From Acidihalobacter sp. (GTDB lineage: Bacteria > Pseudomonadota > Gammaproteobacteria > DSM-5130 > Acidihalobacteraceae): a stretch of 51,016 nt of DNA. Under the pieces are notes generated by a model. It saw only the letters and a program-made list of their open reading frames with translations, had not been told where the DNA came from and did not search any database. The number at the start of each line of letters is the position of its first letter. Positions within the stretch are counted from its first letter, which is position 1. The translations under genes and the position numbers were made by a program. The stretch covers positions 1 to 51,016 of the forward strand of contig JALUXU010000042.1 in NCBI GenBank assembly GCA_027013225.1, given 5' to 3'. This document shows positions 1 through 51,016 of the stretch, piece by piece.

Positions 1-102
1 ACAAAAGCTCATCCACTGACACCCGTTTTCACAAAATCATCGCCATGTAGTGCCACTCGGCGATTTTCTTTGCACCAACTGACTGAATTGCAAGCTACTT
101 TC

Positions 103-154
103 AGAGGGGGTGACAAAGATGGGTTAACAGCCCGAGATCACCCCTCCTTTTTTT
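103..154 (+). terminator. possible intrinsic terminator of a gene left of the window
   Basis: A G-rich arm near 103-113 can pair, with one bulged G, with the C-rich arm at 138-147, and a run of seven T follows at 148-154. The loop is long, about 25 bases, which weakens the case. The polarity fits a plus-strand transcript entering from the left, tail to tail with rimO. The rest of 1-192 shows no recognisable gene. Confidence 0.3.
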
Positions 155-192
155 CGAACCGCTGTTTGGCAGGAATTTGCGCAGAATACGGA

Positions 193-1512
193 TCAGCCTG
201 GAACGATTTTAGCCCACAAATCATGCGCGTCGGCATCAATCACCTCGACATTCAAAAAATCACCCGGCCGTGCATTGCATGCCCCATCAACGAAAACCAG
301 CCCGTCGATTTCCGGTGCATCGGAAATACTGCGCGCCGTCGCGCCCGCTTCACCAACCTCATCGACCAGCACCTGCAATCGCCGCCCGATCTTGCCTTGT
401 AGACGCGCCGCACTGATCTCGGCTTGGCGCGCCATGAAGCGTTCTAGGCGTTCTTGCTTGACCGCTTCGGGCACTGCGCCAGGCAGCGCGTTGGCCGCCG
501 CTCCTTCGACCGGCGAGTAAGCAAAGGCGCCGACCCGGTCAAGCATCGCTTCCTCGATAAACTCCAGAAGCAATTCGAAATCCTCTTCAGTTTCTCCAGG
601 AAAACCGACAATGAACGTACTGCGCAGCGTGAGGTCAGGACATTGCGCGCGCCAGCGTTGAATTCGCTCCAGCACTTTCTCGGCGGCGGCCGGGCGGCGC
701 ATGGCCTTGAGGATACGGGGGCTGCCGTGCTGTAAGGGCATGTCGAGATAGGACAAAATTTTGCCTTCGGCCATCAAGGGGATTAATGCATCGACATGGG
801 GATAGGGATAGACATAATGCAATCGCACCCATGCGCCTAGTTCACCCAGCGCCTCGGCCAGGGTTTGTATGTTGGATTTGAGCGGCCGCCCCCGCCAGAA
901 GCCGGTGCGGTAACCCTCATCGACCCCATAAGCCGAAGTATCCTGAGCGATGATCAAAAGCTCCCGCACTCCGGCTTTTACAAGATTTTCAGCCTCATCC
1001 ATGACCTCGCCGATCGGCCGACTGACCAGATCTCCGCGCATGCCGGGGATGATGCAAAAAGTGCAGCGGTGATTGCACCCTTCCGAGATTTTCAGGTAAG
1101 CATAATGTCTGGGTGTGAGCTTGACGCCTTGGGAAGGCACTAGGCTGGCGTAGGGATCATGCGGCGGTGGCAGGTGTTCATGAATGGCGCACATGACTTC
1201 TTCATAGGCATGTGGCCCGGTGACGGCCAAGACCGATGGATGGGTTTTGCGTATGCGCCCATCGTCCGCGCCCAGGCATCCGGTGACGATAACGCGGCCG
1301 TTTTGAGAAAGTGCCTCGCCGATTGCATCCAGAGACTCCTCCACCGCGGCATCAATGAACCCGCAAGTATTGACCACCACCAGATCGGCATCTTGGTAAC
1401 TCGACACGACCCGATACCCCTCGGCGCGGATCTGGGTGAGTATGCGTTCGGAATCGACCAGTGCTTTGGGACATCCCAAAGAAACCCATCCAATGCTTGC
1501 TACTGTCGTCAT
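193..1512 (-). CDS. rimO: ribosomal protein uS12 methylthiotransferase RimO
   Basis: Radical-SAM methylthiotransferase that puts a methylthio group on the conserved aspartate of ribosomal protein S12, using two [4Fe-4S] clusters. The 439-residue protein has the family's usual length. The N-terminal domain carries its three cluster cysteines at C14 (SLGCPKA), C50 (NTCGF) and C79 (TGCLG). The radical-SAM motif CNHRCTFC follows at 146-153, and the C-terminal 65 or so residues form a TRAM RNA-binding domain. The protein follows the RimO pattern ([12 protein letters not shown]) and not MiaB. It is transcribed away from the cytochrome b561 gene across a 164-base gap. ATG start. Confidence 0.95.
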
Positions 1513-1597
1513 ACGCTTTCGTCAGTACCTGTTCACACCATTGAATCATGCGCCATGGAACGCATGCCATGCATTGAGAAGATCTATCAAAACCATC

Positions 1598-1676
1598 CTT
1601 ACCAAGCGGTAAGGGACACTCTTGGGCACAGAGATTAATCTAATGTCGAATATTTCATCACATTAGGAGATTTGCT
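1598..1676 (+). promoter_or_regulatory. leader of cytochrome b561 with two inverted repeats
   Basis: The sequence shows a 6-base-arm palindrome (CTTACC-AAGC-GGTAAG) at 1598-1613. It also shows a 7-base-arm inverted repeat, CTAATGT and ACATTAG, at 1640-1646 and 1660-1666. The right arm of the second repeat runs into the Shine-Dalgarno AGGAG (1665-1669), seven bases before the ATG at 1677. It could be an operator or an RNA hairpin that limits ribosome access. Both functions are inferred. Confidence 0.4.
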
Positions 1677-2270
1677 ATGGGACTACGCTTTGAATCGAAT
1701 CCGTCCATCGAATCGCGCCCCAGCCTGCTTCTGCGCATGTTGCATTGGTCGGTCGCCTTGCTGGTGATTTTCCAGGGCCTTCTGGGTTTCGCCAATCTTC
1801 ATGTCGCCTGGTTCTATGAACAAAGAGCCACCACCATTGCTCTGCATGAAGAGGTTGGCGTGCTGATACTGTTGCTGACGGTGACCATGCTCGCTCTGCG
1901 CTGGGTAGAAGGGCGACGCTCTGGTCATGGCTTGGATCCCATGCAAACGCGGCTCGCTGCCTTGATGCACGCCGCATTGTATTTCCTGATTCTGAGCGAA
2001 AGCCTATTCGGCATCTGGATCGTCGGCCTGCTCGGCCACCCCCTGACTTTTTTCCTGTGGCATGTTTCCTTGCCCGTATTGCCCAATCCTCGAGCCGTTT
2101 TCGAAGGCGGGCTGATGCAAGTCCACGCCGCGATTGCCGCTGCCTTGGCGTCCGCCGCTGTTTTACATGCCTTGGCCGCCTTGCACCATCACTACATATT
2201 GGGTGACGATGTGCTGCGACGGATGCTGCCTTGGAACAAACTGACCCGCCGGGTCATGGCCTCACGCTAA
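1677..2270 (+). CDS. cytochrome b561 family di-heme membrane protein
   Basis: A 197-residue integral membrane protein with four hydrophobic helices, of the bacterial cytochrome b561 (CybB) family. Such proteins bind two b-type hemes and pass electrons to or from the quinone pool. Candidate heme ligands are H23 (RMLHW), H57 (ALHEE), H98 (LMHAALY) and H150 or H164, one or two per helix as the family requires. The histidine-rich tail of helix four (HALAALHHH) and the end motif DDVLRRMLP are typical. An AGGAG ribosome site sits seven bases before the ATG. The gene stands alone, divergent from rimO and convergent with tatC. Its physiological partner cannot be read from the context. Confidence 0.85.
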   Translation: MGLRFESNPSIESRPSLLLRMLHWSVALLVIFQGLLGFANLHVAWFYEQRATTIALHEEVGVLILLLTVTMLALRWVEGRRSGHGLDPMQTRLAALMHAALYFLILSESLFGIWIVGLLGHPLTFFLWHVSLPVLPNPRAVFEGGLMQVHAAIAAALASAAVLHALAALHHHYILGDDVLRRMLPWNKLTRRVMASR

Positions 2271-2309
2271 GCTGAATCACCCCTACGTCCGCCGCTGTAA
2301 GCCGATAAC

Positions 2310-2340
2310 ATGCTGATTACAATAATGTTGTCGTCAGCAT
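2310..2340. repeat. nested inverted repeat between convergent genes
   Basis: ATGCTGA (2310-2316) pairs with TCAGCAT (2334-2340), and inside it ACAA (2319-2322) pairs with TTGT (2328-2331) around a five-base loop. It lies between the ends of the cytochrome b561 and tatC genes. It may act as a shared bidirectional terminator, but it is AT-rich and has no T tract, so this is uncertain. Confidence 0.4.
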
Positions 2341-2378
2341 ACTTTCACCCTCGATGCTTATAGACGACTCTCGGCGCA

Positions 2379-3263
2379 TCATTCCGATCGATTTCTGGAA
2401 TGCAGGCGTTCTTCTTCCTCGGCGGCCTTGTCAAGTTCCTCTTCCATGGCTTCTGCGTCCATGGATTCATCATTCGCCTCCTGAGCCTCCCTGGCTTTGC
2501 TGCGTCGGTAAACTACTCTGGAAGCGATGACCCCCGCCTCGAACAGCACGATCAGCGGAATCGCAAGAGAAACCTGTGAAAGCACGTCCGGTGGTGTAAT
2601 CAGCATGGCCACCACGAATGCACCAACGATCACATAAGGGCGCGCTTTTACCAGCTTGTCAGGCGTGACCACGCCCATCGCCGTCAGCAACACCACCGCC
2701 ACCGGCACCTCGAAAGCGGCACCGAAGGCCAGAAACATATTGGTTACGAAACCCAGATAGGCCCCGATGTCGGTCATGATCTTGACGCCCGCAGGAGAAG
2801 CATGGGCGAAAAACCGGAACATCATCGGAAACACAATGAAATAAGCAAATGCCATGCCCGTATAGAACAGAACGATGCTCGATATCAGCAGAGGCAGCGC
2901 CATGCGCTTTTCATGACGGTAGAGCCCAGGGGCGATGAATGCCCACACCTGATACAGCAGATAAGGCACCGTAATGACGATGGAAAGCAAGAAGACCAGC
3001 TTGATCGGAACGATAAACGGGGAAGCCACGTCGATAGCGATCATGCTGTCACCGTGGGGCAACTGTGACATCAAGGGGCCCGCCAACCACTCATAGAACC
3101 GATTGGCGAAAGGTGAAAGGGCGATAAACACGACCAGCACCGCAGCTATTGATCGCAGCAAACGCGAACGCAACTCAATCAGGTGCTCCATCAAACCAGA
3201 CAGGCCGGAAGATTCATCTTCTTCAGGCGCCTGTTGGTGCTGGTTTTGGGTTTTATCGTTCAT
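2379..3263 (-). CDS. tatC: Sec-independent protein translocase subunit TatC
   Basis: TatC is the six-helix receptor that binds twin-arginine signal peptides and recruits TatA to export folded proteins. The 294-residue sequence starts the conserved region with LMEHLIELRSRLLRS (near residues 25-39), holding the glutamate and arginine needed for signal-peptide recognition. Six hydrophobic segments follow. The C-terminal 50 residues are an unusually long charged tail rich in Glu, Lys and Arg (repeated EE and EEE runs). Such tails occur in other gammaproteobacterial TatC proteins and should be cytoplasmic. It is the last gene of the his-tat series, 67 bases after tatB. Confidence 0.97.
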   Translation of the reverse strand: MNDKTQNQHQQAPEEDESSGLSGLMEHLIELRSRLLRSIAAVLVVFIALSPFANRFYEWLAGPLMSQLPHGDSMIAIDVASPFIVPIKLVFLLSIVITVPYLLYQVWAFIAPGLYRHEKRMALPLLISSIVLFYTGMAFAYFIVFPMMFRFFAHASPAGVKIMTDIGAYLGFVTNMFLAFGAAFEVPVAVVLLTAMGVVTPDKLVKARPYVIVGAFVVAMLITPPDVLSQVSLAIPLIVLFEAGVIASRVVYRRSKAREAQEANDESMDAEAMEEELDKAAEEEERLHSRNRSE

Positions 3264-3330
3264 AGGTCCGGGTTACTGGAAAATCCAAAGGGATGACAAG
3301 AACCAATGGAAAAGTCATTGTTGGGGAATC

Positions 3331-3807
3331 TCAGGAAGCAGCGCGGGGTTTGTCGTGGCGCGCCTCTTGAGATTCTTTTGCGGAGGTGGCCGATGCGGCT
3401 GAGTCTTTTTCTTGCTCATCGGGATGAAGGGTTTCCGGGAAAGAATTTGACGAAGGGAAATCGCCCGTCTCACCCTTGTTTCGATCTACAAGCGCTTGTT
3501 CGGCTTGTTCACCCGTCGCCTTGACTTCCTGATCGATATCTTCGATCTCTTTGTTGACCTGGGTACGGGTGTCCTTGAGCATATCGCGCAACTCACGGAT
3601 CTCTTCTTCCTGCTTGCTGAGCATGCTGCGAAATTCTTCGGCATTGAGTTCGCGTTCGATCTCGGATCGAACGGTATTGGCGTAACGCCTGAGCTTGGCT
3701 ATCCAGTAACCGGCCTTTCGCGCCAGTTCAGGCAAGCGTTCCGGCCCAAACACGATCAAGGCAACGATAAAGATGAGCAGCAGCTCGGTGAAACCGGAGT
3801 CAAACAT
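3331..3807 (-). CDS. tatB: Sec-independent protein translocase subunit TatB
   Basis: TatB partners TatC in the twin-arginine receptor complex. The 158-residue protein has one N-terminal membrane helix (MFDSGFTELLLIFIVALIV), the hinge FGPERLPELARKAG, and a long amphipathic and coiled-coil region rich in Glu and Arg. The FGPERLP hinge and the E8 position distinguish TatB from TatA. The C-terminal third is low-complexity, polar and probably disordered. A GGAGG ribosome site lies six bases upstream of the ATG. It follows tatA by 29 bases. Confidence 0.95.
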   Translation of the reverse strand: MFDSGFTELLLIFIVALIVFGPERLPELARKAGYWIAKLRRYANTVRSEIERELNAEEFRSMLSKQEEEIRELRDMLKDTRTQVNKEIEDIDQEVKATGEQAEQALVDRNKGETGDFPSSNSFPETLHPDEQEKDSAASATSAKESQEARHDKPRAAS

Positions 3808-3836
3808 CTACCGCCTCCGCGGCTCGCGCGAGCGAC

Positions 3837-4088
3837 TCATGTCTTGTGATTGGCGTCGTCTTTTTCGTGCGTTTCGGACTTGGCGTCGAACACGCGCGCT
3901 TTGCTGTCGTCAGTGATCTGCTCAGGCGGCTCGTTTTTCTTGACCGCATCGTCTTCATCCTGCATGGCTTTCTTGAAGCTCTTTACTGCAGACCCGAGAT
4001 CACCGCCCACATTGCGCAGTTTTTTCGTGCCAAATACCAGCACGACCACCAACAACAACACCAACCATTCATATCCACCAGGAATCAT
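3837..4088 (-). CDS. tatA: Sec-independent protein translocase subunit TatA
   Basis: TatA oligomerises to form the transport pore of the twin-arginine system. The protein has 83 residues: a short periplasmic N-terminus, one membrane helix ([17 protein letters not shown]), then an amphipathic helix ([12 protein letters not shown]) and an acidic tail. [14 protein letters not shown] is the TatA signature. The ATG at 4088 is preferred over an in-frame GTG one codon upstream because GGAG lies eight bases before it. First tat gene, following hisE by 53 bases, so tat expression may depend partly on the his promoter. Confidence 0.95.
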
Positions 4089-4141
4089 CACTATTCTCCA
4101 TATTCGCTCGCGGGTCGCGCATTCCGCCCCGTACTCCTTAA

Positions 4142-4492
4142 CTATTTACAGCCTTTCCCAACAAGACTGCCCGTTTTGCTTCGCCGAGCTTTTTCCTCGA
4201 GACCGGAAACCCCCATGCGGCGGGACAATTCTGCCAACACATCATCTGGACCCAAGTCTTCCTCGGCCAGGAGGATCAAAGTATGAAACCAAAGATCGGC
4301 CACCTCGTAAACAAGCTTTTCTGGCACACCATCCTTGGCCGCCATGACCGTTTCCGTAGCTTCCTCCCCAACCTTCTTCAAAATGGCGTCGAGCCCCTTG
4401 GCATACAGGCCAGCGACGTAGGATTCATCCGCCGAAGCCGTTTTGCGACTTTCCAATACATCCGCCAAGCGCCGCAATACGTCATTTTCCAT
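4142..4492 (-). CDS. hisE: phosphoribosyl-ATP pyrophosphatase HisE
   Basis: Second step of histidine synthesis: hydrolyses phosphoribosyl-ATP to phosphoribosyl-AMP and pyrophosphate. The 116-residue protein is all-alpha and carries the MazG-like metal-binding pattern: [11 protein letters not shown] near residues 39-49, then [11 protein letters not shown] near 62-72. These hold the acidic residues that bind magnesium. HisE is a separate protein here and not fused to HisI as in enterics. Its start overlaps the end of hisI by 11 bases, so the pair is probably translationally coupled. Confidence 0.95.
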
Positions 4493-4931
4493 AGATTGCC
4501 TCCGGCGGCTTCAAAACGGGCTCCACGCTTTGCCAAAGCGAATTCTCCAATCGCCTGTAGAAGCACCGGTGACGGCCGGTATGACAGGCGATCCCGCCTT
4601 GCTGGCGTACGCTCAGCAGCAGGGCATCGCCGTCACAATCGAGGCGAATATCCTCCACAATCTGCACATGGCCGGAAGTTTCACCCTTGTGCCAGAGACG
4701 CTTTCGGGAACGCGACCAGTAAACCGCTTCGCCCCGCTCGACCGTACGCGCGAGCGCTTCGCGGTTCATCCATGCCAGCATCAAAACCTGGCCACTGTCG
4801 GCATCTTGAGTTATGACGGGCACCAAACCCTCTGTATTCCATGCAATGGCATCGAGAAAACCGGAAGAAACGTTCGCCTCGCCGCGCTTGCTGGATTTCA
4901 TTGAATTCGATTCGGCCATATTAATGAGCAT
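4482..4931 (-). CDS. hisI: phosphoribosyl-AMP cyclohydrolase HisI
   Basis: Third step of histidine synthesis: opens the adenine ring of phosphoribosyl-AMP. Conserved signatures are [30 protein letters not shown] and the zinc-binding cysteines in DCDGDALLL and [10 protein letters not shown]. The open frame allows 149 residues. Downstream starts at 4919 and 4901 would give 145 or 139. No ribosome site decides between them, and the N-terminal 20 residues are not conserved in the family. It sits between hisF and hisE in the same direction. Confidence 0.95.
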
Positions 4932-4945
4932 ACCACGCAGCTGGA

Positions 4946-5716
4946 TCAGTCGCGCACTTCAATACCGTGGAAGGCCATGCAGGCCTTGGCTTCGCTCACA
5001 GTATACTCGCCGAAATGAAAGATGCTTGCCGCAAGCACGGCATCCGCACCGCCTTCCAGCACGCCTTCGACCAGATGCTGCAGGTTTCCCACCCCACCCG
5101 AGGCAATCAGAGGCACGTTGACCGATTCATTCACGGCCTGCATCAAAGCCAGATCGAAACCTTCCCGGGTTCCATCCCGATCCATGCTTGTCACCAGGAG
5201 CTCACCCGCTCCGTATGCGGCCATGCGCTGTGACCATTCGAGCACATCAATGCCCGTGGCGCGGCGTCCGCCATGGGTGAAAACATCCCAGCGACCAGGC
5301 GCTTCAAAAGCGACTTTTTTGGCGTCGATGGCCACAACAATACATTGACTGCCGAAGCGTGCTGCAGCTTCGGCGACGAATTCGGGCCGGGCCACAGCGG
5401 CCGTGTTAATTGCGACCTTGTCCGCACCGGCATTGAGAAGACGCCTGATATCTTCCAGCGTGCGCACACCGCCGCCCACGGTCAACGGGATGAACACCTG
5501 GGCAGCGACTGCTTCCACCACATGGGCCATCGTATCCCGTTCTTCGCTACTGGCTGTAATATCGAGGAAGGTGATCTCATCTGCTCCCTGCTCGTAATAC
5601 CGGCGGGCGATCTCTACCGGATCGCCGGCATCGCGAATATCGACGAAGCGCACGCCCTTGACCACGCGGCCGGCATCGACATCCAGGCAGGGAATGATGC
5701 GTTTTGCAAGCGCCAT
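4946..5716 (-). CDS. hisF: imidazole glycerol phosphate synthase cyclase subunit HisF
   Basis: HisF takes ammonia from HisH and converts PRFAR to imidazole glycerol phosphate and AICAR, linking histidine and purine synthesis. The 256-residue (beta-alpha)8 barrel starts [20 protein letters not shown], holding the catalytic Asp of the CLDV motif. The second catalytic Asp lies in TSMDRDGT, and phosphate-binding loops lie at GGGVR and ASGGVG. Length is exactly that of the family. It follows hisA by 11 bases. Confidence 0.97.
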
Positions 5717-5727
5717 GGTCAGCGTCC

Positions 5728-6462
5728 CTAGCAGAACTCGTCAGAGAATTTTTGTGCCGCGGCGAAATCCAGCGTCCCCTCGTACAAGGCTCGACCGATA
5801 ATCACGCCGGACACGCCTTCTTCCTCGACGGCGCACAAGGCTTCTATGTCAGCCAGCTTGCCTACGCCGCCTGAGGCAATTACCGGCACATTGACTGCCT
5901 GGGCCAGTCGCACCGTGGCATCCACATTCGGCCCACTGAGCATGCCATCGCGACTGATGTCGGTATAAATGATAGCGGCCACGCCATCGTCCTCGAAGCG
6001 CTTGGCCAGGTCGATCACGTCATGATTGGAAAGCTTGGACCAGCCATCGATAGCCACCTTGCCGTCGCGGGCATCAAGGCCGACGATGATATGGCCGGGA
6101 AAATCCAGGCATAGATCGTTGACAAAGTGGGGCGTCGCCACGGCTTTAGTGCCGATGATGACATACTGTACGCCGGCATCGAGATAGGATTGCGCGGTTT
6201 CTTCGTCGCGCACCCCACCTCCCACCTGTATGGGCAATTCTGGAAATGCCCTTGCGATGGCTTCCACCACTTTTGCATTGCGCCGGCCGCCGGCCAAGGC
6301 CCCGTCCAGATCGACCAAGTGCAGCCTACGGGCGCCAGCTTCTACCCACTGGGCAGCCATGGCGACCGGATCTTCTGAAAAGACGGTCGCATCATCCATG
6401 CGGCCTTGGCGCAAACGCACGCAACGCCCGTCCTTGATGTCGATGGCGGGTATCAACAACAT
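5728..6462 (-). CDS. hisA: ProFAR isomerase HisA
   Basis: Isomerises ProFAR to PRFAR, the HisF substrate. The 244-residue barrel starts [20 protein letters not shown], with the catalytic Asp in PAIDIK. The second catalytic Asp is in YTDISRDGM, with phosphate loops at GGGVRD and SGGVG. The open frame reaches upstream to 6861, but that extension overlaps hisH and is unlike HisA. The ATG at 6462 has a good GGAGAGAGGAA ribosome site and gives the family's length. Similar in fold to HisF next door, as is general for this pair. Confidence 0.97.
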
Positions 6463-6502
6463 GACGCTATTCCTCTCTCCTGGGTAGCCGTTAAGGTAAA
6501 AA

Positions 6503-7156
6503 TCAACCGGCGGAGCCATCCCAGCGGGCAAAATTTGCCAGCAGGCGCAGACCGGCTTCGGCGCTTTTTTCTGGATGACATTGAATGGCGAATACATTTT
6601 CGTGCGCCAAGGTGGAGCAAAAAGGCAGCACATAATTCGTGGTTCCTGCGATGAGCACATGATCCGTGGGATCGACATAGTAACTATGAACAAAATAGAA
6701 GCGGGCGCCAGATTCGATGCCTCGCCAAAGCGGATGAACTCGTGTTTGCTCCACGCGATTCCATCCCATATGAGGAATCTTGAGGCGGCTGCCGTCTCGA
6801 GGATCACGGGGAGATTCACCGAAATGGCGCACCTCGCCCGCATAGAGGCCGAGGCATTCAATGCCGCCGTTTTCCTCGCTGCGCTCCATCAGAACCTGCA
6901 TTCCCATGCACACGCCGAGGAAGGGTTTCGTTCTGAATGCCTCACGCACCGCTTCCTCGAGGCCGTGCGCCCGCAGTTCCCGCATACAGTCCCGGGCCGC
7001 GCCCTGGCCTGGGAAAATCACGCGGTCCGCGGCCAAGACAGCTTCAGGATCCGAAGTCACCAAGATACGATCTCCGGGAGGCGCGACTTGCCTCAGAGCA
7101 TTTTCTACCGAACGCAAATTACCCATTGCGTAATCAATGATTGCCAATTCAGCCAT
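6503..7156 (-). CDS. hisH: imidazole glycerol phosphate synthase glutaminase subunit HisH
   Basis: Class I glutamine amidotransferase that supplies ammonia to HisF. The 217-residue protein has the oxyanion region PGQGAARDC, the nucleophile cysteine in GVCMGMQ, and the His-Glu pair of the triad in QCHPEKS near residue 195. [10 protein letters not shown] at the N-terminus is typical. It sits 40 bases upstream of hisA and 57 bases downstream of hisB. Confidence 0.97.
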
Positions 7157-7213
7157 GCTTGCAAAACTTCAGTATTCTTCGTCGCAGAAATTTCGTGACT
7201 GCCATCCCGCACC

Positions 7214-7807
7214 TCAAAGCGCGCCCTTGGTGGAGGGAAGCTGATCCGACCCTCGCGGGTCGGGCTCCGCTGCTGCTCGCAAGGCGCGTCCTAGCGCCTT
7301 GAATACGGTTTCCGCGATATGATGGGCGTTACGGCCTCGCAGGCCATCGACATGCAGCGTCATGCGCGCATGATTGACCAGCGCCTGCAGGAATTCGTGA
7401 ATGAGATCGGTATCGAAGCCACCCACGCTGGCGCGCCGGTAATCAACTTTATGGACCAAACCGGGGCGACCGGAAAAATCGACCACCACCCGCGACAGCG
7501 CCTCGTCCAGCGGGACATAGGCGTGCCCGTAGCGGCGAATGCCTCGCTTGTCTCCCAGAGCTTCCGCCAACGCCAGTCCCATCCCGATACCGACATCCTC
7601 CACGGTGTGGTGGGCATCCACATGCAAGTCACCCTCGGCTTCGATCGTCAAATCGATCAAACCATGGCGCCCCACCTGATCGAGCATGTGATCGAAAAAC
7701 GGGATGCCCGTTGTGATGCGCGTCGTTCCCTGTCCATCGAGGTTCAACTGCACATTGACGCGGGTTTCCAGGGTCTGTCGTTTGACTGCTGCGATACGCT
7801 GGGACAT
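7214..7807 (-). CDS. hisB: imidazoleglycerol-phosphate dehydratase HisB
   Basis: Dehydrates imidazole glycerol phosphate to imidazole acetol phosphate with two bound manganese ions. The 197-residue protein is the stand-alone dehydratase, without the phosphatase domain fused to it in enterics. Metal-binding repeats are visible as [23 protein letters not shown] and [19 protein letters not shown]. The open frame extends to 7879, but the ATG at 7807 ([15 protein letters not shown]) matches the family N-terminus. First gene of the his-tat series. The 185 bases between it and fnr must hold its promoter, but I see no convincing -35/-10 pair. Confidence 0.96.
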
Positions 7808-7992
7808 GATTAAAAAACAGCTTAATTGGAGTTTGAGAATAGCATATCTGGCATCTTCTGAAAGCCATCTAGAATACAACCTGTATGGTTCTTTTATGCT
7901 TTACTTATGAGCAAGCCTGGATCATGAACGGGTGAAAAGGCGCATCAATCGCCCCATGCCAGATAAATCCCGCCTGCAACCCGCGAGATAAC

Positions 7993-8757
7993 ATGAACGA
8001 AGAGAAAGTCATCACCCTGAACAGCCTTGCCAAAGCCTGCGCCGACTGCCACCTGCAGGACGTATGTCTGCCCATAGGGATTTCCCGGAAGGATATGCAA
8101 CGGCTTGACGACATCATAAAACGCAAACGCCCACTGCCGGCTGGCCAGGCTCTCTTCCGCCAAGGAGAAGATTTTCGCGCCCTATACGCCATTCGCTCGG
8201 GTTCATTCAAAAGCGTTGTTTACGAAAATAATGGCCGAGAAAGCATTAATGCATTCCATTTCCCAGGAGAGATCCTCGGCCTTGACTCTATCAGTGAAAG
8301 AAGCTGCCCGAGCTCGGCCATCTCTCTGGAAACCAGCAGCGTGTGCGAACTTCCCTTTGAAGAGCTCGAAGAACTCGCTCAACATATTAAAGGGCTGCAA
8401 CATCAACTGCTACGCATCATGAGTCGTGAGATCAAAGCCGAGGACGCTTTCTTGCGCTCGCTTACGCATCGCAGCGCCGATCAGCGTCTTGCCAGTTTCA
8501 TCATCAACCTGGCAGAGCGCCGAGGCAACCACGGCTATTCCAACCACGAATTCAAGCTCGCCATGTCTCGTAGCGATATCGCCAATTATCTTGGCCTCGC
8601 CGTGGAAACCATAAGCCGACTTTTCACGCGTTTTCAAAACGAGGGACTACTGGAAATACGGCGAAAAAAACTCAAGATATTAAAACCGGAAGCCCTGATG
8701 GTAACGGCAAGAACCGGATCCGATAGCGACAAGCCGGATTCGAATCTGGCAAAGTAA
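7993..8757 (+). CDS. fnr: FNR-type oxygen-sensing transcription regulator
   Basis: Crp/Fnr-family regulator that switches genes for anaerobic or low-oxygen growth. The 254-residue protein has the cysteine pattern of true [4Fe-4S] FNR: C16, C19 and C25 (CADCHLQDVC) plus C118 (SSVCELPF). All are offset by exactly four residues from the E. coli cluster ligands. A cyclic-nucleotide-binding-type fold follows. Its helix-turn-helix has VETISRLFTRFQ, whose Glu, Ser and Arg are the residues that read TTGAT half-sites. Oxygen should disassemble the cluster and the dimer, as in the family. It is divergent from hisB and convergent with dtd; no target gene is adjacent. Confidence 0.93.
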   Translation: MNEEKVITLNSLAKACADCHLQDVCLPIGISRKDMQRLDDIIKRKRPLPAGQALFRQGEDFRALYAIRSGSFKSVVYENNGRESINAFHFPGEILGLDSISERSCPSSAISLETSSVCELPFEELEELAQHIKGLQHQLLRIMSREIKAEDAFLRSLTHRSADQRLASFIINLAERRGNHGYSNHEFKLAMSRSDIANYLGLAVETISRLFTRFQNEGLLEIRRKKLKILKPEALMVTARTGSDSDKPDSNLAK

Positions 8758-8809
8758 CCCGAAGAGTTCGTTTAACAGGGTGGAATCACTGTAGAGGCTG
8801 CATCCGGCA

Positions 8810-9259
8810 TCATTCCTGGGGAACCGTCCTCAGCCAGAATGTCACTGGCCCATCGTTGACCAGCTCGACCTGCATGTGCGCGCCGAAGCGGCCGCTCGCG
8901 ACGGCTGGATGCTTCCTGCGCGCCTGACGAAGAAAACCATCGAAAAGCTCACGCCCCACTTTTGGATCGGCGGCGGGCTCGAACGATGGGCGCAAACCCT
9001 TGCGCGTATCCGCAGCGAGCGTAAATTGCGGCACGATCAGCAAGTCACCGCCAACATCGGCAAGCGCGAGGTTCATTCTGCCTCGCGCATCAGGGAAAAT
9101 ACGGTATTTCAGCACCCGTTCGAGCAATTTTTCGGCTTCCCGATCGCTGTCGCCGCGCTCGATGCCCAGGAAAACCAACAGTCCGCTACTGACCCGCGCG
9201 ATGACTTCGCCCTCCACACGCACAGCGGCGCTGCTGACCCGTTGCAGCAATGCGATCAT
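8810..9259 (-). CDS. dtd: D-aminoacyl-tRNA deacylase
   Basis: Removes D-amino acids wrongly charged to tRNA. The 149-residue protein matches the family's length. The C-terminal NDGPVTFWL carries the cis-Gly-Pro motif (NxGPxT) that gives chiral selectivity. The other conserved motif, normally SQFTL, reads PQFTLAADT here. Its start overlaps the stop of pip by four bases (ATGA), so the two are co-translated in the order pip-dtd. Confidence 0.93.
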   Translation of the reverse strand: MIALLQRVSSAAVRVEGEVIARVSSGLLVFLGIERGDSDREAEKLLERVLKYRIFPDARGRMNLALADVGGDLLIVPQFTLAADTRKGLRPSFEPAADPKVGRELFDGFLRQARRKHPAVASGRFGAHMQVELVNDGPVTFWLRTVPQE

Positions 9260-10212
9260 GCGTAACGATCCGCCAACTCGCGAGTCGCCCGAATCAGTGC
9301 TTCGACAATGCCAGGCTCACTGGCCGAATGCCCTGCATCCCCGATGACCTCGAAGTGAGCCTCCGGCCAGACCCGATGCAGGGCCCAAGCCTGATCCAGA
9401 GAACAAATGACATCGTAACGGCCATGGATGATATAACCGGGAATACCACTAAGACGCGATGCATTCCTGAGCAATTGCTCAGGCTGAAGGAAGGCCTTGT
9501 TGATGAAATAATGGTTTTCGATGCGAGCCAGGGACAACGCCACATGGGGATCGATGAAATGCTCTTCCACGGACCGATTTGGCAGCAACGAGGCGGTTCG
9601 CCCCTCCCATCGCGCCCAGGCGCGCGCGGCCGCCATTCTTGCAATCTCGTCGTCGCCCGTCAGACGCCGATGGTAGGCGGCAAGCACATCGTCACGCTCG
9701 GCCTCTGGAACAAGGGCGATGAAGTCCTCCCAGTAATCTGGGAACAGGCGGTTAGCTCCCTCCTGGTAAAACCAGGCGATGTCTTGAGGGCGGCACAAGA
9801 AAATGCCGCGCAAAACCAATCCAAGCACCCGTTCGGGATGGGTTTGGGCATAAGCGAGGCCCAAGGTCGAGCCCCATGAGCCGCCGAAAACGACCCAGCG
9901 ATCGATATTCAGTGCCTGGCGAACCTGCTCGATGTCCTCTATCAATGCCTGGGTGGTGTTCCGTTCCAGCGAGGCGTGGGGGACCGAACGGCCACTGCCG
10001 CGCTGATCGAACAAAACAATATGATAACGCTCGGGATCGAAAAAGCGCCGGTGCCAAGGCTCACAACCAGCGCCGGGCCCGCCGTGCAGGAACACGACGG
10101 GCAACCCGCCTGAGCGCCCACTCTCTTCGACATGCAAGGTATGCAAATCATCCACGGCCAGCATGCGGCTACGAAACGGTAAAATCTCAGGGTAAAGCTC
10201 GAATTTGCTCAT
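9256..10212 (-). CDS. pip: proline iminopeptidase (alpha/beta hydrolase)
   Basis: Serine peptidase of family S33 that releases N-terminal proline from peptides. From the ATG at 10212 it has 318 residues, the family's size. Signatures are the oxyanion motif HGGPGAGC, the DQRGSGRS motif, the nucleophile serine in GGSWGSTL, and a C-terminal catalytic Asp (GRYDVIC) and His (DAGHSASE). The open frame begins at 10260, but the extra 16 residues are not conserved. Expected to be cytoplasmic, since there is no signal peptide. Pip-like hydrolases can act on other esters or amides, so the substrate is inferred. Confidence 0.9.
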   Translation of the reverse strand: MSKFELYPEILPFRSRMLAVDDLHTLHVEESGRSGGLPVVFLHGGPGAGCEPWHRRFFDPERYHIVLFDQRGSGRSVPHASLERNTTQALIEDIEQVRQALNIDRWVVFGGSWGSTLGLAYAQTHPERVLGLVLRGIFLCRPQDIAWFYQEGANRLFPDYWEDFIALVPEAERDDVLAAYHRRLTGDDEIARMAAARAWARWEGRTASLLPNRSVEEHFIDPHVALSLARIENHYFINKAFLQPEQLLRNASRLSGIPGYIIHGRYDVICSLDQAWALHRVWPEAHFEVIGDAGHSASEPGIVEALIRATRELADRYA

Positions 10213-10397
10213 ATCGGAAAATCCCCTATTTCCATATTTCCAGTGCATCCCGTCATGCATACCTCTGCCTGCCTGCGAGGCAGAACTTTTTGCTTACAGG
10301 AACCATTGATCGCACCGCAACGGCAGCACATTGATTGAGTTTTGAGCTGGCTCCATGATGCATGGCGTTTCGGTGTTTCCATTGTAAACTTGCCTGT

Positions 10398-11138
10398 ATG
10401 AATTACGCTGCCCATCCTCCCAAATCCCTCACCCGCCTTGTCGGGCGTGCCATCGCCGATTACAGCATGATTCGCGCCGGCGATCGCGTGCTGCTCGGAT
10501 TGTCAGGTGGCAAGGATTCGCTGAGCTTACTGATGATCCTTATGCACTTCCAGCGGCATGCGCCCATCGGCTTCGAATTAGGCGCGGTGACGGTGGATCC
10601 CCAATCGCCGGACTTCGATCCCAGCCCTCTGATCCCGTGGATGGAGCATCTGGGCGTTCCGTACTTTTACCAGCGGGAAGCCATTCTCGATCTGGCGGAC
10701 AAGCATATGGACAAGGATTCTTACTGCGCCTTCTGCGCACGCATGAAACGCGGGGTGATGTATGCCACCGCCCGGCGCGAAGGGTATAACGTAATCGCCT
10801 TGGCGCAGCACCTAGACGATCTCGCCGAAAGTTTTCTCATGTCTGCTTTCCATGGGGGGCGCCTGAACACCATGAAGGCGCACTATCGTATCGATGCTGG
10901 TGATCTACGCGTAATCCGCCCGCTGGTGTATGTGCGCGAGCGGCAGACAAGCGATTTCGCTGCCAGCGCAAACCTCCCGGTAATCCCTGAAAGCTGTCCG
11001 GCCTGTTTTGCCATGCCCACCCAGCGGGAGCGCATGAAACAGCTCCTGGCGCGTGAGGAAAGCGCCCATCCACGCCTGTTCGGAAGCCTGCTCTCGGCCA
11101 TGAAGCCATTGATGGCCAAAGGCCTGCCGGAAGAATGA
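10398..11138 (+). CDS. ttcA: TtcA-family tRNA 2-thiolation enzyme
   Basis: PP-loop ATPase likely to thiolate cytidine 32 of certain tRNAs. From the ATG at 10398 it has 246 residues. The PP-loop SGGKDS is at 36-41, a CxxC pair (CAFC) at 110-113, and further cysteines in ESCPACFAMP near residue 212. These would bind the [4Fe-4S] cluster. LAQHLDDLAESFL and IRPLVYVRER are typical. It is about 60 residues shorter than E. coli TtcA and its last cysteine motif differs (no CGSQ), so it belongs to a divergent TtcA-like group. It overlaps the next gene by four bases. Confidence 0.78.
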   Translation: MNYAAHPPKSLTRLVGRAIADYSMIRAGDRVLLGLSGGKDSLSLLMILMHFQRHAPIGFELGAVTVDPQSPDFDPSPLIPWMEHLGVPYFYQREAILDLADKHMDKDSYCAFCARMKRGVMYATARREGYNVIALAQHLDDLAESFLMSAFHGGRLNTMKAHYRIDAGDLRVIRPLVYVRERQTSDFAASANLPVIPESCPACFAMPTQRERMKQLLAREESAHPRLFGSLLSAMKPLMAKGLPEE

Positions 11139-12013
11139 AACTCGGTACCGCCTTCACGAGCCGCCTAGTGCGGCTGCTGTTGCCCCTCTTCGGCCACCTG
11201 CCGTGGCGCGTCAATCAGACAATAGGGGGCTCGGCAGGCATGTTACTGTGGTGGCTGTCACCCAAACTCAGGCGCCTCACCTTGGCTAATCTGAAAACCT
11301 GCTTTCCCGATGCCGATGCCCGCTGGCTGCGGCGGACGGGGCGGCGCAGCCTCATCGAGAGCGCGCGCGCCATGACCGAAGCGCCATGGCTGTGGCGGCA
11401 ATCGAAAAGCACGCTGAGATCGATGCTCAGATACGGCGACAATGCGCAATTGTTGCAGATCGTCGGCTCTCGCGGTGAAGCCATCATTGCCACGCCTCAT
11501 CTGGGCAGTTGGGAATTCGCTGGCCTCTGCCTGGCCATCCTGCGTCCCACCACTGCCCTTTACCGCCCTCCACGCATGGCTTCCCTCGATGCCATGATCA
11601 GAAGGTCGCGCACGCACACCGGCTCTCGCCTCGTCCCAACCACCGCCGCCGGCGTTCGCGCGCTCTATCAGGCCCTGGAACACGGCGAGGTCGTCGGCTT
11701 GCTGCCCGACCAAACCCCCAAGGGCAACGGCGGAGTATTCGCACCGTTCTTTGGCCAACCGGCTTATACCATGCGCTTGTTGTCGAATCTTGCCAGGCCG
11801 CGTCGAACGCCTGTAGTTTTGGCATTTTGCGAGCGATTGCAGGGCGAGCGCGCCTATCGGGTGCATGCCGTTCGTGCGGGTGATGCCATCTACTCGGAGG
11901 ACCCTGCGAAAGCCGCCGCCGAACTCAATCGCTGCGTGGAAACCCTGATAAGACGCAGCCCAGAACAATATCTGTGGAGCTACCGGCGCTTCTCACGCCG
12001 GCCACCCGAATAG
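11135..12013 (+). CDS. LpxL/HtrB-family lipid A acyltransferase
   Basis: Inner-membrane acyltransferase of the lauroyl/myristoyl transferase family, which adds secondary acyl chains to lipid A or a related lipid. The 292-residue protein has a hydrophobic N-terminal stretch and the catalytic HxxxxE motif as HLGSWE (H122, E127). Conserved blocks are LYRPPRMASLD, GEVVGLLPDQTP and FFGQPAYTM. It ends with the family's typical EQYLWSYRRF. A typical length is about 300. Which chain it adds, and to which acceptor, cannot be told. It overlaps ttcA by four bases (ATGA). Confidence 0.88.
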   Translation: MKLGTAFTSRLVRLLLPLFGHLPWRVNQTIGGSAGMLLWWLSPKLRRLTLANLKTCFPDADARWLRRTGRRSLIESARAMTEAPWLWRQSKSTLRSMLRYGDNAQLLQIVGSRGEAIIATPHLGSWEFAGLCLAILRPTTALYRPPRMASLDAMIRRSRTHTGSRLVPTTAAGVRALYQALEHGEVVGLLPDQTPKGNGGVFAPFFGQPAYTMRLLSNLARPRRTPVVLAFCERLQGERAYRVHAVRAGDAIYSEDPAKAAAELNRCVETLIRRSPEQYLWSYRRFSRRPPE

Positions 12014-12054
12014 ACAGCGCCTCTAGCAAGCGGAAATTCGATCAAACGGACAAT

Positions 12055-12651
12055 TCACAATTCGCCGGCGCTTTCTATCACTCGCGATATGAGGCCGTAT
12101 TCCATAGCCTGCTCGGTATCCATCCAGTAATCGCGCTCGATATCTTTGGCCACACGCTCGATCGGTTGGCCGGTGCGCTCGGCGATCACGCGGGCGAGGC
12201 GCTCACGCATCTTGATGATCTGCTCCGCCTGGATAGCGATGTCAGTCGCCTGGCCGCCTGCCCCTCCAGCGGGCTGATGGATGAGAAAACGGGTATTGGG
12301 CAAACATAGGCGACGCGCCTTTTCCCCCGCGAGGAAAATATGTGCGGCCGCGCTACCCACCCATCCCGTCCCCACCATCGTCACTGGAGAACTCACGAAG
12401 CGTATCATGTCGTGAATGGCATCTCCCGACTCCACATGTCCACCGGGCGAGGAAACAAAAATCGTGACCGGATCATGGGACTGGGCATCCAGCGCCAACA
12501 GACGCCGACAGACGGCGCGGGCCTGGGCGTCGTCGATTTCACCGAATATCAGCACTTGCCTGGATTTAAACAGCAGCTGCTCCTCCATAGGCATCTCGCG
12601 TTTTTCTTCGCTTGCCACTTCTTCTGAAGATGTTTCCAACTTACCTGCCAT
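12055..12651 (-). CDS. ClpP-family serine protease, orphan paralogue (ClpP2-like)
   Basis: Clp protease proteolytic subunit homologue. From the ATG at 12651 (AGGAG seven bases upstream) it has 198 residues. The full catalytic triad is present: S100 (WVGSAAAH), H125 (FLIHQPAG) and D174 (IERDYW), all offset by three from E. coli ClpP. The first 25 residues are very charged, with no sign of the usual propeptide. The serine environment (WVGS and not QAAS) and the absence of tig and clpX nearby point to the second ClpP type known in pseudomonads. Partner ATPase unknown. It is the last gene of the minus-strand series, 68 bases after the TPR gene. Confidence 0.85.
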   Translation of the reverse strand: MAGKLETSSEEVASEEKREMPMEEQLLFKSRQVLIFGEIDDAQARAVCRRLLALDAQSHDPVTIFVSSPGGHVESGDAIHDMIRFVSSPVTMVGTGWVGSAAAHIFLAGEKARRLCLPNTRFLIHQPAGGAGGQATDIAIQAEQIIKMRERLARVIAERTGQPIERVAKDIERDYWMDTEQAMEYGLISRVIESAGEL

Positions 12652-12719
12652 TTTTTTCTCCTGTGTCTTATCCATCATCTTAAAAACTTAAAGGCGGCCT
12701 GTGGACGTGAGAAGCACTC

Positions 12720-13049
12720 TCAATGCGGGTCTCCCGCCCGGCGTTGTAGCCGACGCACGAAAACTTCCATCTCGCGGCTTGCTTGTATATCGCCGCGCTC
12801 TTTAGCTACCCCAATACCCGCTTGCCGAGCTTCCAGGGCGGCTTTTTCATCGCCTGAATCCAGAAGCGCCCGGCCCAGCAGTTTCCAGGCCGCAGAATAG
12901 TGGGGATCCTGATCCAGGGCGGCGCGCAAATGAACAGCTGCTTCCAGGAACCTGCCATGCTTGAGCATGAGTCCGCCCAGAGAAAATCGCAGTAAGGCGT
13001 TATCCTGACCTGCCGCCAACATTCGTTCAAATTGTTCTATTTTATCCAT
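12720..13049 (-). CDS. small TPR-repeat protein
   Basis: A soluble 109-residue protein with two to three tetratricopeptide repeats: RFSLGGLMLKHGRFLEAAVHL, then YSAAWKLLGRALLDSGDEKAAL. No enzymatic residues are visible, so it is probably an adaptor. The ATG at 13049 is chosen because it starts MDKIEQFERML directly before the first repeat. The gene overlaps the end of the methyltransferase gene by eight bases, suggesting a shared function or at least coupled synthesis. Confidence 0.75.
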   Translation of the reverse strand: MDKIEQFERMLAAGQDNALLRFSLGGLMLKHGRFLEAAVHLRAALDQDPHYSAAWKLLGRALLDSGDEKAALEARQAGIGVAKERGDIQASREMEVFVRRLQRRAGDPH

Positions 13050-13620
13050 GCGTATGCCCGTTACGTTGAAATACGCCATAAGCCTCGTCGCGCAACCCCT
13101 TGCCGAGGTCGCCAAGCCGGCCTTCTTCTCGGTAAACGATGAGCCGCAAAGAAGAGAACAGTTCTGACAGCTCGTTCACACCCAGCCGATACTCACGTCG
13201 CCTAGGCCCTTTTTCAGGGTGGACGGCCTCACGAACGAAGGTTTGATAATACAACAAGCCGCCACAGCGCAAGGCGGCAGCGAGCGCCGGCGCCAGAGAT
13301 CGCTCCAGGAAGCGGCTGACGACGATCACATCCCAGCTTTCGGGCGCGGGAGGCAAATGGACAACGTCTCTCACCTCGGCGGTGATATCCAGGTTCTCCT
13401 TGGCGCTCGCCTCGCGCACCCTGGCGATGGCCTGGGGCGAGCGATCCCAGGCTCTCACTTTCAAGCCCTGCTTGGCCAGCAACAGAGCATTACCTCCCAA
13501 GCCGCAAGCCAAGTCCAGCGCCTCCCCTTGGAAGGGTAGCAAATGGGCGAAATCCTCCAGTACACGGGCGGGTTCGACTCGAAGTGTGAGATCGGCGTAG
13601 CGCTTGTCCCAGTCTGACAT
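13042..13620 (-). CDS. SAM-dependent methyltransferase (class I)
   Basis: A 192-residue Rossmann-fold methyltransferase resembling TehB-like and small-molecule methyltransferases. Motif I is ALDLACGLGGNALLLAKQG, motif II ends in the acidic residue of VRAWDRSP, and SWDVIVVSRFLER is motif IV. The substrate is not evident. The ATG at 13620 shares its A and TG with the TrkH stop (TGATG), a one-base overlap, so translation is likely coupled to the potassium-channel genes. An upstream TTG at 13632 is in frame but unlikely. Confidence 0.8.
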   Translation of the reverse strand: MSDWDKRYADLTLRVEPARVLEDFAHLLPFQGEALDLACGLGGNALLLAKQGLKVRAWDRSPQAIARVREASAKENLDITAEVRDVVHLPPAPESWDVIVVSRFLERSLAPALAAALRCGGLLYYQTFVREAVHPEKGPRRREYRLGVNELSELFSSLRLIVYREEGRLGDLGKGLRDEAYGVFQRNGHTHG

Positions 13621-15068
13621 CAGCTGCGCCAATACATCGGTGTAAATATGACCAGGAAGGTAAAGATCTCCAAGCGGCCGACGAGCATGGAAACGGAACA
13701 GATCCAGGTGGCCGCCTGGCTAATGTGCGCGAAGTTGGCCCCGACCTGGCCAAGCCCGGCGCCCATGTTGTTCAAACAGGCGGAAACGGCGGCAAAAGAA
13801 CTATACCAGTTCATGCCCGCGGCCATCAGGGCCAGCATGAAGAATAGATACACCAGAATATAGGCCGCCAGGAATCCCCAGATGGCGCTGACCACACGCT
13901 GGGGAAGAACGATATCATCCAGCTTGACAGGGATCTCGGCGCGCGGATGAAGGATGCGGCGGAACTCGCGGAAGCTCTGTTTGACCACAAGATAGACGCG
14001 CACCACCTTCATGCCTCCTGCCGTCGAGCCGGCGCTGCCGCCGATGATGGCGAGCATCATCAACAAGGTAGGCAGATACAAAGGCCAGGTACCGAAATTG
14101 GCGCTGGTAAAACCAGTACAGGTGATCACGGTGAGCACTTGGAAGGCACCATAGTTCAGAGCCGCGCCCAATGTGGAATAAGTATGGGTGAACAACAGCG
14201 TGAAACTCACCACCACGATGCTGACGGCAACGAAAGCCGTATACCAGCGGGCTTCCGCATCCGCCCAATAGACACTCAGGCGTCCCTTGCGCAAGGCCAT
14301 ATAATGTAAAGCGAAATTCATTCCCGAAAGGAACATGAATACATCGGCGATGCCGCTGATCGCGGGACTGTTCCAATAGGCGAAACTTGAATTGTGAGTG
14401 GCAAAACCACCAGTCGCCATGGTCGCAAAAGCCTGGCAGACAGCGTCATAAAACGTCATTCCAGCGGCCCAGAAGGCAAGTATGTTGACCACGGTCATGC
14501 CGACGTAGATCAACCAGAGTGCGCGCGCCGTGTCGGCGATCCTGGGGGTGAGTTTTTCATCCTTGAAGGGGCCGGGCGTTTCCGCCTTGAACATCTGCGA
14601 GCCGCCTACGCGTAACAACGGCAGAATCGCGATTGCGAGCACAATCAAGCCCATGCCGCCAAGCCAGTTGAGCTGCGCGCGATAATAGAGAATTGACTTG
14701 GGGACCGCATTCACATCGACAATGGTGGTGGCTCCGGTGGTGGTGAAACCGGATACCGCTTCGAACACAGCGTCCGCGAAATTCAGATGTGGGCTGAAAT
14801 GAAATGGCAGCGAGCTGGCTGCCGAGAGCACGACCCAGTAGAGAGTGACCAAAAGAAAGCCGTCACGACCCCGCAATTCATGGGTCGTATGGCGCACCGG
14901 CAGCCACATGACCAAACCAAGCGCCAATGTAACCAGAAATCCCTCAACGAAATGGATAGCCTGCCCGTCGTGGTAGATTAATGAAACCACTGCGGGCACC
15001 AACATGGTGAAACTGTAAGCGGCCACCAGAATGCCAAGCACACGCGAAACGGCCGCCAGCCTAGGCAT
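13620..15068 (-). CDS. trkH: Trk potassium uptake system membrane subunit TrkH, copy 2
   Basis: Potassium channel-like protein of the SKT superfamily, gated by the TrkA ring. The 482 residues form about ten membrane helices with four pore loops, recognisable as SGFTTTGAT, MATGGFATHN, TCTGFTSANFG and NNMGAGLG. Each carries the selectivity-filter glycine. It is a clear paralogue of the trkH just upstream: both have the blocks LNWLGGMGLIVLA or EWLGGMGIIVLA, and KLTPRIA(D/E)TA. The spacing between the two is three bases. Divergence between the copies is substantial, so the duplication is old. Confidence 0.95.
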   Translation of the reverse strand: MPRLAAVSRVLGILVAAYSFTMLVPAVVSLIYHDGQAIHFVEGFLVTLALGLVMWLPVRHTTHELRGRDGFLLVTLYWVVLSAASSLPFHFSPHLNFADAVFEAVSGFTTTGATTIVDVNAVPKSILYYRAQLNWLGGMGLIVLAIAILPLLRVGGSQMFKAETPGPFKDEKLTPRIADTARALWLIYVGMTVVNILAFWAAGMTFYDAVCQAFATMATGGFATHNSSFAYWNSPAISGIADVFMFLSGMNFALHYMALRKGRLSVYWADAEARWYTAFVAVSIVVVSFTLLFTHTYSTLGAALNYGAFQVLTVITCTGFTSANFGTWPLYLPTLLMMLAIIGGSAGSTAGGMKVVRVYLVVKQSFREFRRILHPRAEIPVKLDDIVLPQRVVSAIWGFLAAYILVYLFFMLALMAAGMNWYSSFAAVSACLNNMGAGLGQVGANFAHISQAATWICSVSMLVGRLEIFTFLVIFTPMYWRS

Positions 15069-15071
15069 TTC

Positions 15072-16523
15072 TCAGCGTCTCCAGAAGCCAGGGGTAAACA
15101 ACACCAAGGGCGTGAACACCTCCAACCGCCCGAAGAGCATTGCCAGGCACAGCAGCCACTTTGCGGCCGGATTGATATGGGCATAGTTCTCACCCACCGC
15201 ACCCAGACCCGGCCCCAAGTTGTTCATGCAGGCGGCCACGGCGGAAAATGCCGTAAGCTGGTTCAATCCCGTGGCCATGAGTGCCAACATGATGAGGCTG
15301 AACGTGGCCACGTAAGCGGCAAAAAAACCCCATACGGCATCGATGATACGATCATCCACGGGGCGGCGGCCGATCTTGACGGTAAATTCACCGTTTGGAT
15401 GAATCAGCCGATGCAATTCGCGCATTCCTTGCTTGAACAAAAGCACAAAGCGAACCACCTTGATGCCGCCACCGGTGGAGCCGGCACATCCGCCGATGAA
15501 ACTGGCGAACAATAATAGGGCGGGCAGAAAACCTGGCCAATGGTGAAAAGAGGTGGTGGTGAAACCCGTCGTGGTACCGATGGAAACCACCTGAAAAAGG
15601 CCCTGACGTAGATCCTCGCCGAAATTTCCGAAATAGCGCGTGAAATACAAGTAGCTCACGGCGATCAACGCCAGCAAACCAAGCACGGAAATATAGGTGC
15701 GGAATTCGGCGTCATCCCGATAGGGCATCAGACTGCGGCGGCTTAAGGCATAGTAATGCAAAGAGAAGTTCACGCCGCCCAAAAGCATGAATATGATGGC
15801 CACCGACTCGATCAAGGGGCTGTTGAAATACCCCATGCTGGCATCGTGCGGCGCGAATCCCCCCAGCGATACGGTCGCAAAACTGTAGGACACGGCATCG
15901 AAAACGTCCATGCCCGACAGCCAGTAGGCCAGCGCGCAGACAATGGTAAGGCCGAGGTAGATATACCATAGCGCCTTGGCTGTTTCGGCAATCCTGGGGG
16001 TAAGCTTGGCGTCCTTGACAGGCCCGGGAGCTTCCGCACGATAGAGCTGCATTCCACCAACGCCCAGCATGGGCAGTACCGCCACCGCCAGCACGATAAT
16101 GCCCATGCCGCCAAGCCACTCCAGTTCTTGACGATAGAACAAAATCGACTTGGGCAAAGCATCCAGACCGACGATGACGGTAGCACCGGTTGTGGTCAAT
16201 CCCGAGATCGATTCAAACACCGCATCGGTGATTGAAAGATGGGGGTGAGCCGCCAACGCTAGCGGAATTGCGCCGGCCAGGCCCAGCACAAGCCAAAACG
16301 AGACCGCCACGATGAAGCCGTCGCGTAATTTAAGATCACGCCGCTCGCGTCGTGCCGGCCACCACAACACAAGGCCGATGATCAAGACGGCTAGAAAACC
16401 TTCCAAGAAAGGCCGCACCCCGATATCGCCGTAGTACCATCCCACAAACGCGGGCGGCAGGAAGGTAAAGCTGAACACCGCCAGCAGCAAACCGAGAATG
16501 CGCTGAATGACTTTGGGTTGCAT
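15072..16523 (-). CDS. trkH: Trk potassium uptake system membrane subunit TrkH, copy 1
   Basis: The first of two tandem TrkH proteins, 483 residues, with four pore loops at SGLTTTGAT, VSLGGFAPHD, TTTGFTTTSF and NNLGPGLG. Family length and topology are normal. It directly follows trkA, with the TrkA stop and TrkH start sharing one base (TGATG). The second loop reads SLGGF where copy 2 has ATGGF. The two copies may therefore differ in ion affinity or gating, which is inference. Confidence 0.95.
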   Translation of the reverse strand: MQPKVIQRILGLLLAVFSFTFLPPAFVGWYYGDIGVRPFLEGFLAVLIIGLVLWWPARRERRDLKLRDGFIVAVSFWLVLGLAGAIPLALAAHPHLSITDAVFESISGLTTTGATVIVGLDALPKSILFYRQELEWLGGMGIIVLAVAVLPMLGVGGMQLYRAEAPGPVKDAKLTPRIAETAKALWYIYLGLTIVCALAYWLSGMDVFDAVSYSFATVSLGGFAPHDASMGYFNSPLIESVAIIFMLLGGVNFSLHYYALSRRSLMPYRDDAEFRTYISVLGLLALIAVSYLYFTRYFGNFGEDLRQGLFQVVSIGTTTGFTTTSFHHWPGFLPALLLFASFIGGCAGSTGGGIKVVRFVLLFKQGMRELHRLIHPNGEFTVKIGRRPVDDRIIDAVWGFFAAYVATFSLIMLALMATGLNQLTAFSAVAACMNNLGPGLGAVGENYAHINPAAKWLLCLAMLFGRLEVFTPLVLFTPGFWRR

Positions 16524-17905
16524 CAGACAAAAGTCACATCGACCGCAAATAACCGCTCGACATCGCCGATTCGCGACTTGTCCACGAGAAATAGGATGAC
16601 ATGATCGTCAGGCTCGACAACCGTGTCGCCACTTGCCATGATCACCTCGTCGCCGCGCACGATGCACCCGATGGTGGTGCCCTTGGGCAGATTGATCTCG
16701 CTGATCTTGCGGCCCACCACGCGCGAGGTGTGCTGGTCTCCATGCGCGACCACCTCGATCGCTTCGGCCGCGCCGCGCCGCAGGGAATGGACCGCTACGA
16801 TGTCGCCACGGCGCACATGCGTCAACAGCGCGCCGATGGTGATCTGCTGGGGGGAAATAGCCACGTCTATGGTGCTGCTCTCCAGAAGATCCACATAGGC
16901 CAGGCGGTTGACAAGCGACATCACTTTGCGCGCGCCCAGCCGCTTGGCCAGCATGGCCGAAAGAATGTTGGCCTCATCGTCGTTCGTCAGCGCACAGAAA
17001 ACATCTGTCGCATCAATGTTTTCCTCGAGCAGCAACTGCTCGTCGGCCGCATCTCCACGCAGCACAATGGCCCGGTCGAGCTCCTCCGAAAGCAGGCGCG
17101 CGTGTTCGGGATTGTGTTCTATGATCTTGACCTGATAACGATCCTCCAGCTTCTCCGCCACCCGTCGGCCGATATTGCCGCCACCGGCGATGATGATACG
17201 CTTGTTGGGCTTATCAAGCTTGCGCAGTTCGCTGGTGATGGCGCGGATATTTTTCTTCGAGGCGATGAAAAACACCTCGTCATCAGCCTCGATGATGGTA
17301 TCGCCCTGCGGGAAAATCGCCTTGCCACGCCGATAGATAGCCGCCACGCGGGTCTGAATGCCCGGCATATGTTCGCCCAAAGCGCGCAGCTCGTTCCCCA
17401 CCAGGGGGCCGCCATAATAGGCGCGCACCGCCACCAGCGAGACTTTGCCGTTAGCGAAATCGAGCACTTGTAAAGCACCCGGGTGTTCGATCAGTCGGCA
17501 AACGTAGTCAGTGACCAGATCTTCCGGCGCGATAAGCACATCTACCGGAATGGATTCCTGACTGAAAATATGAGGTTGTTGGAGATATTCCGCCGCCCGC
17601 ACGCGGGCAATCTTGGTGGGGGTTCGGAACAAGGTATAGGCGATTTGGCAGGCGATCATGTTGGTTTCATCGCTGCTAGTCACCGCGATAAGCATCTCGG
17701 CATCCGTGCCGCCGGCCTGCTCCAATATGTTTGGGTAGGCCGCATGTCCGGTGACGGTACGCAAATCCAGCCGATCCTGTAATTCCCGCAGCAGATCCGG
17801 ATGGGAATCCACTACAGTAACGTCATTGGCCTCGCTGGCCAAATGCTGCGCCACGGAACTGCCGACACGGCCCGCGCCCAAAACAATGATTTTCATGCGG
17901 CTCAA
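16523..17905 (-). CDS. trkA: Trk potassium uptake regulatory subunit TrkA
   Basis: Cytoplasmic nucleotide-binding ring subunit that gates TrkH in response to NAD(H) or ATP/ADP. The 460-residue protein has two RCK (TrkA_N plus TrkA_C) units in tandem. The first Rossmann motif is [13 protein letters not shown] near residue 9, the second [13 protein letters not shown] near residue 240. Each is followed by an acidic residue after strand two (VVDSHP, IIEHNP). ATG start, 38 bases downstream of ntrX. Co-direction with ntrYX fits the order seen in related bacteria. Confidence 0.96.
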
Positions 17906-17943
17906 TTCCTCAATGTTTTCATGCGCCAGTTAGACCACCGGAA

Positions 17944-19293
17944 TCATCGCTTGTGTCGATCCAATCTGGGATCAAGGCCCAATGCGCGCAGCTTGCGGTA
18001 CAAATGAGTTCGATCGACGCCTGACTGCTCGGCAAGGCGCGAAATATTACCATTAGTTTGATCCAACCAATAGAGCAAATAAGCCCGCTCGAACAGCTCG
18101 CGGGCTTCTTTGAGCGGCAACTGGAACAGTGCATCGTTCAGTGAATAGGAGGCGGCGAGACGGCGCTGCCCGAGCCGTTCCAGAGCCTCATCGACCCCCG
18201 GCACATCGATCTCATTCTCCGCACCCGTTGAGAGGAGCACGCGCAGCAATTCGATCAGTTCAGCGACATTCCCAGGCCAGTCGTAGCGGCGCAATCTATT
18301 CAGCGCTTTCGCACTGAAAGGACGAGGACGCAAATGTTCCGTCCGTTGCAATCGCTCGGCATGGTATTGCAACAGCTCGGGCACATCGGCGCCATGGTGC
18401 CGTAATGCTGGAACATGCACGCAGGAAGCGCCAAACCACGCCGCCAGACCCTGGGCCAAACGCCCTTCCTTCACCAGATCCGCCGGTTCGCGATCTTCAT
18501 CTATTAGCGCCATAACACGCACGTCAACAGAGGGCCAAGCCACCCCCTCCAAAAGTCTTAACAACTGCAATTGCTCTTGTGGAGAAAGATGTAACAACTC
18601 GCCAAGACACAGCAAGCCTCCATTAGCAACACGAATCACCTCATCCGGCCCATTTGCGCTGTCATGCGCCTCATCCAGATGCAAAACACTCGCCCACCGA
18701 GCCTCGCTCAAATCGACAACGGGCCCGTTTCGGCGCGGACTTGCAGCGTGAATGTAGCGCATGAGCGCGTGGCGGCCCGCACCAGGCTCGCCACAAATCA
18801 ACAGCCGATCATGGCGCATCGCCAAGCGGCGCGCCTGCTCACGCAAACCGCGCATGACCGGACTCGAACCGATCAGTTGCGAATCACCGCCTTCTTCCGA
18901 GAGGCCTTTCGAGCCACTCGCGGGCCGTCGAGCATCGAGCGCACGGCGCACAGTCACCAACAAGCGCTCCATGGACAAGGGTTTTTCTATGTAATCGAAG
19001 GCACCCTGCCGAATCGCCTCCACGGCGGTTTCGACCGTGCCATGACCGGACATCATGATTACCGAGAAGGCCGGCGTGCCATTTGTATTCCATTGTTTGA
19101 GCAGGCTCACGCCATCTTCGTCTGGCATCCAGATATCGAGCAGCACCACGTCTGGTGCGCGCCTAAAAACAGCAGTGCGCGCCTCGGCCGCATTCGCGGC
19201 CACTTCGACCGCATAGCCTTCATCTTCGAATATTTCCCGCAACAATCCCCTGATTTCGGGTTCATCATCCACCACCAGCAGTCGCCGTTCCAT
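17944..19293 (-). CDS. ntrX: NtrX-type response regulator with degenerate AAA+ domain
   Basis: Response regulator partner of the NtrY kinase. The 449 residues comprise a receiver domain, an AAA+ region (about 141-380) and a Fis-type helix-turn-helix (NISRLAEQSGVDRTHLYRKL). The receiver is intact: DDE, phosphoacceptor Asp in LLDIWMPDEDG, MSGHGT, and Lys in IEKPLS. The AAA+ part is decayed. Walker A reads GEPGAGRH with Arg for the key Lys, the GAFTGA loop is absent, Walker B reads LLCLGEL with Gly for Asp, and GNVREL reads GNVAEL. It should not hydrolyse ATP or open sigma-54 promoters, but could still bind DNA. Start overlaps the ntrY stop by one base. Confidence 0.9.
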   Translation of the reverse strand: MERRLLVVDDEPEIRGLLREIFEDEGYAVEVAANAAEARTAVFRRAPDVVLLDIWMPDEDGVSLLKQWNTNGTPAFSVIMMSGHGTVETAVEAIRQGAFDYIEKPLSMERLLVTVRRALDARRPASGSKGLSEEGGDSQLIGSSPVMRGLREQARRLAMRHDRLLICGEPGAGRHALMRYIHAASPRRNGPVVDLSEARWASVLHLDEAHDSANGPDEVIRVANGGLLCLGELLHLSPQEQLQLLRLLEGVAWPSVDVRVMALIDEDREPADLVKEGRLAQGLAAWFGASCVHVPALRHHGADVPELLQYHAERLQRTEHLRPRPFSAKALNRLRRYDWPGNVAELIELLRVLLSTGAENEIDVPGVDEALERLGQRRLAASYSLNDALFQLPLKEARELFERAYLLYWLDQTNGNISRLAEQSGVDRTHLYRKLRALGLDPRLDRHKR

Positions 19294-21515
19294 CAGCTTT
19301 CTCCCTGTTTTTCATTGCGCTCCGGCGCGAGGCCATGCCGCGGCAATAAAATCACGAAACGCGCACCTTCAGTGTTACCGTTTTCCGCAAAGACCCGTCC
19401 ATTGTGTTCTTCGACGATTTTCTTAACCACAGCCAATCCAAGACCCGTACCCCCCAGTTTATGACTCACATAGGGCTGGAAAAGACGGGGAAACCATTCG
19501 GCGCTTATACCTGGTCCATTATCGCTCACACTCAATTCGACATAACCGACCTCCCCATTTTCCGCCACCACCACGCGAGTGGCCACCTCGACCCTGGGTT
19601 GCGGTTGAGCCGCACAGGCTTCGATCGCATTCTTGATCAGATTATTCAACAGTTGCCGCATGCGATTGGGATCGACGACCATCAACCCCACCTGCTTATC
19701 GGGTTGAAATTGCAGCGTGATGTCGGCTTGGGCCCTGTACAGCTCGACGACGCTTTCAACCAGCGCATTGAAGTCCACCTCCTGCGGCTGCATGGCGGGC
19801 GCGCGCGCATAATCGCTGAAAGCCGTCACCAGTTGCTGCATCGCTTCGACTTGCGCGACGATGGTATCGGTGGCGCGGATCAAGATCCGTCCGTCCTCAC
19901 CCGCAAGCTGAGGCAACAACTTGCGACGCAACCGTTCAGCCGACAATTGGATTGGGGTCAATGGGTTGCGGATTTCATGGGCAAGGCGCCTGGCCACCTC
20001 GCCCCAAGCGGCATTGCGTTGCGCAAGGATCAAGGCCGTGACGTCATCGATAAGCAGCACATGCCCTCCCCCCGACGATTCGGGCAAACGCGCGCCTTTG
20101 CAGATCAGCATCTTCACGCCGGTTCCTCCAAACAACTCGAGCTCTATTTCCCAAGTCTCTTCGTTTGCGTCGAGGCGAGGTTCGACAGCCCGGTACAGCT
20201 GATGCAGAAGCCCCGCATGCTCCCCCACATCCGCCAAGCGACGGCCAAAAAAAGGCTTCAAGGGTTGCTCAAGAATCGCATCCGCGGATGGATTAGCGGT
20301 ACGTAGAACGGCATTTCGATCCAGGGTGAGCACGCCCGGCGATAAATGCTCCAGAACGGTTTGCAAATGGCCTCGCTGGCGCTCCAGTTGACGCCGGGCG
20401 CGCTCAGTTTCCTCGCGGGCATGGGCAAGACGCCTGGTCATTTCATTGAAAGACCGCGCCAACAGCCCCACCTCGTCCCGTCGCCTGGCATCCAGCTTGG
20501 TTCCAAGATCTCCTTCGGCCACCCGCCTGATCGCATCGATAAGCTGACGCACCGGCCGCAACACTCTGCGCGCCAGCACGAAAGAAGCCCACAGCGCCGA
20601 CAGCACCGACAGCAAGAGCACCATGGAAAGCGTCAGCGTAAAGCTTTGCATGAGTGGGACGCGCAAGAACACCAGCTCGCGATAGCGGTTATAGGCGTCC
20701 TGCACATTGGCCGCGAGTGCGCTGTTTCGCGCATCGATGCCAAAGATTGCCTGCAACATTTCCGATCCGCCAGTCACCTTCACACTATCGGCCGGTGGCG
20801 GAACTGGCACCAGGATGCGGATCAGCAAATGCTGGCCTGAGCTCGGTTCCAAAGCGGCATAATGATGCGCGCGCGCGTATTCACGCAGCGCACTCGGCGG
20901 GGGGAGGCTGGGAACCAGCATGCTCAAGCTGCCTCCACTCGTCGCCAAAATGGCCTGGTTGCGGCCAAACAGGGTCAGCTCGGAGGCCTTGAGACGACGA
21001 CGCAAGCTCCCAAGTTTTTGCGGCAGCCGCAGGGGATCGATACCACTCAGACTTTGCGCGCCTTCTTCTGTCTGCCGCAAAAGATCATTGACCCGATCCT
21101 GCAATGACGATCGCGCCAGCACCAAAGCATCATCGAGCGCGCGTTCTATACGCACGTTGAACCAACTATTGATGCCGTTTTCGAGAAACCGCAGGGAAAA
21201 AGCGAATACGACGAAAACCGGGATGAATGAGAGCAGTACAAACACCCCGGCCAAGCGCAGAGTGAGCCGGGCCCCCGGATCTCGGCGCAAGCCCCGGCGT
21301 ATCATCTCGATCACATTGGCGACGACCAGAATGGCCAACAGCAACAAAACTGCGGCGTTGAAGATCAGAAGCCAAAAATAATGGCTACCGAACCGCTGCG
21401 AGTTCTGCACCGCATCCGACATCAGCACCACGGCGACCAGCGTCAGAGCGATGAGCGCCACCACGGGCCAGACGCGAAATGAAAAATGTCTTAACGCAAA
21501 TCGCATCGAAACCAT
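19293..21515 (-). CDS. ntrY: NtrY-type sensor histidine kinase
   Basis: Membrane histidine kinase of 740 residues. Three N-terminal hydrophobic helices are followed by an extracytoplasmic region (about 115-280), a further helix, a HAMP segment (PVRQLIDAIRRVAEGDL) and a PAS domain. Next come the phosphoacceptor site (RLAHEIRNPLTPIQLSAERL, near residue 510) and an HATPase domain with N, G1 and G2 boxes (NLIKNAIEA, DNGPGI, GTGLGLA). All catalytic motifs are intact, in contrast to the decayed AAA+ domain of its partner. The start is at 21515 or 21506; both overlap the previous gene. The signal is unknown. The NtrYX family is tied to nitrogen, redox or envelope control in other bacteria. Confidence 0.93.
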   Translation of the reverse strand: MVSMRFALRHFSFRVWPVVALIALTLVAVVLMSDAVQNSQRFGSHYFWLLIFNAAVLLLLAILVVANVIEMIRRGLRRDPGARLTLRLAGVFVLLSFIPVFVVFAFSLRFLENGINSWFNVRIERALDDALVLARSSLQDRVNDLLRQTEEGAQSLSGIDPLRLPQKLGSLRRRLKASELTLFGRNQAILATSGGSLSMLVPSLPPPSALREYARAHHYAALEPSSGQHLLIRILVPVPPPADSVKVTGGSEMLQAIFGIDARNSALAANVQDAYNRYRELVFLRVPLMQSFTLTLSMVLLLSVLSALWASFVLARRVLRPVRQLIDAIRRVAEGDLGTKLDARRRDEVGLLARSFNEMTRRLAHAREETERARRQLERQRGHLQTVLEHLSPGVLTLDRNAVLRTANPSADAILEQPLKPFFGRRLADVGEHAGLLHQLYRAVEPRLDANEETWEIELELFGGTGVKMLICKGARLPESSGGGHVLLIDDVTALILAQRNAAWGEVARRLAHEIRNPLTPIQLSAERLRRKLLPQLAGEDGRILIRATDTIVAQVEAMQQLVTAFSDYARAPAMQPQEVDFNALVESVVELYRAQADITLQFQPDKQVGLMVVDPNRMRQLLNNLIKNAIEACAAQPQPRVEVATRVVVAENGEVGYVELSVSDNGPGISAEWFPRLFQPYVSHKLGGTGLGLAVVKKIVEEHNGRVFAENGNTEGARFVILLPRHGLAPERNEKQGES

Positions 21516-22063
21516 TTACTGGCCGGGCGCCAACTGGCATCCAGGTAAGAACGAATTCGCAACGGCAAGGGCAAGGCCGCCGCGCTGATCCGCACCCGCA
21601 GATCAACAAACAGCGGCCTTTCGGGCAGCAACAAACTTTGATCGATCAGCGGAAAATCCTGAAGCCGGCCGATACGCTGCAAAGCCTGTGAAAGCGACCA
21701 ATAGCTGTGACTCACGCCGCTATTGAGATCATCCACCCGATACCGCTGGGACAAGGGCTGGTAACGCAATCGATAGCGTGTGGAAAGAGAGGCCAAGGTG
21801 TTGTCGAACCACCACCCGTGGGGTCGCATGATACGAATATCCCACACGAATACCAGACCCACTCCATTCTGCAAGGCGCTGGCAAGGTTTCCATCCAGGC
21901 GCAATTTCGCCTTGGCGTCGAGATAATAAACCTGATGACGCTCGAAAACGTGAGCCGAGGAAATTACAAAATCCGGAGCCGATGCCGCCTGTGCGCCCAA
22001 TGAAAACAGCAGGCCCAGCCAGAGCGTAAGTAATCGCCATTGCCGCTTCACCTCCAGATTCAC
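21491..22063 (-). CDS. DUF4390 exported protein
   Basis: A 190-residue protein of unknown function in the DUF4390 family, which commonly sits between rsmB and ntrY in gammaproteobacteria. An N-terminal signal peptide is visible (LLTLWLGLLFSLGAQAASA), so it should be periplasmic or envelope-associated. The mature part is beta-rich, with conserved YYLDAKAKLRLDG, YRLRYQPLSQRYRV and a C-terminal SYLDASWRPAS. The GTG start at 22063 overlaps the rsmB stop (GTGA) and has a strong AAGGAG five bases upstream. Its location suggests it could feed the NtrY sensor, which is inference. Confidence 0.85.
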   Translation of the reverse strand: MNLEVKRQWRLLTLWLGLLFSLGAQAASAPDFVISSAHVFERHQVYYLDAKAKLRLDGNLASALQNGVGLVFVWDIRIMRPHGWWFDNTLASLSTRYRLRYQPLSQRYRVDDLNSGVSHSYWSLSQALQRIGRLQDFPLIDQSLLLPERPLFVDLRVRISAAALPLPLRIRSYLDASWRPASKWFRCDLR

Positions 22064-23385
22064 GATTTCTCCTTGATCAACACGGCGTAGTAGAAACCAT
22101 CCATGAATCCCTCCCCTGGCAGGATCTGACGGCCCACCTGCTCGGCTCGCCCCCAGGGGGCCGCGATAACTTCCTCGCGGGCGTTTGCATGATGAGAAAG
22201 AAATGTTTCAAGCGTTGCGACGTTTTCTTCTCGCAGCACAGAACATGTTGCATATACCAATCGCCCGCCCGGCGCCAGCACCTTCCAGGCCGTTTCCAGA
22301 AGCACTTGCTGAGCGCCCGCAAGCGAACCGATATCCTCCGCTCGGCGCAGGCTTTTGATGTCAGGGTGACGGCGTATCACCCCGGTGGCCGAACAGGGCG
22401 CATCCAAAAGCACACGTGCGAATGGGCGTTCATCCCACCATGTCTCCAGTGCGGCGAAATCGGCCGTTTTCAGGTCGGCTCGCAATCCAAGACGCGCCAA
22501 GGTGTCTCGAAGGCTTTCCATGCGTGCGGGATCGCGCTCAACGGCGGTCAATTCCAGGTCGCCTCCCACGGATTCGAGAATGTGGGCCGTCTTTCCTCCG
22601 GGAGCCGCGCAGGCATCCAGCACGCGCTCGCCCGGTCGTGCCGCCAGAAGGCCGGCGGCGAGTTGCGCCGCGCTGTCCTGCACCGAAACGTCACCGCAAA
22701 AAAAACCTGGCAAACGGGAAACATCGACAGCCTCCTCCAGCCTCAAGGCAGCCGGCGCTTCGGCTAAAATATGCGACTCAATACCCTCAGCCGCCAATCG
22801 TTGCCTGTAGTTTTCCCGTGTTCCGCGCATGAGGTTGACCCGCAAGACCATCGGCGCCCTGGCATTGTTCGCCTCACACAGGGTTTCCCAGTCTTCAGGC
22901 CAATCGCAACGAAAACGTTCCACCAACCAGGCTGGGTGTGCATACGCGGCCACGACATTGGTTTTGGCTAGACGCAGCAATTGCGTTTCTTCTCGCCGAG
23001 CCGCGCGCAGCACCGCATTGACGAGTCCGGCCGCCCAGGGCGGCTTCATTTTCCTGGCAACGGCTACGGCTTCGTACACCGCTGCGTGATCGGGGGTGCG
23101 CAAATGGAACATGTCGTACAGACCCACGGCCAGCAAAGCGCCCACCTCGGCATCCCGACGGCGCAGAGGCCGGGTGAGTAAACGCTCGAGCCAGACATCA
23201 AAGCGGGGCGCATAGCGCAGCGCGCCATAACTCAATTCGCGCAGCAAAGCGCGCGAGTTGGCCTCCAAGCCCTCTTCGGCGGCCGGCAAGGCAGTGCTCA
23301 AGGAGCGTCCATGATGGCGCACCTCATGGCATACGCGCGCTGCACGCGCTCTCACAGCCATCGCAGTACGATCTTGCTCAATCAC
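22060..23385 (-). CDS. rsmB: 16S rRNA m5C967 methyltransferase RsmB
   Basis: Methylates C967 of 16S rRNA. The 441 residues begin with a NusB-like RNA-binding domain (about 1-140) and continue with a SAM-binding domain: DACAAPGGKTAHIL, DAPCSATGVIRRHPD, and the nucleophile cysteine in YATCSVLREEN. The start is GTG at 23385, with GGAG eight bases upstream; the first in-frame ATG (23361) lacks a ribosome site. It follows fmt by 36 bases, the usual def-fmt-rsmB order. Confidence 0.95.
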   Translation of the reverse strand: MIEQDRTAMAVRARAARVCHEVRHHGRSLSTALPAAEEGLEANSRALLRELSYGALRYAPRFDVWLERLLTRPLRRRDAEVGALLAVGLYDMFHLRTPDHAAVYEAVAVARKMKPPWAAGLVNAVLRAARREETQLLRLAKTNVVAAYAHPAWLVERFRCDWPEDWETLCEANNARAPMVLRVNLMRGTRENYRQRLAAEGIESHILAEAPAALRLEEAVDVSRLPGFFCGDVSVQDSAAQLAAGLLAARPGERVLDACAAPGGKTAHILESVGGDLELTAVERDPARMESLRDTLARLGLRADLKTADFAALETWWDERPFARVLLDAPCSATGVIRRHPDIKSLRRAEDIGSLAGAQQVLLETAWKVLAPGGRLVYATCSVLREENVATLETFLSHHANAREEVIAAPWGRAEQVGRQILPGEGFMDGFYYAVLIKEKS

Positions 23386-23421
23386 CTAATCGCTCCGCCT
23401 TGGGACGAACGGTCCTCGCCC

Positions 23422-24360
23422 TCAATTGGGTAAAGCCTGATGGCCGAAATCGCGACCGTTGATGAACTCCGACGCGCTCTGGGCGCGGCGGCCGGGCAAT
23501 TGCAGGCGAACTATGCGCAAGACGCCGTTTCCTGTAGACACATCGATTCCTTCGCGCCCAACGTGGATGGGCGTGCCTGGTGGCGCGGCGGCCAACTGCG
23601 GCAAGGCACGCGCTTCCAACAGCCTCAAAGGAGCGCCCCGCCAGCGGGTTTCGGCCACCGGCCACGGATTGAAGGCCTGTATCTTGCGGGCGATCTCGAC
23701 AGCAGGACGGGTCCAGTCGATAAAGGCTTCTGTTTTCTTCAACTTGCGTGCATAGGTCGCCTGCGCTTCGTCCTGCAGCTCGGCCGCGAGCATTCCCGCC
23801 GCCAGTGCCGGCAGAGTCTCGATCAAAAGATTGGCCCCGAGCACGGCGAGCCGATCATGCACGCTGCCAGCGGTGTCGCACTCCGTAATCGTCGTCGCGC
23901 GGCGCGCCAGCATGGGCCCCGTATCAAGACCGGCGTCCATCTGCATAAGAGTGACGCCGGTTTCGCGGTCGCCGGCGAGTATTGCGCGTTGAATCGGCGC
24001 GGCACCTCGCCAGCGAGGCAACAAGGAAGCGTGAATATTGACGCAACCCAGCGGAGGAATCGTCAACACTTCAGGAGGGAGCAGCAATCCATAGGCGGCC
24101 ACCACGATCAGATCCGGAGCCAAATCCCGCAAAGTCGCCACCGCTTTTGCGCCACTCAGCATGGCCGGTTGGCGAACTTCAATCCCCAGGGAAAGGGCAG
24201 CCTTTTTCACCGGACTTGCTTGCAGCTTGCGTCCCCGCCCAGCAGGGCGATCCGGCTGGGTATAGACTGCCCCGATCGAATGCCCGGCCTCGCTCAGCGC
24301 CTTCAATGCCGGCACGGCAAATTCGGGCGTACCTGCATAAACGATTTTCAAAGGACGCAC
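23422..24360 (-). CDS. fmt: methionyl-tRNA formyltransferase
   Basis: Formylates initiator Met-tRNA with 10-formyl-tetrahydrofolate. The 312-residue protein has the family's size. Catalytic Asn and His lie in NIHASLLPRWRGAAPI and the Asp in MDAGLDTGPM. The C-terminal domain (from about 205) is the OB-like tRNA-binding part. The start is GTG at 24360, giving MRPLKIVYAGTPEFAV, which matches the family. It lies 76 bases downstream of def. Confidence 0.97.
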   Translation of the reverse strand: MRPLKIVYAGTPEFAVPALKALSEAGHSIGAVYTQPDRPAGRGRKLQASPVKKAALSLGIEVRQPAMLSGAKAVATLRDLAPDLIVVAAYGLLLPPEVLTIPPLGCVNIHASLLPRWRGAAPIQRAILAGDRETGVTLMQMDAGLDTGPMLARRATTITECDTAGSVHDRLAVLGANLLIETLPALAAGMLAAELQDEAQATYARKLKKTEAFIDWTRPAVEIARKIQAFNPWPVAETRWRGAPLRLLEARALPQLAAAPPGTPIHVGREGIDVSTGNGVLRIVRLQLPGRRAQSASEFINGRDFGHQALPN

Positions 24361-24436
24361 TAGAATCTTGCTCCAATAGGGGTGAGGACTGGGGTCGGCG
24401 TGCTGCCGATATTCATTTCACATCATGCTAAAAAAC

Positions 24437-24973
24437 TCAAATGGCGGGCTGCTTTTCCCGGCCTGTCGACGCTTGCTGCGTACGTGTTTGTTTTTCAAGC
24501 CTGCGGCGAATCCGGCTTCTCTTGAGAGTGGACAGGTAGTCGACAAACAGCTTACCTTCGAGGTGGTCGATTTCGTGCTGAATACAAACGGCAAGCAAGC
24601 CTTCGGCTTCAAACTCCATAGATTCGCCCTGCGCGTTCAAGGCCCGGACCCTGATCCGTTCGGCACGGCGCACTGTCTCGAAGAAACCAGGCACGGAGAG
24701 ACAACCTTCTTCCATTTCCTCCTCACCCTCTGTCTCGATCAGCTCGGGATTGATCAGGCACAGCGGCTGGTCGTGATCGGGAGATACATCGATAACGATG
24801 ATACGCTGGTGTATGTTGACCTGAGTGGCCGCCAAACCAATGCCGGGCGCGGCATACATCGTTTCGAACATGTCTCGCACAATGGCTTGCGCGGCCTCGT
24901 CTACGACTGCAACTGGAGCCGCTTTGGTTCGCAAGCGAGGATCGGGGTATTGGAGTACTTTTAGAATGGCCAT
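24437..24973 (-). CDS. def: peptide deformylase
   Basis: Removes the formyl group from new polypeptides. The 178-residue protein carries all three metalloenzyme motifs: GIGLAATQ near 44-51, EGCLS near 89-93 (metal-binding Cys), and QHEIDHLEG near 130-138 (two metal-binding His and the catalytic Glu). The C-terminal tail is Arg/Lys/Gln-rich and variable. It is the first gene of the long minus-strand series and is divergent from the LysM lipoprotein gene. Confidence 0.97.
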
Positions 24974-25295
24974 TATTTGTTTACGCTCAGGTTCAGGAAT
25001 GAGGTATGATCATATTGAATTCTGATCGCCAATGTGCGAAAACTTCTCAAAGCGCTTTCGCCCGTCGGGCACATCCGCGCGATAAGGAAGCGACGCAAAA
25101 CACGATATCTGTCACTAATAACCATAGTATTTACATAACAGACTGTTGAAATCTTGCACGTGCGCCATGATGAATTCTCAGGTCCGGGTTCAAGATGAGC
25201 CCGGTCCGGCAGGACCGCAGTATTTTGCCCGTCTCGTCCTTGAGCTTCGACTGCTGTTATCGATCCAACAATAACGGTCCCTGGGGGAACAACTA
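24974..25295. promoter_or_regulatory. divergent intergenic region, def and LysM gene
   Basis: This 322-base stretch has no plausible gene. It must carry outward promoters for both flanks, but no strong -35/-10 pair stands out. Visible structures are a hairpin-like CCGGG...CCCGG with GTCCGGCAGGAC close behind (about 25186-25216), and a GTTAT...ATAAC repeat at 25256-25260 and 25271-25275. A G-rich ribosome site (GGGGG, 25283-25287) precedes the LysM start. Confidence 0.4.
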
Positions 25296-26450
25296 ATGCT
25301 TCTCAACAACATCGCCTTCAAGCGCGCGCTTGTTCCGACGGCCACCATTGTAACCCTTTTGGTCTCAGGGTGCGCCAGTCAACGTCCGCCGGCGACGCAA
25401 ACCACTTCAATCCCTGCACCGCCCAAGATCGCTCCTGCCGTCACCACCGCACCCGCACCCGCGCCGGTTAGAATCAAACCCACCGCACCGACCCGGTATA
25501 TAGTGAAAAAAGGCGATACCTTATGGGGCATCGCCCAACGTTTCCTCTACGACCCTTGGGACTGGCCGGAAGTATGGTACGCCAATCCGCAGATTAGAAA
25601 CCCCCACTGGATCTACCCCGGCGATGTACTCACACTCTACTACGTAAATGGAAAGCCGCGCATTTCGGTCACCGGTGGACCGCGCGTAATCGCACTCAAA
25701 CCCACCATCACCTACGAAAAGCTTCCTGCCACGGAACGCCCGATACCCATCCAGACGATCCGTCCCTTCCTGATCCATCCTCGCGTCGTTCCCGCCGAGG
25801 AAATGATCAAATCGCCCCACATTGTAGGCTCCAGCAGCAGGGAACTGATGTATGGGAACGGCGCCCAGGTCTACGTGCGGGGCCTTCCTGCCAAACCAGC
25901 CATGCTCTACAGCCTTTATCGCCCTGGCAAAGCGCTGAAGTCTCCAAAGACCGGCCGAGTGATCGCCCATCAGGCCACTTATGTCGGGACGATTCGCATC
26001 ATCCGCGATCAAGGGCCGATCGCCACTGGAGTCATTCAAAGTGTAACTCAAGAAGTCCTGCCGGGTGATCGCCTCCTGCCTTACGACAAGCTGCCCAGTG
26101 ACTACACCTTCATGCCCCAGGCACCCAAGGTAGCAATTCACGGGCAGGTGATCTCCCTGTTCAACGCCATCAGCATGGTAGGCCAGTATCAGGTCGTGGT
26201 GCTCGATCTGGGCAGCGAACAAGGCGTGCGCCGAGGTGATGTTGTCGCCCTTGAACAACACGGCGGCGAGATTCTCGACAAATATGCCTCACCCGGTGAA
26301 TCCCGCTATGTTCGCCTACCCAATTCGCGCTCCGGGCTGGCCATGATATTCCGAACCTTCAAAAACATCAGCTACGCACTGGTGATGTCGGCCACCCGTC
26401 CTATCGTGGTGGGAGATGTGGCGACCAACCCTTCCGCAAGCACGGGATGA
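25296..26450 (+). CDS. LysM-domain lipoprotein
   Basis: A 384-residue envelope protein. A lipoprotein signal peptide ends at the lipobox LVSGC (Cys near residue 26). A Pro/Ala/Thr-rich linker follows to about residue 65, then one LysM peptidoglycan-binding domain (YIVKKGDTLWGIAQRFLYDPWDWPEVW...NPHWIYPGD). The C-terminal 270 residues contain repeated beta-rich units with GDRLLP and GVRRGDVVAL. It is the LysM protein regularly found just upstream of dprA in gammaproteobacteria. It probably tethers the outer membrane to the cell wall, though a precise role is not established. Confidence 0.85.
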   Translation: MLLNNIAFKRALVPTATIVTLLVSGCASQRPPATQTTSIPAPPKIAPAVTTAPAPAPVRIKPTAPTRYIVKKGDTLWGIAQRFLYDPWDWPEVWYANPQIRNPHWIYPGDVLTLYYVNGKPRISVTGGPRVIALKPTITYEKLPATERPIPIQTIRPFLIHPRVVPAEEMIKSPHIVGSSSRELMYGNGAQVYVRGLPAKPAMLYSLYRPGKALKSPKTGRVIAHQATYVGTIRIIRDQGPIATGVIQSVTQEVLPGDRLLPYDKLPSDYTFMPQAPKVAIHGQVISLFNAISMVGQYQVVVLDLGSEQGVRRGDVVALEQHGGEILDKYASPGESRYVRLPNSRSGLAMIFRTFKNISYALVMSATRPIVVGDVATNPSASTG

Positions 26451-26463
26451 TTGCTTTATCAGC

Positions 26464-27573
26464 ATGCCCACGGAATACGATCGCGAACTGGATGCGTGCC
26501 TGCGCATCCATCAGGTGCCCGGATTGGGTGCGCGCAGCGTATGCAAGCTGATCGACGCATTCGGATCCCTGCATGCGGCGCTGCGGGCGCCTACGGCCGG
26601 CCTTGAGGCCGCCGGCCTCTCCCGCAGAGCAATCGATGCGATACAAAAAAGCCGGCGGATGGATGTGGACGCCGCTTATATGTGGGCCTCTCATCCCCGT
26701 CATCACCTGATCCCCTTCGGCATCGCCGCTTATCCACCGCGACTAGCCGAAATCAGCGATCCGCCCGCCCTGCTCTATGCGGCCGGTGATCCAGAACTTC
26801 TGCATCATCCACAACTAGCGATCGTGGGCAGCCGCCGAGCCACGCCGACAGGAGAGGAAAACGCCTACCGATTCGCCCAGCATCTAGCCGCCGCCGGCAT
26901 CGGCATCACCAGCGGGCTGGCTTTGGGCATTGATGGCGCGGCCCATCGCGGTGCGCTCGCTGCAGGCGGCATCACCCTCGCTGTAGCGGCCACCGGGCTT
27001 GATCGCGTTTATCCTTCCGCACATCGTGAACTGGCCGAACGTATTGTCGAAGAAGGACTGATGATCTCGGAAACACCCCTGGGATCGCCTATAAGCCGTG
27101 GCGCATTCCCTCGCCGAAACCGCTTGATAAGCGGACTAAGCCTGGGAGTACTGGTGGTCGAAGCGACCACCCAAAGCGGCTCACTGGTCACCGCGCGGCT
27201 TGCCACCGAACAGGGTCGCGAAGTCTTTGCTATCCCGGGATCAATACATAATCCCATGGCTCGCGGCTGCCATCGCCTCATCCGCGAAGGCGCGAAACTG
27301 GTGGAAACCGCGGATGACATTCTCTCCGAAATAGCCGCGTGCGGCCTTTTGACGCCTTCCGCTGAAACAACGCCGGCGCATTCCCACGAAGGCACGAAAG
27401 ATCCGGAACATCTCCGGCTTCTCGATGTCATGGGTTATGATCCCGCCCCCATCGATCTTCTGGTCGAACGCAGTGGATTGACCCCGGAAGCCATTTCCTC
27501 CATGCTCCTGATCCTCGAACTCGAAGGGGCAGTCGCCAAGCTCGATGGCGGACGCTACCAAAGACTCCCATGA
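26464..27573 (+). CDS. dprA: DNA processing protein DprA/Smf
   Basis: DprA loads RecA on incoming single-stranded DNA during natural transformation. From the ATG at 26464 it has 369 residues: an N-terminal helix-hairpin-helix/SAM-like region (about 10-70), the Rossmann core, and a C-terminal winged helix. Core signatures are AIVGSRRATPTGEENA, TSGLALGIDGAAHRGAL, FPRRNRLISGLS and VEATTQSGSLVTARLA. All ssDNA-binding motifs are intact. It lies 13 bases after the LysM gene and 31 before smg. Other competence genes are outside this window, so natural competence is not proven. Confidence 0.95.
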   Translation: MPTEYDRELDACLRIHQVPGLGARSVCKLIDAFGSLHAALRAPTAGLEAAGLSRRAIDAIQKSRRMDVDAAYMWASHPRHHLIPFGIAAYPPRLAEISDPPALLYAAGDPELLHHPQLAIVGSRRATPTGEENAYRFAQHLAAAGIGITSGLALGIDGAAHRGALAAGGITLAVAATGLDRVYPSAHRELAERIVEEGLMISETPLGSPISRGAFPRRNRLISGLSLGVLVVEATTQSGSLVTARLATEQGREVFAIPGSIHNPMARGCHRLIREGAKLVETADDILSEIAACGLLTPSAETTPAHSHEGTKDPEHLRLLDVMGYDPAPIDLLVERSGLTPEAISSMLLILELEGAVAKLDGGRYQRLP

Positions 27574-27604
27574 CAACAAGCTCTGACTCGAATCGCAAAA
27601 CGAC

Positions 27605-28081
27605 ATGAAAGAATCCGTACTCGACGTCCTTATGTATCTTTTCGGACAGTATGCCGAAGAAGACATTGAAATTTCCGAACCCGACCGTGAACAAATGGAA
27701 ACCCAGCTTCTCGAAGCCGGCTTTCCAACAGGTGATATCAATCGGGCGTTCGTCTGGCTCGACGGCTTGGCGCAACAGAGTGAAACCCTTAAGGCTCAAG
27801 ACACGCAAAATGCCATACGACTCTATACGAATCAGGAGCTAGCGCGGCTGGATACCGATCTGCGTGGTTTTTTGTTGTTTCTTGAACAAGGCGGCGTGCT
27901 CAGCCCGCGCACACGGGAATTGGTCATCGACCGCGTCATGGCGCTGGAAGAAGCGTCGATCGACCTCGAACAACTCAAATGGGTCGTTCTCATGGTACTG
28001 TTCAACCAGCCGGATCGCGAACTTGCGTTCAGCGAGCTCGAGGACTGGGTTTTCGAGGAAAACCCGCCCTATCTGCATTAA
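27605..28081 (+). CDS. smg: Smg family protein (DUF494)
   Basis: A 158-residue acidic, mostly helical protein. Its conserved start (KESVLDVLMYLFGQYAEED) and middle (LEQGGVLSPRTRELVIDRVMAL) identify the Smg family, encoded between dprA and topA in many gammaproteobacteria. The molecular role is unknown. No signal peptide or membrane segment is visible. ATG start at 27605. Confidence 0.93.
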   Translation: MKESVLDVLMYLFGQYAEEDIEISEPDREQMETQLLEAGFPTGDINRAFVWLDGLAQQSETLKAQDTQNAIRLYTNQELARLDTDLRGFLLFLEQGGVLSPRTRELVIDRVMALEEASIDLEQLKWVVLMVLFNQPDRELAFSELEDWVFEENPPYLH

Positions 28082-28161
28082 TCCCCTTTTATTCTCGCCG
28101 TAGCAATACGGGTTTCCTTATTGTGGCGGCGGACCTTTATCCCAACGAATCAAAGTAAAGT

Positions 28162-30555
28162 ATGAATCTGGTTATCGTCGAATCCCCTGCCAAAGCCAAG
28201 ACCATCAAGAAATATCTCGGCAAAGAGTTTGAAGTGATGGCTTCTTATGGCCATGTCCGTGATCTCGTGCCCAAGGAAGGCGCCGTTGATCCGGAACATG
28301 ATTTTTCCATGCGCTATGAAATCATAGCGCGCAATCAAAAACATGTAGATGCCATCGCCAGAGCGTTGAAGAAAGCCGACGCGCTCTATCTTGCCACCGA
28401 CCCGGATCGTGAAGGCGAGGCCATTTCCTGGCATTTATATGAACTCCTCAAGGAAAGAGGACTATTGGACAATAAACCCGTCCATCGCGTGGCTTTCTAT
28501 GAAATCACCAAACAGGCGGTCAACGAGGCCATCAACGCGCCGCGTTCTTTGTCTACCCCTCTCGTCGACGCCCAGCAGGCGCGCCGGGCGCTCGATTACC
28601 TCGTCGGTTTCAATCTTTCGCCGCTGTTGTGGCGCAAAATAAGACGAGGACTATCTGCCGGACGGGTGCAGAGTCCAGCGCTGCGCATGATCGTTGAGCG
28701 CGAAGAAGAAATTGAACGCTTCGTGCGCAAGGAATACTGGACCATTGATGCTTTGACTGAAAAAAATGCAGCTGTTTTCAAGGCCCGCCTGAGTCACTAT
28801 CAAGGGAAAAAACTGGAACAATTCGATCTCGACTCGAAAAGGGTCGCACATAAGACTCGCGATGCATTACTAAAGGCCGCGCACGGCGCGCTTACAGTGC
28901 GTAAGGTAGAAAAGAAACAACGCAAACGCAATCCGACGCCCCCATTTACCACCTCGACCCTGCAACAGGAAGCCTCTCGAAAACTCGGCTTTAGCGCGCG
29001 ACGCACCATGCAGGTTGCCCAGCAACTTTACGAGGGGATCGACCTCGGCAGCGGACCGATCGGCTTGATCACCTATATGCGTACCGACTCGGTCAATTTG
29101 GCCAACGAAGCCGTTGCCGAGCTGCGCGAATTGATTGGGCAACGCTACGGTAATGACAAACTTCCGAGCCAGCCGCAACGCTACAAAACAAAGTCGAAAA
29201 ACGCCCAGGAAGCCCATGAAGCCATCCGCCCCACATCTGCCTTGCGGCTGCCAGAAGAACTTCGCCCTCATCTCAGCCAAGAGCAGTTTCGTCTCTATGA
29301 TCTGATCTGGAAGCGTACCGTGGCCTGTCAGATGATCCACGCCACCCTGGATACAGTGGCCGCCGATCTCGAAGCGGGCGAAGGCGTGGGCCTGTTCCGA
29401 GCCACCGGCTCGGCGGTGCGCGACCCCGGCTTTATGCTGGTCTATCGCGAAGGCCGTGACGACAACGCGGAAGAAAGCGATGACCGCTTGCTGCCGCCGC
29501 TGGAGGAGGGCGAGCGCATCGCCTTGAACGACCTGCTGGCCGAACAGCACTTCACGGAGCCTCCACCACGCTACACCGAGGCCAGTCTGGTCAAGGCGCT
29601 GGAGGAATACGGCATAGGGCGCCCTTCGACCTATGCCTCGATCATTTCCACCCTGTTGGCGCGCGAATACGTGGAACTCGACAGCCGCCGTTTCGTCCCT
29701 ACTGATGTGGGCCGGGTGGTCAACCGTTTCCTGACTCAACACTTCACCCGTTACATTGATTACGACTTCACCGCGCGCCTGGAAGATGAACTCGACGAAA
29801 TCTCACGCGGAGAAAAACAATGGGTGCCCGTGCTGCGTGAATTCTGGCAACCCTTTCATGAACTGATCGAAGACCGCGCCCAAACAGTCAGCCGCGACGA
29901 AGCTCTGCAAGCGCGGGAACTGGGCATCGATCCCGAAAGCGGCAAGCAGGTCAGCGTGCGCATGGGACGCTATGGCCCCTTCGTACAGATAGGCACCCGC
30001 GACGATGAGGAAAAACCCCGCTTTGCCGGACTGAAACCCGGTCAGAAGATGGATGCCCTCACGCTCGAAGAAGCGCTTAAGCTGTTCGATCTGCCGCGCG
30101 AACTCGGCACCACCCCCGAAGGGGAGAAGGTAAGCACCAATGTCGGCCGCTTCGGACCCTATGTGAAATACGGAAGCAAATATGTGTCCCTCAAAGAGGG
30201 AGACGATCCGCATACCCTCACCTTGGAACGCGCGCTAGAACTGATAGAGGAAAAAAAGCGCCTGGAAGCCGAACGCGTCATCAACCGTTTCGAGCGTTCC
30301 GACGGCAGCAAGATAGAAGTGCTGCGCGGACGCTACGGCCCTTATGTCACTGACGGCGAACGCAATGCGCGCATACCCAAAGACGCGGCGCCGGAAACCC
30401 TTGACCTGGACGCCTGCGAAAAGCTGCTCGCCGAGGCTCCGGCGAAAAAATCCCGGCGCACCTCTGCTACCAAGGGAAAAGCCAAAAGACCCAGAAAAAC
30501 GGGCGGAAAAACCAAGGGCAGCGCCCGCGCCACAACTGCGAAATCCAAGACCTAG
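28162..30555 (+). CDS. topA: DNA topoisomerase I without zinc fingers
   Basis: Type IA topoisomerase that relaxes negative supercoils. The 797-residue protein has an N-terminal Toprim domain (IVESPAKAKTIKKYL; acidic triad in TDPDREGE near 112-119) and the catalytic tyrosine in TYMRTDSVN near residue 311. The C-terminal part does not have the Cys4 zinc ribbons of the enteric enzyme. It has three glycine-rich repeats instead (GRYGPFVQ, GRFGPYVK, GRYGPYVT) and a Lys/Arg-rich tail of about 50 residues for DNA binding. The order smg-topA-tsaC matches related genomes. Confidence 0.95.
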   Translation: MNLVIVESPAKAKTIKKYLGKEFEVMASYGHVRDLVPKEGAVDPEHDFSMRYEIIARNQKHVDAIARALKKADALYLATDPDREGEAISWHLYELLKERGLLDNKPVHRVAFYEITKQAVNEAINAPRSLSTPLVDAQQARRALDYLVGFNLSPLLWRKIRRGLSAGRVQSPALRMIVEREEEIERFVRKEYWTIDALTEKNAAVFKARLSHYQGKKLEQFDLDSKRVAHKTRDALLKAAHGALTVRKVEKKQRKRNPTPPFTTSTLQQEASRKLGFSARRTMQVAQQLYEGIDLGSGPIGLITYMRTDSVNLANEAVAELRELIGQRYGNDKLPSQPQRYKTKSKNAQEAHEAIRPTSALRLPEELRPHLSQEQFRLYDLIWKRTVACQMIHATLDTVAADLEAGEGVGLFRATGSAVRDPGFMLVYREGRDDNAEESDDRLLPPLEEGERIALNDLLAEQHFTEPPPRYTEASLVKALEEYGIGRPSTYASIISTLLAREYVELDSRRFVPTDVGRVVNRFLTQHFTRYIDYDFTARLEDELDEISRGEKQWVPVLREFWQPFHELIEDRAQTVSRDEALQARELGIDPESGKQVSVRMGRYGPFVQIGTRDDEEKPRFAGLKPGQKMDALTLEEALKLFDLPRELGTTPEGEKVSTNVGRFGPYVKYGSKYVSLKEGDDPHTLTLERALELIEEKKRLEAERVINRFERSDGSKIEVLRGRYGPYVTDGERNARIPKDAAPETLDLDACEKLLAEAPAKKSRRTSATKGKAKRPRKTGGKTKGSARATTAKSKT

Positions 30556-30567
30556 TCGCTGCTATGG

Positions 30568-31169
30568 ATGCTTCCTGAAACCAGCGCTTTTCCAATCCGA
30601 ACGAGCAGCAAAACCTTGGAGCCCCAGTCAAGACTTCAACGCGCCGCAGAAACCCTGCGCCGAGGAGGGATCATCGCCTACCCTACAGAAGCCGTTTACG
30701 GTCTTGGCTGCGATCCCGCCAATGAAGAGGCGCTGGCCCGCTTGCTGAAGCTCAAACAACGACCGGCGGCAAAGGGATTGATCCTGATCGGCGGCGAATA
30801 TTTCCAGTTGTCGCCGTGGATCGAGTCCTTGCCCGATGCGAGACGCAAAGAAATCCTCGCCAGTTGGCCCGGTCCTACTACCTGGCTGGTGCCTGCGCGT
30901 CCACATGTATCCAGGTTATTGCGCGGCGAACATTCAACCCTGGCGGTGCGGGTGACAGCGCACCCGCTTGTGCAAGCCCTGTGCCGCGCTTTTGGTGGCG
31001 CGATCGTATCGACCAGCGCCAATCCCGCCGGTGCCGAACCTTTTAGGGCCCTCGAGCCACTCAGGGAACATTTTCAGGAACAGATCGATTATTATCTCTC
31101 GGGCGCACTGGGTGGCCGCGACCGCCCCAGCACCATCCGCGACGCGCTCACAGGAAAAGTGATCAGAGC

Positions 31170-31173
<4 letters not shown>
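30568..31173 (+). CDS. tsaC: threonylcarbamoyl-AMP synthase TsaC
   Basis: Makes threonylcarbamoyl-AMP from threonine, bicarbonate and ATP for the t6A37 modification of ANN-decoding tRNAs. The 201-residue protein is the short YrdC-only type. Motifs are [17 protein letters not shown] near 34-50, [19 protein letters not shown], and [12 protein letters not shown]. About 20 residues precede the conserved region, so the true start might lie slightly downstream. It overlaps hemF by four bases (ATGA). Confidence 0.94.
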
Positions 31174-33103
<1,930 letters not shown>

Positions 33104-33104
33104 G

Positions 33105-33938
33105 ATGAGCGCCCGTTACGCTGTCATCGGCCATCCGATCCGGCACAGCCTGTCGCCGCGCATTCATGCCGAATTCGCCCGCCAAACCGGCGAAAAGCTG
33201 ATTTACACTACAATCGAGGCGCCGCTGGATGGTTTTGCCGAAGCCGTCGCCGCCTTTCGCGCCGACGGCGGGCTCGGCCTCAATGTCACCGTCCCCTTTA
33301 AACAGGAAGCTTTCGCGCTGGCCACAGAACTCACCCCACGCGCCCGCCGCGCCGGCGCGGTCAACACCTTGAGTTTTGCTGACGACAAAAGCATTGGCGG
33401 CGATACGACCGATGGCGTCGGCCTGCGGCGAGACCTGGAACATAATCTCGGCCTGACGCTCGAGGGGCAGCGTATCCTCATTCTGGGCGCGGGCGGGGCG
33501 GCACGCAGCGTCCTCGAGCCATTGCTGGAACGCAATCCCCTGTCTCTGGTCATCGCCAACCGCACAGCCACAACAGCCGAATCGTTGGCGCAGAGCTTTG
33601 CCGGCATGGGTGCCTTGGGGGGTATCGGGCTTAAAGAGCTTGATGGCGAGATGCCGTTCGATCTGGTGATCAACGCCACATCCGCCGGCCTTTCAGGACA
33701 AAGCCTTCCCCTGCCGAATACCATATTCGCCGCCAATGCGGTAGCTTACGACATGGTTTATGGCTCGGAACCGACGCCCTTCTTGCGCTGGGCCCGATCA
33801 CAAGATGTCGCATTGATCGCCGACGGCCTCGGCATGCTCGTCGAACAAGCCGCTGAATCGTTTCATATTTGGCGAGGGGAGCGTCCGCAGACCCAACCTG
33901 TCATCGCACAGTTGCGCAACACGCTGGTAAAAACTTAA
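33105..33938 (+). CDS. aroE: shikimate dehydrogenase AroE
   Basis: Reduces 3-dehydroshikimate with NADPH in aromatic amino acid synthesis. The 277-residue protein has the shikimate-binding motif HSLSPRIH near 14-21, the catalytic Lys in NVTVPFKQ, and the Asp in TTDGVG. The NADPH loop is GAGGAARSV, followed by ANRT, whose Arg favours NADP. The C-terminal conserved Gln lies in MLVEQAAESF. It starts one base after the hemB stop. Confidence 0.96.
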   Translation: MSARYAVIGHPIRHSLSPRIHAEFARQTGEKLIYTTIEAPLDGFAEAVAAFRADGGLGLNVTVPFKQEAFALATELTPRARRAGAVNTLSFADDKSIGGDTTDGVGLRRDLEHNLGLTLEGQRILILGAGGAARSVLEPLLERNPLSLVIANRTATTAESLAQSFAGMGALGGIGLKELDGEMPFDLVINATSAGLSGQSLPLPNTIFAANAVAYDMVYGSEPTPFLRWARSQDVALIADGLGMLVEQAAESFHIWRGERPQTQPVIAQLRNTLVKT

Positions 33939-33965
33939 AGTTGTATTTATCACACCTTACAACTT
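33938..33965 (+). repeat. inverted repeat directly before an SD sequence
   Basis: AAGTTGTA (33938-33945) and TACAACTT (33958-33965) are perfect 8-base arms around a 12-base loop. The hairpin overlaps the last base of the aroE stop codon and ends next to the AGGGGG ribosome site of the OmpA-like lipoprotein gene. It may modulate translation of that gene or weakly end aroE transcription. Confidence 0.45.
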
Positions 33966-33981
33966 AGGGGGCTTGACCCAG

Positions 33982-34653
33982 ATGAATAAACGACCTTTTC
34001 TGTGGCTAGGCATTGCCACGCTCTCCATCTCCCTAGCCGGCTGCACCACGACAAACCCTTACACCAGTCAGCCCGAACTCAGCAAAGCCGCCATCGGCGC
34101 TGGCATCGGCGCTGTTTCCGGAGCCCTTCTCGGTCAGGCCATTGGCGGCAGCCATCGGCGCCAGAACACGGAAATCGGCGCCGTGCTCGGCGCCATCGCC
34201 GGTGGCTCGGTGGGCTATTACATGGATGAGCAGCAGGCCGCGCTGCGCCGGCAACTTCAAGGCACGGGTGTAAGCGTCACCCGCCAAGGCAACAACATCA
34301 TCCTCAATATGCCGAGCGACATCACCTTCCCGATCAATCAGTACGCTATTCAACCACGCTTCTATCCGGTACTGAATTCGGTTGCCAAAGTACTCAAGCA
34401 CTACTATAAGACCCAGATCATCGTCGCCGGCTATACCGACGACACCGGCACGCCCCAATACAATCTGCAGCTCTCGCGCAAACGGGCGCAAGCAGTGGCG
34501 GACTATCTCATCGCCCAGGGCGTGCAACCGATCCGCATCCAGACCGTGGGTTATGGAGAGGCCGATCCGGTCGCCAGTAACGCCACCGCAGCGGGCCGAG
34601 CCCAGAACCGCCGCGTCACCATTACCTTGATCCCTGTAACCCAAACGGGCTGA
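33982..34653 (+). CDS. OmpA-like lipoprotein with glycine zipper (YiaD type)
   Basis: A 223-residue outer-membrane lipoprotein. The lipobox is SLAGC (Cys near residue 21). A glycine-zipper membrane segment follows (AIGAGIGAVSGALLGQAIGG, near 36-55). The C-terminal OmpA domain (about 105-220) binds peptidoglycan: VAGYTDDTG, QLSRKRAQAVADYL and GRAQNRRVTI are its signatures, including the Asp and Arg that hold diaminopimelate. The ATG at 33982 is chosen over an in-frame TTG at 33973, because AGGGGG lies about ten bases before the ATG but only one or two before the TTG. Convergent with the reductase gene. Confidence 0.9.
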   Translation: MNKRPFLWLGIATLSISLAGCTTTNPYTSQPELSKAAIGAGIGAVSGALLGQAIGGSHRRQNTEIGAVLGAIAGGSVGYYMDEQQAALRRQLQGTGVSVTRQGNNIILNMPSDITFPINQYAIQPRFYPVLNSVAKVLKHYYKTQIIVAGYTDDTGTPQYNLQLSRKRAQAVADYLIAQGVQPIRIQTVGYGEADPVASNATAAGRAQNRRVTITLIPVTQTG

Positions 34654-34666
34654 AACGACTGCCGGT

Positions 34667-36019
34667 TCAGCGCAGAGTGACCAATTCCTCTGCGCTGGTC
34701 GGATGAATGGCCACCGTGTCATCCAGATCGCGCTTGCTGGCTCCCATGCGGATCGCCACTGCGAATCCCTGCAGCATTTCATCGGCGCCCTGCCCGATCA
34801 CATGGGCGCCGACAACCTTCTCCCTAGCGCCTACCGTGACCAGCTTGACAGCAGTCTTTACTTTACGGCGGGTCGGCGCATGGTACATAGGCGTAAAAAC
34901 CGACTGATAGATTTTCACCGCGCCACCGTGTTTCTCCCGCGCATCGTCCTCGCTCATGCCAATGGTGCCAATCGGCGGATGACTGAACACCACCGTAGGA
35001 ATATTTTCATAATCGAGTCGCCGTTCGGCTTGCCCGCCGAACAGACGGTCGGCAAGCCGCCGGCCGGCGGCGATGGCCACCGGCGTCAGTTCCGCCTGAC
35101 CGGTGACATCACCAATGGCATAGACGCCCTTCACGCATGTGTTCTGCCAGGCATCGACGACGACATATCCCGATTCGTTCACTTCCACCCCAGTGGATTG
35201 CAAGTTTAACTCATGTGTCTTTGGCCTACGGCCTATCGCCCAAAGCACGCTATCGAAGCCAGCGCTTTCCCTGCCTTGTTCACAATGCAGGCTGAGCCGC
35301 CCATCGGCTCCACGGCGCACTTCCGTGAGCCGTGTGCGAGGGAAGATATCGATGCCTTCGTCCAGCATGGTCTCGGTAAGGTGTTCACGCAACATGGAAT
35401 CGAAACGTCTCAGCAAATGCTCGCCCCGCAGATACAAAGCAACTTCCGCGCCGAGCGCCCTTAACGTGCTCGCAAGTTCCGCCGCGATGTAACCGGCGCC
35501 CACCACGGCCACTCGGGTAGGCAATTGCTCGAGTTCGAAAAACCCGTCTGAAGTGATACCGAGTTCGGCGCCCGCCACATCCGGCCATATCGGCTCGCCG
35601 CCAGTGGCGATAACAATATGCTCGGCGGTGTACACAACTCCATTCACCTCGATGGCATGCGGTTCGACGAAACGTCCCCGTCCACGAAGCAATGCCACCT
35701 CGGAATCGGCCAAATAGGTTTCATACCAATCGTTGATATCCCGCACGTAGGCATCGCGCTTGCGTTTGAGCGTCGCCCAATCGAAGCCACGCACATCAAG
35801 GTCGAAGCCGTAATCAGGCGCATCCTTCAAAACGTGTGCAATCTGGGCGCCGAACCACATCACCTTTTTCGGGACACAGCCGACGTTGACACAGGTGCCG
35901 CCAAGCCTTCCGGCCTCGACGACTGCCGCCCGCGCTCCATGAGATGCCGCACGTTCAGCCACAGACAATCCGCCGCTGCCGGCGCCGATCGCAATCAAGT
36001 CATAATGATCCGTGCTCAT
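34667..36019 (-). CDS. gor: glutathione-disulfide reductase
   Basis: FAD enzyme that regenerates glutathione with NADPH. The 450-residue protein has the FAD motif [14 protein letters not shown], the redox cysteines C43 and C48 ([13 protein letters not shown]), and the second nucleotide motif [11 protein letters not shown]. Arg residues after it ([13 protein letters not shown]) are those that select NADPH. The C-terminal active-site His and Glu lie in [21 protein letters not shown] and the lack of lipoamide features support glutathione reductase. The ATG at 36019, with GAGG seven bases upstream, is favoured over the one at 36025. Confidence 0.93.
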
Positions 36020-36192
36020 ACGCATTCCTCAAAAAATCTGCAGCCTGGTGAGTTTAGGCGCGAGTATTCGCGGGTCCGCCGGGCTTACATCTTGAATGTT
36101 TCGCCAACGCCCGCAGCGCGGCTCCTTTGCCACCCATATATCCCCGGCATCCGCAAAAAGCATACACGAAACTTGATTTTTCGCCTCCCTAG

Positions 36193-37116
36193 ATGCCAAA
36201 GTTTCATGCCATGAATACATCCAATCTTGGCGACACCTTCAATGGCTGGCCGGCGCTGCGCGAAAGACTTTGGCAATACGCGCTGCTGGCCCGCATGCAC
36301 AAACCCATAGGCACGCTGCTGCTTCTATGGCCAATGCTGTGGGCTTTATGGATCGCATCCGGCGGTCATCCGCGAATCGACGTGCTTATCGTTTTCATCC
36401 TTGGCACCTGGCTCATGCGTTCTGCTGGATGCGCCATCAACGATTTCGCCGACCGCAATGTCGATCCGCACGTCGCCCGCACCGTGGATCGGCCGCTCGC
36501 CGCCGGACGCATCCGCCCGCGCGAGGCTATCGGCGTGTTTGTCGTATTGAGTTTGGCCGCATTTGCGCTGGTGCTCACTCAAAACCGCCTCACCATTTTA
36601 TTTGCTTTCGTCGGTATTGCCTTGGCCGCCAGCTATCCATTCATGAAGCGCTTCCATCATCTGCCTCAAGTCCATCTCGGCGCGGCCTTCGGATGGGCGG
36701 TGCCGATGGCGTGGACTGCGCAAACCGGACACTTCCCACCGCCACTGGCATGGCTCATCTTCGTCTCCGCCGTCCTATGGGCGACGATCTACGATACCCA
36801 ATACGCGATGGTCGATCGCGAAGATGACATCAAGATCGGAGTTAAATCGACCGCCATCCTGTTCGGCGACGCCGATCGGCTGATCATCGGCATTCTCCAG
36901 GTACTGATGATTCTCGCGCTGTATCTGGTAGGGCGTGACGCCCATCTCGGCTGGCCCTATTTTCTGGCGTTGTTTATCGGCGCCGGACTATTCGCGTATC
37001 AGCAACTGCTCACCCTTTACCAAGTGCCTGAATTCTGCTTCCGCGCCTTCCTTAACAACAACTGGTTCGGCGCGGTGATCTTCGCCGGCATTTTCACAAG
37101 CTATCTGTTGCATTGA
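36193..37116 (+). CDS. ubiA: 4-hydroxybenzoate octaprenyltransferase UbiA
   Basis: Membrane prenyltransferase that attaches the isoprenoid tail to 4-hydroxybenzoate in ubiquinone synthesis. The 307-residue protein has about eight to nine membrane helices and both aspartate-rich motifs, NDFADRNVD (near 86-94) and [13 protein letters not shown] (near 205-217), which bind magnesium-diphosphate. The start could be 36193 or 36211; neither has a clear ribosome site. No ubiC is adjacent. A VOC-family gene follows after four bases. Confidence 0.96.
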
Positions 37117-37120
37117 TGCC

Positions 37121-37522
37121 ATGCCGATCAAGGGACTCGATCATGTCAATTTGCGCGCCGCTCGTCCATTGCTCAAGACATTGCGGGATTTCTATGTCGA
37201 AGTCATCGGACTACGGGAAGGCGAGCGCCACTTGCCAAGCCATGGTTATTGGCTGTACGCCGAAGACAAGGCGATTCTCCATTTATCTGCGGAACGGCCA
37301 GATGAGCCTCGCCCAGCCGATGTGTGCAACACATTCGACCATGTCGCCTTTGCTTGCAGTGAACTGACTGAATTCATCGCCCGCTTGCAAAGACTGAATA
37401 TCGAATACCGCCTGGCCGAGCCAACTGCCGACGGCCATCGTCAAATATTTTTGACCGACCCCGCGGGCAATGGCGTCGAGCTTAATTTCCCCCCGGAACA
37501 CCGTGATCGGCTCTATCCATGA
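37121..37522 (+). CDS. VOC-superfamily (glyoxalase/bleomycin-resistance fold) protein
   Basis: A 133-residue protein with the paired beta-alpha-beta-beta-beta modules of the vicinal oxygen chelate fold. Candidate metal ligands are His in LDHVNLRA (H8), His in TFDHVAFAC and Glu in GNGVELNFP near residue 121. These agree with glyoxalase- or dioxygenase-like members, but the substrate cannot be told. It lies four bases after ubiA and may be co-transcribed with it. Confidence 0.8.
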   Translation: MPIKGLDHVNLRAARPLLKTLRDFYVEVIGLREGERHLPSHGYWLYAEDKAILHLSAERPDEPRPADVCNTFDHVAFACSELTEFIARLQRLNIEYRLAEPTADGHRQIFLTDPAGNGVELNFPPEHRDRLYP

Positions 37523-37714
37523 CAACCTCACCCAGTCGCCGATATTATTTAAATAACACACTGATTAAAGTTAGCTTTTTTCATATCAACAGACAATGAA
37601 ATGTTATCGGACCGATGCTGGGCGCACTCGCATGCTGATCCGGGCGCCCAAAGTTGGAGCATTCAGTCTCCTTGCTCAAAGTCAACCATCGCCTGCAGAT
37701 TGATATTGACTCTT

Positions 37715-37731
37715 GCCATGACCGTCATGGC
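37715..37731. promoter_or_regulatory. perfect 17-base palindrome upstream of the yqgE-pyr operon
   Basis: GCCATGAC and GTCATGGC are perfect 8-base arms around one central C, ending 11 bases before the yqgE start at 37743. This is the form of a dimeric repressor site. It lies in the only sizeable gap (220 bases) before the six-gene yqgE-ruvX-pyr unit. The rest of the gap, 37523-37714, is AT-rich at its left end and shows no gene. Confidence 0.45.
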
Positions 37732-37742
37732 CGCTTGATACT

Positions 37743-38318
37743 ATGCACATGAACGCTGAAATGCATCTGGCCAATCACTTTTTGATCGCCATGCCACAGC
37801 TGGTTGATCCCAATTTCAATCGCACCTTGACTCTGGTTTGTGAGCATGACCGAAACGGTGCCATGGGGCTGGTCGTAAATCGCAGTCAGGAAATACGCCT
37901 GGGCCAATTGCTCGAACATGTGGGCATCCAGACGGAAATCGACTCGCTCAAGCGCCAGCCGGTATCCTCCGGAGGACCAGTGGAAAAGGAGCGTGGCTTT
38001 GTGCTTCATCGTCCTCTCGGTCAATGGGAAAGCACCCTCGCCATTAGCGACACCTTGGGACTCACCACGTCCAGAGACATTTTGGAAGCCCTGGCCCGCG
38101 GCGCGGAAAACGCGCCCACCGATGTCATGGTTCTGTTGGGATATGCCGGCTGGGCCCCCGGGCAGCTCGAAGCTGAAGTCGGCGAAAATGCCTGGCTCAC
38201 ACTCCCTGCCAGCGAGAATATCCTGTTCGACACGGCCTTGCCAGAGCGATGGCAAACGGCAGCGGCGCGCCTGGGAGTCGATCTTGGCCTACTGAGTACG
38301 GAGACGGGACATGCCTGA
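37743..38318 (+). CDS. yqgE: YqgE/AlgH family protein
   Basis: A 191-residue cytoplasmic protein of the UPF0301 (AlgH) family. Conserved blocks are NHFLIAMPQLVDPNFNRT, GAMGLVVNR, SSGGPVEKERGFVLH and MVLLGYAGWAPGQLEAE. The function is not established; in Pseudomonas a homologue affects alginate. Three in-frame ATGs (37743, 37749, 37761) compete and none has a clear ribosome site. The conserved region starts just after the third. It overlaps ruvX by eight bases, as in most gammaproteobacteria. Confidence 0.93.
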   Translation: MHMNAEMHLANHFLIAMPQLVDPNFNRTLTLVCEHDRNGAMGLVVNRSQEIRLGQLLEHVGIQTEIDSLKRQPVSSGGPVEKERGFVLHRPLGQWESTLAISDTLGLTTSRDILEALARGAENAPTDVMVLLGYAGWAPGQLEAEVGENAWLTLPASENILFDTALPERWQTAAARLGVDLGLLSTETGHA

Positions 38319-38760
38319 GCACTCACCTCTTCTGTGTTTCGATTACGGCAGCCGGCGCACCGGCGTCGCCGTGGGTCAGCGCCTCACCGCCAGCGCGCGC
38401 CCCCTCGCCACCCTGAACATGCCCAACGGCGAGATCGACTGGGTGGCGATGGATCGCCTCATCAAGACCTGGCAACCCAAGGAGTTGCTCGTTGGCCGTC
38501 CCACGCGCATGGATGGCTCGGTTGTCGCCATGACGCGCGCCGCCGAACGCTTTGCAAAGGCGCTCGCCAAACGCTATTCACTGCCGGTTTCTTTGATCGA
38601 TGAACGCCTGAGCTCAAGAGCAGCCGAAACCCTGCTGCGCGAACAATGCGCCTCGGGCCGCAAAAAACGCATCGCAAAAGATGAAGTGGATCGCTATGCC
38701 GCCGCTCTGCTGCTGGAAGACTGGCTTTCGCGTGAAACCCGTTTTGCCCCGCACCAATGA
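38311..38760 (+). CDS. ruvX: pre-16S rRNA nuclease RuvX/YqgF
   Basis: RNase H-fold nuclease, thought to trim the 5' end of 16S rRNA precursor. The 149-residue protein has the first catalytic Asp in CFDYGSRRTGVAVG, the Glu in IDERLSSRAAE and a C-terminal Asp in KDEVDRYAAALLLEDWL. The length is normal. Both ends overlap neighbours (8 bases with yqgE and 4 with pyrR), so it is embedded in the pyr transcription unit. Confidence 0.94.
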   Translation: MPEHSPLLCFDYGSRRTGVAVGQRLTASARPLATLNMPNGEIDWVAMDRLIKTWQPKELLVGRPTRMDGSVVAMTRAAERFAKALAKRYSLPVSLIDERLSSRAAETLLREQCASGRKKRIAKDEVDRYAAALLLEDWLSRETRFAPHQ

Positions 38761-39290
38761 GCGATCTTCCCAACGTTTCGCCCCTGCTCGATGAGCTCGC
38801 CCAGCGCCTGCAGGCCGAACTCGCCAAGGACGACAAGGATCCCTTGCTGGCGGGCATCCACACCGGTGGGGTCTGGATCGCCGAAGCCTTGCGGCAGCGA
38901 CTGCAAAACCCGCCGCCTTTGGGCACGTTGGACGTGAGCTATTATCGTGATGACCTCGCCCGAGGCGGTCTGCATCCCAGGCTCCACCCGACCCATTTGC
39001 CCGACGGCGTCGATGGCCGTACCATCTGGCTGATAGACGATGTGCTCCATACGGGCCGCACGGTGCGTGCCGCGATCAACGAAGTGTTCGACTTCGGGCG
39101 TCCGGCGCGAGTGCGCTTGCTGGTGCTGATCGTGCGCGCCGGCCATGAGCTTCCCATTGCAGCTGACCTCGCCGGCGCACGCATCGACGATTTGACCGAG
39201 AACGTCCGCATCCGCCTGCTTGGCCCCGATCCACTCCAGCTCGAAGTTACCTCAGCCAAAAAATCAGCCGCACGAGAGGGCATGACATGA
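38757..39290 (+). CDS. pyrR: PyrR bifunctional pyrimidine regulator / uracil phosphoribosyltransferase
   Basis: Phosphoribosyltransferase-fold protein of 177 residues. The PRPP loop is visible as [16 protein letters not shown] near 96-111. [22 protein letters not shown] and [12 protein letters not shown] agree with PyrR. In Gram-positives PyrR is an mRNA-binding attenuator; in Gram-negatives its regulatory role is less clear and it may serve as uracil phosphoribosyltransferase. I see no PyrR-type anti-antiterminator hairpin upstream of the operon. ATGA overlaps at both ends. Confidence 0.93.
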
Positions 39291-40282
39291 AAGCGCAAGC
39301 GCCCCTCCCCGGCCCCGTTCCCAACAGCATACAGATCGATAACGGTCGCTTACGCCACCTCCTCTCCATCGAAGGATTGGGGCGCGCCATGCTGGAACAG
39401 ATCCTGGACAACGCTGCCTCCTTTGCCGGCCTCAACGAACAGGGAGTGAAAAAAGTCCCCTTGTTGCGCGGCAAAACCGTGGTCAATCTGTTTTTCGAGC
39501 CGAGCACCCGAACGCGCACCACCTTCGAACTCGCCGCCAAACGCCTGTCGGCGGATGTCATGAGCGTGTCCATGAGCACCTCTTCCACCACCAAGGGTGA
39601 AACGTTGCTCGATACATTGCGCAATCTCGAGTCCATGCAATGCGATATGTTCATCGTGCGTCACAACGAAGCAGGCGCCGCTCATTTTATCGCCCGTCAT
39701 GTCGCACCCGGCATCGCCGTAATCAATGCCGGTGACGGGCGGCATGCGCATCCCACGCAGGCCCTGCTCGATATGTTCACCATCCGCCGCCACAAGGAAG
39801 ACCTGTCCCGATTGCGCGTGGCCATCGTCGGAGATGTGCTCCATTCGCGCGTGGCCCGTGCAGATATTCACGCACTCAATACCTTGGCCACTGGGGAAGT
39901 TCGTGTGATTGCACCTCGCACCCTCCTGCCCGCGGAGGCCGAGACCCTTGGCGTGCAAATTTACCATGACATGGAAACCGGCCTGCGTGATGTGGATGTG
40001 ATCATCATGTTGCGCCTGCAGAGGGAACGCATGCTCGGCGCCTTCATTCCCAGTGAACACGAATACTTCCAGCGTTTCGGCCTCACCGAAGCGCGTCTCG
40101 CCCTGGCCGCCCCTGATGCGCTGGTGATGCACCCGGGCCCGGCCAATCGGGGTGTGGAAATCGATTCGTCGGTCGCCGACGGGTCTCACTCGGTCATACT
40201 GGAACAAGTCACCAACGGCCTCGCAGTGCGAATGGCGGTCATGGCCATGGTCATGGGCGCAAATCCAAAGGGGGACGCATGA
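39287..40282 (+). CDS. pyrB: aspartate carbamoyltransferase catalytic subunit PyrB
   Basis: Second step of pyrimidine synthesis: carbamoyl phosphate plus aspartate to carbamoyl aspartate. The 331 residues contain the carbamoyl-phosphate loop [13 protein letters not shown] (69-81), the SSTTKGET loop, [14 protein letters not shown] and the aspartate-binding MLRLQRERM. It is about 20 residues longer at the N-terminus than the E. coli chain. That is typical of the class that assembles with an inactive PyrC and has no PyrI. It overlaps the next gene by four bases. Confidence 0.96.
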
Positions 40283-41568
40283 AGCGCCTATTGATCCGTG
40301 GTGGCCGTGTGATCGACCCCGCCAATGGTATCGATTGCCACGCCGATCTCGCCATCGACAATGGCCTCATCCTCGGCCTTGACCCGGTAGATTTCAAGGC
40401 GGACGAAATCATCCCCGCCGAGGGGCAGTGGATCGTGCCTGGACTCATCGATCTTGCCGCACGGCTTCGCGAACCGGGCGAAGAACACAAGGGCACAATC
40501 GCCAGCGAATGCCGGGCCGCAGCAGCAGGCGGCATCACCACCGTATGCGCCCAGCCCGATACATTGCCGCCAGTGGACACACCCGCTGATGTGCGTCTTC
40601 TGCGTCAGAAAGCCGAACAGGCCGGAGGCGCCAGAATCGCGGTTATCGCCGCGCTGACTCAAGGACTCGACGGTGAACACCTGACCGAAATGGCCGCGCT
40701 GCAGGAAGCTGGCTGCGCAGGGGTTGGTAATGCGCTGCGACCGATCAGTGATTTGCTGGTATTGCGCCGCGCCCTCGAATACGCTGCAGGCTTGGGTCTC
40801 ACAGTTTTTGCGCAGCCTTCCGACCCCAGCCTGACCCGTGGCGGCTGCGCGCACGAGGGTGCAGTCGCCACTCGCCTCGGACTGCCCGGCATACCCGTGG
40901 CCGCAGAAACCGCCGCACTCGGGCAATGGCTCGCCCTGGTAGAAGAAACCGGCGCGCGAGTCCACTTCGGCCGCCTTTCCAGCGCCGCCGGCGTGCGCAT
41001 GCTTCGCCGCGCCAAGGCAGATGGTCTGCCGGTGAGTGCCGATGTAGCCGCTCACCAGCTCTTTCTCAGCGAGATGGATATCTTCGGTTTCAATCCCCAA
41101 TGCCATATGTTGCCGCCGTTGCGCGGGGAGCGTGATCGCGATGCCTTGCGGGAAGCGCTGGCAGAAGGTGTACTCGGGGCCATTTGTTCGGATCATCAAC
41201 CCCACGAACCCGATGCCAAACTGGCGCCCTTCCCCTCGACCCAAGCAGGCATTTCCGCCCTGGAGACCCTTCTGCCGCTGGGGCTCAGACTGGTCGAAGA
41301 AGGCGTCATGCCTCTCCATGATCTTATTGCTCGCCTCACCAGCGTACCCGCGCACATTCTCAACCTGAACACTGGCCATCTGGGCGTGGGTGCCTCGGCG
41401 GATCTATGTCTCATAGATCCTGGGGCCGAGTGGGAACTGGATGCAGAGCGCCTGCAAAGCCGCGGTCGAAACACCCCTTTTCATGGCTGGCTGTTTCGCG
41501 GCCGCGTAAGCCTTACTCTGGTCGGTGGCCGGCCGGTACACGCAATGACTACAGAAGAACACCAATGA
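40279..41568 (+). CDS. pyrC': inactive dihydroorotase-like partner PyrC' (PyrX)
   Basis: A 429-residue amidohydrolase-fold protein of the dihydroorotase family. The metal-binding motif that should read DxHxHLREPG is D58-L-A60-A-R62-LREPG, so both first-strand histidines are gone. AAHQL replaces the usual paired His of a later strand, although CSDHQPH is retained. It should not be catalytic. In pseudomonads a similar PyrC' is needed to assemble active PyrB dodecamers, and this gene follows pyrB with an ATGA overlap. A working dihydroorotase must be encoded elsewhere. Confidence 0.92.
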
Positions 41569-42452
41569 ACAGCACACCTCATCGCGCCACCATTTATCTT
41601 GAAGATGCCCGCATTCTCGGTCATGAATCGCATCCCGGCGAGCAGCGCATCCTTAAACTCGAGGCGCCTAAATGCGCTCAAGCGGCGCGCCCTGGAAGCT
41701 TCGCTCATCTGCAATGCGATCCTCTCCTTCCCATGCGACGGCCTTTGTCGATCATGCGCGTCGATCCAGAGGCCGGATGGGTCGAGTTCCTCTACAAAAT
41801 CATCGGCTACGGCACCAGACTGCTCGCCCGCCGACGGCCAGGTGAAAACCTCAGCCTGCTGGGGCCGATCGGACGCCCCTTCGCGGTGCATGCCGACCGC
41901 CCGCGCGCGGTGCTGATCGGCGGCGGTGTGGGCATCCCTCCAATGATTTTTCTCGCCAATCATCTCCGTCGCCTGCCTGGCTTCAAGCCCTTGGCTATCC
42001 TCGGCTCGGAAGTGCCATTCCCCTTCATACCCCGACCTTCCCGAATTCTGGTGCCGGGCATGCCAGATGGCATCATCGCCGCCATGCCGCTATTGGAGGA
42101 CTGGCTGATACCTTCCCGACTGGCAAGCCTCCAGGGGTTCCCCGGTTGTCATGATGGCTACGTCACGGATCTGGTGGTTCGCTGGCTCGACACTTTATCG
42201 CCCCGAGAGCTGGCTGAGGTCGAATTGTTCGCCTGCGGCCCGCATCCCATGCTCGAGGCCGTCGCCCGGCTCGCACGGAAATACGATCTGCCGGCGCAAG
42301 TATCACTGGAAGAGTTCATGGCCTGCGGGGTGGGCGGCTGCGCCGGCTGCACCGTAGCCATAGAAACGGCGGATGGGCAGGCCATGAAACGGGTTTGTGT
42401 AGACGGTCCGGTTTTCGATGCCGCCACTGTCGCCGCTTTCAAACCGGCCTGA
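41565..42452 (+). CDS. PyrK-like FAD / [2Fe-2S] electron transfer protein
   Basis: A 295-residue protein of the dihydroorotate dehydrogenase electron-transfer subunit family (ferredoxin reductase-like). The FAD-binding motif is MRRPLSIMR, the NAD-binding loop IGGGVGIPPMI, and ACGPHPMLEA is a typical reductase motif. The C-terminal cluster ligands are C254, C259, C262 and C278 (CGVGGCAGC...C-VDGPVF). In Gram-positives PyrK pairs with PyrD-B, but no pyrD is in this window. The ATG at 41565 overlaps the pyrC' stop (ATGA); longer in-frame extensions would lie inside pyrC'. The acceptor or donor is unknown. Confidence 0.85.
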   Translation: MNSTPHRATIYLEDARILGHESHPGEQRILKLEAPKCAQAARPGSFAHLQCDPLLPMRRPLSIMRVDPEAGWVEFLYKIIGYGTRLLARRRPGENLSLLGPIGRPFAVHADRPRAVLIGGGVGIPPMIFLANHLRRLPGFKPLAILGSEVPFPFIPRPSRILVPGMPDGIIAAMPLLEDWLIPSRLASLQGFPGCHDGYVTDLVVRWLDTLSPRELAEVELFACGPHPMLEAVARLARKYDLPAQVSLEEFMACGVGGCAGCTVAIETADGQAMKRVCVDGPVFDAATVAAFKPA

Positions 42453-42455
42453 ACA

Positions 42456-42471
42456 CCTGCTGATCAACAGG
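42456..42471. repeat. near-perfect 16-base palindrome between convergent genes
   Basis: CCTGCTGATCAACAGG is self-complementary except for one mismatched pair. It sits in the 36 bases separating the convergent ends of the pyrK-like and hemerythrin genes. It could be part of a bidirectional terminator, although no T tract follows on either strand. Confidence 0.3.
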
Positions 42472-42488
42472 CGAACTTACCGCTATTC

Positions 42489-43055
42489 TCAAGTTTTCCG
42501 GTTCTTCAAAAGCCGGTACAGCTCGCGATATTCGGTTTCGATTTGTTCGCCGAACATCGGATCCACGCTGTTAGGCATGCGGGTGTTTACCTCGCGCCAA
42601 TCCCCGTCATCCATGGTTTTTTCCAGATACGGCAGGATTTCTCTTTCTTCCATATCCAGGTGTTCTCTCTGGCGCACTATAAAATCCTGCAAACACTCTA
42701 CAAGATGCTCACGCGGAACCGCCACGTCATGCGTGGCGGCATCAAGCATTTCAAGAACGCCTCGAGTCAACTGATGCAGGGTGGCATGTTGCGCCCGAAC
42801 ACGCTTCCACGTATCTTCCATCGCCTCTGAGAGCGCGTGCCGTTCGAGAAAAACCTCCAACATGGTTTCCTCGCGGGGATGATGAATGCGATCCGGATAG
42901 CCGGAGAAATAATCCATGATCTGTCGGACACGCTCGAGATCGACTGCGCCCTCCAGATCCTCGCGAAGTGCCGCCATGTCGCTGCTCAGCAATTCCAACA
43001 AAACCGCCATGTGACGATGGTCATCATGGATTTCCTCCAAAGGACTTTTACTCAT
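42489..43055 (-). CDS. hemerythrin HHE-domain protein
   Basis: A 188-residue helical protein with a hemerythrin-type di-iron site. Likely ligands are H13 or H15 (DDHRHM), H58/H59 and E62 (HHPREE), H90 and H94 (QHATLH), and H132 and E136 (EHLDMEE). These are spaced as in cytoplasmic HHE proteins that bind oxygen or nitric oxide, or assist iron-sulfur repair. The ATG at 43055 has AGGGAG five bases upstream. The open frame extends to 43238, but that part is not conserved. It lies 189 bases downstream of the Anbu gene on the same strand. Confidence 0.87.
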   Translation of the reverse strand: MSKSPLEEIHDDHRHMAVLLELLSSDMAALREDLEGAVDLERVRQIMDYFSGYPDRIHHPREETMLEVFLERHALSEAMEDTWKRVRAQHATLHQLTRGVLEMLDAATHDVAVPREHLVECLQDFIVRQREHLDMEEREILPYLEKTMDDGDWREVNTRMPNSVDPMFGEQIETEYRELYRLLKNRKT

Positions 43056-43244
43056 GGCGCTCCCTAGCCCGAATGCTTCATCCCGTGGCTGGTGGAATAT
43101 GAAAAGATGCTGATTAACAATACCATTCTTTGCATGCCAGCAAGTAAGAAAATGCAACCGGCCTGTAACACCGCACTCGCCCGGGGGATCCGAGGCGTCC
43201 TCAACGCCGCACTGGAGCTTCCCAAACCCCACGAGCACTTGGAG

Positions 43245-44000
43245 TCAGCAAGCGCCGCCGGACTTGAATAAGCTGGGCCACAAGGGAGGCATGTTTTTGA
43301 ATGCCTCGCGGATGTTAGCATCCCAACTCTGGCGGATTTCTCGCAAATAAGGATGATCCTCGCCCAGTACAACGCGCGGCTTAAGGCACAGGCTGTCGTT
43401 TTCATATATCTGCAATTCCACCGGCGGCCCCACGGTGACATTGCTGCGCATGGTCGAATCCATCGACACCAGCGCACAGCGGGCGGCATCCGCTAGCGAT
43501 GTGTCGGCTTGAATGATGCGATCCAGAATAGGCTTTCCGTATTTGCTTTCTCCGATCTGGAGAAAGCGCGTTGTTTTCGAGGTGGTGATGTAATTGCCCT
43601 GAGGGTAAATCAGAAATATGCCTGCTTTTTTGCCGGCAATCTGTCCCCCTAGAATAAAGCTGACCTGCGGATCGAAGCCGGCTTGCTGCCCATCATTCGC
43701 CAAATACTTACGCTGTTCTGCCAAGCTAAGCTGGCCAATGTATGCGGCTGCCTCGGGAAGATCAGGCACCGAAGCTAGCGAGGTTTCGGCCCCATCTTCC
43801 ATATCTTTTCTGATTTGCACCAGCACCGCCTGAGTGGTGCCAAGATTTCCTGCCGAAAGCAATACGAATACACGTTCCCCCGGCACGCTGAATTCATGCG
43901 TTTTGCTGTAGGTGCTTACCTGATCGACACCCGCATTCGTTCTCGAGTCGGAACAAAAAACCAAACCGTCTTTTACATCGATCGCCAAACAATAGGTCAT
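43245..44000 (-). CDS. Anbu (bacterial proteasome homologue) peptidase
   Basis: A 251-residue Ntn-hydrolase related to the 20S proteasome beta subunit and HslV. It starts MTYCLAIDVKDGLVFCSDSR-TNAGVD, the Anbu signature. Thr2 would become the N-terminal nucleophile once Met is removed, with no propeptide. The conserved acidic residue (SDSRTNAG) and downstream Lys follow, and IGESKYGKPILDR is also typical. Anbu is usually encoded with a transglutaminase-like protein, an alpha-E (DUF403) protein and an ATP-grasp protein. None is here. The natural substrate of Anbu is not known. A GGGAGGGAAG ribosome site precedes the ATG. Confidence 0.9.
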   Translation of the reverse strand: MTYCLAIDVKDGLVFCSDSRTNAGVDQVSTYSKTHEFSVPGERVFVLLSAGNLGTTQAVLVQIRKDMEDGAETSLASVPDLPEAAAYIGQLSLAEQRKYLANDGQQAGFDPQVSFILGGQIAGKKAGIFLIYPQGNYITTSKTTRFLQIGESKYGKPILDRIIQADTSLADAARCALVSMDSTMRSNVTVGPPVELQIYENDSLCLKPRVVLGEDHPYLREIRQSWDANIREAFKNMPPLWPSLFKSGGAC

Positions 44001-44175
44001 GAAATCTTCCCTCCCAGGAATCGACTGATGTTATGCGGCGCCTTCTATTCCGTCAATGCTAAGAGGTTGCAGGATTAGAAAAGTCTGCTGTGGCGATGGG
44101 GCGATGTGAAGGCGGAGCCGATTTTAGGGGCGGCAATCCGGCACGCATCTCACTAGATCTATCAAGCCGACGGAC

Positions 44176-46290
44176 TCATTGATGTTTGTGTCTGAATTCG
44201 GCGCGTACGCAATGCAATATTCCGTAAGAATACGCTTTGTCCAAGGAATCGAACACCGGCTTGAGGCGTTCATCGCCGTGCATGGCAAACGCCTGGCGAA
44301 TCGAGTCGAGTTCGACATCCTCCAAGCCGGTGGCTTCGGCCGCGCTCATCTCGCCTCGACCGATCGCGTCGGCGAAATGCTGGTAGATCGTTTCCGCACG
44401 CAAGCCGCGATGGCGAGCCACCGCTTCCACATCCATGCCTGCCCGGTACAACAACAGGCTTTCCTCCACCGTCTCAACAACAGAAACCGGATTCGCAGCG
44501 GCGGCATTACTTTTAAGTACCTCGAGAAAATCGCTGGCATAGGCTTTCAGCTTGTGTTCACCCACGCCGGGCACCCCGGCCATGTCTGCGAGCATGGCAT
44601 CACTGAAAATCATGTAAGCGGGCAGTCCTTCGGCTTCAGCCAAAACACTGCGCCTGGCACGCAGAGCCTCCCAGAGCGCGCGATCGGCCGACTTTGCAAA
44701 GCGTCGTCGTTCGCGGCGGTGGCTTTGGGCCTTGCTTCGTATGCGCTCGCGCCGCCGCAATTGCACCTTGGACTCACCGCGCAGCACCGGCCGGCTCGCT
44801 TCTGTAAGACGCAAGCCACCATGTCCTTGCAGATCGACAGCCAATAACCCCCGGGCAATCATCTGCCGGAACACCCCGCGCCAGTCTTCGGCCGGCAGCT
44901 CCTGACCGATCCCGAAAGTGGAAACCAAGTCATGGCCGAACTGCTTTATGCGCGGCTCATCCTTGCCCAGCAACACATCGATAAGATAATTCACTCCGAA
45001 GCGCTGGCCGGTGCGGTATACGCACGAAAGGGCTTTGCGCGCAGCCTCGGTGGCATCCCAGGTTGCCGGCGGCGACAGGCAGTTGTCGCAATTTCCGCAA
45101 GGCGCATCCAAAGTATCACCGAAATAGCGCAATAAGGCCTGGCGTCGGCAGGTGGTCAACTCGCAGAACCCCAGCATGGCCTCGAGCTTGTGTCGCTCTA
45201 TCCGCTTGTAGGCTTCGTCTGCTTGTGAATTATCCTGCATCTGGCGCAAGGTGATGACATCCTGCAGTCCATAGAGCATCCAGGCGTCCGCCGGCAAGCC
45301 GTCGCGTCCGGCCCGCCCGGTTTCCTGGTAATAAGCTTCCAGACTTCTGGGCAAATTGAGGTGGGCGACAAAACGCACGTCAGGCTTGTCTATACCCATA
45401 CCAAAAGCAATGGTGGCGACCACTATGACGCTCTCCTCACGCAAAAAACGTTCCTGCGTATTCATCCGCTCAGAGGCGGGCAATCCAGCGTGATAGGGCA
45501 AGGCTGTCAGTCCGCGGGCGCTCAACCAGGCGGCGGTTTCCTCGACCTTGCGCCGTGACAAACAATAGACGATGCCCGCCTCGCCCTCATGCTCCTCACG
45601 AATGAACCGCAACAACCGTTCCCGGGCGTTGCCACCCCCTTCTGCCAGCCGGTAGCGGATATTCGGACGATCGAAACCAGCGATAAAGGTATGAGCCTCA
45701 TGCAAGGCCAGCCGCTCTACGATCTCGCCACGCGTGGGTGCGTCGGCAGTCGCCGTCAATGCAATGCGCGGCACCTTGGGAAAACGTTCATGCAACCGGG
45801 AAAGCTGCATGTATTCGGGCCTGAAATCATGCCCCCACTGCGATACGCAATGCGCCTCGTCGATGGCGAACAAGGCGATCCGCGCACGTGCCAGCAACTC
45901 CAGAATTCGCGGTTGCAGCAAACGTTCCGGTGCCACGTAGAGCAGATCCAGCTCTTCTGCAAGCAACGCTTGTTCTACCTTACCGGCCGCCTCCGGCGCG
46001 AGCGTAGAGTTCAAGAAAGCCGCGCGCACACCATTTTGGCGCAAGGCCGACACTTGGTCGTGCATCAAAGCAATCAAAGGGGAAACCACGACTCCAGTGC
46101 CTGGGCGCAATAGCGCCGGAATCTGGTAGCAAACTGATTTACCGCCGCCTGTGGGCATGATAACGAGGGCATCGCCACCGGCGATCACATGGTTGATGAT
46201 TTCCGCTTGGTGTGGACGAAAGTGCGTGTATCCGAAGACCTTTTGCAGGATCTGCCGCGTGGGATCCAGGACCTCGACTTGAGTTGTCAT
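44176..46290 (-). CDS. recQ: ATP-dependent DNA helicase RecQ, long form
   Basis: 3'-5' helicase acting at stalled forks and in RecF-pathway recombination. From the ATG at 46290 it has 704 residues. Motif I is MPTGGGKS (K51), motif [20 protein letters not shown], motif [12 protein letters not shown]. The zinc site is CELTTCRRQ...PCGNCDNC. A winged helix follows, then the HRDC domain (about 500-590). An extra C-terminal helix-turn-helix-like region of roughly 100 residues ([20 protein letters not shown]) is lacking in the 609-residue E. coli enzyme. Its start overlaps the histidine kinase stop by four bases. Confidence 0.95.
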
Positions 46291-47699
46291 TTCCTGGCAG
46301 GCAATCGCGGCGAAGCGTCGCGGTTTTGCTGGCGGGCCTTGCCAACCACAGGCAATGGCAGACTCAACCGCACGCACAATCCACCGCCTTCTCGATTTTC
46401 CGCCTTGACGCTGCCGCCATGAGCCTCTACCGCACGGCGCGTGATGGCCAGTCCCAGCCCATAGCCAGATCGGGCGCCCGTTGGAGCGTCACCCGCGCGG
46501 ACAAAAGGTTCGAAGATGGCAGCGAGCTGATCCTCAGGCAAACCCGGACCACGATCACAGACGATAACTTTGAACTGGCCACTTTCACGCTCGCCCCGGA
46601 CCGTGACTTCTGCGCCTTTAGGACTGTATTTTAAGGCGTTGCGGATAACGTTCTCAAAAGCCCTTCGCAACAATTCCCGGCGTCCCTTGAGTGATCCCGA
46701 GTCACAATATTCGAGCACCACTCGGCGCTCTTCAGAAGCTTCGAAATTGGCATCATCGACCACGGTTTCGAGTAAGGCCGCCAAATCGATCCCCTCCTCC
46801 GCCTCCATACCCACGCCCGCATCAAGGCGGGCCAGCGTAAGAAGTTCACCCACCAATTGATCCAGACGCGCCGCTTCGCGCTCGATTCGCTCCAGCGCCA
46901 TCTCCAACTTATCGGGCTGTTGCCGGGCCAACGCCAGTGCCACTTGCATGCGCGCCAATGGCGAGCGCAATTCATGCGATACGTCGTGCATCAGACGCTG
47001 CTGCGTATTGACCATGTTCTCTAGTCTATCCGCCATGTAATCGAAATCATGGCCCAGATCGGCGATCTCGTCGCTGCGAACCCCCATGGCCTGAGAGACG
47101 CGGGCGCTCAGGTCTCCTGCAGCGAGGGCTTTGGCTGACCGTTGCAGAAGACGTACCGGTCGGGTGAGATACCAGGCAAGCAGCAGGCTGAAAATAAGAC
47201 TGGCGCACAATGCCACCCCCAACTGGATCAGCAAGGTATCGGCCACGGGATAACGAGAGGGGGGAAGCGGCTTGCCACCGATGTGCGCTGGAATGAACAA
47301 TAAATACACATGGCCATCGGGGGTAGCTACAAGGCGCAGTCCGCGAGGCACAGCTTTTCCGTTACTCGCCGCCAGCGCCTCACGCGCCTTGCGCAACGCT
47401 TCTGGGGGCACGGGGCGACCGAAAATGTCTTCACCCTTTGAGTTTACTGCCAACACAGGAATCCGGTACATGAGGTTTTCGTTGGCAAGCAGAACCCGCA
47501 GCGCTGACGCCCCCCCCAAACGCAAGGCCATGGCGGCTGCATTGAGCACGAATTCAGCGCGAGGCCCCCCATTGCTCAGATAGGTCAGATCCTCGAGTTG
47601 AGTCCGGTTGTATACATAGACAGCCAATCCAACTGCCGAACCAATGGCCAGCTGCATCAGCCAGAACCCTATGAAAATTTTCCAGAAAAGTCGTCCCAT
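46287..47699 (-). CDS. CpxA-type sensor histidine kinase
   Basis: A 470-residue inner-membrane kinase with one helix near the N-terminus, a periplasmic sensor of about 130 residues, a second helix (about 160-180), HAMP ([18 protein letters not shown]), and the phosphoacceptor site [15 protein letters not shown] near residue 240. An HATPase domain with [17 protein letters not shown] and GYGLGLAI follows. The order and motifs are those of CpxA/RstB-like envelope sensors; the signal is not known. ATG at 47699 overlaps the regulator stop by one base (TGATG), and its stop overlaps recQ by four. Confidence 0.9.
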
Positions 47700-48379
47700 C
47701 AATGGTGCTCTATGAACTGATATCCCACACCTCGAACCGTCTGAATGGGGGATCGGCCATCTTCGAGCGTTCCAAGTTTGCGACGAAGATTACTGATATG
47801 CACATCAACGCTTCGATCATAGCGCGCTAAAGGGTGACCCAGCGCACGCTCGGAAAGTTCATTTTTATCGACCACATGGCCGACACTGCGGACAAGAGTT
47901 TCGAGCAAATTAAATTCAGTGCTGGTCAGTGGCAATGACTCTCCTGCCCATTCGGCCAGCCGCTCTCCGGGTTTCAGGGTCAAATGACCAATCTTGATTT
48001 CCTCTCCCAAACGGGCCGAAGCCGTGCGCCTGAGAACAGCTCGCAGCCTTGCCACCAATTCACGCGGATTGCAGGGCTTGGGAAGATAATCGTCCGCTCC
48101 AAGTTCCAGTCCGACGATGCGATCTACATCGTCACCCTTTGCAGTCAGCATTACCACCGGCAGCAGTGATTGTTGCCGAATCTCTCGCAATGCATCCAGC
48201 CCGCTACGGCCGGGCATCATAATGTCCAGCACCACGGCGTCCACGTCACCACCAAGCGCAATCCTGATACCGCTCTCGGCATCGTGCTCTATGAGCACGT
48301 CGAAACCTTCTGCACGTAAATAATCACCGAGCATTTCACACAACTCGGTATCGTCATCGACCAACAACACCCGATTCAT
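47699..48379 (-). CDS. OmpR-family response regulator, CpxR type
   Basis: A 226-residue regulator. The receiver domain is intact: DDD at 8-10, phosphoacceptor Asp in VVLDIMMPGRSG near 53, Thr in MLTAKG, Lys in LPKPCNPREL. The winged-helix output domain ends in the typical SVDVHISNLRRKLG...IQTVRGVGYQF. It forms the head of the RR-HK-recQ unit. Several palindromes within 160 bases upstream are candidate control sites. Confidence 0.92.
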   Translation of the reverse strand: MNRVLLVDDDTELCEMLGDYLRAEGFDVLIEHDAESGIRIALGGDVDAVVLDIMMPGRSGLDALREIRQQSLLPVVMLTAKGDDVDRIVGLELGADDYLPKPCNPRELVARLRAVLRRTASARLGEEIKIGHLTLKPGERLAEWAGESLPLTSTEFNLLETLVRSVGHVVDKNELSERALGHPLARYDRSVDVHISNLRRKLGTLEDGRSPIQTVRGVGYQFIEHH

Positions 48380-48417
48380 ATTTCTTTCTTTGCTCCCTAT
48401 TCAATTATTCCTCTATG

Positions 48418-48473
48418 AGGCTCGCCTCTGCAGGACAACGTATGCGAGCCTGAAGGTGAAAACGCTGTTTTCA
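48418..48473 (-). promoter_or_regulatory. two adjacent inverted repeats upstream of the response regulator
   Basis: AGGCTCGC at 48418-48425 and GCGAGCCT at 48444-48451 are perfect 8-base arms with an 18-base loop. TGAAAAC at 48457-48463 and GTTTTCA at 48467-48473 are perfect 7-base arms with a three-base centre. They lie 39 to 94 bases before the regulator's start. They may be operators or a structured leader of the RR-HK-recQ mRNA. Confidence 0.4.
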
Positions 48474-48679
48474 TGCCTAAACGCATATAGCAAGCCTGAC
48501 CTTGATGCACAATCCCGGCGTCTCTTGAGTAGAATTCTACAGTCAAATCAAACCTTGCTAGAAAATGCTGCCATAGACCAGCGCTCCACATAATGTGGCA
48601 TGCTACGGTTTTACCCAGCTTTACCCGTTCGGCCCGCATCTTTGCATTGGTTCGTCCCATAATTTTCTCAACGAATCAA

Positions 48680-48952
48680 TCAACCACCGAATCCAATTTC
48701 AATCCAAAGTTTTCCCGGCGGTGCCGCGCCGCCACTCATCTCCCTCCTGAGAGCATTGGGCCCCGCAAGGGGCTTTTTTTTGCCTATAAAGCATCGATAG
48801 CTTTTCAGATTTGTGGTTATGGTTAGAGTCCTCTCCGATCCAGACATCAACCTGAAGAGCGAGGTGGCTGACGCCTGAATCGCATCGGGTTTTGCGGAGG
48901 CTGCAACACTTGAGAGAATAGAGCCAAGAACAAGCCAAGCAACTATATACAC
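48680..48952 (-). CDS. possible small exported protein, GTG start
   Basis: A 90-codon open frame starting at GTG 48952, with AAGGA six bases upstream. The first 20 residues look like a signal peptide (YIVAWLVLGSILSSVAASA, then KP). No family is recognised. Against it, the frame runs through the terminator hairpin at 48760-48781, and the last 25 residues are low in character. It may be chance or decayed sequence. Confidence 0.2.
   Translation of the reverse strand: MYIVAWLVLGSILSSVAASAKPDAIQASATSLFRLMSGSERTLTITTNLKSYRCFIGKKKPLAGPNALRREMSGGAAPPGKLWIEIGFGG
48760..48781 (+). terminator. strong intrinsic terminator without a recognised gene
   Basis: GCCCC-GCAA-GGGGC forms a stable GNRA-like tetraloop hairpin (48760-48773), followed by eight T. 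The polarity is plus strand. No plus-strand gene lies upstream, since the nearest features are the minus-strand regulator genes. It may end a small RNA made from within about 48400-48760. Confidence 0.75.
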
Positions 48953-49011
48953 CTGAGGTCCTTGAGTGTTCGGTCAGGGCCCTGTCATTTAAATTCGTGA
49001 GCCGTTGAAAA

Positions 49012-49115
49012 GTGGAACGGGCGTCTGCTCGGAAAACGTCGGCGGCAAGGAGGCCGCCGTCGAGCCTACAGGGATGTATTCACGGCGTTTTCCGGGCAGA
49101 CGCCCGCTCCGCCAC
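49012..49115. repeat. compound inverted repeat, about 104 bases
   Basis: An outer arm of nearly 30 bases (49012-49039, core GGGCGTCTGCTCGGAAAACG) pairs with 49085-49115 (core CGTTTTCCGGGCAGACGCCC) with few mismatches. Inside, GGCGGC (49041-49046) and GCCGCC (49053-49058) form a second hairpin. An unpaired linker follows with the sequence GAGCCTACAGGGATGTATTC. It resembles dispersed intergenic hairpin repeats of gammaproteobacteria, from memory and not checked. It ends 40 bases before the IS relic. Confidence 0.65.
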
Positions 49116-49155
49116 AGTTAGGTGACGTGGTCCTGATTGGAAGAGGCTCTTGGGG

Positions 49156-50051
49156 TGACCAGGTTCAGACACATGTGAGACGTTGAAGGGATAAGGTTTT
49201 TGATGATCCGGAGGTGATTTTTCGTCTCCATCAGCTGGAGCGGTTCGAGCGGCTGCGAAAGCGGCATGGCCTGACTGTGTAGATCAGGCGGCGGAGATTC
49301 TGGGGGTGAGCCGAGCCACCCTGTACCGCTGGTGCCGGCGTCTGTCCGAGGCGGGCCCCTTGGGTCTGAGATCCCGTTCCCGCCGCCCGCGGCGTGTTCG
49401 GCGGCGGCGATGGGACGCGCGGCTGGCCGCCTGCCCGTTGCGCCGGTTCGTGGCGGCGGGCGCCGCCATGGCCGCCCCTGGCGGCGTCCCTGGGCGCGGC
49501 GCGCGCCCTATGGGCTGAAGGGCCAGGCTCCCGGAGAGCTGGTGCAGGTGGACGTCCTGCACGTGAATCTGTTGCCGGGGGTGACGGTCTACCACTTCAC
49601 CGCCTGGGACAGCGCTTCCCGCTGGCGCGTGGGGCAGGTGTACAGCCGGGTGAGCAGCCGCTGTGGGGCGGATTTTCTCAAGCCGCTTAAGGCCCGCAGC
49701 CCGTTTCCGATCCGGGCGATCCAGATCGACGGAGGATCGGAATTCAAGGGCGACTTCGAGCAGGCCTGCCAGGAAGCGGGTATCGACCTCTATGTGCTGC
49801 CGCCGAAACGGCCCCAGCGCAATGGCGGGGTGGAACGGGCCAATGGCATCTGGCGCTACGCGTTCTATGCCAGCTACCCGCTACCGACCACGATACGGGC
49901 GCTTCGTCCCCTGGTGCAATGGTGGGAACAGGTCTACAACCTGCTGCGCCCCCATCAGGCATTGAAACAGAGAACCCCAGCCGAGTATCTTCGTGAGGCC
50001 GGGTATGAGGTCCCCGAGGTCTCCGTGTCTCATATGTACTGAACCAGGACA
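49156..50051 (+). mobile_element. decayed IS481-type insertion sequence
   Basis: Imperfect terminal inverted repeats of about 25 bases bound the element: TGACCAGGTTCAGACACATG at 49156-49175 and, read inward from 50051, TGTCCTGGTTCAGTACATAT. Between them lies a broken transposase with helix-turn-helix and DDE integrase parts. The length of about 0.9 kb is short for such elements, in line with an internal deletion. I see no target duplication at the flanks. The coding part is richer in GC than its surroundings. Confidence 0.75.
49202..50042 (+). pseudogene. IS481-family transposase, frameshifted and internally deleted
   Basis: The first part (from 49202, DDPEVIFRLHQLERFERL) meets TAG at 49280. 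The reading then shifts frame into a helix-turn-helix (DQAAEILGVSRATLYRWCRRL, 49282 on) that ends at a TGA at 49516-49518. The catalytic rve domain lies in a third frame to 50042: QVDVLHV, IQIDGGSEFKGDF and RNGGVERANG give the D, D and E residues. The stretch that should join the helix-turn-helix to the catalytic domain, roughly 60 or more residues, is missing. The 236-codon open frame at 49332-50042 is therefore only a fragment. No active transposase is expected. Confidence 0.85.
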
Positions 50052-50199
50052 AATAGTTGCATTCTGGCAAAGACTCCCGTAAGATCCATCACGCTGCAGA
50101 TCAGGCAGTGGTTGTAAGCATGCTTCACAGGTATCGTTTCTCGGCCTCTTCACGACTGCAGTAGGTTCTTTTTTCAAGCAATACCAGGTAAAGATCATT

Positions 50200-50403
50200 A
50201 TGGCAACAGGCACCGTGAAGTGGTTCAACGAATCCAAGGGATTCGGTTTCATCGCGCAAGATAACGGCGGAGACGACGTTTTTGTGCATTTTAGTGCGAT
50301 CAACGCAGACGGTTTCAAAACTCTCGCAGAAGGTCAGAAGGTTTCCTTCGATCTACAGCAAGGCCCCAAGGGCCCTCAGGCGGCAAACGTCGTCGCACAG
50401 TAA
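50200..50403 (+). CDS. cspA: cold-shock domain protein, CspA family
   Basis: A 67-residue single-strand RNA/DNA chaperone with a five-stranded OB fold. RNP1 is KGFGFI (13-18) and RNP2 is DVFVHF (26-31). VKWFNESKG and GPQAANV are typical of the family. It has a leader of up to 148 bases from the IS end, which could act as a cold-responsive 5' UTR as in other csp genes. A clear cold-box motif was not found. A strong terminator follows. Whether it is cold-induced or constitutive cannot be told. Confidence 0.95.
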
Positions 50404-50435
50404 GACTGGAATCTGCCGAAGCAGAATCCAAAAAG

Positions 50436-50460
50436 CCCCGTCATTTGGCGGGGTTTTTTT
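50436..50460 (+). terminator. intrinsic terminator of cspA
   Basis: CCCCGTC and GGCGGGG (50436-50442 and 50447-50453) form a seven-pair stem, with one G-T pair, around ATTT. Seven T follow. It begins about 33 bases after the cspA stop codon. Confidence 0.9.
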
Positions 50461-50487
50461 ATTATAAATACCATTTTCATTTATAAT
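50461..50487. repeat. AT-rich inverted repeat after the cspA terminator
   Basis: ATTATAAAT (50461-50469) and ATTTATAAT (50479-50487) are perfect 9-base arms around a nine-base centre. The right arm contains TATAAT, but no -35 box lies at proper spacing. It could be a protein-binding site upstream of the tRNA gene. Confidence 0.45.
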
Positions 50488-50536
50488 ACCGCGCCAACGG
50501 GAAGGCCTATTCAGCAAGGCGCGAAGAGGTCAATAA

Positions 50537-50565
50537 TAGACGCATCAATAATGAGACGATATGAT
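50537..50565 (+). promoter_or_regulatory. likely promoter of tRNA-Arg
   Basis: TAGACG (50537-50542, four of six matches to the -35 consensus) and TATGAT (50560-50565, five of six to the -10 consensus) are separated by 17 bases. Transcription would start about five bases before the mature tRNA. Confidence 0.5.
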
Positions 50566-50576
50566 TGCGTGTATAC

Positions 50577-50653
50577 GCGCCCTTAGCTCAGCTGGATAGA
50601 GCGCAGCCCTCCGGAGGCTGAGGCCAGAGGTTCGAATCCTCTAGGGCGCGCCA
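50577..50653 (+). tRNA. tRNA-Arg (anticodon CCG)
   Basis: A 77-base tRNA with CCA encoded. Acceptor arms GCGCCCT and AGGGCGC pair fully. The D arm is GCTC/GAGC, the anticodon stem CAGCC/GGCTG with loop CTCCGGA (anticodon CCG, reading CGG), and the T arm AGAGG/CCTCT with loop TTCGAAT. The sequence agrees closely with the E. coli tRNA for the same codon as I recall it. No partial repeat of its 3' end is visible before the window edge. Confidence 0.97.
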
Positions 50654-50886
50654 TTTTTGCAATGTTCACTGTGGATCAGCCCCCCAACACTGCACAGCCG
50701 CATAGCCTGCTGCTCTCATATTCAAAACTTGCATCCGACCATCGCGCCTCCTTTAAAACTATTTTGCAAGAGCCCGTTTTCTCACTCTTTCATGAACGAC
50801 CCGACCCGAATGTTTTATCCGGCCACTTATGCAGATAACTGAACACTGAGATACGATGAATTTCTCCGTATATCAGCAAAAAAAAT
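50654..50886. other. stretch between tRNA-Arg and an IS end, nothing recognised
   Basis: About 230 bases with only a short open frame (50657-50842) whose product matches nothing known. The sequence just before 50887 is an A run ending in T (AAAAAAAT), which may be the target site of the neighbouring insertion sequence. Confidence 0.5.
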
Positions 50887-51016
50887 GGTTCTTCACCAAA
50901 TGAGGTGGGTAACGGTCACCGGCTGACTCCCTCTGGGTAGAGATCGAGTCCGCCAAGGTGGAAATAAATAGCGTTGGCAAAGCGCTCCTTGTTGCGGAAG
51001 CCATGGCTCCGAACCT
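50887..51016 (-). mobile_element. end of an insertion sequence, possibly ISL3-like, cut by the window edge
   Basis: The sequence from 50887 starts GGTTCTTCACCAAATGAGG, which resembles ISL3-family termini. It is preceded by an eight-base AT-rich sequence, the kind of target this family duplicates. The transposase C-terminus is encoded inward on the minus strand. The family assignment is from recall only. The other end lies outside the window. Confidence 0.5.
50916..51014 (-). CDS. transposase, C-terminal fragment (partial at window edge)
   Basis: The last 32 residues of a transposase are visible, including SHGFRNKERFANAIYF and GGLDLYPEG, followed by TGA at 50916-50918. The N-terminal part lies beyond the right edge. 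The pattern recalls C-termini of ISL3-type DDE transposases, but the fragment is too short for a firm family call. Confidence 0.6.
   Translation of the reverse strand, partial: VRSHGFRNKERFANAIYFHLGGLDLYPEGVSR

Follow-up and report, generated by a model that had tools for sequence, protein, structure and literature searches.

Organization of the ntrYX locus

The window analysed here, a 51,016-nucleotide stretch of an Acidihalobacter sp. contig (JALUXU010000042.1), carries a one-strand gene cluster comprising fmt, rsmB, a DUF4390 gene (plrP), ntrY, ntrX, trkA and two trkH genes. The arrangement is kept in the window's family (termed f1) and is largely kept across the class, except for the second trkH. 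The relevant features are as follows.

16523..17905, minus strand: trkA, conserved downstream neighbour (profile match and synteny)
17944..19293, minus strand: ntrX, 449 aa, receiver, degenerate AAA+ and Fis-type HTH (single open frame, no stop)
17965..18132, minus strand: Fis-type HTH, residues 388-443 (Pfam HTH_8; recognition helix nearly invariant)
18178..18405, minus strand: AAA+ lid, residues 297-372, conserved (Pfam AAA_lid_14; low dN in closest relatives)
18256..18273, minus strand: sensor II remnant GNVAEL, residues 341-346, Arg to Ala344 (alignment)
18406..18879, minus strand: degenerate AAA+ alpha/beta core, residues 139-296 (Pfam, alignment, model)
18433..18459, minus strand: lost arginine fingers, LAQGLAAWF, residues 279-287 (alignment)
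18598..18612, minus strand: Walker B remnant LCLGE, residues 228-232, Asp to Gly231 (alignment)
18646..18684, minus strand: region lacking the GAFTGA (L1) loop, residues ~204-216 (alignment and model)
18769..18792, minus strand: Walker A remnant GEPGAGRH, residues 168-175, Lys to Arg174 (alignment)
18928..19287, minus strand: receiver domain, residues 3-122 (Pfam, 101 bits)
19135-19137, minus strand: codon of phospho-acceptor Asp53 in the receiver (Asp kept in 206/206 NtrX)
19293..21515, minus strand: ntrY, 740 aa kinase with HAMP, PAS, HisKA and HATPase (Pfam; catalytic boxes intact)
21491..22063, minus strand: DUF4390 protein, PlrP family, proposed third NtrYX component (PF14334, 143 bits; PMC13001219)
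22060..23385, minus strand: rsmB, conserved upstream neighbour (profile match and synteny)

Several observations identify the ntrX product as a member of the NtrX family. It combines a receiver carrying the phospho-acceptor aspartate with an AAA+ domain and a Fis-type HTH, and its gene adjoins ntrY, with rsmB and the DUF4390 gene upstream. In gene trees the protein nests among 204 NtrX sequences, with eight bEBPs from the same genome as outgroup, and its best PDB match is an NtrX. The NtrX equivalog NF051870 (NCBIfam) is the top model at 301 bits, below a curated cut-off of 600 bits that is an annotation threshold and no biological feature. The Pfam Sigma54_activat match is weak, reaching 46 bits over only 1-119 of 168 positions. 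ARAGORN additionally predicts a minus-strand tRNA-Phe at 18848-18943, inside ntrX; this call is absent from the Rfam results and is almost surely a false positive.

An earlier note on this DNA described the receiver and HTH as intact, and both domains are indeed recognized by Pfam, with Asp53 and the recognition helix DRTHLYRKLRALG retained on sequence comparison. The partner kinase NtrY was likewise said to possess all catalytic motifs, and its four boxes are present: HEIRNP (with His513), NLIKNA, DNGPGI and GTGLGL. HEIRN is a motif type of kinases that double as phosphatases. For Bordetella, it has been proposed that PlrP is a third component and restrains the phosphatase activity of PlrS, and phosphorylated PlrR is reported to be essential (PMC13001219).

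Loss of AAA+ motifs

Alignments reveal that the central domain has lost more than the four motifs listed previously. The GAFTGA loop is replaced by a shorter stretch of unrelated residues. The Walker A motif retains its glycine-rich loop (GxxGxG) and carries Arg174 in place of lysine, while in Walker B the glutamate (Glu232) is retained and the neighbouring aspartate is replaced by Gly231. Relative to an NtrC-type protein encoded in the same genome, GNVREL of sensor II has become GNVAEL. These four losses are as the earlier note had them, but its list was short, as sensor I is also altered and both arginine fingers are gone (LAQGLAAWF rather than FRQDLYYRL, with Ala280 and Trp286). Among the features of a bEBP, the protein thus lacks the GAFTGA loop, the Walker A lysine, the Walker B aspartate, the arginine fingers and the sensor II arginine, and has the AAA+ fold in a predicted model. 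By sequence, it is predicted to be unable to remodel sigma-54 polymerase, as had been proposed. In principle, the lysine-to-arginine change in Walker A might still permit weak nucleotide binding.

A sequencing error can be rejected as the source of these changes because five genomes agree. The four other genomes of the window's family show the same losses, including the Walker A arginine and Walker B glycine, and in the four closest relatives nearly all of the Walker A lysine, Walker B aspartate, sensor II arginine and arginine fingers are lost. The window genome, at 2.27 Mb and 99.97% complete, does encode rpoN, a check that the earlier note had suggested. It also encodes eight other full-scoring bEBPs, every one of which carries GxFTGA, the Walker A lysine, the Walker B aspartate and the sensor II arginine. 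With rpoN and eight intact bEBPs in the same genome, the organism has its sigma-54 machinery and only NtrX has decayed, which eliminates both an absent rpoN and a general decay of bEBPs as causes.

The genome of the window is smaller than those of its genus and family mates (3.4-3.6 Mb), which suggests genome reduction. A 16S rRNA gene was not found in its assembly.

Graded loss across the NtrX family

We compared 204 full-length NtrX proteins, gathered through sequence similarity and through synteny with DUF4390 genes; two additional short forms bring the set to 206. The phospho-acceptor aspartate is present in all 206 proteins (204 full-length and two short), and GAFTGA in 0/204 full-length representatives. 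Residues of the ATPase site are lost to different extents: the Walker A lysine is retained in 165/204, the sensor II arginine in 155/204, arginine finger 1 in 154/204, the Walker B aspartate in 83/204 and arginine finger 2 in only 44/204. All five of these residues occur together in 15 of the 204 proteins, and 11 have none.

Gene trees from alignments stripped of either the motif columns or the AAA+ core require at least 18-19 changes in Walker A, 29-32 in Walker B and 25 in finger 2; these are quick FastTree trees with long branches, and the counts are undated parsimony minima that do not distinguish loss from regain. Loss of ATPase residues therefore appears from these sequences to be a recurrent, graded trend of the NtrX family rather than a singular event, and the window protein is an independent, extreme case of it. 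Since GAFTGA is absent from every full-length protein, NtrX left sigma-54 long before the window lineage arose. With this loss ancestral, there is no evidence of rewiring in the window lineage, contrary to one part of the earlier claim that the pathway was rewired and not lost.

The five members of the window's family, including the window protein, form one clade (support 99-100), and these group with two Ectothiorhodospiraceae-like sequences, L099 and L247 (7 rows, support 97). Both sister sequences retain the Walker A lysine and arginine finger 1, which suggests that loss towards the window's family may have been stepwise. The same grouping disfavours a single loss common to this family and beta-proteobacteria. 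A second NtrX clade, composed of L070, L073, L078 and L138, has likewise lost all five ATPase residues (GEEGxGR; FFQN or FFEN).

Dead and deleted domains in a presumed beta-proteobacterial order

Beta-proteobacterial NtrX has been reported to lack the AAA+ domain (PMC13001219). We surveyed 60 genomes from a single order, that of genome G111, whose own NtrX is AAA-less; the order is presumed to be beta-proteobacterial, judging from the relative Ferrovum (L083) and the shared GTDB class. Most of these genomes encode a full-length NtrX of ~420 aa; in 15 of them, roughly a quarter, NtrX is a short form comprising only receiver and HTH. Of 39 full-length proteins retrieved from the order (L272-L310), 32 keep none of the five ATPase residues and 7 keep one, whereas the short proteins retrieved span 211-248 aa. 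The domain-deleted relatives retain receiver and HTH and have the same NtrY and DUF4390 neighbours. Because full-length proteins of this order keep at most one ATPase residue, deletion of the domain seems to follow its death. The published statement fits the short forms only, and is refined here in that most genomes of the sampled order keep the AAA+ domain in dead form.

These data are compatible with a tentative scenario, to which we give somewhat less than even odds, of convergent stepwise AAA+ loss in beta- and gamma-proteobacterial NtrX. The contact loop would have disappeared at or near the root, the ATPase residues many times independently and finally the domain, with the dead domain persisting in many lineages as a scaffold that lacks catalysis but plays its own regulatory part. 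The first and last steps, loss of GAFTGA and of the domain, were already known, the former from Caulobacter NtrX and NtrC (PMC10274813); of greater interest is the graded decay that recurs between these two steps. A single orthologous regulator within a conserved cluster offers a natural series from complete to dead to deleted, which makes the role of an AAA+ domain cut off from sigma-54 directly testable. Annotation as a "sigma-54-dependent activator" is wrong for the window protein, as far as its sequence tells, and probably for most beta/gamma NtrX.

Selection and predicted structure

Of all parts of the protein, the AAA+ core evolves fastest, yet it is under purifying selection. Pairs of window-family proteins with L014 or L015 share 39-50% identity in the AAA+ core versus 71-80% in receiver and HTH. 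Among the closest trio (L016-L018), dN/dS values are 0.09-0.19 for the AAA+ core, 0.03-0.09 for the receiver, 0.03-0.08 for the lid and 0-0.03 for the HTH. The ratio of AAA+ to receiver dN climbs with motif loss, from 1.8 in motif-rich pairs through 2.5 to 3.7 in the motif-poor class, which comprises only 8 non-independent pairs.

An AlphaFold2 model of the window protein (mean pLDDT 89) contains the complete set of AAA+ strands and helices, with a short loop replacing L1, and predicts that the fold is retained. Its top fold matches are Brucella NtrX structures 5m7p/5m7n (E 8e-34, VIA Z 25), followed by NtrC1/NtrC4 and the AAA+ domains of FleQ and FlrC (Z about 22 for NtrC1, FleQ and FlrC). 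The full-length matches also include VpsR and FleQ.

Proposed function of the degenerate regulator

We favour, with a probability of roughly 75%, an NtrX whose AAA+ domain is a pseudo-ATPase and whose DNA binding at ordinary (non-sigma-54) promoters is switched by phosphorylation of Asp53. NtrY, together with the periplasmic DUF4390/PlrP protein, would set the phosphorylation state of Asp53, which would in turn control dimerization and binding of the Fis-type HTH to palindromic sites. Binding alone would then activate or repress transcription, and the AAA+ remnant and lid would serve as a spacer and dimer scaffold that neither binds nor hydrolyses ATP.

Phosphorylation-switched, ATP-free DNA binding is favoured because of the parts that are retained, experiments on alpha-proteobacterial NtrX and the existence of natural domain-less orthologues; on these grounds the repressor or activator envisaged by the earlier note remains the best reading. 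In S. meliloti, Asp53 phosphorylation is required for NtrX to bind CAAN2-5TTG (PMC9223101), and R. sphaeroides NtrX is an activator and possibly a repressor (PMC7240162). Our literature search found no biochemical data on the window protein or on any gamma-proteobacterial NtrX.

Other explanations give the AAA+ remnant a ligand. It may have been recruited to bind another molecule, such as c-di-GMP, which would let the regulator combine two signals. Retention of the fold under purifying selection and the presence among the full-length fold matches of VpsR and FleQ, AAA+ activators that answer to c-di-GMP, are consistent with this idea, but a core that evolves faster than any other part of the protein is unlike what a conserved new pocket would be expected to produce, and we consider such recruitment unlikely. 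Alternatively, ATP could be bound weakly through Arg174 as a structural cofactor, without hydrolysis. Such a mode is reported for R. capsulatus NtrC, which at sigma-70 promoters requires ATP binding but not hydrolysis (PMC10274813). The retained GxxGxG loop and the crystallization of Brucella NtrX with ATP and ADP are in keeping with this proposal; however, the Walker A lysine, Walker B aspartate, sensor II arginine and arginine fingers are lost, nearly all of them in four relatives as well, and this makes a nucleotide cofactor improbable.

It might also be argued that ntrX is without function and in an early stage of decay, given that every checked catalytic residue of the AAA+ core is lost. 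This is very unlikely, as the frame is open in five genomes, the syntenic cluster is kept, dN/dS is far below 1 in every measurable domain and the HTH is nearly invariant. Purifying selection shows that the gene is maintained, and the earlier note is borne out on the intact motifs of the kinase.

Comparison with known systems

Pseudo-ATPase NtrX as proposed here has parallels among characterized proteins. Brucella abortus NtrX (PDB 5m7n, 5m7o, 5m7p) belongs to the same family, has the same receiver-AAA+-HTH architecture and also lacks GAFTGA, but keeps the Walker A lysine, Walker B aspartate, both arginine fingers and sensor II arginine, none of which is present in the window protein. Bordetella PlrR and the Herbaspirillum-type beta NtrX share with the window the cluster of rsmB, DUF4390/PlrP and an NtrY-type kinase, as well as an aspartate-bearing receiver, a Fis-type HTH and the lack of an ATPase; their AAA+ domain is reported absent (PMC13001219), whereas that of the window protein is present but dead. 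Caulobacter and R. capsulatus NtrC are likewise NtrC-family proteins without the sigma-54 contact loop and act at sigma-70 promoters, but, in contrast to the window protein, retain their Walker motifs and depend on binding or hydrolysis of ATP (PMC10274813). Vibrio VpsR and VspR and Pseudomonas FleQ have an NtrC-family fold and, as proposed for window NtrX, stand outside the standard sigma-54 route. VpsR and FleQ answer to c-di-GMP, whereas window NtrX is not known to have a ligand.

Candidate binding sites and the trkH pair

The reported NtrX site pattern GCAN9TGC shows no excess in the window, and neither does GCAAN5TTGC with one mismatch allowed; both occur there below chance. CAAN2-5TTG occurs 54 times in the window versus ~34 expected from base composition, an expectation that ignores dinucleotides, and this possible excess is a lead only. 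Four CAAN2-5TTG palindromes lie in the 3′ half of ntrY (19647-19968). The plrR promoter of Bordetella sits in the 3′ end of plrS.

Downstream of trkA, a tandem pair of trkH genes (window 13620-16523) is present in five of five genomes of the window's family. In L129, L130, L137 and L142 both trkH genes match one single place, and the tandem is probably a lineage-specific duplication.

Follow-up and report, generated by a model that had tools for sequence, protein, structure and literature searches.

A single, unlinked Anbu peptidase gene in Acidihalobacter and its likely origin by replacement of a native copy

Introduction

Anbu belongs to the same proteasome-like family as HslV, and the accessible sections of PMC8665760 give it no known function. 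Its gene is found in an operon with genes for a circularly permuted ATP-grasp protein (CP-ATP-grasp), an Alpha-E protein and a transglutaminase, "frequently" according to the accessible part of PMC5666114 and "predominantly" according to that of PMC6376114. In the same portions of these two papers, the candidate catalytic residues are Thr1, Asp17 and Lys32(33) (PMC6376114), epoxomicin was bound at Thr1 of Pa-Anbu (PMC5666114), the ATP-grasp partner releases phosphate from ATP, and Anbu proteins displayed no peptidase activity on standard substrates (PMC6376114; PMC5666114). Co-expression and pull-down of Yersinia bercovieri Anbu with the operon proteins gave no specific interaction, as far as the accessible text of PMC6376114 goes. 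The rlo operon, in the available part of PMC12239564, is a different ATP-grasp/transglutaminase operon and was set aside.

The window analyzed here, 51,016 nucleotides in length, is contig C42 of an Acidihalobacter genome (G000, assembly GCA_027013225.1; 2.27 Mb in 73 contigs, 99.97% complete) and carries an Anbu gene that the initial annotation described as an orphan without its usual partners. At the locus the description holds, since no partner gene stands beside the window Anbu; at the level of the genome it does not, since every partner family of the Anbu operon is present on another contig, C5, and a true orphan without partners in its genome is ruled out. Judged from gene content and phylogeny, it is quite probable that the sole Anbu of this genome is the peptidase arm of the known Anbu/CP-ATP-grasp/Alpha-E/transglutaminase system, acting in trans, with the native copy replaced by a foreign one.

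The window Anbu gene

The protein encoded in the window is an ordinary Anbu. Its open frame fills its interval exactly, on the minus strand, a point absent from the initial annotation; it starts at an ATG (N-terminus MTYC), and the plus strand of that interval, read in the same frame, has 4 stops. In a phmmer search of the PDB, five distinct sequences matched at E ≤ 0.001 (E from 8e-57 to 1.2e-75), three of them labeled Anbu and two "Peptidase": the best match was 5loy, a "Designed Anbu Protein" (1.2e-75), and the others were 5nyw ("Peptidase", 3.7e-63), which we take to be the Y. bercovieri Anbu, 5lox ("Peptidase", 1.6e-62), presumably from P. aeruginosa, and 5nyj and 5nyf (both "Anbu"). Similarity to these solved relatives runs the full length of the protein, with the alignment to 5loy reaching residue 241. 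The entry 5lox is named Anbu in the accessible part of PMC8665760. The match to the Pfam Proteasome model (PF00227) exceeds the gathering score, and no NCBIfam model matched at E ≤ 0.001, so that TIGR03692 (HslV) is among the unmatched; HslV is encoded separately in the genome, on contig C67, where TIGR03692 is over its cut-off.

Thr2 directly follows the initiator Met, with no propeptide, and is Thr1 once Met is removed. Asp17 and Lys32 are in place as well. In an alignment of 118 Anbu rows, all have D17 and K32, and 117 have T1. These residues, together with the PDB and Pfam matches, confirm the initial annotation in its identification of Anbu, of the Thr2 nucleophile and of intact signature motifs. 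The S1-pocket residues read from the alignment, T20/Y30/S48/L52, are close to those of Pa-Anbu (T20/F30/T48/L52) at the four positions compared; the basic S1 pocket of Anbu-2 is not seen, and the pocket is of the Anbu-1 kind. Position 53 is Gly, a residue found in 10 of the 118 rows, with Ala in 107. Between the window genome and G001, a second species of the genus, dN/dS of Anbu is ~0.06 at a saturated dS of 2.2, which shows purifying selection; the values for the same species pair are 0.07 for the kinase, 0.05 for the regulator, 0.10 for RecQ, 0.09 for ATP-grasp, 0.17 for Alpha-E and 0.24 for the hemerythrin. The window Anbu is therefore under constraint and probably in use.

The flanking genes named in the initial annotation, a hemerythrin gene and recQ, were found where it placed them (Table 1). 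RecQ follows a CpxRA-like two-component pair, and its true start is probably near 46290, by inspection. A consensus scan returned 8 promoter-like matches in 42300-48800 against 3.6 expected and, in the recQ-Anbu gap, no terminator-like site. This gap, 175 bp in the window, is 76 bp in G001; the shortness of both gaps and the lack of a terminator-like match in the window make co-transcription of recQ and Anbu possible as a prediction. Near the contig end and a tRNA gene (50577-50650), an integrase-core (rve) frame at 49332-50042 is probably an IS remnant. The gene order at 37743-42452 resembles what is presumably YqgE-YqgF-PyrR-PyrB-PyrC followed by a ferredoxin-reductase-like (PyrK-like) gene.

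Table 1. Features of the Anbu locus (window) and of the partner locus (contig C5)
Feature	Location	Strand	Remarks
Hemerythrin-domain protein, 188 aa	window 42489..43055	-	PF01814; 189 bp downstream of Anbu
Anbu peptidase, 251 aa, Anbu-1-like	window 43245..44000	-	Thr1/Asp17/Lys32 intact; sole copy found in genome
recQ-Anbu intergenic gap, 175 bp	window 44001..44175	-	Weak promoter-like match at 44056-44028 (consensus scan)
RecQ helicase	window 44176..46377	-	TIGR01389 above cut-off; co-directional with and upstream of Anbu
CpxA-like sensor histidine kinase	window 46287..47702	-	CpxA is the top NCBIfam match but scores under its cut-off
CpxR-like response regulator	window 47699..48379	-	CpxR is the top NCBIfam match but scores under its cut-off
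Small transglutaminase-like gene (Bact_transglu_N)	C5:6752-6985	-	Domain search
Fused CP-ATP-grasp/Alpha-E, 801 aa	C5:7009-9414	-	Pfam CP_ATPgrasp_2 and Alpha-E
Transglutaminase-DUF2126 protein, 1143 aa	C5:9411-12842	-	Pfam DUF2126, Bact_transglu_N and Transglut_core
CP-ATP-grasp	C5:12977-14482	+	Pfam CP_ATPgrasp_2; divergent from transglutaminase-DUF2126 gene
Alpha-E	C5:14485-15471	+	Pfam Alpha-E
Alpha-E domain matches	C5:14485-15402 and 7042-7908		
CP-ATP-grasp domain matches	C5:13268-14398 and 8038-9144		
Bact_transglu_N domain matches	C5:12546-12779 and 6752-6985		

The partner set on contig C5

The initial annotation had allowed for partner genes at another site of the genome, and domain searches located such a set on C5, where Pfam confirmed the domains of four partner proteins; NCBIfam models gave no match for the five partner proteins tested. 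In contrast to the operon, linkage is absent: Anbu is on C42 and its partners are on C5. The cluster itself is rearranged. In the sister genus, Anbu is divergent to ATP-grasp; on C5 the transglutaminase-DUF2126 gene takes that place and is followed by the fused ATP-grasp/Alpha-E gene and then by the small transglutaminase-like gene. An S41 peptidase gene comes after the Alpha-E gene, and a frame adjoining the remodeled cluster (5418-6008 of C5, locus L148) resembles what we take to be an ISL3-type transposase fragment. A complete cluster accompanied by a second Anbu would, according to the initial annotation, have marked the window gene as a redundant paralogue; the cluster is present, but Anbu matches G000 only once, and a redundant second copy is ruled out.

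That the C5 cluster is contamination, an artefact of assembly or binning, is exceedingly improbable. The window has 57.6% GC and C5:1-20000 has 62.7%, a difference that would fit a foreign contig, but the listed contamination of G000 is 0.03%, and the single-contig genome G001 has the same cluster (64.6% GC), with an ATP-grasp 86-87% identical and a fused second set 60% identical to those on C5. Contamination as the source of the cluster was rejected on these grounds.

Relatives and origin of the unlinked gene

G001, a single contig of 3.45 Mb, is the sole congener found, and the genus is thus sampled by two genomes. Its Anbu, at 3107699, is 81% identical to that of the window and stands in the same co-directional order of response regulator, histidine kinase, RecQ and Anbu. 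The G001 partner cluster, fused set included, lies at 381-390 kb, 2.7 Mb from Anbu in linear distance, or ~0.7 Mb on a circular contig, and Anbu is unlinked in both species. In all three genomes of the sister genus (G002, G003, G004), Anbu adjoins and is divergent from the ATP-grasp gene, in company with Alpha-E and a large transglutaminase. A Peptidase_Mx / zinc-ribbon gene adjoins the linked Anbu of G002 (L151:8512-9639; Pfam), frames 75-83% identical to it are present in G003 and G004, and the surroundings of the window Anbu gave no match to such a frame.

ATP-grasp is 83% identical between the two genera and Anbu 52-54%, and the trees of the two proteins conflict. In a pair of trees built on the 37 taxa for which Anbu, an unfused ATP-grasp and Alpha-E were all in hand, ATP-grasp united both genera with support of 99/98 (bootstrap not fully settled), and Anbu rejected their union (p-AU 0.001). 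In a 53-row Anbu tree, a chosen part of 118 rows from which L166, L167, L168, L172 and L177 were left out, the union costs 46.5 log units (p-AU 0.000475); the two-genus grouping for the AU tests was chosen after identity values and the quick tree had been seen. There the genus falls apart from its sister genus, within a 19-row clade (100/99) that holds Thioalkalivibrio, a Thiothrix and others; the corresponding 23-row group of the quick 118-row tree, with its weak backbone, had only 92 SH-aLRT. A search of two cluster loci returned no convincing Anbu remnant (best E 0.029). The tree conflict and the lack of a convincing remnant in these loci are read as xenologous replacement: the likely history is that the native linked Anbu was lost and a foreign Anbu was fixed at a new site. 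The native gene, divergent beside the ATP-grasp gene as in the sister genus, would have been lost from the cluster in this genus, and the Anbu of another gammaproteobacterial lineage would have been installed next to recQ, downstream of the CpxRA-like pair. Base composition gave no clear sign of transfer.

Vertical inheritance could also have left Anbu at its present site, if the native gene had moved within the genome and then evolved rapidly outside the cluster. Both species share the new site by recQ, the histidine kinase and the response regulator, and in one relative, G003, recQ and the linked Anbu are near neighbors, ~3.5 kb apart. Relocation is nevertheless quite unlikely, since the union of the two genera was rejected in both AU tests, since the window Anbu shares 54% identity with its sister-genus counterpart as against 60-62% with that of Thioalkalivibrio, and since neither the 53-row nor the 37-taxon Anbu tree had an end branch marked as long. 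The same tree conflict would arise if an ancestor of the family had two Anbu genes, of which this genus kept the unlinked and the sister genus the linked one. Two Anbu genes do occur in class genomes, namely G088, G105 and G270, and also G144 and G199, where the second copy has a stop; within the family (f1), however, none of the five genomes examined carries two, and the scheme needs at least two losses, which makes ancient paralogy unlikely.

Unlinked Anbu genes in the class

Among 369 sampled genomes of the class, Anbu is present in 87 and CP-ATP-grasp (PF14403) in 107: both genes in 82, Anbu alone in 5 and ATP-grasp alone in 25. ATP-grasp thus accompanies Anbu in 82 of 87 genomes, as compared with 25 of the 282 others (Fisher p 1e-52, kinship uncorrected). 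The survey excluded four further Anbu fragments, from G177 and G157, and minor additional ATP-grasp pieces in G037, G085, G288 and G305, which leaves the genome counts the same; one of the G157 fragments is ~4 kb from its ATP-grasp gene, and G157 may once have been linked. The two genes are at most 12 kb apart in 60 of the 82 genomes with both, 0.27-2.7 Mb apart on one contig in 6 (linear distance) and on different contigs in 16. Six of these 16 (G000, G154, G180, G235, G254, G307) have at least 7 kb on either side of Anbu; the flanks in G180, 7.8 and 10.3 kb, are under 12 kb. Taken together, the six distant same-contig cases and the six well-flanked ones give 12 genomes in 9 families in which Anbu appears unlinked, a state confirmed by a congener for G000 (G001) and G154 (G265). 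The other ten different-contig cases may be linked or unlinked, and one of them, G037, has a transglutaminase domain beside Anbu.

A second scan covered the best 80 of 301 confirmed, named Anbu loci, a list from which the genus itself is absent; partner queries came from the window genome, and ATP-grasp matches below 50% identity were not counted. Neither ATP-grasp nor Alpha-E was seen in the fetched stretch at 14 of these loci, four of which (L076, L089, L099, L125) were flanked by 10 kb in each direction. The unlinked arrangement recurs in the class, and for this genus there is a good case for replacement. No title among the matches listed in a literature search concerned a trans-encoded or replaced Anbu; Iyer 2009 and Valas and Bourne 2008, reportedly the first descriptions of Anbu gene context, were outside that search. 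Since the operon is described as occurring "frequently" and "predominantly", unlinked copies do not contradict the accessible parts of PMC5666114 and PMC6376114.

Anbu without partners

None of the five Anbu-only genomes has an Alpha-E match (PF04168). One of them, G074, is 78% complete, and in another, G349, Anbu is at a contig end. In G276, listed as 100% complete, Anbu is intact at 246 aa (L187:6035-6775, contig C88), with T1, D17 and K32 present, and the genome matches neither PF14403 nor PF04168; whether Anbu has an independent role would be better tested on this gene than on that of the window. Two partnerless genomes of one genus, G026 (L157:9274-9648) and G173 (L188:5641-6144), have a shortened Anbu in which position 17, read from the alignment, is Asn rather than Asp, probably a shared decayed relic. 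One genus thus shows decay of a partnerless Anbu, but the intact partnerless Anbu of G276 goes against a strict dependence of Anbu on its partners.

Hemerythrin and the CpxRA-like/RecQ neighborhood

The initial annotation had raised the adjacency of Anbu and hemerythrin as a point to survey. A general link is not supported: of 27 chosen genomes, the two that belong to this genus are the ones with a hemerythrin domain 10 kb or less from Anbu, and in G001, whose hemerythrin is 50% identical to that of the window, an amino-acid permease gene intervenes. The 27 comprise this genus, the sister genus and the unlinked or partnerless cases; two of them lack any hemerythrin match, and several have Anbu on short contigs with neighbors invisible. 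The nearest other hemerythrin on a shared contig, in G111, is ~45 kb from Anbu. In tblastn searches of the best 80 of 301 named loci, many with short flanks and open to missing a divergent hemerythrin, the window hemerythrin and RecQ had 0/80 matches each above 60 bits. A general Anbu-hemerythrin pair was rejected on the 2/27 result. RecQ is otherwise near Anbu in G003 and, ~6 kb away, beside the relic of G026; both are treated as chance.

It remains to weigh a function independent of the cluster, in which Anbu would dispense with the amidoligase cluster and serve either in a CpxRA-like/RecQ stress unit or alongside the hemerythrin under oxidative or nitrosative stress. The co-directional run from response regulator to Anbu in both species, the recQ-Anbu gap free of terminator-like sites and the intact Anbu of G276 speak for it, but both species of the genus retain the partner set, the hemerythrin association is confined to this genus among the chosen genomes, and, in work cited in the accessible part of PMC5666114, expression of the operon genes was unchanged under nitrosative stress. 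The initial annotation's proposal of such a function finds no direct support for the window gene, in a class where 82 of 87 sampled Anbu genomes carry CP-ATP-grasp, and is very unlikely. A related reading combines replacement with a change of role: the foreign Anbu might have come under the control of a CpxRA-like/RecQ stress transcription unit, with a substrate of its own, and the amidoligase cluster might have switched to the fused set, which is more frequent where Anbu is lacking. Little credence is given to this; if true, Anbu and the amidoligase system would be separable.

Anbu and its partners in trans

The best reading of the sequence data is that Anbu probably works in trans with the known amidoligase/transglutaminase system. 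The ATP-grasp, Alpha-E, DUF2126 and transglutaminase proteins would make new amide bonds in a peptide or protein, or rearrange existing ones; Met removal would expose Thr1 of Anbu, which, in an open split-ring particle, would hydrolyze the product of the partner enzymes. The null interaction of Y. bercovieri Anbu and the lack of peptidase activity, as given in the accessible parts of PMC6376114 and PMC5666114, count against Anbu acting with the C5 genes.

Retention of the partner set through the exchange of Anbu suggests shared substrates, not a tight physical interface. If true, the passage from a native to a foreign Anbu with the partners kept would be a natural swap experiment, and it points to an Anbu that depends on the partner pathway but requires neither close linkage nor a finely co-evolved interface. 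The latter agrees with the failed interaction search in Y. bercovieri (PMC6376114, accessible part). The window Anbu is best seen not as a new system but as a displaced member of one that is known, though poorly understood, and this genus, with Anbu encoded in trans, can be set beside the intact, partnerless Anbu of G276 and the decayed ones of the partnerless genus of G026 and G173.

The fused ATP-grasp/Alpha-E set

The fused CP-ATP-grasp/Alpha-E gene of C5 (7009-9414 of L148) has counterparts in 28 other genomes of the class. A set was scored as fused when its ATP-grasp had the lower score and lay in an open frame of ~800 aa or more; Alpha-E was seen in the same frame for six fused-set genomes and by Pfam for G000, and the long frames of G261 (C5:21582) and G088 were counted as unfused. 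As a weak trend, unlinked Anbu genes are found in 8 of 17 genomes with a fused set and in 14 of the 65 others (Fisher p 0.06, kinship uncorrected, contig-edge cases taken as unlinked). The fused set is present in 12 of the 25 ATP-grasp genomes without Anbu as against 17 of the 82 with it (Fisher p 0.011, kinship uncorrected), a skew that hints at a form of the system able to do without Anbu.
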